Shown in pieces: positions 1-49,243 of a stretch of 49,243 nucleotides of DNA. Position 1 is the first letter of the stretch, and each line of letters begins with the position of its first letter. The stretch covers positions 1 through 49,243 of the forward strand of contig JAGWRA010000226.1 in the NCBI GenBank assembly GCA_028876655.1, in the 5' to 3' direction. The stretch is from Acidobacteriota bacterium (GTDB lineage: Bacteria > Acidobacteriota > Vicinamibacteria > Vicinamibacterales > CAVVIG01). Below the pieces are notes generated by a model, which was given only the letters and a program-made list of their open reading frames with translations, searched no databases and had not been told where the DNA came from. The position numbers were made by a program, and so were the translations under genes.

Positions 1-42
1 ACGAGGCTCGCTTCACTCGCTCGCCTTTCGCGGCTCGCTCCG
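1..42. repeat. GC-rich direct repeat, copy 1
   Basis: A 42-bp sequence rich in CTCGC words recurs at 124-165 with two differences (40 of 42 identical). A third, partial echo of the CTCGCTTCGCTC type lies near 204-217. It sits in noncoding DNA and its left edge may continue outside the window. No gene or known mobile element is recognisable around it. Confidence 0.75.
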
Positions 43-523
43 TTCCGCTCGCGCCGGGGATCGTGGGGCCCCTTGGCCCGCCGTAGCGGCCTCTGTGCTC
101 TGGACCGCGAAGGCGGCTACCCCACGAAGCTCACTTCACTCGCTCGCCTTTCGCGGCTCGCTCCGGGCATCGATTGGGTGGCGGGGACCCCTGCACCCCG
201 CCAGGCTCGCTTCGCTCAGCGGGGCCCTAGGCCCGCTTCCGCTCCGCTCGCGCGCGCCCGAGTGCGCCGGCGGGGACAATTAGCAAGTATACGTGACCCC
301 GGGAGCCGGGACCAAGCGCCGGCCGTGTCACCGCGGATCCCCTGCAATCGGCCACCTCCGGCCCGTGGCCCGCGGCCGGCGTTCAACGGCTGAGGCAGAT
401 CCCCTGCTGACTAGCAGGCATCCTTTCAGTCCCCTGTCCGTGATACGCTCCTGCTCCATTCTCCGGCCGCCGAACCCCGGGCTGTGGTTGCCCGCGGCGC
501 CCGCGGTCGGCACGCGAGGCCGC
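43..523. other. Noncoding region before the collagen-like genes
   Basis: Apart from the repeat copy at 124-165, I see no convincing gene in the first 523 bases. The open frames here overlap each other, have no ribosome binding site and consist of R/A/P-rich translations typical of shadow frames in GC-rich DNA. A weak -10-like GATACG near 440-446 could belong to the gene at 524. No tRNA-like fold was found. Confidence 0.6.
124..165. repeat. GC-rich direct repeat, copy 2
   Basis: This is the second copy of the 42-bp repeat at 1-42, with G-to-A changes at two positions. The composition (GGCTCGCTCCG-type words) is shared with the leader region at 3690-3810, so both probably belong to one dispersed repeat class. 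Confidence 0.75.
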
Positions 524-1198
524 ATGCGTTCACGATCTTTCGCCGTCGGGCTCCTCGTCCTGGCCGGCTTTCTCGTCGCGGCCACTCCGGGCTGGACGCA
601 GGACCGCGACGATCGCCCCCTCATTACCGCCGTCATTCCGACTTTCGCGCCGCCGCCGCAGGCATCGACGCTGCTCATCGAAGGCGACGGATTCCAGCGC
701 GCGGGACGACGGCCACCGGTGGCGGTGGTCGCCATCGGGACGTCGGAGGGCCGGCTGCTGCCGCTCCAGATCCTCAGCATCAGCGAGCATGCCATCCGCG
801 TCCAGCTCGGCGCCGTGACGCCCGGCACCTGGCCGCTCGTCGTTCGCCTCACGCACGACCGTGACGGCGACGAGGGGCCGTTCGATCGATTCAGCGTGAC
901 GTTCGGTGCGACCGGCCCGCAGGGGGCGACGGGGGCCACCGGTGCGATCGGGCCGATGGGTCCGATCGGACCTGTCGGTCCCGCCGGTCCCACGGGCGCC
1001 ACCGGCGCGGTCGGTCCCGCCGGTCCGACCGGCGCCACCGGCCCCGCCGGTCCGGCAGGGCCTACCGGGGCCGCCGGCCCCGTCGGTCCGGATGGCGCGG
1101 AAGGATCTGCCGGTCCACAGGGACCCCCGGGTCCCGCCGGGCCGCAGGGACCTCCAGGCCCGCAAGGGCCAGCAGGCCCCGCGGGATCGGGTGAGTGA
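524..1198 (+). CDS. Secreted collagen-like protein (Gly-X-Y repeats), short form
   Basis: A 224-residue protein. The start was chosen at 524 because it gives a clean signal peptide (basic MRSRSF, hydrophobic core, cleavage near residue 26); the frame is open further upstream, but that extension looks non-coding. Residues about 27-127 form a beta-rich domain resembling IPT/TIG folds ([17 protein letters not shown]). From about 128 to the end lie roughly 31 Gly-X-Y triplets rich in [10 protein letters not shown], which should trimerise as a collagen triple helix. There is no C-terminal domain after the repeat. The next gene has the same N-terminal plan, so the two look like a tandem duplication. 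Role unknown; a fibrous surface or matrix protein is a reasonable inference. Confidence 0.8.
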
Positions 1199-1272
1199 TG
1201 CGGCGCCCTGACTGGCGCGCGATCCAACCCGCAGAGATGGTTGGCGCTTCGAACGTGTTCCGGAGAGATTCC

Positions 1273-2610
1273 ATGCTGAGAAGGACTGCTGTCGGCCTCG
1301 CCGTTGTCACGATGCTCGTCGGATCGGCGTCTCTCGGACGGGCTCAGGAGAATCGGCGCCTGACCATCACGGGCGCGATGGTGCAGGGGACGACGATCGA
1401 GATCGATGGCCACGGCTTCCGTCCGCGCGGCACGCGCGATCCGCTGCCGCTGGTCTCCATGGGCGGTGGTGCGAACGGTTCGCTGCAGCCGCTGGCCGTC
1501 GATCCGTCAGCGACCGACAGCCGGATCGTCGCGCAGCTGCCGACGCCGGCGCCGGCCGCCGGCTCGTACCGGCTCTTCGTCTACCGCGGCCACGACCGCG
1601 GCCGTCGCGACAACGACGGACCGTCGGCGACGATCGACGTCACGATCGGAACCGCCGGCCCCGTGGGTCCCATCGGCCCGACCGGCGCGGTCGGTCCCGT
1701 TGGTCCCATGGGACCGATCGGGCCAGCGGGGCCTGCCGGTCCGACCGGCGCGACCGGTCCCGCCGGTCCCGCGGGCCCCACGGGCCCCGCGGGTCCCGCC
1801 GGCCCGGCGGGGGCCCAGGGGCCGCAGGGTCTGGCGGGCGCCCAGGGATTGCAGGGTCCTCCAGGACCGCAGGGGCCGCAAGGTCCGGCTGGCCCGGAGG
1901 GGCCGCAGGGGCCGCAGGGCCCCGCGGGCGCCGGCTTCCCGGCTCCCTATTTCCGTGACGCCATCACGCAGCAGATCGAACCGATCAACGACACCGACTC
2001 GGCGTACGTCGAAATCGGCACGCTGCTGAACATGCCGTACGCCGTCAACCTGGTGAGCGTCCAGAACGTGGGGCCCGCCGGGTCGACGTCGCCGGACTTC
2101 ACGAGCTTTGCGGAGGAGTACGACAAGCGTCTCTGCCCGACGAGCGATGGCACGTCGTGCCGCCAGTACTTCAGGATCTACTTCCCCTACAGCTCGTGCC
2201 AGTGGAACAACGCTCAGTACCAGCTGACGTTCCAGTACTCGTTGCCGGGCTACACGGGTCCGACGTCAACGATTACGCTCAACAGCAACAACTGGTGTGC
2301 TGAATACGGCGTGAACGCGCCGCCGCCGCCGGTGGTCGCCAACGTCACGCCGACGTCGGTGATCCTCGGCCAGCCGATTCAGCTCCACATCAGCGGCACC
2401 GATCTCTTCGCGGGCGGGCAGCCGCACGCGATCATCAACGGCACCTCGCTCGATGCCAACGTCGTCGTGATCGACGCCAGCGACATCGTCGTGGCCGTGC
2501 CGACTGACGTGGTGAACCGTTCGACGACGTCGCTGTCGATCGTCATACAGACGGGCGGCGGGGTATCCATCGAGGTGACGATTCCGGTCAACAACCAGAC
2601 CGGCCTGTGA
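1273..2610 (+). CDS. Secreted collagen-like protein with C-terminal Cys domain and IPT/TIG-like domain
   Basis: A 445-residue protein. The start at 1273 gives a signal peptide ending near AQ25. Residues 26-125 repeat the IPT-like N-terminal plan of the preceding gene (IEIDGHGF). Residues about 126-222 are Gly-X-Y repeats. Residues 223-350 are a globular region with four cysteines (288, 296, 309, 342) that could form two disulfides and a trimer cap. Residues 351-445 look like an IPT/TIG domain ([21 protein letters not shown]). Only 74 bp separate it from the upstream collagen-like gene, so co-transcription is likely. Collagen-like repeats with flanking globular domains occur in bacterial surface and appendage proteins; the specific role here is unknown. 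Confidence 0.85.
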
Positions 2611-2658
2611 CGTCTGCGGCTCGCGCGGCGGGTGTGCTGGACGATGCAGGTGAGACGC

Positions 2659-2686
2659 GGAAGCGCGGGCGGGCGCCCGCGCTTCC
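2659..2686. terminator. Bidirectional hairpin between convergent genes
   Basis: A perfect 12-bp inverted repeat (arms GGAAGCGCGGGC and GCCCGCGCTTCC, loop GGGC) lies in the 83-bp gap between the stops of the collagen-like gene (2610) and the histone-like gene (2694). It has no T-tract. Its position suggests a terminator serving both strands. Confidence 0.7.
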
Positions 2687-2693
2687 GTCGAGC

Positions 2694-3143
2694 CTAGCGG
2701 CGGCGGCCGCCCTTCGCCTTGCGCGCGGCCTTGCGGGCCGCCTTCCTCGGGGCGCTCTTCTTCTTCGCCGTGCGGCGTGCCGCCTTCTTGACCGGCCGGC
2801 TCTTCTTCGCCGCCTTGCGCGCGCCCTTCCGCGCCGGCTTCGCGGCCTTCTTTGCCGCCTTCTTCACCGGTCTGGCCGCCTTCTTCGCGGCGCCCGTCTT
2901 CTTCTTCGCGCCCGCCGCCTTCTTCGCGGGCTTCCGGGCGCCTGCCGCGGCCTTGCGGGTCCGACCGGCGCCGGCCGGTCGCGCGGCAGCCGCGGCGGCC
3001 GGCACGTCGATGGTCTCGAATTCAGCGAACTCGATCACCACCGGCTCTTCCTCGGCCTGACCGGGCCCGCCCGTCGTGTCGAGCCCCTCGTCGCCGAAGT
3101 CGTCGTCATCCAGGAATCCGCCGAAGCCGCCATCGTCATCCAT
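2694..3143 (-). CDS. Histone H1-like protein with acidic N-terminus and Lys/Ala/Arg-rich tail
   Basis: A 149-residue protein split into two charge blocks. Residues 1-48 are strongly acidic (DDDDFGDEG, AEEEP). Residues about 60-149 are almost only K, A, R, P and G in AKKA and PVKKA repeats, like the C-terminal domain of histone H1 and bacterial H1-like nucleoid proteins. The start is supported by a GAGGAAGG ribosome site just upstream. DNA or RNA binding by the tail is inferred from family resemblance. The acidic head could shield the tail or recruit partners. Low complexity makes homology assignment uncertain, but the clean start, ribosome site and downstream hairpin favour a real gene. Confidence 0.75.
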   Translation of the reverse strand: MDDDGGFGGFLDDDDFGDEGLDTTGGPGQAEEEPVVIEFAEFETIDVPAAAAAARPAGAGRTRKAAAGARKPAKKAAGAKKKTGAAKKAARPVKKAAKKAAKPARKGARKAAKKSRPVKKAARRTAKKKSAPRKAARKAARKAKGGRRR

Positions 3144-3288
3144 GGGAACCTTCCTCTGAAATGCTGCGATCGCGTGTGCGACGCGCTCCAGCTGTCCCTT
3201 CAGCGGAAGACGGAGCGCAGACTGCGGTTAGTCTGACGTTCCGCGTGGCGGCCGTCAAGCCGGATTGCGGCCGGCCGGGCGTGCCGTC

Positions 3289-3675
3289 CTAGTGCTGCGC
3301 GACGATGTCCGAGAGGGCCGGGACGGTGATCGTCTTCTTGCCGTCCTTTTCGGCGACTTCGCCCTTCATCTCGACCGTGCTGGCCAGGAACTTCTGCAGT
3401 TGCGCGTTGTCGTGGGCCGTCAGGGGACCCTCGATCTGGTAGTAGGTGCCATCGGCCGCCAGGATGGCCAGCGGATAGCCCTTCTTCGCGCAGGAGACCG
3501 CGCACGACCGGTGCGCCTGGCCGGTCCCCTTCTTGCCGTGCCCCTCGTAGCACATGATGGTGATGACTTCGCCCTTCACGGTCGTCACTTCGGCCGCGGC
3601 CGGCAGGGCCAGGCCCGCCACCATCGCTCCCGCCGCCGCCAGAACGAGCACCCGCCGCAGGTTCATCGCGTTCAT
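3289..3675 (-). CDS. Small secreted Cys-containing protein, function unknown
   Basis: A 128-residue protein starting at 3675, directly after a strong GGAGGAAG ribosome site; an upstream extension of the frame lacks a site and was rejected. Residues 1-27 are a signal peptide (VLVLAAAGAMVAGLALPAAA). The mature part has three cysteines in the pattern MCYEG...HRSCAVSCAKKGYPLAIL, then DGTYYQIEG and a predicted beta-rich end resembling an OB-like fold. I do not recognise a named family. The Cys/His cluster could bind metal or heme or form a disulfide. A TATAAT box at 3849-3854 on the same strand is a plausible promoter. Confidence 0.75.
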   Translation of the reverse strand: MNAMNLRRVLVLAAAGAMVAGLALPAAAEVTTVKGEVITIMCYEGHGKKGTGQAHRSCAVSCAKKGYPLAILAADGTYYQIEGPLTAHDNAQLQKFLASTVEMKGEVAEKDGKKTITVPALSDIVAQH

Positions 3676-3697
3676 CTCTTCCTCCTCGTCCGGTCGG

Positions 3698-3809
3698 GGC
3701 TCTGCCCCGAACCCCGGCTCCCTTCGTTGCGCTCGCGACCCGGCTCGCTCCACTCCGGTCGCGGGCGCGCCGTGCGCGCCATTGGGCGCGTGGCTCTGCC
3801 CCGAACCCC
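3698..3809. repeat. Direct repeat pair of an 18-bp GC-rich word in a leader region
   Basis: The 18-bp word GGCTCTGCCCCGAACCCC occurs at 3698-3715 and again at 3792-3809. Between them lie CGGCTCGCTCC-type words like those at the start of the window. The repeats fall inside the roughly 170-nt leader expected for the secreted Cys protein (start 3675) and would form GC-rich secondary structure in the mRNA. Confidence 0.7.
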
Positions 3810-3848
3810 CGCCTGCGCGCGACGCGCTGCGGCGGCGTGATTTCCGCG

Positions 3849-3854
3849 ATTATA
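3849..3854 (-). promoter_or_regulatory. Consensus -10 box for the secreted Cys protein
   Basis: TATAAT on the minus strand stands out in GC-rich DNA and points toward the gene starting at 3675. A TTGTCC sequence lies upstream (3880-3875), but the spacing of 20 bp is longer than ideal. The implied leader is about 165 nt. This box lies just downstream of the Nudix gene stop (3870). Confidence 0.45.
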
Positions 3855-3869
3855 TCGTGGAGCGAGCGA

Positions 3870-4754
3870 TCAGGGGACAATCGCCCGCCACCGTCCCTCA
3901 TCCAGGACGAAGCGGGTTTCGGGCGGGCTGTCGCCCGGGTAGGGCTCGGGATTCAGGGGGTCGCCCGGGAGCAGCAGCATCTTCCGGCCGTCGATGTCGT
4001 ACGGCATCGGCTGCATGCGGACGATCGGCTGCCTGGGCAGCCAGTCGAGGATGGCGGCGATCGAGTCGAACCGCGAGAGGTCCTGCAGCGTGCGCCAGGT
4101 CGGCGGCGCCAGCACGATCTCGTCGCGCCGGCAGAGGTCGAGCGCACCGGCCGCGGTCATCCACCGGCTCTCGGTCGTCTCCAGCGAGTCGTGCAGCGGG
4201 ACCTGGCCGTCCGGCATGCACGCGACGAAGAACCGGGTGTCGAACCGCTTGGGCTCGATGACCGGCGTCACCCAGTGCGAGAGCGGCCGGAGCGCGTGCA
4301 GCGCGAGCCGCAGCCCTTCGGCGTCCACGATCGACCGCAGCGAGCGCCCGCCCGAGTGCAACGCGTGGCGGTGCTCGTCGAAGCGCACGCGCGTTGCCGG
4401 ATCGGTCGTGACGATGAACTGGCCCGTGCGGTCGCGGGCGAGCAGGACGCCGGCCTCTTCGAAGAGCTCACGCATCGCCGCGACGTGATACGACACGCCG
4501 ACGTCGGGACGGTTCACCAGATCCGCGAAGTGCGTCCGCGCCATGTCGGCGCCGTCGCACCACTCGTCGGCGTCGGTCGCCCGGTCGGCCTCGTCCACCC
4601 GTCCGCCGGGGAAGACGAACGCGCCGCCGAAGAACGACGTCCCGCGGGTGCGGCGCACCATGAGGATGTCGGGCGGCGTCCGTTCGGGCGCTCCGGGCCG
4701 ATCGCGGAGCAGGACGACGGTGGCGGCGGGACGGGCGGGGGCGGGGTCAGTCAT
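3870..4754 (-). CDS. Nudix hydrolase, NUDT19/RP2p-like with split Nudix box
   Basis: A 294-residue protein. I prefer the start at 4754 (MTDPAP) over the ATG at 4781 because that ATG falls within a 7-bp repeat array. The Nudix signature is present but interrupted. GG at 50-51 begins the box, and the REx(2)EE catalytic part (R95, E96, E99, E100, AG) lies about 44 residues later instead of directly after it. Such a long insertion in the box is characteristic of mammalian NUDT19-type CoA and acyl-CoA diphosphatases and their bacterial relatives. Likely reaction: hydrolysis of a nucleoside diphosphate linked to another group, with CoA derivatives the best guess. Confidence 0.8.
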   Translation of the reverse strand: MTDPAPARPAATVVLLRDRPGAPERTPPDILMVRRTRGTSFFGGAFVFPGGRVDEADRATDADEWCDGADMARTHFADLVNRPDVGVSYHVAAMRELFEEAGVLLARDRTGQFIVTTDPATRVRFDEHRHALHSGGRSLRSIVDAEGLRLALHALRPLSHWVTPVIEPKRFDTRFFVACMPDGQVPLHDSLETTESRWMTAAGALDLCRRDEIVLAPPTWRTLQDLSRFDSIAAILDWLPRQPIVRMQPMPYDIDGRKMLLLPGDPLNPEPYPGDSPPETRFVLDEGRWRAIVP

Positions 4755-4779
4755 GGGCGAGTCACGGACGGAAGACGTC

Positions 4780-4807
4780 ATGAGTTATGAGTCTTGAGTC
4801 ATGAGTG
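4780..4807. repeat. Heptad array, word WTGAGTY
   Basis: Four consecutive 7-bp units of the form ATGAGTT, ATGAGTC, TTGAGTC, ATGAGTG. It is the first of three different heptad arrays in the divergent gap between the Nudix gene and the M61 peptidase gene. Confidence 0.75.
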
Positions 4808-4816
4808 AGGGGCGCC

Positions 4817-4844
4817 AGGCTCCGGGCTGCAGGCTACCGGGCTG
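4817..4844 (-). repeat. Heptad array, word GYAGCCY
   Basis: On the minus strand the units read CAGCCCG, GTAGCCT, GCAGCCC and GGAGCCT. The same word family forms arrays at 6813-6847, 18938-18965 and 20875-20902. Here it follows the GCAAYGR array in the same order and orientation as at 18868-18965. Confidence 0.75.
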
Positions 4845-4852
4845 AAAAGAGA

Positions 4853-4887
4853 GCAATACCCATTGCGCATTGCCCGTTGCTCATTGC
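4853..4887 (-). repeat. 35-bp heptad element, GCAAYGR x4 plus GTATTGY (copy 1)
   Basis: On the minus strand this has five exact heptads: four variants of GCAAYGN and a closing GTATTGC. The same five-unit structure recurs at 18868-18902 and 39592-39626, so it is a true dispersed repeat rather than local slippage. Confidence 0.85.
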
Positions 4888-4915
4888 GACCGCGGGCCAC
4901 GGGCATGGTCGATCT

Positions 4916-4921
4916 TATACT
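4916..4921 (+). promoter_or_regulatory. -10 box of the M61 peptidase gene, possibly leaderless
   Basis: TATACT ends 8 bases before the ATG at 4930. Transcription normally starts about 7 bases after the box, so the mRNA would have almost no leader. No Shine-Dalgarno sequence precedes the start, which agrees. No good -35 is visible. Confidence 0.5.
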
Positions 4922-4929
4922 GAGACCCT

Positions 4930-6801
4930 ATGTCCAGACCCTTTCGCTCCACCCGTGTCGTGTTGTGTGTCGCGCTGCTGCTGGTCGTGGCCGGCGCGGC
5001 GTCGGCGCAGGCGCCGGTCAGCTATCGCCTGACGTTCCCCGCGCCGGAGCATCACTGGATGCAGGTGGAGGCGACCTTCCCCGACGCCGGCCGCACGCCG
5101 CTGCACGTCTACATGAGCCGGACCTCGCCCGGCCGCTACGCGCTGCACGAGTTCGCCAAGAACGTCTACGACGTGCAGGCCTTCGACGGCGCCGGCCAGC
5201 CACTCGCAGCCGTCCACTCGCAGCCGTACGAGTGGGACGTGCAGAGCGGCGATGGGACGGTGAAGGTCAGCTACCGGGTGTACGGCGACAGGGTCGACGG
5301 CACGTACCTGGCCGTTGACACGACGCATGCGCACATCAACATGCCGGCCGCACTGATGTGGGCCGGTGGATTGGACATGCGGCCGATCCGTGTCGAGTTC
5401 GTCCCGCCGGCCGGATCGCACTGGAAGGTCGCGACGCAGCTGCACCCGACCGCGGACCCGTTCGTCTTCACGGCCGGCAACCTGCAGTACCTGATGGACA
5501 GTCCGGCCGAGTTCGGCACCTTCCTGCTGCGGACCTTCACCGAAGGCGGGCGGACGTTCCGGATCGCCTTGCACGAGCAGGGGACGGCCGCCGAAGCCGA
5601 CGCCTTTGCCGCCGACGTCCACAAGATCGTCCGGCAGGAAGGGGCCGTCTACGGCGAGTTCCCCGACTACGAGCCGGGCACCTACACGTTCCTGTCCGAC
5701 TACCTGCCGTGGGCCGACTTCGACGGCATGGAGCACCGGAACAGCACGGTGATGACCTTCCGCGGATCGCTGGGGAATCCGGAGCAGCGGATCGAAATCC
5801 TGAACACCGTCGCCCACGAGTTCTTCCACTGCTGGAACGTCGAGCGGATCCGGCCGGCGGGGCTCGAGCCGTTCAGCTTCCTGCACCTGAACATGGCGAG
5901 CAGCCTGTGGCTGGCCGAGGGCTTCACGAGCTACTACCAGACCGTCTTCATGCAGCGCGCCGGGCTGGCGACGATGGCCGACACGGCACAGGCCTACGAG
6001 CGGGTGGTGAACGCGGTGACGAACGGATCGGGACGTCAGGTCCGGACGGCCGAGCAGATGAGCCAGATGGCGCCGTACATCGACGGCGGCCAGCCGATCG
6101 ACCGGACGAACTGGTCGCGCACGGTCATTTCCTACTACACCTGGGGCGACGCCATCGGGCTGGCGCTCGACCTCTCACTGCGCGAGCGGTCGAACGGCCG
6201 CCTGACGCTCGACGATTTCATGCGGGCGATGTGGCGGAAGTACGGCAAGCCCGGCGGACCGGCCGAAGGGCTGGTCGGCCATCCGTACACGATCGACGAG
6301 GCGCGCGAGACGCTGGGGGAAGTCGCCGGCGACCCGGCGTTCGCCAACGAGTTCTTCCGTCGCTACATCCAGGGGCACGACGTTCCCGACTACCGGACGC
6401 TGCTCTCGGCGGCGGGGTTGATCGTCCGCCCGATCCATCCGGGCCGCGCCTGGATCGGCAACGTCCGCCTCGACTTCTCGGGCGACGGCGCTGACGTCGA
6501 TGCCCTCACGCCGTACGGATCGCCGGTGTACGAGGCGGGCATCGACGAGGACGACACGATCCTGTCGATCGACGGCCGCAAGATGACGTCGGAGCGCGCG
6601 CTGGCGTCTGTGCTCGCCGCGCACAAGCCGGGCGACCGCGTGCCGGTGATGTTCGTCCACCGCGACGGGCAGAAGGTGTCGGCCACGATCGCGCTGGCTG
6701 CCGATCCGCGGCTCGAGATCGTGCCGGTGGAGAAGACGGGCAAGACGCTGACGGCCGCCGAGCAGGCGTTCCGGGAGAGCTGGCTGGGGCCGAAGCACTG
6801 A
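4930..6801 (+). CDS. M61 family (glycyl aminopeptidase-like) metallopeptidase with PDZ domain
   Basis: A 623-residue protein with an N-terminal signal peptide (cleavage near AQ at residue 27), so it acts in the periplasm or outside. The N-terminal half is a beta-sandwich-like M61 region. The zinc site is HEFFH at residues 296-300 (H296, E297, H300), with E330 in WLAEGFTSYY as third ligand; the WNVERIRP that follows is typical of M61. The C-terminal part from about residue 500 has PDZ features (SPVYEAGIDEDDTILSIDG). Length matches bacterial M61 peptidases. It is monocistronic and convergent with the PRPP-synthetase-like gene. Substrate unknown; likely peptide turnover. Confidence 0.93.
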   Translation: MSRPFRSTRVVLCVALLLVVAGAASAQAPVSYRLTFPAPEHHWMQVEATFPDAGRTPLHVYMSRTSPGRYALHEFAKNVYDVQAFDGAGQPLAAVHSQPYEWDVQSGDGTVKVSYRVYGDRVDGTYLAVDTTHAHINMPAALMWAGGLDMRPIRVEFVPPAGSHWKVATQLHPTADPFVFTAGNLQYLMDSPAEFGTFLLRTFTEGGRTFRIALHEQGTAAEADAFAADVHKIVRQEGAVYGEFPDYEPGTYTFLSDYLPWADFDGMEHRNSTVMTFRGSLGNPEQRIEILNTVAHEFFHCWNVERIRPAGLEPFSFLHLNMASSLWLAEGFTSYYQTVFMQRAGLATMADTAQAYERVVNAVTNGSGRQVRTAEQMSQMAPYIDGGQPIDRTNWSRTVISYYTWGDAIGLALDLSLRERSNGRLTLDDFMRAMWRKYGKPGGPAEGLVGHPYTIDEARETLGEVAGDPAFANEFFRRYIQGHDVPDYRTLLSAAGLIVRPIHPGRAWIGNVRLDFSGDGADVDALTPYGSPVYEAGIDEDDTILSIDGRKMTSERALASVLAAHKPGDRVPVMFVHRDGQKVSATIALAADPRLEIVPVEKTGKTLTAAEQAFRESWLGPKH

Positions 6802-6812
6802 CGCGGCGGGTT

Positions 6813-6847
6813 ACAGCCTGCGGGCTCCAGGCTGCGGGCTACAGGGC
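6813..6847. repeat. Heptad array, AGGCTRC/GCGGGCT words
   Basis: Five 7-bp units (ACAGCCT, GCGGGCT, CCAGGCT, GCGGGCT, ACAGGGC) fill the 37-bp gap between two convergent genes. The array runs into the 3' end of the PRPP-synthetase-like gene, whose stop codon (6841-6839) is part of a unit. The alternating sense of the words lets it fold on itself. Confidence 0.7.
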
Positions 6848-7726
6848 CAGCTCGTTGACGGCCTCCACCAGCAGCGGCGCGACGTCGATGGCGTTGCTGG
6901 CGTGCGGCACGGTGTTGGTCGACACCAGGCGGCCGGCGCCCGCGTGGCGCAGCTGTTCCTCGGCCTGGGCCGAGAACAGTGCGTGCACCGCCATGCAGAC
7001 GGCCGGGCGCATGCGGGCCCCCGTCAGCGCCTTCACCGTCGCCAGCATGGTCCGCGCCGACGAGACGATGTCGTCGACGACGACCGGCGTCTGCTGATGG
7101 TGGTCGTGCAGGTCGGGCGCGGTCACTTCCACGGTCCCATCGTCGTGCCGGACCTTGCTGAGGATCACGTACGGCGCCCCGGCGCGCGACGCGATGTCGG
7201 CGAGCCACTGCCGGCTCTCTTCGTCCGGCCCGACGAGCAGCGGACGGTCGACGTGATCGCGGATCCAGACCGCCATCGCCTCGGCGGCGTGCACGACGCG
7301 GTTCGGGATCGTGTACACCTGCCCGAGCGACGTGTAGCGGTGCAGGTGGGGATCGATCGTCACCAGCCAGTCGACGTACCGCGACAGCAACCCGCCGAAC
7401 GTCCGTGACGTCAGCGCCTCGCCGGTGTGGAAGCGGCGGTCCTGCCGCAGGTACGCCAGGTAGGGTGCCACCAGCCCGACGCGGGTGGCGCCGAGATCCC
7501 GCACGGCATCCGCCAGGAAGATGAGCGGCAGCAGCCGCGAGTCCGGCCGATCGAGCGAGACCACCAGCGCCACGCTCCGGCCCTTGCAGTCGGCCTCCAC
7601 CCGCACCCAGGCCTCGCCGTCGGGAAACCGGCGGGTCTCGATCTGCCCGAGCGGGATCCCGGAGAGCTCGGACAGGTGCCTGGCGAACGGCAGGGTCTCC
7701 GACAGGGCCAGCATCAGCGCGCTCAT
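6839..7726 (-). CDS. Ribose-phosphate pyrophosphokinase-like protein
   Basis: A 295-residue PRPP synthetase-family protein. Visible family elements are FPDGE (34-38), the ATP-site RQDRRF (94-99), DPHLHR, K191 and R193 in the catalytic flap region, and the PRPP-binding loop VVVDDIVSSARTML (215-228). It is slightly shorter than housekeeping Prs (about 315). Its start overlaps the stop of the AMP-phosphorylase-like gene by 4 bp, so the two are translationally coupled. The pairing suggests a dedicated role in nucleotide salvage, perhaps handling ribose phosphates released by its partner, rather than general PRPP supply. The last codons and the stop lie in a heptad repeat. Confidence 0.88.
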   Translation of the reverse strand: MSALMLALSETLPFARHLSELSGIPLGQIETRRFPDGEAWVRVEADCKGRSVALVVSLDRPDSRLLPLIFLADAVRDLGATRVGLVAPYLAYLRQDRRFHTGEALTSRTFGGLLSRYVDWLVTIDPHLHRYTSLGQVYTIPNRVVHAAEAMAVWIRDHVDRPLLVGPDEESRQWLADIASRAGAPYVILSKVRHDDGTVEVTAPDLHDHHQQTPVVVDDIVSSARTMLATVKALTGARMRPAVCMAVHALFSAQAEEQLRHAGAGRLVSTNTVPHASNAIDVAPLLVEAVNELAL

Positions 7727-9237
7727 GGAGCCTCTCCTATGGTGACGGCGCCCGGATGCCCGAGCAGGTATTCGCGGGCGTACGCCAGTTCGCCGGGGGT
7801 CTGGCCGTGGATGGTGAACAGCGGCTGGCCGGCGTGCACGAGCGCGCCGAGCCGCACGTGCAGGTCGATGCCGGACGCCGGCGACGCCGGCGCGCCGGCC
7901 AGTTTGGCGATCCGCGCCAGCACGCGATTGTCGATCGCCGCCACCTGTCCGGCGCGCGGCGCGGTCACCTCGTGCCGGTGTGCGGCCACCGGTGGCGTCC
8001 GCATCCCGCCCTGGGCCTCGCAGATCGCCTGCAGCTTCTTCCAGGCGCGGCCATCATCCAGGATCGCGGCGGCGGTTGCCTGTCCCTCGTCGTCCGCACA
8101 TGCGCCCACCATCTCCAGCAGTTCTCCCGCCAGCCGTACGGTCCGTTTGCGCAGGTCGACGGGGGCGCCCGGGGCGCCGGTCGCCACGGCGAGGACGTCG
8201 CGCGCCTCGAGCGCCGGGCCCATGCCGTGGCCGATCGGCTGCGTGCCGTCGGTGACGACGGCCTGCAGCTGCAGCCCCATCTGCCGGCCGACCCGCTCGA
8301 GCAGGTGCTCGAGGCGCTCGGCGGCATTGATGCTGCGCACCTTGGCCGTCGGACCGACGGGGATGTCGATCACGACGTGCGTCGATCCGGCTGCCACCTT
8401 CTTGGACAGCACCGAGGCGACCAGCTGCGCGTCGCTGTCGATGTCGAGCGCGCGTTCCACGCGGATCAGTACGTCGTCGACGGGGCTCAGGCGGACCGCG
8501 CGGCCCCAGGCGATGCAGCCGTTCTCGCGTTCGACGACGCGGCGCATCGTGTCGAGATCGAGGTCGACGTTCGTCAGCGTCTCCATGGCGTCGGCCGTCC
8601 CCGACGGCGACGTGATGGCGCGCGACGAGGTCTTCGGGATCCAGACGCCGGCGGCCGCGACGATCGAGACGACCAGCGGGCTCGTGCGGTTGCCGGGGAG
8701 GCCGCCGACGCAGTGCTTGTCGGCGATGACCGGCCGCGGCCACGACAGGCGGGCGCCGACGTCGACCATGCCGCGGGTGAGGGCGACGACCTCGTCGAGG
8801 CTCATCCCGCCGGCGGCGCAGGCGGTGAGGAACGCGGCGAGCGCGATGTCGGTATAGCGCCCGGCGGCGATGTCGGCCAGGATGCCGTCGAGGTCGTGCG
8901 CGGCGAACGAATGGCCGAAGATCTTCGCGCGGAGGGCGCTCATCGAGTCGACCGGCGACGGGTGAGAGAAGGTCGCCGTGTCGCCGGTCTTCGCGTCGAG
9001 CAGCCGCCAGGCGGCGTCGGAGAGCCCCGCCTCGCCTTCGTCCAGCAGGCCGTCGCGGACGACGTTCAGCGTGGCGATGATCGAGGCCGAGCCGGTCGTG
9101 ATGAGGACGCGGGAGTGCGCCGTGAACCCTTCCGAGCGGCACACGTGGCAGTCGGCGCGCATGTAGACGACCGGCTCCTGATAGGTGTCGATGCCGAGCC
9201 GCTTCAGGACGAGCCGGTTCGTCGCATTCTGGGGCAT
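7723..9237 (-). CDS. AMP phosphorylase / archaeal-type thymidine phosphorylase family protein
   Basis: A 504-residue nucleoside/nucleotide phosphorylase. The extra N-terminal domain of about 85 residues and the motif KHCVGGLPGN (174-183) followed by PKTSSRAITSPSGTAD (201-216) match archaeal AMP phosphorylases rather than bacterial DeoA. In that family AMP plus phosphate gives adenine plus ribose 1,5-bisphosphate. C176 sits where a serine is usual (KHS). The C-terminal part has the PYNP-like barrel-sandwich fold (HVRLGALVHAGQPLF). It is the first gene of a two-gene operon with the PRPP-synthetase-like gene. I see no RuBisCO or ribose 1,5-bisphosphate isomerase in the window, so the fate of the product is open. 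Confidence 0.88.
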   Translation of the reverse strand: MPQNATNRLVLKRLGIDTYQEPVVYMRADCHVCRSEGFTAHSRVLITTGSASIIATLNVVRDGLLDEGEAGLSDAAWRLLDAKTGDTATFSHPSPVDSMSALRAKIFGHSFAAHDLDGILADIAAGRYTDIALAAFLTACAAGGMSLDEVVALTRGMVDVGARLSWPRPVIADKHCVGGLPGNRTSPLVVSIVAAAGVWIPKTSSRAITSPSGTADAMETLTNVDLDLDTMRRVVERENGCIAWGRAVRLSPVDDVLIRVERALDIDSDAQLVASVLSKKVAAGSTHVVIDIPVGPTAKVRSINAAERLEHLLERVGRQMGLQLQAVVTDGTQPIGHGMGPALEARDVLAVATGAPGAPVDLRKRTVRLAGELLEMVGACADDEGQATAAAILDDGRAWKKLQAICEAQGGMRTPPVAAHRHEVTAPRAGQVAAIDNRVLARIAKLAGAPASPASGIDLHVRLGALVHAGQPLFTIHGQTPGELAYAREYLLGHPGAVTIGEAP

Positions 9238-9272
9238 GAGCGATGTCGGAGGGGACGTACCCGCAGCTTAGT

Positions 9273-9309
9273 CGCCCGCCCGGACCCGGTGCAAGTCGCC
9301 GGGCGGGCG
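9273..9309 (-). terminator. Hairpin after the TolC-type gene
   Basis: An 11-bp perfect inverted repeat (CGCCCGCCCGG and CCGGGCGGGCG) with a 15-base loop lies between the stop of the outer-membrane channel gene (9318) and the start of the next minus-strand operon (9237). It has no T-tract. It probably ends the multicopper oxidase operon. Confidence 0.65.
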
Positions 9310-9317
9310 CCGTGCGG

Positions 9318-10727
9318 CTACGGGACGCGCGGGGCCGGCACCTCCACGCCCGGGGAGACGCTGGCCGGCTCGCCCGGCGCGATCGGGGCGGCGAGGCCGT
9401 CGGTCAGCAGGTAGCCTTCGATGTCGATGGCCGAGCGGCGAAGATCGACGAGCGTGTGGACGTAGGCCTCGCGCAGCTGGAAGAGCGTGCGCTGCGCGAT
9501 CAGCACCTGCGGCCAGGCGGCGGCCATCTCCCGGTACTTCTGCAGGTAGAGCCGGTACGCCTCCTCGGCCTGCGGCAGCATGTGATCGCGGTAGCGCGCG
9601 GCGGCGTCGCGGGCGAGGACGTAGGTCTGATAGGGATCGGCGAACCGGGCCGTGAGCGACAGCTTCACGCGATCGAGCTCGCGCTCGGCGTGTGTCACCT
9701 CGGCCGCGGCCGTCGCGACGTTACCCTGGTTGCGATCGAACACCGGCAGCGGCACGCCGACCTCCGCCATGCCGACCCAGCCGACCGGACCGGCGGGACC
9801 GCCCAGGTCGAGGCGTTCCCGGTTGTACTCGACCGCGCCGCGCAGGACGAGGTCGGGATACTTCCCGGCTTCCGCGCGTCGCAGCGCCAGCCGGGCACGC
9901 GTGACGTTCTGCTCGGCCTCCTTCACTTCCGGGCTCCCGGTCAGCAGCGTGGTGAGGGCCGCCTGCCGATTGACGTCGGGGAAGGGGCCTTCGAGCGATC
10001 CCGCCAGCGTCGTCAGCGGCATCGACGGCCGGCCGACGACGGCGGCGAGCTGCTGCCAGATCCGGGCGCGATCGCTCTCGGCAGCGGTGACGGCGAGCGC
10101 GGCCTTCTGCGCCTCTACCTCGGCCTCGAGGACGTCGGGCTGGTCGGCCTGGCCGACGTTGAACAGCTGGCGGCTGGTGGCCACCGCCTCGTCGGCCAGC
10201 GCGGCGAGTTGCCGGCGAAGCTCGACGAGCTGCTGGGCGCCGAGCGCCTCGTAGTAGCCGACGCGCACCGCGGTGAGCACCCGCTCGCGCTGGGCGTCGG
10301 CGACCGAGAGCGCCTGCGACCGTTCGGCCGTGAACACCTGGCGGCTCAGGGCCAGCTTGCCGGCGGTGATGATCGACTGCTGCACGAAGACGCCGTGCTC
10401 GCCCCCGTTCATCGATGGCGCCGTGGTGATCTCGCGTCCCTCGTAGCCGACGACCGGATTCGGGTACAGGCCGGCCTGCCGCGCGCGGCCTTCCGCGGCC
10501 GCAACGTCGGCGCGGGCCTGGCCCAGCGTCGGGTTGCCCGCGAGCGCCATCTGCTCGAGCGCGGCGAGCGTGAGCGCGCCGGCCGCCGGCGGTGCCGGTT
10601 CCTGCGGCTGGACCGCCGGCGGCGGCGCGGGATGCTGATGTGGAGGCATCTGCGCCGTTGCCCCGGCGGGCAGCAGGAGCAGCGCGCAGGCAGCGATGGC
10701 CGGACCGAGGCGTCGCGAGCGTGTCAT
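9318..10727 (-). CDS. TolC/CzcC-type outer membrane efflux protein
   Basis: A 469-residue protein starting at 10727, where the ATG overlaps the stop of the multicopper oxidase gene by 4 bp. A signal peptide (residues 1-26, ending ATAQ) is followed by a His/Pro-rich stretch (MPPHQHPAPPP) that may bind copper. Two outer-membrane efflux repeats follow, with long helical segments such as LEQMALAGNPTLGQARADV and EVEAQKAALAV. Length and layout match the CzcC/CusC group. The channel would span the outer membrane and periplasm. No RND pump or membrane-fusion protein follows, so either the pump is elsewhere or the channel serves the oxidase system alone. Confidence 0.9.
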   Translation of the reverse strand: MTRSRRLGPAIAACALLLLPAGATAQMPPHQHPAPPPAVQPQEPAPPAAGALTLAALEQMALAGNPTLGQARADVAAAEGRARQAGLYPNPVVGYEGREITTAPSMNGGEHGVFVQQSIITAGKLALSRQVFTAERSQALSVADAQRERVLTAVRVGYYEALGAQQLVELRRQLAALADEAVATSRQLFNVGQADQPDVLEAEVEAQKAALAVTAAESDRARIWQQLAAVVGRPSMPLTTLAGSLEGPFPDVNRQAALTTLLTGSPEVKEAEQNVTRARLALRRAEAGKYPDLVLRGAVEYNRERLDLGGPAGPVGWVGMAEVGVPLPVFDRNQGNVATAAAEVTHAERELDRVKLSLTARFADPYQTYVLARDAAARYRDHMLPQAEEAYRLYLQKYREMAAAWPQVLIAQRTLFQLREAYVHTLVDLRRSAIDIEGYLLTDGLAAPIAPGEPASVSPGVEVPAPRVP

Positions 10728-12124
10728 GCCGCACCCCCCTTCGCCTTCGCGGCCTCGACCCGCTGCATCACTTCGTCGAAGCGGTCCGGCGGCAGCACGC
10801 GCACGAGCGTCGTCATCCCCATGACCGCGCCGCTCCAGCCGGGCCGCAGGCCCCACGTCTCCGGCTTGGCGACCATGGCGTCCATCGGCATGAACATGTC
10901 CTGCGGGAAGCCCGGCACCAGGGCCGGCGGGGCGGCGTGCGTCATGCGGGGCATCTGCGCCATGTCGTGGCCCGCGGCCGTCGCGGCCCCCATCGGCATG
11001 TTCATCACGGGCCGTTCCGCCTCGGCGCCGAGGCCGATGCCGCGGCCGAGGCTCGGCCCGTGGCTGTCAGCGAGCGCCGCTCCTTCACGCGGCATCCCCA
11101 TCCCGTCCTCCATGCTCTTCCCCGTCGTCATGCCGTGACCGGCGCTCATCATCGGTCCGACCATCGACGCCATGTGATTCATCATGTGATGCGGCAGGTG
11201 GCAGTGCAGCATCCAGTCGCCGGGGAAGACGGCATCGAACTCGACGTCGCGCGCCTGGGCGACGCCGACCAGCACGGTGTTGCCCGGCATCCACGCCGAC
11301 GGCTGGATCCGGCCGCCTTCGGTGCCGGTCACCTTGAACGTATTGCCGTGCAGGTGCATCGGATGGTGATCCATTCCCATGTTGACGAACCGGATGCGCA
11401 CCCGCTCGCCGAGCTTCACCAGCAGCGGCGTCGTCGCCGGGCCCGATCGGCCGTTGATGGTGAGCCAGTTGAACTCCATCGACAGCGTGTTGGGGATGGT
11501 GTTGTTCGGCAGGATGGCCCACTCCTGCAGGATCAGGCCGAAGTCGCGGTCGACGGGCGGCGCCGGGGCCTCCTTCGGCTGCATGATGAACAGGCCGATC
11601 ATCCCCATCATTTCCTGCATGGGCATGTGCGAGTGATAGAAGAACGTCCCCGCCTGGTGCAGCGTGAACTCGTAGACGAAGCGGCCGCCAGGCGGAATCG
11701 GATCCTGCGTGACGCCGGGGACGCCGTCCATGTCGATCGGGATCTCGAAGCCGTGCCAGTGCATCGATGTTGCTTCCGGCAGGTGGTTGTCGACGATCAG
11801 GCGGACGCGATCGCCCTGCGTGACCTCGATGGTCGGGCCGGGGACGCTGCCGTTGTAGCCCCACACGTCGAAGGTCGCGCCCGGCAGGAAGGCACGCTTC
11901 ACCGGTTCGGCGACCAGGTGGAAGACCTTCACGTCGCCGTCCATCGTGTACGGCAGGTGCGCCACGTCCGGCGTCTGCACCGGCACGGGGCCGCGCGGCG
12001 CCGGCGGCCGGGCCCGCCCGCCGCGCGCCAGCAGGTCCTGCGGACGGAGCCCGCGCCCGGCCAGCACGCCGGCCCCCGCGCTCCACAGCGCGGTCCGGAA
12101 GAAATCACGTCGACCTTCACTCAT
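10724..12124 (-). CDS. Tat-exported multicopper oxidase, Met-rich C-terminus
   Basis: A 466-residue protein. The start at 12124 follows an AAAGGA site; a GTG 18 bases upstream is possible but less likely. The N-terminus has a twin-arginine signal (RRDFFRTA), meaning export of the folded enzyme. Copper ligand motifs are HWH (122-124), HSH (164-166), HPMHLHG (254-260) and HCHLPHH (307-313), covering the type 1 site and the trinuclear cluster. Residues about 318-420 are rich in Met and His (MVGPMMSAGHGM and similar), as in copper-handling oxidases such as CueO and CopA. The likely role is periplasmic Cu(I) oxidation and copper tolerance, in an operon with the TolC-type channel. Confidence 0.92.
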   Translation of the reverse strand: MSEGRRDFFRTALWSAGAGVLAGRGLRPQDLLARGGRARPPAPRGPVPVQTPDVAHLPYTMDGDVKVFHLVAEPVKRAFLPGATFDVWGYNGSVPGPTIEVTQGDRVRLIVDNHLPEATSMHWHGFEIPIDMDGVPGVTQDPIPPGGRFVYEFTLHQAGTFFYHSHMPMQEMMGMIGLFIMQPKEAPAPPVDRDFGLILQEWAILPNNTIPNTLSMEFNWLTINGRSGPATTPLLVKLGERVRIRFVNMGMDHHPMHLHGNTFKVTGTEGGRIQPSAWMPGNTVLVGVAQARDVEFDAVFPGDWMLHCHLPHHMMNHMASMVGPMMSAGHGMTTGKSMEDGMGMPREGAALADSHGPSLGRGIGLGAEAERPVMNMPMGAATAAGHDMAQMPRMTHAAPPALVPGFPQDMFMPMDAMVAKPETWGLRPGWSGAVMGMTTLVRVLPPDRFDEVMQRVEAAKAKGGAA

Positions 12125-12170
12125 GACCACTCGTCCTTTCACTGACCCGCGGAGATCCCGGGATGCGGCA

Positions 12171-12179
12171 GATATAGCA
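12171..12179 (-). promoter_or_regulatory. Extended -10 promoter of the copper oxidase operon
   Basis: On the minus strand TGC directly precedes TATATC, an extended -10 element. It lies about 47 bases before the ATG at 12124. No -35 or copper-regulator (CueR- or CopR-type) palindrome is evident. Confidence 0.4.
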
Positions 12180-12206
12180 CGTCTTCGCGGGACCGCCGAG
12201 ACGCTC

Positions 12207-12215
12207 TGCTAGACT
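12207..12215 (+). promoter_or_regulatory. Extended -10 promoter of the small membrane-anchored gene
   Basis: TGC followed by TAGACT, about 63 bases before the ATG at 12279. It is back to back with the extended -10 of the copper operon, so the 154-bp gap holds two divergent promoters of the same type. Confidence 0.4.
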
Positions 12216-12278
12216 GTCGGCGAACGGCGGCCCGTGTGCCTGTCACGCGCGCCCACTCCTGCTGAGACAGAGGCCTCC

Positions 12279-12674
12279 ATGGTACGCGCACTGTCGGTCA
12301 TCGTCGTCTGCCTGAGCGTGCTGGTGTTCTGGGAAGGACGTGCGCTGGTCGGGTTGAAAGCGGACCTCGGCGCCGAGCGGGTCGCGCAGCAGCAGGCCGC
12401 TTCGGCGCTGCACGCCATCGAGGCCGGGCCCGACGAGATGGTCCGCACGGTCACCTGGCTGCAGGCGTACGTCGCATCGACGGATGGGCTGCATCGGGCC
12501 GGTGGCCTGTGCGCCGACAACACGCTCGACGCGGCCGGGCTGGGTGGCTGGCTGAACGTGTACGTGCAGGCGCGCGTGCACGGCGCGAGCGAGGCCGACG
12601 CCCGGCAGGCGGTCATCGCCGCGATCCGCACGAGTCCCGACTGGCAGCGCGCGCATGCTGCGCCGGCGCGCTGA
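12279..12674 (+). CDS. Hypothetical membrane-anchored protein
   Basis: A 131-residue protein. The start at 12279 gives a short basic end and one hydrophobic helix (LSVIVVCLSVLVFW, residues about 5-18), followed by a mostly helical periplasmic part with heptad-like spacing (LGAERVAQQQAASALHAIEAG) and a C-terminal region with GASEADARQAVIAAIR. I recognise no family. It lies divergent from the copper operon and convergent with the GT-C-like gene. Codon use looks like its neighbours. It is probably real, with function unknown. Confidence 0.65.
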   Translation: MVRALSVIVVCLSVLVFWEGRALVGLKADLGAERVAQQQAASALHAIEAGPDEMVRTVTWLQAYVASTDGLHRAGGLCADNTLDAAGLGGWLNVYVQARVHGASEADARQAVIAAIRTSPDWQRAHAAPAR

Positions 12675-12706
12675 GCCGCGCGCGCTCGATCCGCCGCGAC
12701 GCCACG

Positions 12707-15646
12707 TCAGCGGCCAGCCGGACCCAGGATCGTCACCGGCGCACCCAGCCGCGCATCGCTCGACGGCCAGACCGCCACGGGCAGGTCGGTCCGCTGCATC
12801 GTGGATCCACCCGTGCCCGCTGCGCTCCTCGTGACCATGAACCCGACGGCCGTGCCAGCCGGGATGTCCGGCACAGCGACCGGGCTGCCCGTTCCCGCGG
12901 GCAGTGGTGCGGACGTCGCGACCCGCCACGTCGAGCCGCGCGTCGCGAGCACCCACAGCGTTGCGCCGCCGCCCTGCCATGCGTCGTTGCCCGCCACCCG
13001 CACGCTGACCCCTGCAGGCCCCAGCATCACGCGGTCGATGGAGGCCGTCGCCGGCGCGGCCGCCGCTGGTGGGGGCAGGCCGTCGATGTGGACGAGGGAC
13101 GGATCGAGCCGGGTGTCCGCGCCGGCCGCCGCCCGCACGTGTACGTCGATCGGCTGGTGCAGCCAGCGTCCGTCGGGCAGCGTCAGGTCCGTCGCGGCGA
13201 CGTAATCGCCCGGCGCGGCATACACGTGCTCGACCTGCAGGCTGCCGCTCACGACGCCGTACGGCACGAAGGCTCCGTCACCGTACTCGATCCACAGATG
13301 TCCCCACGCCGGCAGGTCGTCGTGGCTGGTGACCTTCACTTCGAACGTCGAGGCCCGGCCGGGCACCGCCTGCGGAGAGGTCTGCGCGAACTGCACGTGC
13401 GCCTGTTCGGCATCGTCGAAGGTGCGCGCCGTGATGCGGCTGCCATCGGACGTCCTGCCCCGATCGGCCGGATGGGTGGCGAGCAGCCGGACCACGCGCA
13501 GCCGGGCCTGCTGGCCTTTCATCAGGTAGTCGGGATTGCGCGCCGGCTTCCCGCGCGCGGCCCAGACGACGGCGACGAGAGTCAGGCCGAAGAGGACCGG
13601 CCAGGTTGCGCGCAGCAGCGGCGACGGGGATCCGCCTGACGCCTGCCACCGTGCGACGAGTCGCCGCCACAGCGGCAGCAGCACCAGGAGGATCGCGGCT
13701 GCGAACCAGGCGGCCAGCAGCAGGGGCCGGGTCACGCCCTGGTGCAGCTCGGGGAACAGCAGGTTGAGGTGCCAGCCGCTGATGCTTCGATCGACCAACG
13801 GTCCCACGGCCTTGTCGTGATGAAGGTTGTAGACGGCCGCCGTCTGGACCGACACCACGAGCAGCAGGGCGAAGATCGCCTGGAAGAGCCGGCTGTGCCG
13901 GTACTCGACGAACACTTCGGCGAGTGCCGTGGCCAGCAGTGGCATGATGGCGACCAGGTCGCGAAGCGGCGTGCCGCCGGCGGCCGTGTAGCCATGCCCG
14001 GCCGAGGGGATGGCCAGCATCAGGACGATCAGGATCCCGAGTCCGGCGAGCGCCGGGCGGCGCCCGATCAGCAGCGGCAGGCCGGCCAGGGCCAGCAGGT
14101 AGATCGGCGCGTGCGGCAGCAGGCCCCACTTGCCGTCGAACACGAAGCCGGTCGCCCCGGGAATCACCGCGGCCGGATTGAAGGCGCCGACGGCGCCCTG
14201 CGTGAAGTACAGCGCCGACGGCATCACGCTGCCGGTGATGTGATAGACGTAGAAGCAGAACAACCCCACGACCAGCGTGTACCCGCCGGCGAACGCCACG
14301 GCCAGCTTCGGCCGCTTCCGTTCCGCCACCACCATCCAGATCAGCGGGACCGCCGACACCGCACCGAACCGGATGTGCAGCCACGGCAGGTAGCCGGCCA
14401 GCAACCCGTACCCGAATGCCAGCGGCACCGAGGCGCTTCGATCGAACACCAGGTAGCCGACGACGAGCAGGATGACGAGGCCGGCTGTCGTCTCGGGATA
14501 GATCTGGAACGGGAAGGCCGCCACGGGGAGGCACAGGAGCACGGCGAGCGCCAGCAGCCAGGCGATCCCCTCGTGTCCCGTCTGTCGTCGCAGGAAGCGG
14601 AAGATGACGACGCCCCAGACGGCGTAGACGAGCAGCAGCATGCTGTCGGTCGCCCAGGGATTGGTCGGGAACTGCGGGTGGTAGTCGCTGCTCCAGTTCA
14701 GGACGTAGCGGTCCAAGGTGTAGGCCGGCAGCAGCAGGAACGGGAGGCCGGGCGTGTGCACCTGATAGAGGCCGCCGTTCTTCCCTTCGACGAACCAGGC
14801 CTGCAGGTAGTGCGCGCGGTTGAAGGGCCGGTTCCAGTCCCCGCGCAGCACGTCGGTCGCGTCGTGGGCGAGGTTGCCGACCTCCACGGGGATGACCTGC
14901 GCGGCGAGCCGCAGGTCCCGTCCGAACTGCGGAGGATAGTCCGTCGGGAGGTCGGCGACGTTCTGGATCTCGCCGACCTCGAAGCCGCGCCCCTGATAGA
15001 GGTTCTCGCAGTAGCGCAGGTACTTCGGCTCGTCGCCGTGGACGCCGCCGTTGAAGCGCAGGCGCGGCGTGGTGACGATCGCGAAGGTGACGCAGATGCC
15101 GCAGAGCAGGGCTTCCAGCCAGAAGCGGCGGGCCGGTGCCGGGATGCGCGCCGCCGCCCGCGCGAGCGCGCGGCGCAGGGCGCCGGCGGCCTGGTGATCG
15201 ACGGTGTGCAGCCACAGCAGCAGGACGAGCGGCAGCAGCCAGAAGCGGAGATCGACAGTGAGGTAGCTGACCGGCGCGGACCAGCGCTGCGCCGGGTGCA
15301 TCAGTGCCGCCGGTCCGGCCAGCGCTCCATAGAGCAGCAGCAGCGGCCAATGGCACCAGGCGTCCTGGAGATTCCGGAAGGAGAGACGGCGCGCCGGCAG
15401 GACGACGCGCGCCAGCAGGCCCTGCAGCGCGGCGAGCCCGGCGAGCGCGAGCCCTGCGGCCACGGCGAGATCCCGGAGCGGCGGGGTCACCCAGACGTAC
15501 GTCGCGCCGTCGTTCAGCGGCGCGATGGCCCCCAGGGCGAGCCAGACGAAACTGCCCACCGCTCCTGCGGCCAGCAGCAGGATCAGCGGTCCGGTCCGCG
15601 GCGCGGTGCGCGCAGCAGACGGGCGGGGCGGCGCAGGCTCGCTCAT
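12707..15646 (-). CDS. Large polytopic membrane protein, GT-C glycosyltransferase-like, with C-terminal globular extension
   Basis: A 979-residue protein. Residues about 20-650 contain some 12-14 hydrophobic helices. After helix 5 lies HGDEPKYLRYCENLY, an acidic DEP motif in the first large outer loop as in GT-C transferases (PMT/ArnT-like enzymes using polyprenyl-phosphate sugars). From about 700 to the end is a soluble part with beta-rich, PKD-like features (WIEYGDGAFVPYGVVSG, HVYAAPGDYVAATDL), probably periplasmic. Likely role: transfer of a sugar to a protein or lipid at the membrane's outer face. Only 15 bp separate it from the FAD oxidase stop, so the two are co-transcribed. The assignment to a precise GT family is uncertain. 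Confidence 0.75.
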   Translation of the reverse strand: MSEPAPPRPSAARTAPRTGPLILLLAAGAVGSFVWLALGAIAPLNDGATYVWVTPPLRDLAVAAGLALAGLAALQGLLARVVLPARRLSFRNLQDAWCHWPLLLLYGALAGPAALMHPAQRWSAPVSYLTVDLRFWLLPLVLLLWLHTVDHQAAGALRRALARAAARIPAPARRFWLEALLCGICVTFAIVTTPRLRFNGGVHGDEPKYLRYCENLYQGRGFEVGEIQNVADLPTDYPPQFGRDLRLAAQVIPVEVGNLAHDATDVLRGDWNRPFNRAHYLQAWFVEGKNGGLYQVHTPGLPFLLLPAYTLDRYVLNWSSDYHPQFPTNPWATDSMLLLVYAVWGVVIFRFLRRQTGHEGIAWLLALAVLLCLPVAAFPFQIYPETTAGLVILLVVGYLVFDRSASVPLAFGYGLLAGYLPWLHIRFGAVSAVPLIWMVVAERKRPKLAVAFAGGYTLVVGLFCFYVYHITGSVMPSALYFTQGAVGAFNPAAVIPGATGFVFDGKWGLLPHAPIYLLALAGLPLLIGRRPALAGLGILIVLMLAIPSAGHGYTAAGGTPLRDLVAIMPLLATALAEVFVEYRHSRLFQAIFALLLVVSVQTAAVYNLHHDKAVGPLVDRSISGWHLNLLFPELHQGVTRPLLLAAWFAAAILLVLLPLWRRLVARWQASGGSPSPLLRATWPVLFGLTLVAVVWAARGKPARNPDYLMKGQQARLRVVRLLATHPADRGRTSDGSRITARTFDDAEQAHVQFAQTSPQAVPGRASTFEVKVTSHDDLPAWGHLWIEYGDGAFVPYGVVSGSLQVEHVYAAPGDYVAATDLTLPDGRWLHQPIDVHVRAAAGADTRLDPSLVHIDGLPPPAAAAPATASIDRVMLGPAGVSVRVAGNDAWQGGGATLWVLATRGSTWRVATSAPLPAGTGSPVAVPDIPAGTAVGFMVTRSAAGTGGSTMQRTDLPVAVWPSSDARLGAPVTILGPAGR

Positions 15647-15661
15647 CGGAGTGCCCGGATC

Positions 15662-17284
15662 TTACAGGGGTTCGGCCGGCGCCGGGAAGATGACACCGGG
15701 GGCCAGCGTCCAGCCGGGATCGAGCGCCGCCTTCACGGCGCGCATCTGCGCCACCCCCTCGGCGCCGTAGAAGTCGCGCAGCAGCGCCTGCTTCACGGGG
15801 TTGCGGCCGACGCCGTGCTCGGCGAGCGGGCAGCCGCCGAGCCGGGCCACCGCGCGGCCGAACTCGAGGATGGCGGCCTTGCCCGCCTCGACGTCGGCGA
15901 ACGACCGCGGGATGACGTTGGGATGGACGTTGCCGTCGGAGATGTGCCCCCAGATCGCGAAGTCGAGGCCGCGCCGCTCGAAGCCCTCGCGGTAGATCGC
16001 GAGCATCTCGGCGAAGCGGTCGAAGGGGACGACCATGTCGGCCGCGGTCTTCTCGATGCGCGGGTCCACGGTCCGCTTCGCCGCGCCGACGCGCGCGTTC
16101 ACCGCCGCCGGCACGGCCTCGCGCAGCGCGAACAGCTGCTTCGCGCGCGTCTCGTCGTCCGGCACCGCGACCTCGGCCTCGTCGAGTGCGCCGGCCTCGT
16201 CCAGCAGCCGGCAGAAGCGGACCAGCGGTGTATCGGGCGCGTCGGACGCCCTGGCGCCGCCGATCTCGTCGAAGGCCCGCGCCGCCGTCATGTCGGCCGG
16301 CAGCTCGAGCTGGATGAGCAGGGCGAGGACGGCGTCCGGCGGCAGCGGGACGCCGAAGCGCCGGTCGCTGCCGTCCTCGCGAACCAGTTCCAGGCTCCGG
16401 CGATCCAGGTGTTCGATGGCCGACACGTCGATGCCGTTCGGCGTCCCGTCACGCCGCGTCCGGAGCGACTCGTCGCGCAGCCGGCCGGCCAGCGCGATGC
16501 CGCGCCCTTCGTCGCGGAACGGCACGAGCGTGACGCAGACCTTCGGCCGCACGGTCAGCGTGCGCAGCGTCACCTCGGTGATCACCCCGAGCGTCCCTTC
16601 CGATCCGATGAACAGATCGACGAGGTCCATGCCGGGGGCCGCGAAGTACCCGGCCGAGCACTTCGGCACGTCGGGCATCCGGTAAGTGGGGACCGGCACG
16701 CGGACGACCCCGCGCGAGGCGGTTTCGATCTCGAAAAAGCCCCCGGGATCTGCCTGCACCTCGCCGCGCGCGAGATCGAGCACCTCGCCGCAGGCCAGCA
16801 CGACCGTGAGGGCCTGCACCCAGCCGCGCGTGCTGCCGTACTTGAACGTCGCCGCGCCGGCCGCGTTGGTGGCGACGACGCCGCCGACCGACGCCCCCTC
16901 CCAGGTGGGCACGGGGGGATACGAGCGGCCGATGGCGGCGAGCCCCGCGTTCAGCGCGGTCAGCGGCAGCCCGGGCTCGACGCGCACGGTATCGGGACCG
17001 ACCTCGAGGATGGCCGTCCGGCGCGCCGTCGCCAGCAGCAGATCGCCCATCGGCGTCGCCGCGCCGGTCAGCGACGACTGCGCGCCGATTGGCAGGACGT
17101 GCGCTGCCCGCTGCAGGGCGAGGGCGACATCGGTCTCGGTGGCGGGGTACAGGACGCCCGCCGCCCGGCCGCCGGGATAGTGGGCGGCGTCCTCCAGGAG
17201 GCCCCCGACGAGATCGGGATCCGTCTGGACCGTGGCGGTGGCGGGGCCGCGTGGTGGTCTCGTGCTGGCGCGATGGGTCGGCAT
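15662..17284 (-). CDS. FAD-linked oxidase, GlcD/D-lactate dehydrogenase-like
   Basis: A 540-residue flavoprotein. The start was set at 17284 (MPTHRAS). An N-terminal FAD-binding PCMH domain contains PIGAQSSLTGAATP and YPPVPTWEGASVGGVVATNAAGAATFKYGSTRGW. A C-terminal FAD-oxidase domain ends with WGHISDGNVHPNVIP and AEHGVGRNPVKQ, the His-rich signature of the D-lactate/2-hydroxyacid dehydrogenase group. It oxidises a D-2-hydroxy acid, passing electrons to an acceptor that cannot be told from sequence. It is first in an operon with the GT-C-like gene and divergent from the lyase gene at 17401. Confidence 0.88.
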   Translation of the reverse strand: MPTHRASTRPPRGPATATVQTDPDLVGGLLEDAAHYPGGRAAGVLYPATETDVALALQRAAHVLPIGAQSSLTGAATPMGDLLLATARRTAILEVGPDTVRVEPGLPLTALNAGLAAIGRSYPPVPTWEGASVGGVVATNAAGAATFKYGSTRGWVQALTVVLACGEVLDLARGEVQADPGGFFEIETASRGVVRVPVPTYRMPDVPKCSAGYFAAPGMDLVDLFIGSEGTLGVITEVTLRTLTVRPKVCVTLVPFRDEGRGIALAGRLRDESLRTRRDGTPNGIDVSAIEHLDRRSLELVREDGSDRRFGVPLPPDAVLALLIQLELPADMTAARAFDEIGGARASDAPDTPLVRFCRLLDEAGALDEAEVAVPDDETRAKQLFALREAVPAAVNARVGAAKRTVDPRIEKTAADMVVPFDRFAEMLAIYREGFERRGLDFAIWGHISDGNVHPNVIPRSFADVEAGKAAILEFGRAVARLGGCPLAEHGVGRNPVKQALLRDFYGAEGVAQMRAVKAALDPGWTLAPGVIFPAPAEPL

Positions 17285-17385
17285 GCAGAGGTGGCTGGTG
17301 GCTCCCGGGCTCCCTTCCTCAGTAATAGTACGGGCAGATCGCGAATTCCACCACTCGTTCACCCGTCCGGCGGCGCGAGCCCGGG

Positions 17386-17394
17386 TGCTATACT
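17386..17394 (+). promoter_or_regulatory. Extended -10 promoter of the lyase gene, predicted leaderless
   Basis: TGC followed by TATACT, ending 6 bases before the GTG start codon at 17401. The expected transcription start coincides with the start codon, and no Shine-Dalgarno sequence is present. This is the clearest leaderless candidate in the window. Confidence 0.55.
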
Positions 17395-17400
17395 CGGCGG

Positions 17401-18855
17401 GTGAAATTTGCTCCGGAATACGTCAGGTACGTCCTCAACGAGCACTTCGAGGACGCGAAGGAGCTGTTTCTGGCCCCGCTGATGGCCATCCACCGGGCGC
17501 ACCTGGTGATGCTGGCCGCGCAGCAGATCGTGTCGCCGCCCGACGCCCGCGCGATCCGCGACGCTCTCGACGCCATCTCCGCCGACACCGTGCGGCAGGC
17601 CGTCTTCGACGGCAGCTGCGAGGACCTCTTCTTCTACGTCGATGCCCTCGTGTCGGCCGGCTGCGGCGACGAGGCCGCCGGCCGGCTGCACACGGCCCGC
17701 AGCCGCAACGACATCGACATGACGATGTACCGCATGCGGCTGCGCGAGCGCCTGCTCGACCTGCTGGACGGCGTCCACGCCCTGCGGCACGCGCTCGTCG
17801 ACCTCGCGGCCGCGCACCGCGAGACGATCTTCGCCGCCCACACGCACACGCAGCCGGCCCAGCCGACGACGGTGGCGCATTACCTGCTGGGGGCGATCGA
17901 ACAGCTCGAGCGCGACAGCCGCCGGCTGCGCGCCGCCTGGGAGACGACGAACCACAGCCCGCTCGGCGCCTGCGCGATTACCGGCACCGGCTTCCCGATC
18001 GATCGCGGGCTGACGAGCGAGCTGCTCGGCTTCTCGGCGCCGACCGGCAACACCTACGGCAGCATCGCCACGATCGACTACCTGCTCGAGAGCGCGTCGG
18101 CCACCGCCGTCATGCTGACCGGCGTCGGCCGGCTGGTGCAGGACCTGCTGACCTGGAGCACGGCCGAGTTCGCGTACGTCCGCTTCGGCGACGGCTTCGT
18201 GCAGACCAGCAGCATCATGCCGCAGAAGCGGAACCCGGTGGCGATCGAGCACGCGCGGGCGATCGGCAGCAAGGCGGTCGGCCAGGCGTCGGCCATCGCG
18301 CTCGCCGTCCACAACACGCCGTTCGGCGACATCGTCGACACCGAGGACGACCTGCAGCCGCTGGTCTTCACGATGTTCCACGACGCGGTGCGGACCACCC
18401 GGCTGCTGGCGGCGGCGCTGCCGACGGCCACCTTCGACGCCGCGCGCCTCGAGGCCCGGGCCGGCAACGGCTGGACGACGGTGACCGAACTGGCCGACAC
18501 GCTGACGCGCGAGCATGGCGTGTCGTTCCGGACGGCGCACGCGATCGCCGCGCGCGTCTCGCGCGAGGCGACGCCGGCGTCGATGGAGCAGGCGGCGGCG
18601 GTGCTGGCCGCCGCGTCGCGCGAGCTGGCCGGCCGCCCGATCGTCTACGAGCCGGCGCAGCTGGCCGAGGTCCTGAGCCCGCGGCGCTTCGTGACCGTCC
18701 GGGCGACCCCGGGAGGGCCGGCGCCGGCCGAGACCGCGCGGGCGCTCGAGGCGGCCCGCGACGTCCTGGCGGCCGACGAGCGCTGGGTCGCCAGCCGGCG
18801 CGACGCGCTGGCCGCGGCGGAGAGGAAGCTGAAGGAAAGGGTCGCCGCGATCTGA
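17401..18855 (+). CDS. Argininosuccinate lyase superfamily enzyme
   Basis: A 484-residue protein with a GTG start. Superfamily signatures are LHTARSRNDID, LGACAITGTGFPIDR and SSIMPQKRNP (270-279, S271 in the catalytic loop). It differs from ordinary ArgH. The N-terminal WGGRF motif is missing, and the usual GYTHLQRAQP is replaced by AHTHTQPAQPTT, keeping the His and QP. The enzyme would cleave a C-N bond to release fumarate or a related product. Downstream lie a sodium symporter and a nitrilase-family hydrolase rather than arginine genes. It may therefore act on another N-succinyl-type substrate; argininosuccinate itself remains possible. Confidence 0.8.
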   Translation: MKFAPEYVRYVLNEHFEDAKELFLAPLMAIHRAHLVMLAAQQIVSPPDARAIRDALDAISADTVRQAVFDGSCEDLFFYVDALVSAGCGDEAAGRLHTARSRNDIDMTMYRMRLRERLLDLLDGVHALRHALVDLAAAHRETIFAAHTHTQPAQPTTVAHYLLGAIEQLERDSRRLRAAWETTNHSPLGACAITGTGFPIDRGLTSELLGFSAPTGNTYGSIATIDYLLESASATAVMLTGVGRLVQDLLTWSTAEFAYVRFGDGFVQTSSIMPQKRNPVAIEHARAIGSKAVGQASAIALAVHNTPFGDIVDTEDDLQPLVFTMFHDAVRTTRLLAAALPTATFDAARLEARAGNGWTTVTELADTLTREHGVSFRTAHAIAARVSREATPASMEQAAAVLAAASRELAGRPIVYEPAQLAEVLSPRRFVTVRATPGGPAPAETARALEAARDVLAADERWVASRRDALAAAERKLKERVAAI

Positions 18856-18867
18856 GGCATCGGCGTA

Positions 18868-18902
18868 GCAACGGGCAATGCGCAACGAGCAATGGGTATT
18901 GT
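18868..18902 (+). repeat. 35-bp heptad element, GCAAYGR x4 plus GTATTGY (copy 2)
   Basis: Five heptads: GCAACGG, GCAATGC, GCAACGA, GCAATGG and closing GTATTGT. It has the same order of unit types as copies at 4853-4887 and 39592-39626. It begins 13 bases after the lyase stop. Confidence 0.85.
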
Positions 18903-18937
18903 GCTGATTCGCGGGCTTGCTGCCGCGTGTCAGGACC

Positions 18938-18965
18938 GTAGCCCGTAGCCTGCAGCCCGTAGCCA
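18938..18965 (+). repeat. Heptad array, word GYAGCCY
   Basis: Four exact heptads: GTAGCCC, GTAGCCT, GCAGCCC, GTAGCCA. It lies 36 bp after the GCAAYGR element, repeating the two-array order seen on the minus strand at 4817-4887. Its end runs into the AGGAAG ribosome site of the small gene at 18980. Confidence 0.8.
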
Positions 18966-18979
18966 GGAAGCACGTCCCC

Positions 18980-19102
18980 ATGACCGACCATCCCGTTGAC
19001 GATCGCACGCCCTCGAACGCCCGCAAGTACCTGCTCGTCGTCATCATCGAGGTCATCGTCGTCACCGCGCTCTGGGTGATCGGGCGCCATTTCGGGAGCT
19101 GA
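18980..19102 (+). CDS. 40-residue single-helix membrane peptide, symporter-associated
   Basis: An AGGAAG site precedes the ATG. The peptide has a polar N-terminus (MTDHPVDDRTPSNARK), one hydrophobic helix (YLLVVIIEVIVVTALWVIG) with an internal Glu, and a short RHFGS tail. The stop is 6 bp before the symporter start. Small membrane peptides encoded directly upstream of transporters are known as accessory or stability subunits. I infer such a role from position; the sequence alone does not prove it. The Glu in mid-helix is unusual and could contact the transporter. Confidence 0.7.
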   Translation: MTDHPVDDRTPSNARKYLLVVIIEVIVVTALWVIGRHFGS

Positions 19103-19108
19103 GAGCCG

Positions 19109-20815
19109 ATGCGCCTGATCGACTGGACGATCGTCGCGGCGTACCTCGTCTGGATCGTGTACGACGGCCTGAAGCGGACGGAGGGGAGCGACCGGGTCGA
19201 GGGGTACTTCCTGGCGAACCGGTCGCTGCCGTGGTGGGCCGTCGGCCTGTCGGTGATGGCGACGCAGCTCAGCGCCATCACGATCGTCGGCACGACGGGG
19301 CAGGGCTACGAGGACGGGATGAGCTTCGTGCAGTTCTACTTCGGACTGCCGATCGCGATGATCATTCTGGCCACGACCGTCGTCCCGTTCTTCCACCGGG
19401 CGAACGTCTACACGGCGTACGAGTATCTCGAGAAGCGCTTCGACGCGAAGACACGCGCCCTGGCGGCGTTCCTGTTCCTGCTGCTGCGCGCGCTGTCGTG
19501 CGGGACGATCATCTCGGCGCCGGCGGTCATCCTGTCGATCGTGCTGCACTGGAACCTGCTGGCGACCGTGCTCGCCATCGGCGTGCCGACGGTGCTGTAT
19601 ACGATGTTCGGCGGCGTGCAGGCGGTGACCTGGACCGACGTGAAGCAGATGGCCGTGATCATCGGCGGCATGCTGGCGGCGGTGATCGTGCTGCTCGTCG
19701 GCATCGGCCACAGCGTCGGCGCCGGCGAAGCGCTGCACCTGGCGGGCGCGACCGGCCGGATGCAGGCGCTCGACTTCCGCTTCAGCCTGAAGGACACCTA
19801 CACCTTCTGGTCGGGGACGATCGGCGGCCTGTTCCTGATGCTGTCGTACTTCGGCTGCGACCAGAGCCAGGTGCAGCGCTACCTCACCGCGCGGTCGATC
19901 CAGGAGGGGCGCGAGTCGCTGCTGCTGAGCGCGTTCGTGAAGATCCCGCTGCAGGCGCTGGTGCTCATCACCGGCGTCCTCGTGTTCGTCTTCTACCTGT
20001 TCCAGGCGCCGCCGCTGCTGTTCAATCCCGTGCACGAGGCTCAGGTGCGGCAGAGCGGGCAGGCAGCCGCCTACCAGCAGCTCGAGACGCAGTTCGCGGC
20101 GGGGATCGACGCGCGGCGGCAGGCCGCCCTCGAGGCGTCCGCGGCGCGCGACGCCGGCGACCCGATCCGCACGCAGAAGGCCGAGCAGCGGTTCCTCGCG
20201 GCCGACGCGCAGGTGACGGGGATCCGCCGGCAGGCGGTCGCGCTCGTCAAGGACGTGAGCGGCGACGCGGACTATCGCGACGTCAACTACGTCTTCCCGA
20301 CCTTCATCATCACCGAGATGCCCATCGGCCTCGTCGGGCTGATGATCGCCGCGATCTTCGCCGCCGCCATGTCGAGCATCGCCGCCGAGCTGAACTCGCT
20401 GGCGACGACGAGCGTGATCGATTTCTACCGCCGCCACTTCCGGACCGAGGCGTCGGACGCCCACTACCTCTTCGTCTCGAAGCTCGCGACCGGATTCTGG
20501 GGCCTGCTGGCCTGCATCGTGGCGATCTACGCCGTGAACCTCGGCTCGCTCATCGAAGTGGTGAACAAGTTCGGGTCGTACTTCTACGGATCGCTGCTCG
20601 GCGTCTTCGTGCTGGCGATCGGCACGAAGCGCGCGACGGGGCGCGGCGCGTTCTGGGGATTGATCGCCGGCATGCTCGCCGTCGGCGTCGTCGGCTTCAC
20701 CACGGACATCTCCTACCTCTGGTACAACGTCGTCGGCGTCGTGGTGGTGACGGTGGTCGGCATGGTGCTGAGCTACACGGACACGGCGCCGGTGACGAAG
20801 AACCTGAACGTCTGA
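19109..20815 (+). CDS. Sodium:solute symporter (SSS family) with charged helical insertion
   Basis: A 568-residue protein with about 13 membrane helices. SSS features include [35 protein letters not shown] near the N-terminus and [16 protein letters not shown] in the middle. Residues about 308-388 form a long charged, helix-prone loop ([25 protein letters not shown] in two parts) that ordinary SSS transporters lack; it could be a coiled coil. The transported solute cannot be read from sequence. Neighbours (lyase, nitrilase-family hydrolase) suggest an organic nitrogen compound. It is likely co-expressed with the 40-residue peptide upstream. Confidence 0.9.
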
Positions 20816-20874
20816 TGCCATCGGCTTCGGGCTCCAGGCGTCAGGGCCCTCTTGGCGAGCACGTGCTCAATTCC

Positions 20875-20902
20875 GCAGCCCGCAGCCCGTGGCCCGTCGC
20901 CG
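20875..20902 (+). repeat. Heptad array, word GYAGCCC
   Basis: Four heptads: GCAGCCC, GCAGCCC, GTGGCCC, GTCGCCG. It lies in the 101-bp gap between the symporter and the nitrilase-family gene, ending 14 bases before the latter's ATG. Confidence 0.7.
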
Positions 20903-20916
20903 GACCGAACTGACCC

Positions 20917-21741
20917 ATGAATGACACACTGACAGTGGCGCTGGTGAGCGACGTGTTCTTCACGGCCGACGGGCCGGCGCGGCTGCGCGAGCGGCTGCGG
21001 GCAGCGAAGGACGGCGGCGCCGAGCTGGCCGTGCTGCCCGAGATTCCGCTGAACCCGTGGTCGCCGGCGACGGCGACCGCCCGGGACGAGGACGCGGAAG
21101 CTCCGGAGGGACCGCGCCATCGCGAGCTGGCGGCGGCCGCGCGCGAGGCCGGCCTGGGCGTCCTTGGCGGCGCCATCGTCCGCGATCCCGCCACCGGCCG
21201 GCGGCACAACACCGCGCTCGTCTTCGACGCCCGCGGGACGCTGCGGATGGCGTATCGGAAGGCGCACCTGCCCGAGGAGCCCGGTTTCTGGGAGACGTCG
21301 CACTACGAGCCGGGCGACGCGCCCCCGTCGATCGTCGACGGGTTCGGCCTGCCGTTCGGCGTCCAGATCTGCTCCGACATCAACCGGCCCGAGGGGGCGC
21401 ACCTGCTGGGCGCACTCGGGGCGATGGCCATCGTCAATCCGCGCGCGACCGAGCAGGCGACCTTCGCGCGCTGGCGCGTGGTGTTCGTGGCGAACGCCCT
21501 CACCAGTGCGGCCTACGTCCTCTCGGTGAACCGGCCGGCGCCGGAACAGGGGGTGCCGCTCGGCGGGCCGTCCATTGCGGTGGCGCCCGACGGCGAGGTG
21601 CTGGACGAGACGACCGCGCCGGTGGCCTTCGTCCGGCTCGAGCGGCGCCGGGTGGAAGCCGCGCGGCGGGCGTATCCCGGCTACCTGCCAATGCGTGCCG
21701 ATCTGTACGCCCGGGGCTGGGCCGGGCTGACGGCCAAATAG
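20917..21741 (+). CDS. Nitrilase-family carbon-nitrogen hydrolase
   Basis: A 274-residue protein with the complete catalytic triad of the superfamily: E42 in LPEIPL, K115 in YRKAHLP and C152 in GVQICSDIN. The family hydrolyses nitriles, amides or carbamoyl groups. The branch is uncertain; the motif ICSDINRPEG favours an amidase-like member over true nitrilases. No signal peptide is present, so it is cytoplasmic. It follows the symporter gene on the same strand, so it may act on the imported compound or on the lyase product. No clear ribosome site precedes the ATG. Confidence 0.9.
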   Translation: MNDTLTVALVSDVFFTADGPARLRERLRAAKDGGAELAVLPEIPLNPWSPATATARDEDAEAPEGPRHRELAAAAREAGLGVLGGAIVRDPATGRRHNTALVFDARGTLRMAYRKAHLPEEPGFWETSHYEPGDAPPSIVDGFGLPFGVQICSDINRPEGAHLLGALGAMAIVNPRATEQATFARWRVVFVANALTSAAYVLSVNRPAPEQGVPLGGPSIAVAPDGEVLDETTAPVAFVRLERRRVEAARRAYPGYLPMRADLYARGWAGLTAK

Positions 21742-21781
21742 AAGAGGTGCGGGACCGTGCGTCCCGTGCCATCATGACTGC

Positions 21782-21800
21782 GCGGTCCGTTCGGGACCGC
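21782..21800 (+). terminator. Short hairpin after the nitrilase-family gene
   Basis: A 7-bp perfect inverted repeat, GCGGTCC and GGACCGC, with loop GTTCG, lies 41 bases after the nitrilase-family stop and 19 before the next ATG. It could be a terminator without a T-tract or a leader structure for the 61-residue gene. Confidence 0.4.
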
Positions 21801-21819
21801 CGATTTCGCGGAGACGACG

Positions 21820-22005
21820 ATGAAGGATCTGGCCCCACACAGCATCGAACTCGAAAGTGAGAAAGTGCAGTTCCTGAAGGACATGGCGAAGAAGTACGAT
21901 CTCGCCGACATCGGCAAGGCCGTGCGCTGTCTGGTGAACTATGCGCGCGAGAATCAGGACAAGCTCGACGATATCTTCGGCGAGGTCCGCTGCCTGGACT
22001 GCTGA
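21820..22005 (+). CDS. 61-residue conserved-type protein, helical, CxxxxxC-terminal
   Basis: A small soluble protein whose sequence looks like a short DNA-binding or adaptor module: ELESEKVQFLKDMAKKYDL, then DIGKAVRCLVNYARENQDK, ending GEVRCLDC. The helix pattern resembles ribbon-helix-helix proteins (beta segment IELES followed by two helices). Cysteines at 37, 58 and 61 (the last a terminal CLDC) could bind metal or respond to redox state. Unlike the shadow frames nearby it has a balanced composition with K and E, so I consider it real. It lies between hairpins and is probably transcribed alone. Function unknown. Confidence 0.75.
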   Translation: MKDLAPHSIELESEKVQFLKDMAKKYDLADIGKAVRCLVNYARENQDKLDDIFGEVRCLDC

Positions 22006-22015
22006 ACCTGACTTC

Positions 22016-22038
22016 GGCCGTCCCTCCACGGGACGGCC
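22016..22038 (+). terminator. Hairpin after the 61-residue gene
   Basis: A perfect 9-bp stem (GGCCGTCCC and GGGACGGCC) with loop TCCAC starts 10 bases after the stop codon. It has no T-tract. This is the likely terminator of the 61-residue gene. Confidence 0.65.
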
Positions 22039-22055
22039 ACCGGAGCGCGGCCCCG

Positions 22056-22086
22056 GCCAGCCGGCCGGCTCTCGGAGCCGGCTGGC
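22056..22086 (+). terminator. Second hairpin, downstream
   Basis: A perfect 10-bp stem (GCCAGCCGGC and GCCGGCTGGC) with an 11-base loop follows the first hairpin by 17 bases. Two consecutive strong stems mark the boundary before the pilin operon. The remaining sequence to 22284 holds no gene that I can see, only a weak AGCCG/CGGCT stem (22247-22268) followed by TTTT. Confidence 0.5.
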
Positions 22087-22284
22087 GCCCGGATTGCGCC
22101 AGATCCGTGATTGTCTCGACCAAGCCGTCGCTGGCCCCGGCACGGCCCTTCCGCACCGTGGTTTCACCCCCGCACGTCAGGTCCAAGCCCTAGAGCACCT
22201 TAGAGCGCTTTCACGTCCGTGGAATGCGGCTTGCTCGTGCCATCAGAGCCGTCCGTCGCCAGGCGGCTTTTCTGGTGTCCAACC

Positions 22285-22845
22285 ATGACGCAGACCCGCC
22301 TGCGCAGCGCCGCCGGCTTCACGGTGACCGAGCTGATGGTCGTGGTGGCCATCATCGGGATTACCGCTGCGATGGCGGTCTTCCAGGCACAGGTCTCCCT
22401 GCCGTCGATCCGCGGCGACGCCGGGATGCGGGTGGTGATGGCGGAGCTGAACACGGCGCGGTCGCTCGCGATCAGCCAGCGGCGCACGATCCAGGTGAAT
22501 TTCGTGCCGCCGAACGCGATTCAGCTGGTGCGCGACGAGATCCCCACCGGCACGACCATCCTCAGCTACGTCCCGTTCGAAGCCAACGTGCAGTTCCTGC
22601 AGTTTGCCGGCGTGCCGGACACGCCGGACGCCTTCGGCGCCACGTCGGCGGTCGACTTCGGCGCGGCGACCTCGCTGTCGTTCACGAGCGACGGGACGTT
22701 CATCGACCAGTCGGGGGTGCCGGTGAACGGGACGGTCTTCCTCGGCATTCCGAACCAGCCGCGGTCGGCGCGGGCGGTCACCGTGCTCGGGGCGACCGGC
22801 CGGGTGCGCGGCTACCGGTGGAGCGGGACGCAATGGCAGCAGTGA
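22285..22845 (+). CDS. Type IV pilin-like minor pseudopilin, FimT/GspH type
   Basis: A 186-residue protein. The start at 22285 gives the classic prepilin leader MTQTRLRSAAG followed by FTVTELMVVVAIIGITAAMA: cleavage after G, Phe at mature position 1 and Glu at position 5. The C-terminal beta region (LSFTSDGTFIDQSG, RSARAVTVLGATGRVRGYRW) is typical of GspH/FimT. It is the first gene of a four-gene minor-pilin operon and overlaps the next gene by 13 bp. Expected role: priming of type IV pilus or type II pseudopilus assembly in the inner membrane. Confidence 0.92.
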   Translation: MTQTRLRSAAGFTVTELMVVVAIIGITAAMAVFQAQVSLPSIRGDAGMRVVMAELNTARSLAISQRRTIQVNFVPPNAIQLVRDEIPTGTTILSYVPFEANVQFLQFAGVPDTPDAFGATSAVDFGAATSLSFTSDGTFIDQSGVPVNGTVFLGIPNQPRSARAVTVLGATGRVRGYRWSGTQWQQ

Positions 22846-23387
22846 CGGCTCCGGCGGCGCCCGGCGGCGAGCGGGGCTTCTCGCTCATCGAGACGATGAT
22901 CGCGCTGGGCATCCTGGCGACGGGACTGCTCGGGGCGGCGGCCGTGCTGACGACCGGCATGCAGCGGCTCGCCGGCTCGCCCGCGCAGGTCATCGCGACG
23001 CAGAAGGCGGCCGAGGCCATCGAGAGCGTGTTCGCGGCGCGCGACTCGCACGTCATCACGTGGGCGCAGATCCGCAACGTGAAAGGGGCATCGGGGAGCG
23101 ACGGCGGCATCTTCCTCGACGGTCCGCAGCCGCTGCGGGTGCCGGGGCCCGACGGCCTGGTGAACACGGCCGACGACGGCGCCGTGGAGACGGTGACGAA
23201 CCCGGGGCCCGACGGCCTGATTGGCACGGCGGACGATCAGGTGGTGCCGCTCGCCGGGTACACGCGCGAGATCAAGATCCGGGACATCCAGACCGACCTG
23301 CGGACGATCACGGTCACAGTGACCTATCAGGACGGCGACGTGACGCGCAGCTACGTCCTGACGAGTTACATCTCGAACTACGCGTGA
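22833..23387 (+). CDS. pilV: PilV-type minor pilin with GPDG-TADD repeats
   Basis: A 184-residue protein. Leader and helix: GGERG followed by FSLIETMIALGILATGLLGA, with Glu5. The start at 22833 lies inside the upstream gene, giving coupled translation. The soluble domain carries two copies of GPDGL(V/I)xTADD about 23 residues apart, which look like calcium-binding-type Asp/Gly loops; this insert is not usual in PilV. It is followed by a beta-rich end (IKIRDIQTDLRTITVTVTY). Assignment as PilV rests on position between FimT and PilW and on the N-terminus. Confidence 0.85.
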   Translation: MAAVTAPAAPGGERGFSLIETMIALGILATGLLGAAAVLTTGMQRLAGSPAQVIATQKAAEAIESVFAARDSHVITWAQIRNVKGASGSDGGIFLDGPQPLRVPGPDGLVNTADDGAVETVTNPGPDGLIGTADDQVVPLAGYTREIKIRDIQTDLRTITVTVTYQDGDVTRSYVLTSYISNYA

Positions 23388-23391
23388 GGCC

Positions 23392-24420
23392 ATGACAGGC
23401 ACCCTGCATCGCGACGACGGCTTCACGCTGATCGAGCTGATGATCAGCGTGGCGATCGTGCTCGTCATCCTCGGCGGCGCGCTCACCTCGTTCAACAGCG
23501 CGCTGAAGGTGAACGACACCGCCACGCAGCTCGGCGACTCGAGCCAGAACCTACGGGCCGGCACCGATCTGATGGTCCGCGACCTGCTGCAGACGGGCGC
23601 GGGCATCCCGACCGGCGGCATCCCGATTCCGTCGGGCGCCGGGGCGCTGGCGCTGAACCGGCCCAGCCCGCCCGGCGACGCCTACACGTTCGACGCCTCC
23701 TCCGGCGTGCTGCCGTCGGTGACGCCGGGCGCCGCCATCGGCCCGGTCGTCGACGGCCAGGCGACGGACATGATCACCGTGCTCTACGCCGACAGCTCGC
23801 TGGCGCTGAACCAGACGCCGCTCACGGCGATCGCCGCTGACGGGTCCGGCATGACGGTGGATGCCGGCACGCCGATCACGAACACGGACAACGGCATCAA
23901 GGTCGGCGACCTGATCATGTTCAGCAACGCGCTGGGGAACGCGCTGCAGATGGTCACCCGTGTCAGCGGCGGCCAGACGGTGTACTTCGACGCCGGCGAT
24001 CCGATGGACCTGAACCAGCGGACGGCGCCGCAGGGGACGATCATGCAGCTGCAGTCGGGGCCCGGCGTCTTTCCGCCGACGACCGCGACGCGCATCGAGA
24101 TGATCACCTTCTACGTCGATCCGACGACCACGCCAGGGGCGCCCCGGCTCGTGCGGCAGGTCGGGTTCGGGCCCGCGCTGGCGCTGGCCGGTGTCATCGA
24201 GGACCTGCAGATCTCCTACGACCTCGTCGACGGCGTGACCAACCCGACGGACGTGAAGGCGCCCGTGGCGCCGAACACGCCGAGCGAGATCCGGAAGGTG
24301 AACCTGCAGCTCGGGGTCCGATCGGACGATCGGGTATCGCAGCTCGGCGATTACCTGCGCACGCACCTGAACACGCAGGTCAGCCTGCGCAACCTGGCTT
24401 TCGTGGATCGGTATCAGTAA
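23392..24420 (+). CDS. pilW: PilW-type minor pilin
   Basis: A 342-residue protein beginning 4 bp after the PilV stop. The prepilin signature is HRDDG followed by FTLIELMISVAIVLVILGGAL. A large extracytoplasmic domain of about 310 residues follows, with a PilW-like ending (LGVRSDDRVSQLGDYLRTHLNTQVSLRNLAF). Length is typical of PilW. It should act with PilV, FimT and PilX as an assembly-initiation and tip complex of the type IV pilus. Confidence 0.9.
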   Translation: MTGTLHRDDGFTLIELMISVAIVLVILGGALTSFNSALKVNDTATQLGDSSQNLRAGTDLMVRDLLQTGAGIPTGGIPIPSGAGALALNRPSPPGDAYTFDASSGVLPSVTPGAAIGPVVDGQATDMITVLYADSSLALNQTPLTAIAADGSGMTVDAGTPITNTDNGIKVGDLIMFSNALGNALQMVTRVSGGQTVYFDAGDPMDLNQRTAPQGTIMQLQSGPGVFPPTTATRIEMITFYVDPTTTPGAPRLVRQVGFGPALALAGVIEDLQISYDLVDGVTNPTDVKAPVAPNTPSEIRKVNLQLGVRSDDRVSQLGDYLRTHLNTQVSLRNLAFVDRYQ

Positions 24421-24434
24421 CGGCCACAACTCCC

Positions 24435-26891
24435 ATGCTTCAGCACCATCGCTCCTCCGAGCGCGGCATCGCTCTCATCACCACGCTGCTGGTAATGATG
24501 CTGATCTCGGCGCTGCTCGTCGGCTTCACGGCCGTCGTGATGAGCGATCAGCGCTTCCGCGGCATCGACATGGACCGGACGCAGGCGTTCTACGCCGCGC
24601 ACGCCGGCCTCGAGAAGCTGACGGCCGACCTCGGCAACCTCTTCGACACCAACGTCGCGCCGACCGCCGCGGCCGTCGATGCGCTGACGGCGACGCCGCC
24701 GGCGCTGCCCGGCATCGTCTATCAGGCGGCCGACGGGTCCTCGGGCTATGCGATCTCCTTCGCCGTCGACGCCAACGGCAACCCGGTGGCGCAGGACCGG
24801 ACGATCCTCTCCGGCCCGTACCAGGGGCTGATCGGCCTCATCACCCCCTACCAGATGGACGTCACGGCCCGGACGACGCGGGGCGGCGAGGTCCACCTGA
24901 CGCGGACCATGCAGACGGTGGCCATCCCGGTGTTCCAGTTCGGGACCTTCTCGGACACCGACCTGAGCTTCTTCGCCGGACCGGCGTTCAACTTCGGCGG
25001 CCGCGTGCACACCAACGGCAACCTGTTCCTGGCCGAGGGGAACGGCAACACGCTGACACTGGCCGACAAGGTGACGGCGGTCGGCGAGGTGATCCGGACC
25101 AACCTGTCGAACGGCTGGCCGACGAGCAGCAACTACACCGGGACGGTGAACGTGCTCACCGCGCCTGGCGCGTACCGCGCGCTGAAGTCGAGCGAGGGGA
25201 GCCTGGTCGGCACCGTGGGGTCGGCGCGGAACGACCCGACCTGGACCAACCTGTCGCTCGGCACCTACAACGGCAACATCCGGAACGGCCGGACCGGGGC
25301 GACGCGGCTCGACCTGCCCCTCATCACGGTCGGCGGGCAGACGACCGACCTGATCCGGCGGCCGGCGTCGCCGGCGGAGAACATCACCAATCCGATCCTG
25401 TTCCAGCAGCGCTACTACAGCATGGCGAGCCTGCGGATCCTGCTGTCGGACAATCCGAGCGACATCACCGCGCTGCCGACCACCGTCCCCGGACCGGTCA
25501 TCCAGCTCGACGACCTCGCGAAGACCCCGATCACGGGCTACACCGTCGACGCGAACCACCCGCCGCTGGCGCTGTCGTCGGGCGTATCGGCCGACGGCTA
25601 CCGCTCGCCCGCCGATACGCCGCTCATCGGCGGGTACATCCGGATCGAGAAGCAGGACACCGCCGGCAACTGGACCGACGTGACCAGCGACATCCTCAAT
25701 CTTGGCATCGCCGGGAAGAACCTCGGTGTGGCGGGCTGCACCGATCCGAACCCCGACGCGGTGATCCGGATCGAGCACCTGCGCGACACGCCCTCGACGG
25801 CGCCGACGAACGCCTGCGGCAACGGCAGCACGAACCCCTACGACTACTGGCCCAACGTGCTGTTCGATCCGCGCGAGGGCGACGTGCGCGACAACAACTC
25901 GACGTCGAGCGGCAACATCTATCTTGGCGGGGTGATGGGGTACGTCGAGCTCGACGTGCGGAACCTGTCCCGGTGGTTCGAGGGGCAGATCGGCACCGAG
26001 GGGACCGGTGCCATGGACACGACCGGCTACGTCGTCTATTTCTCCGACCGGCGGAACAACGAGAACGCGACGAACCAGGAGACCGGTGAGTACGGCTACG
26101 AGGACGTGATCAACCCCTCGTCGCCGTCCGGGACGCCGAACGGGGTGCTGGATCCCGGCGAGGACGTCAACGGCAACGGCGTGCTCGACACCTACGGCGG
26201 CGTGCCGCAGCCGCCGACCGGGGCGACCTCGCCGCTCGACTCGACGGCGACGCCGATGACGTCCGTCACGGCCGCCATCGCAAAAGTGAACCGACCGATC
26301 TTCTTCCGGCGGGCGCTGAAGCTGACCGACGGCAGCCTGGGCAACATCATCGCGCCAGGCCTGACGGTCGTCTCGGAGAATCCGGTGTACCTGCAGGGCG
26401 ACTGGAACGCCGCGGGCGGCTTCGGCGATCCGCACGTGGCGACGGCGATCATCGCCGACGCGCTCACGCTGCTGTCGAACAACTGGAACGACAACAATTC
26501 GTTCGCGTACCCGCAGAGGCCGTCGGGGCGCCAGGCGACGACGACCTGGTATCGCGTGGCCGTGATCGCCGGCAAGACGCTGTCGTTCCCGCAGCCCACG
26601 TGGGGCGCGGCGCAGGACTTCGGTACCGACGGCGGTGTCCACAACTTCCTGCGCTACATCGAGAGCTGGAGCGGCGCCTCGCTGAACTATCGGGGCGCCA
26701 TCGCCAGCTTCTTCTACAGCCGGCAGGCGATCGGCACCTACAAGTGCTGCACGAACGTCTACAGCCCGCCGAGCCGCGGCTACAACTTCGACACCGACTT
26801 CCTGACGCCGGCCCTGCTGCCGCCGCGCACGCCGGTCTTCCGCGACCTGAACACCCTCGGCTTCACCCAGGTGATCACGCCGGGCAAGTAG
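24435..26891 (+). CDS. Giant PilX-type pilus assembly protein
   Basis: An 818-residue protein beginning 14 bp after PilW. The N-terminus is PilX-like: ERG followed by IALITTLLVMMLISALLVGFTAVVMS, then QAFYAAHAGLEKL (the QAxxxAEAG-type motif), without the usual Glu5. Classic PilX is about 200 residues, so roughly 600 residues are extra. The extension contains a beta-helix-like part (FNFGGRVHTNGNLFLAEGNGN) and an EF-hand-like loop, DPGEDVNGNGVLD. No PilY1 gene follows, so this protein may combine PilX and tip-adhesin roles; that is inference. It ends the operon. Confidence 0.85.
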   Translation: MLQHHRSSERGIALITTLLVMMLISALLVGFTAVVMSDQRFRGIDMDRTQAFYAAHAGLEKLTADLGNLFDTNVAPTAAAVDALTATPPALPGIVYQAADGSSGYAISFAVDANGNPVAQDRTILSGPYQGLIGLITPYQMDVTARTTRGGEVHLTRTMQTVAIPVFQFGTFSDTDLSFFAGPAFNFGGRVHTNGNLFLAEGNGNTLTLADKVTAVGEVIRTNLSNGWPTSSNYTGTVNVLTAPGAYRALKSSEGSLVGTVGSARNDPTWTNLSLGTYNGNIRNGRTGATRLDLPLITVGGQTTDLIRRPASPAENITNPILFQQRYYSMASLRILLSDNPSDITALPTTVPGPVIQLDDLAKTPITGYTVDANHPPLALSSGVSADGYRSPADTPLIGGYIRIEKQDTAGNWTDVTSDILNLGIAGKNLGVAGCTDPNPDAVIRIEHLRDTPSTAPTNACGNGSTNPYDYWPNVLFDPREGDVRDNNSTSSGNIYLGGVMGYVELDVRNLSRWFEGQIGTEGTGAMDTTGYVVYFSDRRNNENATNQETGEYGYEDVINPSSPSGTPNGVLDPGEDVNGNGVLDTYGGVPQPPTGATSPLDSTATPMTSVTAAIAKVNRPIFFRRALKLTDGSLGNIIAPGLTVVSENPVYLQGDWNAAGGFGDPHVATAIIADALTLLSNNWNDNNSFAYPQRPSGRQATTTWYRVAVIAGKTLSFPQPTWGAAQDFGTDGGVHNFLRYIESWSGASLNYRGAIASFFYSRQAIGTYKCCTNVYSPPSRGYNFDTDFLTPALLPPRTPVFRDLNTLGFTQVITPGK

Positions 26892-26907
26892 GGGACTGAC
26901 GGAGTCA

Positions 26908-26970
26908 GGGACAAGGGGCAAGGACAAAGGGGCAAGGATCGTCCTTGTCCCTCGTCCCCTGTCCCGTGCC
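26908..26970. repeat. Inverted heptad array, GGRCAAG then CCTNGTC
   Basis: Nine heptads: GGGACAA, GGGGCAA, GGACAAA, GGGGCAA, a junction GGATCGT, then CCTTGTC, CCTCGTC, CCCTGTC and CCGTGCC. The second half is the reverse complement style of the first, so the whole array folds into a long hairpin; the inner arms are 11 bp with one wobble. It lies exactly between the convergent stops of the giant PilX (26891) and the zinc protease (26990), where a bidirectional terminator is expected. Confidence 0.8.
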
Positions 26971-26989
26971 CCTGATACCGTCCACCCGG

Positions 26990-29560
26990 CTACTGTCCGC
27001 CGGTCCCCCCGCTCCTCGGGCTCGCCCCGATCGGATCCCCCGGCGGCTCCGGTTGCGTCGCTGTCGGCACGTAGGTGGACGCCGGACGGTTCAGGAAGCG
27101 GGTGATGTCCTTCCCCGTCGTCCACCAGAAGGCCTTCGTGATCGCGTCAGCCCCTGCCGGCGGGTGCAGCAGCGAATCCCGCAGGCTGCGGAGCGCCATC
27201 GTGGCGACGGCGCGCACCTGCGCGTCGGCCTTCTGATTGGCGGCCAGCTCCATCAGCCGGTGGACGACGACTTCCTGCACGGCCCGGGCGACGACGGCCT
27301 GGGCGCCATTGGCTGGAATCGCGTCGGTCCAGGTCTTCTTGACGAGCGCCTGGACGACCTCGGTGAAGCCCGGATCGTTCGCGTCGCGGCCGTGGAACTC
27401 GACCAGGCGGGCGGCGCGCTGCGGCTGCAGCAGGCCCGACACCGTCATGTCGGCCGCAATCGAGGCGGCGGCGACCGGATCGAACACCGGCGCCATGTGG
27501 CCGGTGAACAGCTCCTCGGTGGGCGGATGGTCGCCGTCCGGGACCGGCGGAATGAGATCGAGGATCCGGTCGGGCAGCGTCAGCGCGTCGAGGTCCAGCG
27601 TCTCGAGCACCGCGCTGAGGGCGTCACGCTGCTTCGCCGCCGGGATGATCTGGGTCACCTGCGCGGGGCTCGGCACGCCGTCGGTCTTCACCGAGTACGT
27701 GTAGTACATCCCGCCGATCGTCTTCGTGGCCGCGAACAGCTGGTAGCGATGGTGCAGGTAGATCGGCAGCAGCTTCGCCTGCAGCGCGGCCAGCGGCGTG
27801 CCGTTCGAGATGTTCTTCAGGCCGAATTCCGACAGCGCGATCTTCCGGACCTCAATCTCGTGACGCAGCTCGGCGACCGCGTCCGAGCCGTTGTCCCAGA
27901 GGGTGGCGCGCGGATCGGCCGCACCGGCCGGCCGGGCCTCGGCGTCGCTCAGGTAGAGCATGCCGTCCTTCTGGCCGTCGGCGATGATCTGGGCCAGCGC
28001 CTTGTGCTCGTCGGTCCCCGGGGGGAACTGCGAGTAGCCGTACTTGATGGCGAACTTGTCGTACGACCCGATGCCGACGGCGTACGCGTGCGACAGGTCG
28101 AGATGGCCGTCGTGGATCTCGACGAGCGGCGCGGGGTAGTCCATCACCGAGGCGCGGCCGAAGGTGCTGGCGGCGAAGTTGTGCGCGAGGCCGAGCGAGT
28201 GGCCGGTCTCGTGGGCCGCCAGCTGGCGCAGCCGGGCGAGCGCCATCTGCACCGGCGTGGTCGAGGGATCGAAGTCGGCGAGGTACGACTCGTCCGGCAG
28301 CGCGCCGGCGTCGCAGTAGCCGCGCGTGAAGCCCCAGGTGAACGGCGGCTCGCCGCCCGCGGCGGCCGAGGCCGATGGAACGCCGACGAGACCGCTGCCG
28401 ATGAGATAGTCCTGCCGGATCCGCAGCGAGCCCAGCGTGACGTTCCCCTTCAGGATCTGGCCCGTGCGCGGATCGATCACGCCGCCGCCGTACGACCAGC
28501 CGCGCGTCGAGCGGTCGACCCAGTTGATCATGTTGTAGCGCAGGTCCATCGGGTCGGCCCCCTGCGGCAGCACGCGCACCTGGAAGGCGTTGTGGAAGCC
28601 GGCCGCCTCGAACGCCTGGTTCCACCAGGACATGCCCTCCATGATCGTGTCGCGGATCAGCTTCGGCGCCGTGTTGTCCACGTAGTACACCAGCGGCTCG
28701 ACGGGATCGGACATCGCGGCCGCCGGGTTCTGCTTCACCAGCTTGTGGCGCGCGATCCAGGTGTGCACCAGCTTGCCGTCGATCGGCGCCGCGTAGTCGT
28801 TGAACTCGACGCCGAAGTACCCGACCCGTGGATCGGCATCGCGCGGGGTGTAGCTGCCGAGCGGCGGCAGCTCGACGAGCGAGTAGTGCTCGCGGACGGT
28901 CACCGCGTCGGGCGTCGGCGTCACCTGCGAGATCTCGGGCCCCGGCTCGCCGTCGGTCGTGAAGGTGAGCGTGACCTCCACTTCGGTGTTCTTCGGGAAC
29001 CCCTTCGTCCGCGGTTCGTAGAAGGCGCTGCGGGTCAGGTCGAGCTTGTAGTGGCCCTGCTTCGTCCGTTCCAGCTGCCGGGCCACGCCATGGGCGTCGC
29101 GCAGGAAGAAGTCGGTCGCATCGACCAGCACGTGGTCACCCGTCTGCGCCGCCACGGTGAAGCCCCACAGCACCGACTGTGCGAACGACTCCCGCACCCC
29201 GCGCTGCATGTCGCGGTTGCCGGTGACCGCCCGGTAGTCCTGGTTCGGCTGGACGAGCAGCACCTTCGGCCCGACCCGCACGAAGTGGACGACGGCCGTG
29301 GGACCGAGCTGGTTGCGGTCGAGGCCGATCGGATTGGAGCCGACGCCGGCCGTCAGCGAGACCTGGTACAGGAAGTCGTCGCGGAAGCGATCGATCTCCA
29401 TGTACACGTGACCGGTCGCATCGTCGCGGTACAGCGGCACGAAGCCGTCGATCTTCGTGAGGCCGGCGGTCTTCTGGGCGATCGTCGGCAACGGCTTCGC
29501 GGCAGCCGCCGCCGGCGCTGCCAGAAGCGCCAGCAGCAAGGTGACCATCAGTCTTCGCAT
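26990..29560 (-). CDS. Secreted zinc-dependent metalloprotease, DUF5117/DUF4953 type
   Basis: An 856-residue protein. The start at 29560 follows an AGGAGAA site and gives a signal peptide (MRRLMVTLLLALLAAPAAAAA). The N-terminal half has beta-rich segments typical of DUF5118/DUF5117. The catalytic centre is HETGHSLGLAHN, with H450, E451, H454 and H460, a metzincin-like HExxHxxGxxH motif. The C-terminal part (YMPPIGG-like region replaced here by YYTYSVKTDGVP) is helical. Such proteins are common in Acidobacteriota and Bacteroidota and act outside the cytoplasm; substrates are not known. It is transcribed alone, and its 3' end shares the inverted heptad array with the PilX gene. Confidence 0.9.
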   Translation of the reverse strand: MRRLMVTLLLALLAAPAAAAAKPLPTIAQKTAGLTKIDGFVPLYRDDATGHVYMEIDRFRDDFLYQVSLTAGVGSNPIGLDRNQLGPTAVVHFVRVGPKVLLVQPNQDYRAVTGNRDMQRGVRESFAQSVLWGFTVAAQTGDHVLVDATDFFLRDAHGVARQLERTKQGHYKLDLTRSAFYEPRTKGFPKNTEVEVTLTFTTDGEPGPEISQVTPTPDAVTVREHYSLVELPPLGSYTPRDADPRVGYFGVEFNDYAAPIDGKLVHTWIARHKLVKQNPAAAMSDPVEPLVYYVDNTAPKLIRDTIMEGMSWWNQAFEAAGFHNAFQVRVLPQGADPMDLRYNMINWVDRSTRGWSYGGGVIDPRTGQILKGNVTLGSLRIRQDYLIGSGLVGVPSASAAAGGEPPFTWGFTRGYCDAGALPDESYLADFDPSTTPVQMALARLRQLAAHETGHSLGLAHNFAASTFGRASVMDYPAPLVEIHDGHLDLSHAYAVGIGSYDKFAIKYGYSQFPPGTDEHKALAQIIADGQKDGMLYLSDAEARPAGAADPRATLWDNGSDAVAELRHEIEVRKIALSEFGLKNISNGTPLAALQAKLLPIYLHHRYQLFAATKTIGGMYYTYSVKTDGVPSPAQVTQIIPAAKQRDALSAVLETLDLDALTLPDRILDLIPPVPDGDHPPTEELFTGHMAPVFDPVAAASIAADMTVSGLLQPQRAARLVEFHGRDANDPGFTEVVQALVKKTWTDAIPANGAQAVVARAVQEVVVHRLMELAANQKADAQVRAVATMALRSLRDSLLHPPAGADAITKAFWWTTGKDITRFLNRPASTYVPTATQPEPPGDPIGASPRSGGTGGQ

Positions 29561-29660
29561 CGGGAGGTTCTCCTGAAGAGCCGGAACGGCCGGGGTCCGG
29601 AAGGAGAGAGGGTACACCGCGCGACGCGCGCGAGGCCAGCTCAGCGGAATTCGGCGCGGG

Positions 29661-32390
29661 CTACTCGCTGCGGAGCGCTTCGGTGGGATCGACGCGCGAG
29701 GCGCGGCGCGCCGGCAGGTAGACGGCGAGCGCCGCCACCAGCAGCATGAGCCCCGTGAGCACGGCGTAGCTCAGCGGATCGGTGGGGCTGACGCCGAACA
29801 GCAGGCCGCGCATCAGCCGCGTGAGCGCGACCGCGCCGGCCAGGCCGACGGCGACGCCGGCCAGCACGACGGCGCCCCCCTGCGTGAAGACGAGACGCAG
29901 CACGTCGGAGGCCTGCGCGCCGAGCGCGAGCCGCAGGCCGATCTCCGCCGTCCGCCGGCTCACGGCGTAGGCGACGACCGCGTAGACCCCGACCGCGCCG
30001 AGCAGCAACGCGATCGTGGCTGCGAGCCCGATCAGCACCAGGGCGAACGCCGCCGGCGCCGCCGCGTGGTCGATCAGGCCCTGCAGCGGTTCGACTTCGG
30101 CGAGCGGGAGATCGGGATCGAGCGAGGCCAGGGTGCGACGGACGGAGGCCGTCAGCGAGACGGGCGTGACGGACGTCGCCACGACGTACGTCAGCGTGCC
30201 GGCCGGGGGACTGGCACCGTTGGCCGGCAGCACCGGCATGTAGATCAGGCGCTCGAAGTCGCGGTTCTGGACGCGCGCGCGCACGTTGCTCGCGACTCCG
30301 ATCACCGTGTGCCAGGGCTCGTCCGACCTGAACCGGACGTGGCCGCCCAGGGCATCATCACCCTTGAAGTAGGCCTGCGCGGCCGCCTGGCTGAGGATCA
30401 CTGGCGCCGTGCCGCGCGTGCCGTCCGCCGGGTCGAAGGCGCGGCCGCGCACGGCGATCCCCATCGTCTGGAAATAGTCCGTCGTGGCGAGGCGGACGCC
30501 GATCACCGGCGGAACCTGGCCGGCTGGCGTCGGATGCCCCTCGGCCTGCATCACGTCTCCCCAGCACAGGCTGCCTGACAGCGGCAGGCAGGTGGCGACG
30601 GCCGACGCAGACGTGACGCCGGGCCATGCACGCAGGCGATCGAGCAGCCGTTCGTGAAGGGCCGCCTGCGCCTCGCGCGTCGGGTAGCGCGACAGGGGCA
30701 GGCCGACGGTGAACGTCAAGGCCTGACGCTGGCTGAAACCAGGATCGACCGACCGCAGCGCGCCGAATGTCCTGAACAGCAGCCCGGCGCCGATGAGCAG
30801 TACCATCGCCAGCGCCACCTGGACGGCCACCAGGACGTTGCGTCCCCGCAGCAGTCCGCGTCCCGCCGTCGTCCGGTGGCTGCCTTCCTTGAGTGCCTCG
30901 CCGAGATCGTCCTGACGGCGGAGAGCAGGAATCAGACCCAGCAGGAGTGCGGCCAGCAGGGTGATGCCGAGCGCGGCCGCGACGACGATCGGGTCGAGGT
31001 GAACCTCGTCGAGGCGGGGGATGTTGACCGGCGCGCGCATCCGCAGCACGCGGACCGCCGATGCTGCGAGGCCGACGCCGAGCGCGCCAGCCGCGAGTGC
31101 CAGCAGCAGGCTCTCGGCCAGGAACGCGCGGATCGTCCGGGCGCGGCTCGCGCCGAGCGCCACCCGCACGGCGATGTCGCGTCGCGCGTCCTCGGCACGG
31201 ACGAGAAAGAGGTTCGCCACGTTGGCCACGGCGATGAGCAGGACGAAGCCGACCGTGCCGAGCAGGATCCAGAGCGTCGATCGGATGTTGCCGACGATTT
31301 CATCCTTGAGCCCGACGATATGAGGAGTGATCCGTGCCTCGTCCAGGTACGACTTCATGCGTCCCGGATCGTCCGTCGTCCTGCGGAGCAGCGGAAAGAG
31401 GGAGGTGATCTCGCGCGCGAGCGCGGCCGGCGTGGCGCCGCGCGCCAGCCGCGCCACGGCCTCTTCGCTCCAGCCGCCGATGCCGGCTGCCGGAACGACG
31501 TTCGGCGTCCAGAAGGTGGTGTCGGCCGACGGAAAGGCGAACGAGGCCGGCATCACGCCGATGACCGTACGTGGTGTGCCCTCGAGGTTCACCGTTGTTC
31601 CCACGATGGCCGCGTTGGAATGAAAGCGTTCGCGCCAGAGCCGGTGTGAGAGCACGACGACCGGGGCGGCGCCGGGACGGCCCTCGGCGTTGCTGAACCA
31701 GCGGCCGAACTGCGGCGGGACACGGAGGACCGCGTCAAGCGACGGAGTCACCTGCGTCCCGACGAGGCGGACCGGATCGCCGACGCCGGTCAGCGTCAAC
31801 TCCTCCGGCTGGTACATCGCTACCGCCGTCACCGAGTGCAAGTGGTCGGCATAGAAGCGGTAGAAGCCGTAGGCGATGCCCATCCCATGCGACATGCCGA
31901 GGCCGCTGGCGCCGTGGTCGACCTGCACGATGCGGTCCGATTCGGGATACGGCAGCGGATTCAGGACGACGCCGTAGACGAGCGAGAAGACCGAGGTCGC
32001 GGCGGCGATGCCGAGCGCCAGCGTGAGGATCGATGCGAGCGTGAACGACGGCGTGCGCAGCAGGCGCCGGGCTCCGTGGCGGAAGTCCTGCGATGTGCCC
32101 GTCCAGATCGTGCCGAGGCGGCCGGCTCGGGCGGTGGCGATGTGCTGCCGCGGCGTCTGGCCGACGAGGTCGGCAATCGCGCGCGCGGTGGCGTCCACCA
32201 CGGCGAGGCGGCTGCGGCAGCGCGCCTCGGCGGCGATCTGCTCGAACGACGCGTCGAGCTCGCCGGCGTACGTGTCGCGAAAGCGCCGCGGCAGGATCGC
32301 CGCGACGCGCCGGTAGAGCGCCGTCGCGAGCCGGACCGTGCGCGAGCCCTGTGAGTCCTGTGAGCCCGGTGCGCGCGGTTCGGAGGTCAT
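29661..32390 (-). CDS. ADOP-type ABC transporter permease (duplicated MacB/FtsX domains)
   Basis: A 909-residue protein. A cytoplasmic N-terminal prefix of about 110 residues (FRDTYAGELDASFEQIAAEA) precedes two MacB-PCD/FtsX units. The first has helices at about 120-145 and 370-450, the second at about 515-540 and 790-890. The ending LPARRASRVDPTEALRSE is typical of MacB permeases. This layout defines the acidobacterial duplicated orphan permeases, which lack an adjacent ATPase; none is seen here. The start overlaps the PadR stop by 4 bp, so the regulator and permease are coupled. Likely role: mechanotransmission or export of an unknown compound, controlled by PadR. Confidence 0.93.
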   Translation of the reverse strand: MTSEPRAPGSQDSQGSRTVRLATALYRRVAAILPRRFRDTYAGELDASFEQIAAEARCRSRLAVVDATARAIADLVGQTPRQHIATARAGRLGTIWTGTSQDFRHGARRLLRTPSFTLASILTLALGIAAATSVFSLVYGVVLNPLPYPESDRIVQVDHGASGLGMSHGMGIAYGFYRFYADHLHSVTAVAMYQPEELTLTGVGDPVRLVGTQVTPSLDAVLRVPPQFGRWFSNAEGRPGAAPVVVLSHRLWRERFHSNAAIVGTTVNLEGTPRTVIGVMPASFAFPSADTTFWTPNVVPAAGIGGWSEEAVARLARGATPAALAREITSLFPLLRRTTDDPGRMKSYLDEARITPHIVGLKDEIVGNIRSTLWILLGTVGFVLLIAVANVANLFLVRAEDARRDIAVRVALGASRARTIRAFLAESLLLALAAGALGVGLAASAVRVLRMRAPVNIPRLDEVHLDPIVVAAALGITLLAALLLGLIPALRRQDDLGEALKEGSHRTTAGRGLLRGRNVLVAVQVALAMVLLIGAGLLFRTFGALRSVDPGFSQRQALTFTVGLPLSRYPTREAQAALHERLLDRLRAWPGVTSASAVATCLPLSGSLCWGDVMQAEGHPTPAGQVPPVIGVRLATTDYFQTMGIAVRGRAFDPADGTRGTAPVILSQAAAQAYFKGDDALGGHVRFRSDEPWHTVIGVASNVRARVQNRDFERLIYMPVLPANGASPPAGTLTYVVATSVTPVSLTASVRRTLASLDPDLPLAEVEPLQGLIDHAAAPAAFALVLIGLAATIALLLGAVGVYAVVAYAVSRRTAEIGLRLALGAQASDVLRLVFTQGGAVVLAGVAVGLAGAVALTRLMRGLLFGVSPTDPLSYAVLTGLMLLVAALAVYLPARRASRVDPTEALRSE

Positions 32391-32734
32391 GCGCCCGCCT
32401 TTCCCGTCGCCAGGTTGGCGCGCGCGAGCCGCGCCAGTTCTTCCAGCCGTGCGGCTTCCGCCGCCAGGGTCTTCCGGCCGCTCGCCGTCAGCGCGTAGTA
32501 CCGCCGCCGCGGGTCGTCGTCCGGCCCGCCGGGACTGCTGGCTTCCTGGATCAGGCCACGCTCGGACAGGCTGGCGAGCAGGCCGTAGAGCGTGGCCGGC
32601 CAGAGCCTGACCGCCCCGTCGGTCCGGGCCTCGACCTGCTGCCGGATGGCGTAGCCGTGCATCGGCTTCCGGGCGAGGACGACCATCACGTGAAAGCTCT
32701 TGGGATCCAGTGATCCCAGCTCTTCCGTCGGCAT
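32387..32734 (-). CDS. PadR family transcriptional regulator
   Basis: A 115-residue protein. The start at 32734 (MPTEELGSLDPKSFHVMVVLARKPMHGYAI) is right at the edge of an AT-rich promoter region; the frame extends upstream through repeat DNA and that extension was rejected. The winged-helix pattern LWPATLYGLLASLSERGLIQEA and DDPRRRYYALTASGRKTLAAE is diagnostic of PadR. It is a short PadR without the long C-terminal helix pair. It is first in a two-gene operon with the ADOP permease and probably represses that operon at the AT-rich site just upstream. Confidence 0.93.
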   Translation of the reverse strand: MPTEELGSLDPKSFHVMVVLARKPMHGYAIRQQVEARTDGAVRLWPATLYGLLASLSERGLIQEASSPGGPDDDPRRRYYALTASGRKTLAAEAARLEELARLARANLATGKAGA

Positions 32735-32770
32735 GAGTATTAATTTATATATATCTGAAACATTAGTCAA
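32735..32770 (-). promoter_or_regulatory. AT-rich promoter/operator of the PadR-permease operon
   Basis: A 36-bp AT-rich island in very GC-rich DNA. On the minus strand TTGACT (32770-32765) is a good -35, followed at 15-17 bp by TATAAA or TAAATT as -10. The ATG follows within about 8-10 bases, so little or no leader is expected. The central AGATATATATAAATTAATACT is partly palindromic and is the natural candidate for PadR binding. Confidence 0.6.
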
Positions 32771-32777
32771 TGTCGGA

Positions 32778-32798
32778 ATTGGGGGTTGGGGATTCGGA
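32778..32798. repeat. Heptad array, word RTTGGGG
   Basis: Three 7-bp units: ATTGGGG, GTTGGGG, ATTCGGA. It is short, but in register with the rule seen elsewhere and adjacent to the longer TACGTNG array. Confidence 0.45.
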
Positions 32799-32822
32799 GG
32801 GGCGCTCGGCGCTCCCACTCCG

Positions 32823-32886
32823 CACGTCGTACGTTGTACGTGGTACGTCCGCACGTTGTACGTGGCACATCGTACGTCGTACGTGA
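32823..32886. repeat. Heptad array, word TACGTNG
   Basis: Nine heptads of the type YACGTNG (CACGTCG, TACGTTG, TACGTGG, TACGTCC and so on) with one extra G in the middle. It lies in the divergent gap between padR and purE. Because TACGTA-like words are self-complementary, the array can form several hairpins. Confidence 0.85.
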
Positions 32887-32927
32887 CCTGGAACGCCCCC
32901 GGGTTCCGCCCCGGGACCCGAAGCAGG

Positions 32928-32933
32928 TATGCT
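32928..32933 (+). promoter_or_regulatory. -10 box of purE-purK
   Basis: TATGCT lies 19 bases before the purE ATG. The implied leader of about 12 bases contains the CAGGAG ribosome site. No -35 is evident. Confidence 0.35.
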
Positions 32934-32952
32934 GTGGCAGGAGCGCAGACCA

Positions 32953-33444
32953 ATGACCGATCCGGCCCCGATCGTGGGCGTCATCATGGGCAGCAAGTCC
33001 GACTGGGAGACGATGCGCCACGCCGACGAGGTGCTGACCCGGTTCGAGATCCCGCACGAGTGCCGCGTCGTCTCGGCGCACCGGACGCCGCAGTGGATGG
33101 CGGAATACGCCGGATCGGCGGCCAGCCGGGGCCTCGAGGTGATCATCGCCGGCGCCGGCGGGGCGGCCCATCTGCCCGGCATGGTGGCCGCGCAGACCCT
33201 GCTCCCGGTCATCGGCGTGCCGGTGCAGACGGCGTCGCTGCACGGCCTCGACTCGCTCCTTTCCATTGTCCAGATGCCGCGCGGGGTCCCCGTGGCCACC
33301 GTGGCCATCGGCGCGGCCGGTGCGATGAACGCCGGCCTGCTGGCCGTGGCCATCCTCGGCATCTCCCGTCCGGCCCTCCGCGAGCAACTGGCAGCCTTCC
33401 GCCAGGCGCAGGCGGAGCAGGTCCATCACGACACGCTCCCGTGA
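32953..33444 (+). CDS. purE: N5-carboxyaminoimidazole ribonucleotide mutase
   Basis: A 163-residue class I PurE. The start at 32953 follows CAGGAG. Family motifs are [12 protein letters not shown] (phosphate and substrate loop), VSAHRTP with the catalytic His, [12 protein letters not shown] and the [17 protein letters not shown] segment. It interconverts N5-CAIR and CAIR in purine synthesis. The GTG start of purK overlaps its stop, so the two are coupled, as is usual for purEK. Confidence 0.97.
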
Positions 33445-34574
33445 CACGCACACTCAATCCCGGATCCACCATCGGCATCCTCGGCAGCGGCCAGCTCGGG
33501 CGGATGCTCGCCCTGGCGGCCCGCCGCATGGGCTATCGCGTCCACACGCTCGCGCCCGAGGACGACACGCCGACCGGCCAGGTGGCCGATCGCGCAGTGA
33601 ACGCCGCGTACGACGACCTCGACGCGATCCGCGACTTCGCCCGCGGCGTGGACGTGATCACCTTCGAGTTCGAGAACGTCTCGGCCACGGCGGCACGGGC
33701 CGCGGCCGACATCGTCCCCGTGCGGCCCGACGGCGAGGTGCTGCACGTCACCCAGCAGCGGCTGCGCGAGAAGCGGTTCCTGGCCGATCACGGTTTCCCC
33801 GTCACGCCGTTCGCGCCGGTCGCCACGCGCGAGGAGCTGACCGCGGCCGTCGCCCGCATCGGCTGCCCGGCCGTGCTGAAGACCGCCGCGTTCGGTTACG
33901 ACGGCAAGGGGCAGGCGCGCGTCGACAGCCCCGAAGAAGCCGGCGCGGCATGGGAGGCGATCGGAGAACGCGAGGCGGTGCTCGAGGCGTTCGTCGACCT
34001 CGAAGGCGAGATCTCGGTGATTGCGGCCCGCGGGCTGGACGGGGCGTTCGCCCATTTCGGCGTCGTCCACAACACCCACCGGAACCACATCCTCGACGTC
34101 TCCGTCGCTCCGGCGCGCGTGACCGAAGGCCTCACAACCGACGCCGTCCGGATCGCGCGGGCGATCCTCGAGGCGTTCGACTACGTCGGCGTGATGGGCG
34201 TGGAGTTCTTCCTCGCGCGCGACGGGCGGCTGATGGTGAACGAGCTGGCGCCCCGCCCCCACAACTCGGGACACCTGACGGTCGACGCCTGCCGGACGAG
34301 CCAGTTCGAGCAGCAGCTGCGCGCCGTCTGCGGCCTGCCGCTCGGATCGACCGAGTACCTCATGCCGGCGGCCATGGCCAACCTGCTCGGCGACCTCTGG
34401 GAGCGGGGCGAGCCGGACTGGGCCGCCGCCTGCGCGATTCCGGAAGTGAAACTGCACCTGTACGGCAAGCGCACGCCGCGGCCCGGCCGGAAGATGGGTC
34501 ACCTGACGGCACTCGCGCCGACGCCGGAAGAGGCCGTCGCCGAAGTGCTCCGGGCCCGCCGCGCGCTCGCCTGA
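33441..34574 (+). CDS. purK: N5-carboxyaminoimidazole ribonucleotide synthase
   Basis: A 377-residue ATP-grasp enzyme. The GTG start at 33441 overlaps the purE stop (GTGA). The N-terminus has [22 protein letters not shown]; the ATP-grasp part has [11 protein letters not shown] and the metal-binding end [31 protein letters not shown] follows. It makes N5-CAIR from AIR, ATP and bicarbonate, feeding PurE. Length is standard. Confidence 0.97.
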
Positions 34575-34644
34575 TCCGCGGCCGGTCCCGCTGGCGGCCC
34601 GGATCGCCACGCACCTCGCACGTCTCCGACCCGAAAGGCGGTTG

Positions 34645-35787
34645 ATGTCCCGTCGGTCCCGGCTGGCCCGCTTCGCCGAATACGTGCTGGACCGGTCGCT
34701 GCTGCTGGTCGCCGGCGCTGTCGCGGCCCTGATCTGGGCGAACGTCGCGCACGCCAGCTACGTGCGCGTCGCCGAGCCGCTCCACTTCCTCGTCAACGAC
34801 GTCGGCATGGTGTTCTTCTTCGCGCTCGCCGCGAAGGAGGTCTTCGAGGCCACGCTGCCGGGCGGCCCGCTCGCGTCGATGCGGCGGGCGGCCGTCCCCC
34901 TCATCGCCGCCGCCGGCGGCATGCTGGCGCCCGCGCTCATCTACCTCGGGCTCGTGCACGGACTCGGCGACGTCCGGCTGGCGCGCGGCTGGGCGATCCC
35001 CTGCGCAACCGATATCGCCTTCAGCTACCTGGTGGCACGGGCGATCTTCGGCACCCGCCACGCGGCGGTTCCGTTCCTCCTGCTGCTCGCCATCGCGGAC
35101 GATGCGCTGGGGCTGATCATCCTGGCGCTGTTCTATCCGAGCGGCCAGATCCGGCTGATCGAGTTCTTCGGCCTGCTCGCGCTCGCCCTGGCGATTGCGG
35201 CCTGGCTGCACCGCCGCCGCACGCGCAGCTACTGGCCGTTCGTCGTCGTGGCCGGGGCGGTCTCGTGGATCGCCTTCGAGCGGGGCGGCTTCCACCCGGC
35301 CCTGGCGCTCGTGCCGATCATCCCGTTCATTCCGCACGCGGTCCGCGGTCACGAGCTGATGCAGGAGACGCGGCGGCACGATCCGCTGACGCTGTTCGAG
35401 CACCAGTGGAAGACGCCGGTGCAGGCGATCCTGTTCTTCTTCGGGCTGGTGAACGCCGGCGTGCCGGTGGGCGGCATCGGGCCCGGCACGTGGATCGTCC
35501 TTGCGGCCATCGTCGCCGGCAAGCCGATCGGCATCGTCCTCAGCACGGCGGCCGCCTCGGTCGCGCGGCTGCATCGTCCGGCCGGCCTCGGCTGGCGCGA
35601 TCTGCTCGTGGTCGGCTGCGTCGCGGGCATCGGCTTCACCGTCGCCCTCTTCTTCACGACGGCAGCGTTCCCGGCGGATCATCCGCTGCTCGACCAGACG
35701 AAGATGGGGGCGCTTCTGAGCTTCGGCGCCACCATTCCCGGCTTCGCGCTGGCCTGGCTGCTCGGGGTCGGGAGGTTCGAGAGATGA
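34645..35787 (+). CDS. nhaA: Na+/H+ antiporter NhaA
   Basis: A 380-residue inner-membrane protein with about 12 helices. A GAAAGGCGG site precedes the ATG at 34645. Key acidic residues are present: D123 in CATDIAF and the ion-binding pair D152-D153 in AIADDALGLI. It exchanges protons for sodium, driving sodium out. It is placed 70 bp after purK, on the same strand but probably independent. The last codons run into a weak GACCGGA repeat. Confidence 0.96.
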   Translation: MSRRSRLARFAEYVLDRSLLLVAGAVAALIWANVAHASYVRVAEPLHFLVNDVGMVFFFALAAKEVFEATLPGGPLASMRRAAVPLIAAAGGMLAPALIYLGLVHGLGDVRLARGWAIPCATDIAFSYLVARAIFGTRHAAVPFLLLLAIADDALGLIILALFYPSGQIRLIEFFGLLALALAIAAWLHRRRTRSYWPFVVVAGAVSWIAFERGGFHPALALVPIIPFIPHAVRGHELMQETRRHDPLTLFEHQWKTPVQAILFFFGLVNAGVPVGGIGPGTWIVLAAIVAGKPIGIVLSTAAASVARLHRPAGLGWRDLLVVGCVAGIGFTVALFFTTAAFPADHPLLDQTKMGALLSFGATIPGFALAWLLGVGRFER

Positions 35788-35806
35788 CCGGAGACCGGAG
35801 ACTACG
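35786..35806. repeat. Short heptad repeat, word GACCGGA (weak)
   Basis: Two identical units of GACCGGA and a diverged third (GACTACG) start at the nhaA stop codon. Only two clean units, so this could be chance. Confidence 0.35.
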
Positions 35807-35864
35807 AAGTTTCCCCGCAACATCCGGATAGATCGGCTCCTGGTCGGCACGGTATCGTGGGCGC

Positions 35865-36968
35865 ATGACTGAGATGACTGTCGTGACGGCACGAACGAAC
35901 GACGTGGATGCTCGGCGTTGGCAGGCCGTACTGGCGCGCGACGCGCGTGCCGACGGCACCTTCGTGTACGCCGTCCGTTCCACCGGTATCTACTGCCGGC
36001 CGACCTGTGCGAGCCGCAGGCCGCGGCAAGACCAGGTCGCCTTCTTCGACGATGGCCGGGCCGCCGAGCGGGCCGGCTTCCGGGCGTGCCGGCGCTGCCG
36101 GCCGATGGAGCAGGCGGCGGGCGACCCGTGGATGGCGCGCGTGCAGCAGGCCTGCGACCTCCTGGCGCGGGCGGGGGAGACACCGATGACGCTCGAGCGA
36201 CTGAGCCGGCGGATTGGCGGCAGCCCGTCTCACGTGCAGCGCAACTTCAAGCGGATCATGGGGGTCTCGCCCCGCGAGTACGGCGACGCCTGCCGGCTGG
36301 GCCGCGTGAAGCGGAAGCTCAAGGCCGGCGAGGCGGTCACGACGGCGCTCTACGACGCCGGGTACGGATCGAGCAGCCGGCTGTACGAACGGGCGCCCGC
36401 GCAGCTGGGGATGACGCCGGCCTCGTACGCGCGTGGCGGCGCCGGGGCGGAGATCCGGTTCGTGGTCACCGATTGCCCGCTCGGCCGGCTGCTGGTGGCC
36501 GCGACTTCCCGAGGAGTCTGTGCGATCAAGCTGGGCGACAGCGACACCGCGCTCGAGCGGGAGTTGCGGCACGAGTTCCCGGCAGCGGCGATCCGGGCGG
36601 ACGCCGGCGCGCTGTCGGGACAGGTGCGGGCCGTCCTCGCCCATCTCGAGGGCCGGCGCCCCGCGCTCGACCTGCCGCTCGACCTGCGGGCGACGGCGTT
36701 CCAGTGGCAGGTGTGGCGGCAGCTCAGGGCGATCCCGCGCGGCACCACCCGGTCGTACGGCGAAATCGCCGCAGCGATCGGTCGGCCCGGCGCAGCCCGC
36801 GCCGTCGCGCGCGCCTGCGCCTCCAATCCCGTTGCGCTCGCCATCCCCTGCCACCGCGTCGTCCCCGCCACCGGCGGCACGGGCGGCTATCGGTGGGGGG
36901 TGCAGAGGAAGAAGACGATTCTGGAGAGAGAGAAGGGGAAGGCTTGTAACGTGGAACGGAGAACGTAG
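35865..36968 (+). CDS. ada: Bifunctional Ada: methylphosphotriester-DNA methyltransferase, AraC-type regulator and O6-methylguanine-DNA methyltransferase
   Basis: A 367-residue protein with the complete Ada layout. The N-terminal zinc domain has C44, C48, C75 and C78 (GIYCRPTC and ACRRC), where one Cys takes methyl groups from phosphotriesters. An AraC-type helix-turn-helix spans about 95-190 (LSRRIGGSPSHVQRNFKRIMG). The C-terminal MGMT domain has PCHRV with acceptor C329. E. coli Ada is 354 residues. The last residues (CNVERRT) are encoded by a heptad repeat, so the tail is probably not functional. It should sense alkylation damage and activate itself and perhaps the following oxygenase gene. 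No classical Ada box was seen. Confidence 0.95.
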   Translation: MTEMTVVTARTNDVDARRWQAVLARDARADGTFVYAVRSTGIYCRPTCASRRPRQDQVAFFDDGRAAERAGFRACRRCRPMEQAAGDPWMARVQQACDLLARAGETPMTLERLSRRIGGSPSHVQRNFKRIMGVSPREYGDACRLGRVKRKLKAGEAVTTALYDAGYGSSSRLYERAPAQLGMTPASYARGGAGAEIRFVVTDCPLGRLLVAATSRGVCAIKLGDSDTALERELRHEFPAAAIRADAGALSGQVRAVLAHLEGRRPALDLPLDLRATAFQWQVWRQLRAIPRGTTRSYGEIAAAIGRPGAARAVARACASNPVALAIPCHRVVPATGGTGGYRWGVQRKKTILEREKGKACNVERRT

Positions 36969-36980
36969 AACGGAGAAGGA
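36946..36980. repeat. Heptad array, word RGAACGK, overlapping the ada 3' end
   Basis: Five heptads (GTAACGT, GGAACGG, AGAACGT, AGAACGG, AGAAGGA). The first three lie within the last codons and stop of ada, the rest downstream. It shows that arrays can reach into coding sequence. Confidence 0.75.
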
Positions 36981-37054
36981 GGCCCACCCGACGGAGTGCC
37001 GCACTGAGCAGCTACGTCGCTGACCACAGGATCCGGAGCGTGAGCGACGGCCGT

Positions 37055-37076
37055 GCGTGGGGGTGGGGCCCCACGC
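37055..37076 (+). terminator. Hairpin before the 2OG oxygenase gene
   Basis: An 8-bp stem (GCGTGGGG and CCCCACGC) with loop GTGGGG ends 7 bases before the ATG at 37084. It may end ada transcription or hide the start region of the oxygenase mRNA. No T-tract. Confidence 0.4.
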
Positions 37077-37083
37077 GAACTGA

Positions 37084-37764
37084 ATGATGCCAACCTCCCT
37101 CGACAAGCAGCTGAATCAGCTCGGTTACGCGCCCGTCCCCCGCGTCCTGACGGAGGATCAGTGCGCGCGGCTGCGGGCGATGTACGACGACGACCGTCTG
37201 TTCCGCAGCACGGTTGACATGACGCGCTACCGGTTCGGCGAGGGTGAGTACAAGTACTTCGCCGACCCGCTGCCGGGCGAAGTGCAGGCGCTCCGTGTCA
37301 ACATGTACGCGCTGCTCGTGCCGGTTGCGAACGACTGGATGGAGCGGCTCGGCCGTCCGCACCGCTACCCGGCCACCCTGGACGAGTTCCGCGACCGCTG
37401 CCGCGCGCACGGGCAGACGCGGCCGACGCCGCTCCTGCTCCGCTACGAGGCGGGCGGCTACAACTGCCTCCACCAGGATCTCTACGGCGACCTGGCCTTC
37501 CCGTTCCAGCTCGTCGTCGCGCTGAGCCGCAGGGATGTGGACTACACTGGCGGGGAGTTCCTGCTGGTCGAGCAGCGGCCCCGCGCGCAGTCCCGCGGCG
37601 AGGCCGTGACCATCGAGCAGGGAGACGGGGTCATCTTCGCCAACAGCGATCGTCCGGTCGCCGGCGCCCGGGGTTTCCATCGCGTGACCATGCGGCACGG
37701 CGTGAGCCGCGTCCGGAGCGGCGAGCGGATGACGCTCGGCGTCATCTTCCACGACGCGACATAG
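37084..37764 (+). CDS. 2-oxoglutarate/Fe(II)-dependent oxygenase
   Basis: A 226-residue protein. The iron site is H130-Q-D132 (CLHQDLYGD) with H205 (MRHGVSRV), and R214 in SGERMTLG would bind the 2-oxoglutarate carboxylate. It belongs to the 2OG-Fe(II) oxygenase superfamily; it is not a standard AlkB. Position just after ada suggests a repair or stress function, but that is inference. Two ATGs occur in tandem, and either could start translation. The 46-residue membrane peptide and the TfoX-like gene follow closely. Confidence 0.88.
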   Translation: MMPTSLDKQLNQLGYAPVPRVLTEDQCARLRAMYDDDRLFRSTVDMTRYRFGEGEYKYFADPLPGEVQALRVNMYALLVPVANDWMERLGRPHRYPATLDEFRDRCRAHGQTRPTPLLLRYEAGGYNCLHQDLYGDLAFPFQLVVALSRRDVDYTGGEFLLVEQRPRAQSRGEAVTIEQGDGVIFANSDRPVAGARGFHRVTMRHGVSRVRSGERMTLGVIFHDAT

Positions 37765-37793
37765 CGTCGCGGTCCGGAAAGGAACGTGCGGAC

Positions 37794-37934
37794 GTGCCTT
37801 CGAAGATCCTCGGCGGAGCCGCAGGAATCGTCCTGCTCGTCTGGTACGTCTTCTGGCGGATCGGGCTGGTAGGACAGTTGATGCGCCGGGCCGGTCTGCG
37901 CCGTCACCGGGAGAAGCCGGGCGTGCACGGTTGA
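37794..37934 (+). CDS. 46-residue single-helix membrane peptide
   Basis: A short gene with a GTG start, preceded by GGAAAGGA about 10 bases upstream. The peptide starts MPSKILGG, has one hydrophobic helix (AGIVLLVWYVFWRIGLVG) and a strongly basic tail (MRRAGLRRHREKPG), giving an N-out, C-in topology. Its stop TGA overlaps the TTG start of the next gene, which supports real translation. Function unknown. Confidence 0.6.
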   Translation: MPSKILGGAAGIVLLVWYVFWRIGLVGQLMRRAGLRRHREKPGVHG

Positions 37935-38269
37935 CGGACAGCGCGGTGGGGCGGCAGGATCTGAAAGCGTTCCTCACCGAGTTCGCGGCCTCGCACGCGG
38001 GAGTCCGGAGCAGACCTCTTTTCGGCCGGCCGGCGCTGTTCGCCGGCCCGAGGGCGTTTGCCTCCGTGGCCGGCGGCAGCCTGCGCTTCCGGTTGCCGGC
38101 CGACCTTGCGCGCGCGGCCTGGACCCGGGCCGGCCGTCCGGCGGTACTGGCGGGACGGACGGACGGCGAGTGGGTCGTGTTCACGCCACCGCCCGGCGCC
38201 CCGCTCGGGCCGTTCGTGCCGCTGCTGGAGATGGCGGCCGCGCGCGCCGCGCAGGACTTGAAGAATTGA
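37931..38269 (+). CDS. TfoX N-terminal-like protein
   Basis: A 112-residue protein with a TTG start overlapping the upstream stop (TTGA). The stretch VRSRPLFGRPALFAGPRAFASVAGGSLRFRLP matches, in two parts, the N-terminal domain of TfoX/Sxy-type proteins (FGG-LF---FA pattern), followed by a C-terminal helix (LLEMAAARAAQDLK). In proteobacteria Sxy/TfoX controls competence; here only the small domain exists and no competence genes are near. Treat the name as a fold assignment. Confidence 0.7.
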   Translation: MTDSAVGRQDLKAFLTEFAASHAGVRSRPLFGRPALFAGPRAFASVAGGSLRFRLPADLARAAWTRAGRPAVLAGRTDGEWVVFTPPPGAPLGPFVPLLEMAAARAAQDLKN

Positions 38270-38292
38270 GGAAAGAGACGAGATAGCGATTC

Positions 38293-39540
38293 ATGAGCAG
38301 ATCTCACGCGATCCGCTACGGCGTCTCGCCCTGGCTGCACGGATTCCCGAAGTCGCGGCAACCCAGCCATCCGCGCCACCGCGGCGCGCTCGACGTCGAC
38401 GTGGCGATTGTCGGCGGCGGACTCACCGGCTGCGCGACGGCGTATGCCTTCGCGGCGGCCGGCGTGCAGGTGGCGGTGTTCGAGCGCGATCGGATCGGCC
38501 GGGGTGCGACGGCCTTCACGGGCGGGACGATTGCCGGCGATCCGGGGCTCGACTTCGCGGTGCTCGAGCGGATGCACGGCCGCCGCGCCGCGCGGCATCT
38601 CTGGGAGGCCTGGCGCCGGGCCGCGCTCGATGCGGTGGCGACACTGCGGCGCCTGCGCGTTCCCTGCCGGATGGCGCCGCGCGACGAACTGTGGATTGCG
38701 GGCCGCGACGCGGCGGCCGAGAAGCGGCTCCGCCGCGAATGGCAGGCCCGCCGGACCGCTGGCGTGGAGGCCAGCCTGGTTCATGGCGCGGCGCTGGCGC
38801 GCGAGGTGGGGACCGCCGCCTCGGTGGCGATCCGGACGCGCGGTCACGCGCAGGTCGATCCCTACCGCGCCTGCCTGGGGCTGGCGTCAGCGGCCGTGAA
38901 GCGGGGCGCGCAGATCTTCGAGCAGTCGCCGGTCGGGCGGATCCGCTTCAGCCGGCGCGACGTGTCGCTGCAGACCGGCGGCGGTACGGTGACGGCCCGC
39001 CGCGTCATCATCACCACCGGCCTGCCGACGGCGGAGTTCAAGCCGCTGCGCCGCCACGTCCCGGCGGTCGACACCTACTTCGTGATGACCGAGCCGGTTC
39101 CGGCCATCGTCCGGAAGTCGGCCGGGCCGGCGTCGGTCGTCCTGCGCGACAGCCACGAGCCGCCGCATTACCTGCGCTGGGACGACGAGGGGCGTCGGGT
39201 GGTGTTCAGCGGGGCGGGCCAGCCGGCCGTGCCGGCGCGGCAGCTGGAGAAGACGCTGGTCCAGCGGACGGGACAGCTGATGTACGAGCTGTCGCTGCTG
39301 TATCCTGCGATCTCCGGTCTCCAGGCGGAGTACGGCTGGTCGGCGACGGGCGGGCGGACGGCCGACGGGCTACCCTACATCGGCCCCCACCGGAACTACC
39401 CCCACCATCTCTTCGCGCTCGGCCAGGCGGGTCACGGCATCGCCGGCTCGTTCCTCGCCAGCCGCCTGCTGCTGCGCGAGCACCTCGGCGAGCCGAGCAA
39501 GGCCGACGAGCTGTTCGCCTTCACGCGATCGCCGAGCTGA
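38293..39540 (+). CDS. FAD-dependent oxidoreductase, DAO family
   Basis: A 415-residue flavoprotein. The dinucleotide-binding motif is VDVAIVGGGLTGCATAYAF (GxGxxG), followed by VFERDRIGRGATAFTGG, a typical DAO second strand and loop. The C-terminus has GYSWSATGGRTADG-like sequence (here EYGWSATGGRTADGLPYIG) and LGQAGHGIAGSF that closes the FAD site. It resembles gamma-glutamylputrescine oxidase and glycine-oxidase relatives, oxidising a C-N bond of an amine or amino acid. Substrate unknown. It is convergent with the aldolase operon. Confidence 0.88.
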   Translation: MSRSHAIRYGVSPWLHGFPKSRQPSHPRHRGALDVDVAIVGGGLTGCATAYAFAAAGVQVAVFERDRIGRGATAFTGGTIAGDPGLDFAVLERMHGRRAARHLWEAWRRAALDAVATLRRLRVPCRMAPRDELWIAGRDAAAEKRLRREWQARRTAGVEASLVHGAALAREVGTAASVAIRTRGHAQVDPYRACLGLASAAVKRGAQIFEQSPVGRIRFSRRDVSLQTGGGTVTARRVIITTGLPTAEFKPLRRHVPAVDTYFVMTEPVPAIVRKSAGPASVVLRDSHEPPHYLRWDDEGRRVVFSGAGQPAVPARQLEKTLVQRTGQLMYELSLLYPAISGLQAEYGWSATGGRTADGLPYIGPHRNYPHHLFALGQAGHGIAGSFLASRLLLREHLGEPSKADELFAFTRSPS

Positions 39541-39548
39541 CGATCAAC

Positions 39549-39572
39549 CACGAAGACACGGAAGCACGAAGG
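39549..39572. repeat. Octamer repeat, word CACGAAGR
   Basis: Three 8-bp units: CACGAAGA, CACGGAAG, CACGAAGG, just after the oxidoreductase stop. The period is 8 rather than 7, so this may be a related but distinct array. Confidence 0.5.
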
Positions 39573-39591
39573 GGAGCAGGGCTGAGCTATC

Positions 39592-39626
39592 GCAACGGGC
39601 AATGAGCAATGAGCAACGGGTATTGC
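39592..39626 (+). repeat. 35-bp heptad element, GCAAYGR x4 plus GTATTGY (copy 3)
   Basis: Units: GCAACGG, GCAATGA, GCAATGA, GCAACGG and closing GTATTGC. It has the same structure as the copies at 4853-4887 and 18868-18902. Confidence 0.85.
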
Positions 39627-39658
39627 TCAAAGCCGGGCGCAGGCGATGGTTGCTGCTC

Positions 39659-39720
39659 GTTGGACGTTGGACGTCGGACGTCGGACGATGGGAATGGACG
39701 TTGGACGTCGGACGTCGGAC
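39659..39720. repeat. Heptad array, word GTYGGAC
   Basis: Units GTTGGAC twice, GTCGGAC twice, a disturbed GATGGGA plus ATGGAC, then GTTGGAC and GTCGGAC twice, running up to the aldolase stop at 39735. The two halves are near-identical, suggesting a duplicated block. It lies between convergent genes. Confidence 0.85.
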
Positions 39721-39734
39721 GTGACGACGTTCCC

Positions 39735-40562
39735 CTACCGCCCCGCCGCCCTGCGTCCCAGCACCAGCGCCTCCGGATCGGTGGCCATGATCACGCGGAA
39801 GCCCTGTTCGACGCGCCGGACGATCTCCTGCTGGCCGGCGGTGATGCCGCAGGGGACGCCGGCGTCCTTCGCGGCCGCGAGGACGGTCTGAATCGCCTGC
39901 TCGGTCGCGTCGCGGTCCCACGCGTACGAAACCGACAGGTCGCCGGGCGCGGCGACGACGACGCTCAGGCCGGGCGTCCGGGCGATGGCCGATGCGTGGC
40001 GGACGCCGAGCGGGTTCTCGATGAGCGCCATGCTGACGAGCTCGCCGTCCGGGTCGAGCGGCCAGACGTCGGCCGCCCGCAGGTAGTCCATCAGCGACAG
40101 CCCCCAGAGGCGGCAGGCGGTGAACGGGCCGGCGCCGCGCTGGCCCGCCGGTTCGGCGTCCGGCGTGCCGGGCGCGTGCGGATAGCGCATCGCGCGGACC
40201 AGGCTCAGCGCCTGCTCGGCCGTCTCGATGTGCGGCACGATCACGCCGTGCACGCCCTGATCGAGCACCTGCTTCACCATCCAGTGGTTCATCTCGCGGC
40301 CGTAGGCGGGAATCCGCGCGAGCACGGGATGGTCGGTGCCGGGCCGGCCGCGCCGCAGGATGGCGGCCGGATCGATCGTGAACTGCAGCCAGGTCCGGAG
40401 TTCGGTCACGTCCAGCGGGCTGTGTTCCATGTCGTAGAACACGAAGTCCAGCTGGTCGTTGCGGACGATGCCCGCCGCGCCGTCCGGGCTCCTGTTGTCG
40501 GCGAACAGGCCGAACACCGTCCGGCCCTCGGCGAGCAGGCTGATCATCCGGTTGTGCCGCAT
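39735..40562 (-). CDS. HpcH/HpaI-type class II aldolase/citrate lyase family protein
   Basis: A 275-residue protein whose ATG overlaps the stop of the DedA gene and follows GGAAGGGTGGAG. Family features are DFVFYDMEHSPLD near the N-terminus, MALIENPLGVRHASAI (metal-binding Glu) and VVVAAPGDLSVSY (metal-binding Asp). HpaI enzymes use a divalent metal and pyruvate-type enolates to make or break C-C bonds in 2-keto-3-deoxy acids. It is the last gene of a four-gene operon, whose other members suggest a biosynthetic rather than aromatic-catabolic role. Confidence 0.88.
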   Translation of the reverse strand: MRHNRMISLLAEGRTVFGLFADNRSPDGAAGIVRNDQLDFVFYDMEHSPLDVTELRTWLQFTIDPAAILRRGRPGTDHPVLARIPAYGREMNHWMVKQVLDQGVHGVIVPHIETAEQALSLVRAMRYPHAPGTPDAEPAGQRGAGPFTACRLWGLSLMDYLRAADVWPLDPDGELVSMALIENPLGVRHASAIARTPGLSVVVAAPGDLSVSYAWDRDATEQAIQTVLAAAKDAGVPCGITAGQQEIVRRVEQGFRVIMATDPEALVLGRRAAGR

Positions 40563-41137
40563 CAGGCTCCACCCTTCCTGTTGGAGACGTCCTTCTTCTC
40601 GTCGTGCGCCAGCCACCGGAAGAACACCACGATCAGCAGCGCGGGGACGAGCAGGCCCCAGAAGCCGTGGAGGCCGATCGCCTCGGCGGCGCGCGGCCCC
40701 AGCCAGGTGACGGCGATCATGATCGCCCCGGCCCACGCCAGGGCGCCGATGAAGTTCAGCGTGACGAACCGCAGGGCGGGGACGCCGGCGTAGGCGCAGG
40801 CGGCCGGGATGGCGATCCGCAGGCCCGGCAGGAAGCGGCAGCCGAGCATCAGCCAGTCGCCGTGGGACCTGACGCGGGCCGTCACGGCGTCGCGCCGCTT
40901 CGCGAACCCGCGGAAGCGGTTCATCCAGCGGTTGAGCCGCGTGCGCAGGGCGAAGTAGAAGAACTGGTCGCCGACCGAGCCGCCGGCGGCGCCGCACAGC
41001 CAGACCGCGACCGGGTCGAGGCGGCCGAGCGCCACCAGGACGCTGGCCGTCACGAAGACGATCTCGCCTTCGACCGCGGCGGCGAGGAAGATGAGCAGGT
41101 AGGCGAACCCGCCGGAATGATCGAGATCGAAGGTCAC
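40562..41137 (-). CDS. DedA family (VTT domain) membrane protein
   Basis: A 191-residue protein with four to five hydrophobic segments. DedA features are EGEIVFVTASVLVALG near the N-terminus, GGSVGDQFFYFALR with the conserved Gly and Arg, and CRFLPGLRIAIPAACAYAG. DedA proteins are linked to undecaprenyl-phosphate or phospholipid flipping across the inner membrane. The gene starts 3 bp after the aminotransferase stop. In this operon it could recycle a lipid carrier used by the pathway (inference). Confidence 0.9.
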   Translation of the reverse strand: MTFDLDHSGGFAYLLIFLAAAVEGEIVFVTASVLVALGRLDPVAVWLCGAAGGSVGDQFFYFALRTRLNRWMNRFRGFAKRRDAVTARVRSHGDWLMLGCRFLPGLRIAIPAACAYAGVPALRFVTLNFIGALAWAGAIMIAVTWLGPRAAEAIGLHGFWGLLVPALLIVVFFRWLAHDEKKDVSNRKGGA

Positions 41138-41140
41138 GAA

Positions 41141-42421
41141 TCAGCTGGTGGCGGGCCCGGACGAGCCGGCGCTCGACAGGACCTCGCGGACGACCCCGGC
41201 CACGCGGCGGACCTGCGCGTCGGTCAGATCCGAGTAGACGGGCACCTGCATGGCCTGCTGCGCCCGCTCGGCGCCGGGGGCCGGCTTGCACGCGTCACCG
41301 AAGAGTTCCATTTCCGTGCAGACGTCGACGTGCAGCGTCTCGATGTCGATCCCGCGCCGCACGCAGCGGACCACCAGGCTGTCGCGCGCCGGGCCCTCCG
41401 GGCCGTGGACGCAGTACTGGTAGAAGACGTGCGTCCGATCGGGCGGGGTGGCCGGCACCGTGATGCCGGGCAGGTCGCGCAGCCGCGCGGTGACGAAGGC
41501 GGCGTGGGCCTGCGTGCGGGCGGTCCACGCGTCGAGGTATTTCAGCGCCTCGAGGCCGATGGCGGCCTGGGCGTTCGGGAACCGCTCGATGTACTGCGCC
41601 GGCAGCGGTTGCAGCTCGCGGATGTTCTCCCAGAGGTAGACGTCGGGGTTCGCGCCGAACCAGGACGACAGCCAGAGGATCGGGAACGAGCTGATCGTGA
41701 AGACCCACGGGCGGATGAAGATCCGCTGCAGCTTCCCGATGAAGAAGCGCTTGGTGACGCGCTTCTCGTCGGGCCAGGGCTCGGCGTGCGCCAGGGCGCG
41801 CACCCGGTCCGCCAGGGCCGCGTCGCGCACGAGCGCCATGCCGCCGCCGTAGCAGTTCAGCGGCTTCAGCGTCTGGAAGCTGAAGAAGCCCGCCTCGCCG
41901 AAGGTGCCGACCGGCCGCCCCTTGTACGTCGCGCCGAGGGCGTGGGCGCAGTCCTCGATCACCACCAGGTTGTGGCGCGCCGCGATGGCCATGATGCGAT
42001 CCATGTCGCACGGCAGGCCGTAGAGGTGCGTCGGGACGACGGCGCGGGTCCGCTCGGTGATGACCGCCTCGAGCGCGTCCGGATCGATCGTGAAGGTCGC
42101 CGGATCGACGTCGGCGAAGACGACCTTCAGGCCGCTGACGCGCGCCAGCTCGGGGATCACCCAGAAGGTGAGGGCCGGGACGACGATCTCCGAGCCGGGT
42201 GGCAGGTCGAGGGCCTTCAGGATGTAGTAGAAGGCCATCCGGCCGTACGACGCGGCGACGGCGTGGCCGGCGCTGACGCCGGCGCGGGCGGCGAACGCCG
42301 CCTCGAAGGCCTCGATCTCGGGCCCCTGGATGAGCGTGCCGCGTCGGCGGTGCTCGGCGATGATCTGTTCGGTGTTGGGGAGGACGCGCGCCCCGTACCG
42401 TGAGATGGCGGCCTTCAGCAT
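41141..42421 (-). CDS. DegT/DnrJ/EryC1/StrS-type PLP aminotransferase
   Basis: A 426-residue protein whose start overlaps the radical SAM stop by 7 bp. Motifs: ASYGRMAFYYILKALDL (substrate and phosphate region), EDCAHALGATYKGRPVG with D157, and SFQTLKPLNCYGGGM with K186 as the PLP lysine. Family members transaminate keto-sugars or cyclitols. An unusual hydrophobic insertion around 225-255 (FIRPWVFTISSFPILWLSSW) could dock the enzyme at the membrane or bind a lipid-linked substrate. It is the second gene of the four-gene operon. Confidence 0.9.
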   Translation of the reverse strand: MLKAAISRYGARVLPNTEQIIAEHRRRGTLIQGPEIEAFEAAFAARAGVSAGHAVAASYGRMAFYYILKALDLPPGSEIVVPALTFWVIPELARVSGLKVVFADVDPATFTIDPDALEAVITERTRAVVPTHLYGLPCDMDRIMAIAARHNLVVIEDCAHALGATYKGRPVGTFGEAGFFSFQTLKPLNCYGGGMALVRDAALADRVRALAHAEPWPDEKRVTKRFFIGKLQRIFIRPWVFTISSFPILWLSSWFGANPDVYLWENIRELQPLPAQYIERFPNAQAAIGLEALKYLDAWTARTQAHAAFVTARLRDLPGITVPATPPDRTHVFYQYCVHGPEGPARDSLVVRCVRRGIDIETLHVDVCTEMELFGDACKPAPGAERAQQAMQVPVYSDLTDAQVRRVAGVVREVLSSAGSSGPATS

Positions 42422-43815
42422 GTCACCGGGCGCGACATGTCGACGGTTTCCTGCCGCGCATGCCGATCGAGCACCTTCCGGTCCAGCCGGCCGACCCAGC
42501 GGCGGACGGACGCGTTCTGCACCTTCAGGAGGTTCGCGACGTACGACGGCCGCATGTAGAAGCGGGTGTACGCGGCGCCGAGCAGGAACCGCAGCTCGCG
42601 ATCCGAGAGGTTCGGGTGGCGGAAGGTCGGCGTGAAGCCGTCGAACTTCTGCCAGTCGGTCTCGGAGAGGAGCGGCTGCAGCTGCTTGAACATCGGCGTC
42701 CCGGGATAAGGCGTCAGGATCTTGAACTGCGCGAAGGTCGACCCGAGGTCGACCGCGTAGTCGATCGTCGCGGCGACCGACTGCCAGTCGTCCTGCAGGA
42801 AGCCCAGGACGTAGAACGCGGCGGTGAAGATGCCGCGCTTCCGGCAGTGCTCCATGATCGCCCGCTGGTGCGTCTCGGGGATCGGCCGGCGGCCCGACCG
42901 CTTCAGCGTGGCCGGCGACACCGACTCGACGCCGAAGCTCATCGCCCGGAAGCCGGCTGCGTACAACCGGTCGAGCAGCTCCGGATCCAGCCGGTCGAGC
43001 CGCGTCTCCGCCTCGAAGGTCAGCGACAGGCCGCGCGCCTGGATCGCGTCGCAGAGCTCCAGCATCCGGTCGCGCTGTTCGGTGAACAGCGGGTCGCGGA
43101 AGATGACGTACGGCTGCCGCTGCCGCTCGCACAGCTGCTCGAGCTCGTCGGCGATGTTCGCAATCGAGCGGGCGCGATACCCCGCCAGGATCCGGTGGGG
43201 GCAGTACGTGCAGAACTCGGGGCAGCCGCGGCTCGCCAGCAGCGGGAAGCCGCCGCCGATCGGCCGCGACGACCAGCGCGACGCCCGGCCCGGCCGCCGC
43301 TCGTCACGGATGAGGTCCCAGCGGGGGAACGGCAGCGAGTCGAGGTCGGCAATCGGCTCGCTCGCGACGACGCCCGACAGCACCTCGCCCTGCGCCAGCC
43401 GCTGCACCGCCGATTCCGGCTCGCCGTTGATCAGGAAGTCCGCGTGGTCCCGGAACAGCTCCGGCAGCTTCGACGCAGTGATCCCCACGAAGCCCACGCG
43501 CGCCCCGCGTGCCCGCATCGCGTCCGCCCACGCCGTCTCGTTGCGGTAGTCGACCAGCGACGACAGGACCAGGGCCACGTCGCCCTCGACGACCTCGCCG
43601 CGCGACCAGCGCACCTCGTGCCCCCACTGCGCCAGGATGGCCGCGAGATACGCCATGTGGACGCTCGGGACGTTGTGGTAGTGCTGCTTGAGGAAGCTGA
43701 TCACCCGGGTGACCCGCGAGAACGGCTCGAGCCGCGACCCGTACCCGCCGACCACCGTATCCTTGCTGACCCATCCGCCTGACGACGACCGGACATCCGC
43801 GAGTACTACTCGCAT
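42415..43815 (-). CDS. B12-binding-type radical SAM enzyme
   Basis: A 466-residue protein. The start at 43815 follows GAGG with 7-base spacing. Residues 1-150 resemble a cobalamin-binding Rossmann domain as in class B radical SAM enzymes (HMAYLAAILAQWGHEVRW, VGFVGITASKLPEL), although the classical DxHxxG motif is not obvious. The [4Fe-4S] motif is C198-P-E-F-C202-T-Y-C205 (CxxxCxxC). Next come RDPLFTEQRDRMLELC and GFRAMSFGVESVSPATLKRSGR, typical of this class. It is the first gene of a tight operon with aminotransferase, DedA and aldolase. Likely a methylation or C-C rearrangement step in a pathway of unknown product. Confidence 0.9.
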   Translation of the reverse strand: MRVVLADVRSSSGGWVSKDTVVGGYGSRLEPFSRVTRVISFLKQHYHNVPSVHMAYLAAILAQWGHEVRWSRGEVVEGDVALVLSSLVDYRNETAWADAMRARGARVGFVGITASKLPELFRDHADFLINGEPESAVQRLAQGEVLSGVVASEPIADLDSLPFPRWDLIRDERRPGRASRWSSRPIGGGFPLLASRGCPEFCTYCPHRILAGYRARSIANIADELEQLCERQRQPYVIFRDPLFTEQRDRMLELCDAIQARGLSLTFEAETRLDRLDPELLDRLYAAGFRAMSFGVESVSPATLKRSGRRPIPETHQRAIMEHCRKRGIFTAAFYVLGFLQDDWQSVAATIDYAVDLGSTFAQFKILTPYPGTPMFKQLQPLLSETDWQKFDGFTPTFRHPNLSDRELRFLLGAAYTRFYMRPSYVANLLKVQNASVRRWVGRLDRKVLDRHARQETVDMSRPVTC

Positions 43816-43959
43816 ACAAGAACCTCGACGAAACCAGCCCGAAACCCTGCTGTCACCGGACATCCCCCGGCGCGGCCGGCCGGGGCCATCCGCGCGGTGC
43901 GCGTCAATCGGACTGGCGATCGACGGCCGGACGTGAACCTGAAGAACGGAAGGAACGCG

Positions 43960-44388
43960 TCAGAGCGCCAGGGGAGGTCCGCGGGGGGTGCGGCGTTCGC
44001 TGTACTCGCCGCACTCGGCCGGCGGGCGGTTGGAGGCGGTCAGCAGCGCCGTCGGGACCGGCGGCTCGGCGCCGCACGGCTCCGCCCAGCAGAGCATCGA
44101 CGGGGTCTGGATCGCCTGGTTGCCGCTGTCCGGCTCGAGCCGGACCGGCAGCGAGAATGCGCCGTCGCCCGGCAGCGTGACCCGCACGTGGTGCCGGTAG
44201 TGAAGCCGATGGGCGAAGGAGACGAGGGAATGACCGAAGCCGGACAGGGAGGCCGGCGAGGTGGCCCGCGGCGCCTTCGCCGTCCGGTGGCCGGAGTCGG
44301 CCCGTGCCGGCGTGACGGCGAGGGCCGCCGACAGGATGACGAGAATCACCCAGGGGACGGGAGAGCCGGGCAGTCGCTTGGGTGACAT
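43960..44388 (-). CDS. Hypothetical secreted protein
   Basis: A 142-residue protein starting at 44388. A signal peptide is visible (MSPKRLPGSPVPWVILVILSA, cleavage near PARA). The mature part begins DSGHRTAKAPRATSP, continues with HRLHYRHHVRVTLPGDGAFSLPVRLEPDSG, has three cysteines (LCWAEPC and ECGEY), and ends with RRTPRGPPLAL. No family recognised. The opposite strand has an open frame of similar length; I chose the minus strand because of the signal peptide and the divergent layout. Confidence is moderate. Confidence 0.5.
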   Translation of the reverse strand: MSPKRLPGSPVPWVILVILSAALAVTPARADSGHRTAKAPRATSPASLSGFGHSLVSFAHRLHYRHHVRVTLPGDGAFSLPVRLEPDSGNQAIQTPSMLCWAEPCGAEPPVPTALLTASNRPPAECGEYSERRTPRGPPLAL

Positions 44389-44461
44389 CGGTCTCGATAT
44401 CGGTGCAGGCGCCTCATCATCCCACACGAGCCGGTTCGAGGCAACAACAGACCCTGAATTT

Positions 44462-44475
44462 GGGGAATTTTCCCC
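44462..44475. promoter_or_regulatory. Palindrome GGGGAA-TT-TTCCCC in a divergent promoter region
   Basis: A 14-bp sequence with perfect 6-bp arms in an AT-richer patch between the divergent starts at 44388 and 44588. It has the form of an operator for a dimeric regulator. No regulator gene is adjacent, so the binding protein is unknown. Confidence 0.4.
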
Positions 44476-44587
44476 GATGTGGCGATTTCCGGCCATGATC
44501 CGGCCCATCCGGCCGCGGACAGCTCAGCCGTGGCTGTCGCCCGGTCGGCCGGTCAAGTGTGGTTCAATGGAGCGGAAGGGGGACCCG

Positions 44588-45280
44588 ATGAGACGACTGC
44601 AGATGGGGTGCGCGGTGCTGGCGGCCGCGCTGATGGTGTGGACGGCCGTGCCGCGGGCGGCGGGCGACTCGGAAGAAGCGGCGCGGGTGCGCGAGGCCTC
44701 GACCGTCTTCAACGAAATCATGGAGGCGCCGGATCACGCGGTGCCCGACTCGGTGCTGCACAAGGCCGCGGCCATTGCGGTGTTCCCGTCCGTCCTCAAG
44801 GTGGGGTTCATCTTCGGCGCCAAGCGCGGGCGCGGCATCATCAGCGTGCGCGACGCGAACGGGAAGGGCTGGTCGTCGCCGGCGTTCCTCACGATCACGG
44901 GAGGGAGCTTCGGCGCGCAGATCGGCGGCGCCTCGACCGACCTCGTGCTGATCATCATGAACCGCCGGGGCGTCGAGCACCTGCTGAGCAACCAGTTCAA
45001 GATCGGCGGGGAAGCGACGGCGGCCGCCGGTCCGGTGGGCCGCGACGCCGAGGCCTCCACCGACATCCAGATGCGCGCCGAGATCCTGAGCTACTCGCGC
45101 AGTCGCGGCCTCTTTGCCGGGATCACCATCAACGGCGCCTCGATCCGGCAGGACCTGGACGCGAACCAGGCGTTCTACGGCAAGCGGTACACGTCGCGGC
45201 AGATCGCCCTGCAGCACATGGGCGGCGCGCCCGAGCCGACCGCCGCGTGGGAGGCGACGCTCGCGAAGTACGTGAAGTGA
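44588..45280 (+). CDS. Secreted lipid-binding SYLF domain protein
   Basis: A 230-residue protein. The start at 44588 follows GGAAGGGGGA; an ATG 18 bases upstream is in frame but has no site. The signal peptide ends near RAAG. The rest is a SYLF/Ysc84 domain: AAAIAVFPSVLKVGFIFGAKRGRGIISVRD, in two parts, GGSFGAQIGGASTDLVLIIM, then GRDAEAST and ILSYSRSRGLFAGITINGASI. SYLF proteins bind phosphoinositide-type or anionic lipids in eukaryotes; bacterial ones are periplasmic with poorly known roles. It is convergent with the membrane reductase gene. Confidence 0.93.
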   Translation: MRRLQMGCAVLAAALMVWTAVPRAAGDSEEAARVREASTVFNEIMEAPDHAVPDSVLHKAAAIAVFPSVLKVGFIFGAKRGRGIISVRDANGKGWSSPAFLTITGGSFGAQIGGASTDLVLIIMNRRGVEHLLSNQFKIGGEATAAAGPVGRDAEASTDIQMRAEILSYSRSRGLFAGITINGASIRQDLDANQAFYGKRYTSRQIALQHMGGAPEPTAAWEATLAKYVK

Positions 45281-45298
45281 GGGACGGGATGCCCGGCT

Positions 45299-45895
45299 TC
45301 AGCGCGCGTGGCTGAGCGCCAGCTTCTGGCGTGCCAGCCGCTCGCGCTCCCGGGCCCGCCCGTAGCGCACCCGCCAGACGGTCGTGCCCGCCACCAGCAG
45401 CAGACAGACCTCCACGAACACCTTCTCGGCGTCGAGCCAGTCCACGGGCCGGTTCTGCAGCAGCGGATCGGTGAGCAGGCTGTGGATGAAGAAGGCGACG
45501 GCGGCGGCGTAGGTCGTGTAGTGCAGCCGCTTCCAGTTGCGATGGCCGAAGACCCGCCGGTAGTACGAGGTGATGACCGCAAAGGCGACCAGGTAGAGTC
45601 CGGCGGCGCCGATGGTGTTCTCGACCGGCTGCGAGGGCGACCAGAGGGGGATGGCGATGTCGCGGATGCCGAAGCCGGCGGTGGCCGAGAACAGCAGGAC
45701 GATCGGGTGCAGCGTGGCCAGCGCCAGCGCGGTGTAGCCGGTCCAGTTGTGGACGGTGAACAGCTTGATGCGCTGGCGGGGCCACTGCCGCGTGGGGTTG
45801 TACCCGACCGACAGCAGCAGCCCCATCAGGACGTTCGCCGTGAGGATGCCGAGCGCGACGAGCCCGATGTCACTCGAAAGGTCGATCGCCGTCAT
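45299..45895 (-). CDS. Ferric reductase-like heme b membrane protein
   Basis: A 198-residue protein with about six membrane helices. Candidate heme ligands are H in VHNWTGYTAL, LHPIVLL, LHYTTYAAA and FFIHSLL, arranged in pairs on adjacent helices as in ferric-reductase-like domains (the MsrQ/YedZ and NOX fold). There is no FAD/NAD domain, so it needs a partner for electrons. It lies directly downstream of the TonB receptor on the same strand (35-bp gap), hinting at a link to metal or redox functions, but this is not proven. Confidence 0.85.
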   Translation of the reverse strand: MTAIDLSSDIGLVALGILTANVLMGLLLSVGYNPTRQWPRQRIKLFTVHNWTGYTALALATLHPIVLLFSATAGFGIRDIAIPLWSPSQPVENTIGAAGLYLVAFAVITSYYRRVFGHRNWKRLHYTTYAAAVAFFIHSLLTDPLLQNRPVDWLDAEKVFVEVCLLLVAGTTVWRVRYGRARERERLARQKLALSHAR

Positions 45896-45930
45896 CCGTC
45901 CGCTACGCTCCTCGCCGGCGCCGCACGCGT

Positions 45931-48789
45931 CTAGAACGCCAGGCGCGCCATGAACTGGAACTCGCGTCCCGGGCCGACGCCGCTCAGGCCGCCGGTCGGC
46001 CGGCCGAAGCTGGCCAGGGGGACCCCGCTGGCGCTGTTCCCGTATACGCCGTTGTAGCCGTAGTAGTTGGCGTCGTTGAAGAGATTAAAGGCTTCGGCCC
46101 GAAGCTGCAACCGGTATCGGCCGGTGAGGGCGATCGTCCGCTCCACGAACACCGACACGTCGGCGATCGGATCGCCGACGCCGCTGTTGCGTTCGACGAC
46201 CACGCCGTTCACCACCGGCCGGTCCGACCGGCCCGAGCCGTCCCCGTTGTTGTCGACGCCGGTCGTGATGTTGTACGGCATCCCCGATCCGAAGGTCGCC
46301 ACGCCGCCCACCGTGATGACCCGCAGGTCGTACGATCCGGAGACGACGGCCCGGTGGCGCTCGTTCAGGATGTTCGGCCCCTGCTCCTGGGCGCCGAGGA
46401 AGTTCGGGTCGTTCGGGTCCTGCTGCGGGACGTCGGGATCGACCGTATCGGTGGCGTTCGAGAACGTGTAGCTGACGCGCAGGGCGAACCCGCTGGCGAA
46501 GTGCTTCGACAGGTTCAACTGCAGCGCGTCGTAGTCGGCCACGCCGTGGTTCACGATCGCGATGATCTGCTGGTAGCCGCCGGGCACGGGGACGATCGGC
46601 CGGGTCGCATTCGCCGCTGACGCCGACCGCACCTGGCCGGGCGCCGTCCGGACGAACGGCGCAGGGGCGTTCACGTCGAGCGGCCGGACGATGTCGGTCG
46701 TGTGGGCGTGGACGTAGTCCGCGCTCGCGAACCAGCCGGTCGCGATCTCCCGCTCGATCCCCGCGGTGAACTGCTGCGTGCGCGGGTTCAGCAGCTTGTC
46801 GGGATAGCCCTTCAGCGTCGAGACGTCGAAGAACCGGCTCAGGTACGCCGCCTGACCGGGCCGGATGTAGATGGTCCGCGCCGGCAGGACCGTGCCCGGC
46901 GGGAACGCCGTCAGCGGCTGGAGGTTCGCCGGGAATCCGTACTGTCCCGGCGCCGCCGCGAACGTGTAGATCCCCTCGGGACCGTTGATCGTCCAGTTCG
47001 CCGCCAGGTCTGCCGGCACCTCGGAGTAGTACACGCCGTAGCCGCCGCGGACGACGGTCTTCGGATCCCCCAGGGGGTTCCAGGCGAAGCCGGCGCGCGG
47101 CGACCACATGGTCGTGTCGTCGGTGAACGTCTGGCGGTCGTAGCGCAGCCCGAGGTTCAGCGTGAGGTCCGGCCGCAGCTTCAGGTTGTCCTGCGCGAAG
47201 GCCGAGACGTTCCACTCCTGCACGTCGTAGGTCGCGTTCCCGAAGCTCTGCTGGTACCGCTGCACGTCGGCGATCGTCAGGTCGGCGACCGGGGTCGTGT
47301 CGCCGGGCAGCAGCGTGAACTGCCCCTGCGTGAAGGCCGATCCGAACTCGGTGCCGTTGCCGCCCGACGTGGAGTGGATCGCATCGACTCCCACCTTCAC
47401 GTCGTGCCGCCCGCGCGCCATCGTCAGCGTGTCCTTCAGCTCGAACTGGTGGTTGTCGAGGGACGCGGCCCGCGACTCGCCCTCGGTCCCCAGGCCGGGC
47501 CGCACGTACTGCGTCGACGGATCGATCGGCGCGAACTCCGTGATCGGCGCCGCCCACTGCACGGCGAACCGCGCCTCGTTGAGCAGGGTGTCGGAGAGGA
47601 CCGCCGTCTCCGAGACCTGCCCCGAGTAGGTCCGCCGGCGGAAGATCCGGCCCGTGCTCGGGGTGTTGAGCCCGCCGACGACGTCGTTCGGATTGGTGTC
47701 GGAATAGACGTCGGCGTTCATCCGGGCGGTGAGCGTGTGCGACGCGGTGATCTTCTCGTCCAGCCGCCCGTCGACGAGCCCGCGCTTCGCCCGGCCGGTG
47801 TACACGCCCGGCGCGAGCGTCGAGGTCACCGTCGAGTCGCGCAGCTGATGCGTGTACTCGGCCGAGAGGAAGTAGTACGTCCGGTCCTTCCGGATCGGCC
47901 CGCCGAGCGCGAAGCTCCCCTGCCCGAGACGATCGGCGTTGGACGTCGCGGCGAGCGGCGCCTTCGCCTCGAGGCTGCCCGGCATCCACATGCCGAGCAG
48001 GTCGCCGTGCAGGGTGTTCGTCCCCGACTTCGTCACGATGTTCACCGCCGCCCCCGACGTCCGGCCGTACTCGGCCGAGAAGCCGTTGGTGAGGACGGTG
48101 AACTCCTGGATCGCGTCCAGCGGGACGTTGGTGAACACCGTCTGCCGCCCCCACGAGTCGTCGGCCGATGCCCCGTCGATCGTGTAGGTCGTCTGCCGGC
48201 GGCCGGCGCCGTCGACCACGAAGAGGCTGTTGCCGAGGAACAGATCGCCCGTGGTCTTCGCCGGCCGGACCGCGGAGTCGAGCAGCGGCAGGTTCGTCAG
48301 CTTGCGACCGAGGATCGGCGTGTCCCGGATCTCGCGCGAGTCGAGCCGCATGCCGATCTGCGACGAGTCGCTGCGGATGCCGCTCGTGGTGCCGTAGACC
48401 GTGACGGTCGTGCTGCCGCCCGAGGCCAGCATCGTGACGTCGACGACCGCGGCTTCACCGGCGCGAAGGCCGATGTGATCGCTCGTCCGGCCCGTGAAGC
48501 CGCTCTTCGAGAACTCCAGGCGGTACTCGCCCGTCAGCGGCAGCCCCGCCACCGAGTAGTAGCCGCCGTTGTCGGTGACGGCCGTGCGGGTCAGCCCGGT
48601 CGCCGTGTTCGTGACGACGATGCCGGCGGCCGGCAGGCCGGCGCCGGTCTGATCGACGACCCGCCCGCGGATCGTGGCGGTATCGAGGGCCTGTGCGCCC
48701 GCCGGCGGCGCGGCGAACAGCAGGAGGCCCGGAAGGAGGAAGCGGAGGAGCGAGAGATGAAGCCGTGCGTGTCGATCAAGGCGTGACAT
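45931..48789 (-). CDS. Oar-like TonB-dependent receptor with carboxypeptidase-regulatory domain
   Basis: A 952-residue outer-membrane protein. Signal peptide 1-33 (LLRFLLPGLLLFAAPPAGAQA). Residues about 36-120 are a CarboxypepD_reg beta-sandwich (GRVVDQTGAGLPAAGIVV, NGGYYSVAGLPLTGEYRLEF). A plug region follows at about 130-240 (QTTYTIDGASADDSWGRQ, GRTSGAAVNIVTKSGTN), and then a long beta-barrel ending in Phe (FQFMARLAF), the usual outer-membrane C-terminus. This layout is typical of the many Oar-like receptors in Acidobacteriota. Ligand unknown. A BlaI-like palindrome lies upstream. Confidence 0.95.
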   Translation of the reverse strand: MSRLDRHARLHLSLLRFLLPGLLLFAAPPAGAQALDTATIRGRVVDQTGAGLPAAGIVVTNTATGLTRTAVTDNGGYYSVAGLPLTGEYRLEFSKSGFTGRTSDHIGLRAGEAAVVDVTMLASGGSTTVTVYGTTSGIRSDSSQIGMRLDSREIRDTPILGRKLTNLPLLDSAVRPAKTTGDLFLGNSLFVVDGAGRRQTTYTIDGASADDSWGRQTVFTNVPLDAIQEFTVLTNGFSAEYGRTSGAAVNIVTKSGTNTLHGDLLGMWMPGSLEAKAPLAATSNADRLGQGSFALGGPIRKDRTYYFLSAEYTHQLRDSTVTSTLAPGVYTGRAKRGLVDGRLDEKITASHTLTARMNADVYSDTNPNDVVGGLNTPSTGRIFRRRTYSGQVSETAVLSDTLLNEARFAVQWAAPITEFAPIDPSTQYVRPGLGTEGESRAASLDNHQFELKDTLTMARGRHDVKVGVDAIHSTSGGNGTEFGSAFTQGQFTLLPGDTTPVADLTIADVQRYQQSFGNATYDVQEWNVSAFAQDNLKLRPDLTLNLGLRYDRQTFTDDTTMWSPRAGFAWNPLGDPKTVVRGGYGVYYSEVPADLAANWTINGPEGIYTFAAAPGQYGFPANLQPLTAFPPGTVLPARTIYIRPGQAAYLSRFFDVSTLKGYPDKLLNPRTQQFTAGIEREIATGWFASADYVHAHTTDIVRPLDVNAPAPFVRTAPGQVRSASAANATRPIVPVPGGYQQIIAIVNHGVADYDALQLNLSKHFASGFALRVSYTFSNATDTVDPDVPQQDPNDPNFLGAQEQGPNILNERHRAVVSGSYDLRVITVGGVATFGSGMPYNITTGVDNNGDGSGRSDRPVVNGVVVERNSGVGDPIADVSVFVERTIALTGRYRLQLRAEAFNLFNDANYYGYNGVYGNSASGVPLASFGRPTGGLSGVGPGREFQFMARLAF

Positions 48790-48849
48790 GCCAATCCCCG
48801 TGAATCGAAGGACAAACGGAAGAGGTAGGAATCGTACGGAGCCGGAGGA

Positions 48850-48870
48850 ACTACTACCAGTCGTCGTACT
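48850..48870. promoter_or_regulatory. Imperfect palindrome, possible BlaI-type operator
   Basis: A 21-bp sequence in which 7 of 10 base pairs are symmetrical, with TAC/GTA half-sites (TACTAC and GTCGTA) like BlaI/MecI operators. It lies 61 bp upstream of the receptor start, directly downstream of an M56/BlaR1-like gene. A BlaI gene would be expected beyond the window edge. Confidence 0.3.
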
Positions 48871-48913
48871 TCGGAGGACCGCGCGGAATCGCGCGGACGG
48901 GGACGAGGGCGAA

Positions 48914-49243
48914 TCAGCCGATCAGGCGGACGAGCGTTTCCGTGGTGGCCTGCACCAGCCCCGGAAGGACGCTGCTGGCCACGAGCGCGATCGCCAGGCT
49001 GGCGCCGAGGACGAGGGCGCCCGTGAGGACGGAAGGCAGGCGGACGCCGTGGCGCGCCTCGAGCGGCCGGTCGGCCGTCAGATGACGCACGCGCAGGGCG
49101 ATGTCGCCGCCGTCGTGCAGCGTGCTGCAGGGGATCGGCCGCCGCAGGCCTGCCGGGGGCGCGAGGCGCGCGACCTTCACCAGCGCCGACGCGAGGTCGA
49201 GCCGGCGCGCGGCGCTGCCCGCTCCGGCGCGGGCGTCGGCGGC
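48914..49243 (-). CDS. M56 (BlaR1-like) membrane peptidase, C-terminal fragment cut by the window edge
   Basis: The last 109 codons of a gene entering from the right edge; the frame is open to the final base, so the true start is outside. Visible parts: a helical stretch ARRLDLASALVKVARLAPP, then CSTLHDGGDIALRVRHLTADR, which matches the end of the M56 peptidase domain (S-L--GG-DL--RV--L), and a C-terminal membrane helix (VLTGALVLGASLAIALVASSV). In the family a zinc peptidase senses a signal and relieves BlaI repression. The catalytic HExxH is beyond the window. An internal GTG at 49180 is not the real start. Confidence 0.65.
   Translation of the reverse strand, partial: AADARAGAGSAARRLDLASALVKVARLAPPAGLRRPIPCSTLHDGGDIALRVRHLTADRPLEARHGVRLPSVLTGALVLGASLAIALVASSVLPGLVQATTETLVRLIG

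Follow-up and report, generated by a model that had tools for sequence, protein, structure and literature searches.

Why would an array of short repeats keep its period while reversing its sense, in the gap where two genes converge? This question is raised by a 98-bp gap in the window, the whole 49,243-nucleotide stretch of an Acidobacteriota genome analyzed here, between a PilX_N-type gene, whose stop on the + strand ends at 26891, and a Met-zincin gene, whose stop on the − strand begins at 26990. A preliminary description had reported four GGRCAAG-type heptads followed by four CCTNGTC-type heptads, all in one 7-bp register and forming a long hairpin, and had read the preserved register as a sign of either a bidirectional terminator or an origin by copying of both strands. 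The gene calls bear out its placement of the array between two convergent stops: the element (26906–26975) lies in the middle of the gap, with 14 bp to the gene on either side (Table 1).

Table 1. Coordinates of the hairpin, its parts and the two converging genes in the window
Feature	Position	Strand	Basis
Converging gene 1: PilX_N-type pilus assembly protein, 818 aa	24435–26891	+	Gene calls, domain match
Whole inverted repeat, including short outer stem extension (GACGG.../...CCGTC)	26898–26982		Fold
Left (sense) arm: CAGGG end and degenerate GGRCAAG heptads	26906–26938	+	Sequence, sibling alignment
Hinge/loop TCG	26939–26941		Fold; length differs between copies
Right (antisense) arm: CTTGTCC-type heptads, terminal CCCCTGA	26942–26975	+	Sequence, sibling alignment
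Converging gene 2: Met-zincin (DUF4953/DUF5117) protein, 875 aa	26990–29617	−	Gene calls, domain match

Structure and folding of the hairpin

The array and its long hairpin are real, and the inverted repeat is even longer than first described: its arms (26898–26938 and 26942–26982) comprise 41 nucleotides each, are 73% complementary and enclose a loop of 3 nucleotides. Both sets of heptads are present. The sense heptads, read from 26909, are GGACAAG, GGGCAAG, GACAAAG and GGGCAAG, three of the four being exact GGRCAAG; the antisense heptads, read from 26943, are CCTTGTC, CCTCGTC, CCCTGTC and CCGTGCC, two of which fit CCTNGTC exactly, the rest with one and two mismatches.

The RNA of 26898–26982 is predicted to fold at −61.6 kcal/mol on the + strand and −59.6 kcal/mol on the − strand, a nearly equal strength, and none of 200 dinucleotide shuffles per strand was as stable (z = −7.1 and −5.3, respectively). 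We also carried out the comparison with shuffled heptads that the preliminary description had called for. The observed energy was reached in 16 of 1000 shuffles when all units were permuted, in 1 of 1000 when each unit was given a random sense, and in 332 of 1000 when units were permuted within each arm only. Since within-arm permutation does as well in a third of the trials, the hairpin is due to the grouping of sense units first and antisense units after, not to the order of the units. The same result leaves no trace of an origin by strand copying, and fold-back copying was rejected as a recent origin: heptads permuted within the arms pair equally well in those 332 trials. In the hairpin search described below, arms match at 0.82 in the true register and at 0.74 with a shift of ±7; we gave this difference no weight, as the finder is designed to select whichever register fits best. 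The curated covariance models of Rfam gave no match at gathering score anywhere in the window.

A dispersed element in the host genome

A BLAST search with the gap sequence returned 39 matches in the host genome. A covariance model made from 11 copies found 17 places at E ≤ 0.01, and 14 of these are paired-arm copies of the GGRCAAG-type unit, eleven full (63–79 bp) and three short (32–39 bp; C78 twice, C183). This count excludes C14, which is a hairpin of a GCAATG unit, and the weak places C241 and C169 (28.3 and 26.7 bits); single-arm arrays of the GGRCAAG-type unit (C125, C101:12609, C239, C124 and others) also stand outside it. In the alignment of 11 of the 14 copies, most end in CAGGG...CCCTG and their flanks are unlike. 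The left arm is constant in length and carries its sense units at set positions, down to a deviant third unit (GGACAAA) that is the same in most siblings, and the hinge is variable. The outer stem extension at our site lies outside the dispersed element, sibling flanks being different. The site thus holds one copy of a dispersed hairpin element of about 69 bp with four to five degenerate heptads per arm. That the siblings have the same ends suggests that the window copy arose by dispersal of the element and not by local copying.

The siblings also bear on the register. Across the 14 copies, every one of the seven possible phases occurs between the final sense unit and the antisense unit that comes next (phase 0 in two copies, 1 in one, 2 in three, 3 in one, 4 in two, 5 in two and 6 in three). 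The single 7-bp register is thus correct for the window copy and does not extend to its siblings, and its occurrence here is due to chance. With all seven hinge phases represented, a register kept across the change of sense was rejected as evidence, and the argument for function built on it fails.

Copies with the same ends and different flanks are also what would be expected of a neutral or selfish repeat, that is, a short hairpin, either mobile without being autonomous or amplified by slippage, with no role in transcription. We regard this as the main rival explanation, somewhat unlikely in itself and able to fit most of the data equally well, the exception being the placement of the family described below. 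Against mobility of this kind, RAYT-type transposases (PF01797, the only family covered by the transposase search) gave no match in the host genome, which is 97% complete, and the flanks of the copies, inspected by eye, showed no obvious target-site duplication; a MITE would have both a matching transposase and such a duplication. An artefact of assembly or amplification, such as a fold-back chimera in a fragmented assembly, is hardly credible: the host genome is in 281 contigs, as this explanation would have it, but the 14 copies occupy separate loci with the same left arm, and heptad hairpins are also found in G029 and G041, relatives whose genomes are each one single contig.

Genomic placement of the copies

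According to codon-model gene calls, 10 of the 14 copies lie between convergent genes and 4 between tandem genes, where they lie 6–31 bp past the upstream stop; none lies between divergent genes. Gaps over 20 bp in the sampled host genome served as background (39 convergent, 217 tandem and 61 divergent). Because hits guided part of the sampling, this background errs, if at all, toward too many convergent gaps. The convergent excess is significant against all gaps (P = 5×10−7), when a convergent gap is counted as two 3′ ends (P = 6×10−4), and when half of the tandem gaps are additionally taken to lie within operons (P = 0.025).

The genes beside the 13 sibling copies were checked against Pfam for 20 of the 26 flanking proteins. 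The pairs include permease/amidase, Usp/MacB, methyltransferase/IMS polymerase, poly(A) polymerase/desaturase, HlyD/glycosyltransferase and DHDPS/penicillin amidase, among others; in 3 of the 10 convergent pairs (C182, C78 at 9987, C183) one partner had no Pfam match at the cut-off. No single pathway explains the placing, since the neighboring genes are functionally unrelated to each other.

A neutral repeat could accumulate at 3′ ends simply because it is tolerated where neither a gene nor a promoter is broken. The convergent share of this family (10 of 14) is nevertheless above the neutral 3′-end expectation, at the two more demanding of the P values given above (6×10−4 to 0.025), and it is here that the neutral explanation falls short.

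Heptad hairpins with other units in relatives

A search for strong ungapped hairpins covered 15 sets, made up of the window, 40 host stretches and 80 stretches of 13 relatives. Among the 99 strong intergenic hairpins found, the best period was 7 in 42, as compared with 0.5 expected (maximum 4; 200 arm shuffles), 9 in 10 and 8 in 8. Hairpins with 7-periodicity number 43 in 6 genomes, of which 28 are in tandem, 14 in convergent and 1 in divergent gaps, and the upstream stop is the nearer one in 24 of the 28 tandem cases. The shortage of divergent cases is significant against 728 tandem, 174 convergent and 247 divergent gaps (P = 8×10−4). The convergent share of the class (14/42) equals the plain 3′-end share (0.32 expected), which is what a neutral repeat would give.

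Period-7 hairpins were found in 5 of the 13 sampled relatives and in none of the 40 kb by which each of the other 8 was sampled. Their units differ (TCAGCTA, GGGATTC, AGGGCAA, GCAATGR, GGGCTAC, CATGCCT and others). It is evident that heptad hairpins with other 7-mers are common at gene 3′ ends in the sampled relatives. The covariance model of the host family matched 27 of 60 genomes at E ≤ 10−3 and, within the phylum, 18 of 199 at E ≤ 10−5, the host included in both counts. Most of the matches inspected in other genomes proved to be heptad hairpins built from other units, the model favoring heptad hairpins because it is itself heptadic. For this reason the period of 7 in 17 of 19 relatives' loci matched by the model (read from the printout) is not an independent count, and the search for ungapped hairpins (42 of 99) is less biased. 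The single congener compared (G001, 82% complete) has no model match at E ≤ 10−3, as a neutral repeat would also allow.

Hairpins of like build with period 8 (AATGGGGC, GAATTTCA) or period 9 (GGGCGGGAA-like) were noticed at L070 (G055), L137, L138, L146 (G029), L158 and L169 (G015), so that 7 is the commonest period and not an obligatory one. At L025:9774–9913 the unit changes from GAAGAAC to AGGGGCA with the 7-bp step kept, and an antisense arm follows directly.

Terminator features and marks of selection

Like an intrinsic (Rho-independent) terminator, the element is a stable GC-rich hairpin right past the stop, here in both directions. Unlike such a terminator, it has no U-tract after the stem at this site, where CACCCGGCTACT (+) and AGTCCCCTACTT (−) come next. 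The stem of the usual intrinsic terminator is also shorter than the stem here. Among the 56 downstream ends of the wider class, 8 have at least 4 T in 8 nucleotides, a mild excess over the 4% of random intergenic 8-mers, and none has 6 or more. U-tailed terminator-like sites are few in the neighborhood, with 9 found in 19.9 kb and 5.1 ± 2.4 expected by shuffle.

We then looked for marks of selection on the RNA. RNAalifold predicted 24 pairs in the 11 aligned copies, none of which is changed on both sides; with no compensatory changes, covariation is unusable here. On the transcript strand of the wider class, G-U mismatches are no commoner than A-C mismatches (33 vs. 45, P = 0.21), and thus there is no mark of selection on RNA. 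Both the lack of compensatory changes and the lack of RNA-strand asymmetry agree with a neutral repeat.

The lack of strand asymmetry agrees equally with a role at the level of DNA, in which the heptads would be recognized by a gyrase-, IHF- or nucleoid-type protein, or would extrude as a cruciform, at the boundary of converging units. Convergent gaps gather positive supercoiling, which adds to the appeal of this explanation. Paired opposite-strand heptad arrays have, moreover, been proposed as sites of global regulators in Geobacter metallireducens (PMC2700814). The phase and spacing of the arms vary, however, and the unit differs freely across genomes and families, a freedom difficult to reconcile with a single binding protein. 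We therefore consider a DNA-level role improbable.

A structure of another kind, a G-quadruplex formed on the G-rich strand by runs of three to four G every 7 bases, has been proposed for the GGGAATC repeats of Xanthomonas, and G-quadruplex-forming heptads are on record (PMC4692102). The motif G3+N1–7 does occur in the window copy, on the − strand only, and among the 14 copies it is present on the + strand in 5 and on the − strand in 6. At least one strand carries it in 9 of the 14 copies and neither strand in 5. In the period-7 class, it is found in only 14 of the 43 members, although all 43 are hairpins, and G-runs are absent from units like GCAATGR and TCAGCTA. A G-quadruplex cannot be the common feature of a class in which only 14 of 43 members have the motif, and this explanation is very improbable.

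The orthologous gap in relatives

Both G046 and G031 retain the convergent PilX/Met-zincin pair, with no heptad hairpin in either gap; the two gaps fold only modestly better than their shuffles (z = −2.15 and −0.72, respectively). Absence from these orthologous gaps is a further point in favor of a neutral repeat. The end of the Met-zincin gene has a heptad hairpin in G041 and an 8-mer hairpin in G029, which we do not take as conservation of the site, because the opposite genes are not similar. In G041 the 34-bp convergent gap (L101:1482–1515) is taken up by a single heptad hairpin, whose GGGACAA-type unit is that of the window copy, between the end of the Met-zincin orthologue and an unrelated gene.

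The evidence on the bidirectional terminator of the preliminary description is therefore divided. In favor of a role at both transcript ends, 10 of 14 copies are convergent and none divergent, and both strands fold about equally; against a classical terminator, there is no U-tract, compensatory change or G-U excess, and no hairpin at the kept gene pair in two relatives.

Comparison with known repeats

In Xanthomonas campestris/citri, GGGAATC heptamers are intergenic, lie near the 3′ end of the upstream gene with 7–8% between divergent genes, and include 70–75 cases of two close inverted arrays for which a stem-loop is possible (PMC4692102). Inverted heptamer pairs near gene 3′ ends have thus been reported before, and the element here shares with these repeats, of the Xanthomonas/Nostoc type, the tandem 7-bp units, the intergenic position near an upstream 3′ end and the inverted pairs. 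It differs in its unit and in that the Xanthomonas repeats are interpreted as G-quadruplex formers; the available part of that account describes neither a dispersed element whose ends and arms are fixed nor a build shared by many units (PMC4692102).

REP/REPIN sequences (a subject also of PMC3116915) are dispersed intergenic palindromes at 3′ ends, found beside both stops of convergent pairs, and are suspected of forming RNA hairpins (PMC3733652). They are 20–40 bp long, carry GTAG or CGTC as a tag and in many cases go with RAYT genes (PMC3733652), those of the CGTC type likewise occurring without a dedicated RAYT (PMC3733652). Our family resembles them as a set of dispersed palindromes at gene 3′ ends that is rare between divergent genes (10 convergent, 4 tandem, 0 divergent; compare PMC3733652). 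It is unlike them in its length of about 69 bp, its heptad arms, the absence of PF01797 matches from the host genome and its ends, which in most of the 11 aligned copies are CAGGG and CCCTG, with no GTAG or CGTC tag at one end.

In the trnL intron of Nostoc, degenerate heptanucleotide repeats pair into one hairpin and vary in repeat number (PMC3488679); these lie within a tRNA-gene intron and, in the available text, form no dispersed family, whereas the element here is at gene 3′ ends. Geobacter metallireducens has 49 copies of an element with four tandem GGGACCG heptads and a second class with five MTYCTGA heptads and strand-switching sequences, proposed as regulatory RNA or as IHF/HU sites; hairpins at gene ends do not figure in the part of the account available (PMC2700814). 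The literature searched, at the level of titles and abstract openings, gave no description of heptad-built hairpins in Acidobacteriota. Within that literature, both the family and the occurrence of many units of one build in this group, probably the Acidobacteriota, appear to be new. The phylum is indicated by named Met-zincin relatives sharing 56–60% identity.

A possible role at transcript ends

The placing and the fold being directly observed, we infer that the element is, on balance, probably a REP-like dispersed hairpin that acts at the 3′ ends of both transcripts through an effect on RNA, which may include termination. Transcripts of both flanking genes would have the element at their ends, and its RNA hairpin, being nearly symmetric, is proposed to work in both directions. 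It could slow RNA polymerase, block 3′–5′ exonucleases, or both. Each mRNA would then end at the hairpin or just past it, with less antisense read-through reaching the opposite gene. Copies would presumably have spread by some route, and the arms may gain and lose whole heptads by slippage, so that drift of the unit would leave the period of 7 intact.

In high-GC genomes of this kind, the way in which transcripts end is often unclear. A wider reading, which is doubtful and which we put forward only tentatively, is that gene-end hairpins in the order, patchy in the phylum, hold on to an inverted build and a period of 7, at times 8 or 9, whereas the unit is free to differ between genomes and even loci. 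They might represent a self-renewing 3′-end device, in which slippage by whole units rebuilds the arms and any unit that pairs would serve, replacing U-tailed terminators at high GC. Hairpins at 3′ ends with a free sequence and a mostly fixed 7-base period would then be a directly testable answer to the question of transcript ends in such genomes. If this is true, selection for pairing that survives whole-unit slippage could also account for a long-standing puzzle, the surplus of heptamers over other short repeats in bacterial intergenic DNA.

Other repeats in the window

Heptad arrays are also present elsewhere in the window. A divergent gap at 4763–4904 has two, with units GTCATGA and CATTGCG, the latter starting GCAATACC. 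This CATTGCG array belongs to a (GCAATGR)n-GGTATTGC family that is also found at 39591, L025:19720, L062 and L135, and in some members the arms are able to pair around a loop. Further arrays, most of them in gaps or at gene edges, are at 18927–18979 (GTAGCCC), 20860–20911 (CCGCAGC), 32799–32894 (GTCGTAC), 36935–36987 (GAACGGA) and 39638–39736 (CGTTGGA). A coding stretch at 929–1933 is rich in GGTCC and has a 9-bp period, which we take to be that expected of a Gly-X-Y collagen-like repeat protein.

Follow-up and report, generated by a model that had tools for sequence, protein, structure and literature searches.

AprD4, the described enzyme closest in structure to the radical SAM protein of the locus analyzed here, is a 1,2-diol dehydratase of the radical SAM type whose partner is the reductase AprD3 (PMC5461906). 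The undecaprenyl-phosphate flippase UptA carries five residues, E32, Q64, R112, R118 and W146, that are implicated in C55-P binding (PMC11474028). A third relevant kind of system is regulatory. The main texts of PMC12992588 and PMC10987492 describe small exported proteins whose RAPP or RGPP tails stall ribosomes and which precede Sec, TonB, copper and other genes, the motifs being otherwise avoided in proteomes; the arrest mechanism of these motifs is the subject of PMC10951233. Neither radical SAM nor DedA proteins are mentioned in the main text of PMC12992588 or PMC10987492, and our search of the open literature found nothing that links radical SAM enzymes with arrest peptides, or that links radical SAM, DegT and DedA proteins with one another.

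The locus lies in a stretch of 49,243 nucleotides (the window) from a draft genome of 4.19 Mb, whose relatives with named records are Acidobacteriota, Vicinamibacterales among them. The superfamilies represented are all known; for the gene set, for its restriction to one phylum within the range of our searches, and for its arrest-type leader we found no earlier description.

Organization of the locus

Four minus-strand genes follow one another closely (Table 1). The radical SAM (rSAM) and DegT genes overlap by 7 bases (42415-42421), a gap of 3 bases separates DegT from DedA, and DedA overlaps HpaI by a single base (TGATG). This arrangement, re-derived here, matches exactly that given in an earlier sequence-only reading of the same DNA, and ortholog alignments agree with the gene starts. 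The family calls of that reading also held, each protein exceeding the cut-off of its Pfam domain (PF04055, PF01041, PF09335 and PF03328, respectively). No protein of the set reaches an NCBIfam equivalog cut-off. Upstream of the interval covered by the earlier reading, and missed by it, is a leader ORF with an arrest-type tail; the longest mechanical ORF at this position extends to 44508.

Table 1. Features of the locus (window coordinates).
Feature	Position	Strand	Description
Leader ORF	43960..44388	minus	142 aa, ATG at 44388; signal peptide MSPKRLPGSPVPWVILVILSAALAVTPARA, tail ERRTPRGPPLAL
RGPP codons CGC GGA CCT CCC in leader	43972..43983	minus	Putative translation-arrest motif, stop three residues on
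rSAM (AprD4/BchE/HpnJ-like radical SAM protein)	42415..43815	minus	466 aa; CPEFCTYC cluster motif; N-terminal KDTVVGGYGSR motif
DegT-family PLP aminotransferase	41141..42421	minus	426 aa; predicted PLP lysine K186; hydrophobic insertion ~213-272
DedA/VTT membrane protein	40562..41137	minus	191 aa, GTG start; UptA-type residues E25, Q58, R101, R107, W135
HpcH/HpaI aldolase-family protein	39735..40562	minus	275 aa, ATG start; outside conserved cassette

The rSAM, DegT and DedA genes are kept together in Acidobacteriota

We are almost certain that rSAM, DegT and DedA constitute a real three-gene unit. Scanning 84,980 species genomes with two 8-residue rSAM peptide patterns, which was the sole test of occurrence outside Acidobacteriota, returned 50 loci, all from that phylum save a few with other or uninformative record titles. 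rSAM is accompanied by DegT in 46 of these 50 named loci and by both partners in 37, and several of the incomplete loci stop at a contig edge. Of the genomes with a DegT ortholog among 60 relatives, most have rSAM and DedA orthologs adjoining it. Adding the 24 regions around these DegT orthologs to the named loci gives a set of 74, which counts loci rather than independent genomes since some of the 24 regions come from the same genomes as named loci. Across 396 genomes of the phylum, rSAM occurs in 11, DegT in 11 and both in 10 (Fisher 5e-18), a patchy distribution. The cassette is so far confined to Acidobacteriota, distant families included. Two records that carry it, L115 and L114, bear the implausible titles Bifidobacterium breve and Cyanobacteria, which look wrong; their whole-genome counterparts (G021 and G050) fall within the window's own family and order.

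Gene order has changed without loss of a partner in L092, L097 and L100; the order in L100 is rSAM-DedA-DegT, and in L092 DegT lies on the opposite strand. The protein distance matrices of the cassette enzymes correlate (r 0.91/0.78/0.82), which, with Mantel shuffles that ignore shared ancestry, mainly shows joint inheritance. Across lineages, no further enzyme gene is conserved beside the cassette. The earlier view of the locus as an uncharacterised operon is borne out for the rSAM-DegT-DedA unit.

Individual loci depart from this arrangement in other ways. At L114 3718-10645 (L064), rSAM is split after its first ~108 codons by an inserted block with CusA-type RND and TolC genes, and at L115 2034-2213 (L062) it is reduced to ~60 N-terminal residues beside intact DedA and DegT. 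At L084 11383-14656, DedA is flanked by two DegT copies in one cassette.

HpaI lies outside the conserved unit

The sequence-only reading had placed all four genes in one system and had named as refuting it the case in which they are kept together in no related genome. This is what we found: while its expectation of co-occurrence holds for rSAM, DegT and DedA, HpaI stands beside the cassette in none of the 74 related loci, that of a same-genus genome (G001) included, and was rejected as part of the conserved unit on this count. In G001 an FAD-oxidoreductase gene directly follows DedA, and in the window the same gene lies beyond HpaI; thus the HpaI site of the window corresponds to nothing in the sister genome. 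Short GACGTCC-type repeats lie directly downstream of HpaI (window 39610-39735), where the two genomes differ.

A four-enzyme pathway, in which rSAM, DegT and DedA make a product that the HpaI aldolase extends by a pyruvate unit, would draw on the one-base overlap with DedA and on the intact family motifs of HpaI (DMEH, IENP and APGDLS). As a shared function, and with it the earlier proposal of a chain-extended acidic sugar, it is contradicted by the absence of HpaI from all 74 loci, by the position of the next conserved gene directly after DedA in the same-genus genome, and by the nearest HpaI homologs, which share 58% identity, belong to another family of the same order and are unlinked to the cassette. 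We regard this pathway as very improbable. HpaI scores 68 bits against TIGR02311, below the cut-off of 369, and satisfies the broader PF03328. Given the overlap, it is probably co-transcribed and co-translated with DedA in this genome. HpaI is a lineage-specific addition that may be used here, either a passenger or a private extra step. A relative of HpaI in another family (G430; L135:5515-6444) has a signal-peptide-like N-terminal extension.

The rSAM protein resembles AprD4

The rSAM protein belongs to the radical SAM superfamily (PF04055, 55 bits), and the cysteines of its cluster motif (Cx3Cx2C) are invariant in 40 orthologs. Its predicted structure (pLDDT 89) best matches AprD4 (PDB 6fd2; Z 36.7 over 418 residues, 2.8 A), the next match reaching Z 26.6. 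The immediate product of AprD4 is a keto-sugar. The two proteins share the full-length fold and the FRDPxF, CETRxDRLD, GVES and PYPGT motifs. However, they are only 23% identical, AprD4 has a Cx3Cx3C cluster motif, and the rSAM family has its own invariant N-terminal KDTVxGGYGSR. Additionally, rSAM is paired with an aminotransferase, whereas AprD4 is paired with the reductase AprD3. Against the AprD4 model NF033070 the protein scores 99.8 bits, below the cut-off of 500. Sequence models of BchE, AprD4 and HpnJ score the protein almost equally; HpnJ and BchE occupy the same sequence neighbourhood, and rSAM reaches ~94-100 bits against their cut-offs of 578 and 481. An N-terminal alpha/beta domain is predicted, with a fold common to both B12-binding and B12-free enzymes, and Pfam gave no match to a B12-binding domain. 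C-methylation, which had been suggested for this enzyme, finds no support, the nearest structure being that of a non-methylating diol dehydratase.

This neighbourhood also raises the question of hopanoids, which the cassette might modify as HpnJ does. The genome of the window encodes a full hopene cyclase (G000:C269:2418-4289, 769 bits), and cassette-bearing relatives are mostly without one: no match was obtained in 8 of 9 other cassette genomes tested. Moreover, Pyrinomonas K22 (L104) carries the cassette and is listed without these hopanoid genes (PMC5462960). With the cyclase missing from most cassette genomes, we rejected hopanoids as the general substrate and consider this reading scarcely credible.

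A hydrophobic insertion distinguishes the aminotransferase

DegT belongs to the DegT/DnrJ/EryC1/StrS family (PF01041, 267 bits) and has the predicted PLP lysine, which is kept in 34 of 35 orthologs. The predicted structure (pLDDT 93) best matches sugar aminotransferases such as TlmJ and perosamine synthase (Z ~46). With TlmJ, the GDP-perosamine synthase PerA and ArnB it shares the fold and the conserved K186, D157 and S181. It differs from them in that YGGG replaces the GEGG/GDGG motif, with loss of the acidic residue, in the invariant N189 and Q183, and in a ~60-residue hydrophobic insertion. The hydrophobic insertion noticed in the sequence-only reading is real. Compared with the three best PDB matches, residues 213-272 add helices that fall outside the aligned stretches, and in 35 of 35 orthologs the Wimley-White scale gives segment 236-258 a favourable interfacial score, though a weak one in some.

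DedA retains UptA-type residues

DedA belongs to the DedA/VTT family (PF09335, 46 bits). It shares the VTT domain with UptA, whose five C55-P-binding residues match E25, Q58, R101, R107 and W135 by position, although some of these are also common to other DedA proteins. The pair R101 and R107, the re-entrant-loop arginines, is invariant in 21 sequences. These residues support the earlier description of DedA as a lipid-carrier type. The protein scores 26.5 bits against the UptA model NF052604, below the cut-off of 250, and unlike UptA it is tied to rSAM and DegT. In some lineages the DedA subtype differs, with 24-35% identity to the window DedA.

A leader with an arrest-type tail usually precedes the cassette

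Many loci have a small ORF that stops 45-150 bases short of rSAM, with a tail like SPRSPRGPPxxx. The window leader has an N-terminal signal peptide, as judged by hydrophobicity rather than by a dedicated predictor, and ends in TPRGPPLAL; no other small ORF in the 49 kb window has an R[AGPS]PP tail. We scored a leader as present where R[AGPS]PP lay 1-8 residues ahead of the stop and no more than 150 bases from the start of rSAM. Of the 47 cassettes whose upstream sequence is long enough for this measure, 30 have a leader, two more have longer tails after the motif, and 15 have none. Among 462 control genes drawn from these loci, the same measure found a leader before 3, all of them orthologous tonB genes, and 0.45% of random positions have an R[AGPS]PP-tailed ORF. 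The motif set was fixed after the first matches had been viewed; G, A, P and S at the variable position are all among the RAPP-like motifs given in the main text of PMC10987492. No leader was found before solo or displaced DegT or DedA copies.

All six arginine codons and all four proline codons occur in the motif across leaders. This free variation indicates selection on the peptide, and a DNA-level motif in the tail was rejected on the same ground. Values of pN/pS from 0.18 to 0.78 show the leaders to be under purifying constraint, which is weakest between the window and L066, and divergent leaders keep an FG-GAP-like domain. The window leader has no Pfam match, and Rfam gave no known RNA element in the leader region.

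As in the known arrest leaders SecM, ApdA, ApdP and CruR, the cassette leader is a small exported protein that has RxPP a few residues ahead of its stop codon and lies immediately before the gene that it putatively regulates. In contrast to them, the cassette leaders precede rSAM-DegT-DedA, and their divergent members carry an FG-GAP-like domain. We also computed the pairing of the rSAM Shine-Dalgarno sequence with RNA under a ribosome stalled at RxPP, which was 0.50 compared with 0.26 in synonymous recodings (30 related loci, a relatedness that makes the p-value too small); in the window itself no such pairing is predicted (0.00). Across the 30 loci this modeled pairing is the arrangement expected for arrest control and is supporting evidence only. 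We consider it likely that the leader is an arrest peptide.

Similar tails occur elsewhere in these loci. Just downstream of the cassette, L085 has another leader of FG-GAP type (4584-5246), which ends in an RGPP tail and precedes TolC and CusA-type efflux genes. RSPP-tailed ORFs lie directly upstream of a TonB gene at L103:1282-2358, L110:2289-3407 and L112:2271-3347, and would be another probable arrest leader.

A small ORF with a variable body and a conserved tail directly before an rSAM gene could also be a RiPP-like precursor, its C-terminal SPRGPP tail modified by rSAM and the aminotransferase and DedA serving in export or immunity; rSAM does have a distant match to the RiPP enzyme ApyD. 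We consider this improbable. A tail of RxPP with variable x is the series known for ribosome arrest, as the main texts of PMC12992588 and PMC10987492 present it, and the similar ORFs before the efflux and tonB genes have no adjacent rSAM. Moreover, the leaders have a signal peptide and often an FG-GAP domain, and DegT fits a sugar aminotransferase.

A proposed pathway

A ketone-making radical step followed by transamination is the simplest logic joining an AprD4-like enzyme and DegT. We propose that rSAM, using a 5'-deoxyadenosyl radical, would convert a hydroxyl or vicinal diol of a sugar or cyclitol to a ketone, and that DegT, held on the membrane through its hydrophobic insertion, would transaminate this ketone. 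Because DegT has this insertion and a flippase partner, the substrate is probably lipid-linked, such as an undecaprenyl-phosphate sugar or a phosphoinositide-type headgroup. DedA would move the lipid or carrier across the membrane, and the product is probably an amino-bearing membrane lipid or lipid-linked sugar. The leader would act as a nascent-chain sensor, its RGPP-type motif stalling the ribosome when leader export or folding is disturbed and thereby increasing translation of the rSAM gene. The entire model, from lipid-linked ketone formation through DegT amination and DedA transport to control by the sensor, is a serious possibility that we advance tentatively, and the chemistry as a whole falls somewhat short of an even prospect. 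The sequence-only reading is in sum partly supported.

Alternatively, the two enzymes might serve the making of an extracellular glycan, with a nucleotide sugar or a soluble aminocyclitol as the substrate that they modify and DedA merely recycling undecaprenyl phosphate. DegT aligns over ~350 residues with nucleotide-sugar enzymes, and the substrate of AprD4 is a soluble aminocyclitol glycoside. Inositol would be available as well, inositol-phosphate synthase (MIPS) being present in 20 of 20 genomes tested, and for this reason MIPS does not discriminate for or against an inositol link. Nevertheless, no glycosyltransferase or nucleotide-sugar gene is conserved beside the cassette, and the conserved hydrophobic insertion of DegT is absent from its aligned PDB relatives; we judge a soluble substrate unlikely.

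Implications

On the reading with a lipid-linked substrate, the cassette might represent a phylum-specific pathway that uses radical chemistry to aminate a sugar, cyclitol or lipid headgroup anchored in the membrane. Its products would be a new class of amino-lipids, and it might be the first such cassette whose expression is set by a nascent-chain arrest sensor monitoring export or the state of the envelope. In this full form we hold the proposal to be rather doubtful. Acidobacteriota are dominant in many soils, and much of the envelope chemistry of the phylum is unassigned. With its three enzymes in a compact set and no fixed neighbours across its occurrences, the cassette offers a tractable way to find an unknown lipid or glycan. 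The arrest-type leader, if true, would add lipid or glycan biosynthesis to the Sec, YidC, copper and TonB genes as a target of nascent-chain control.
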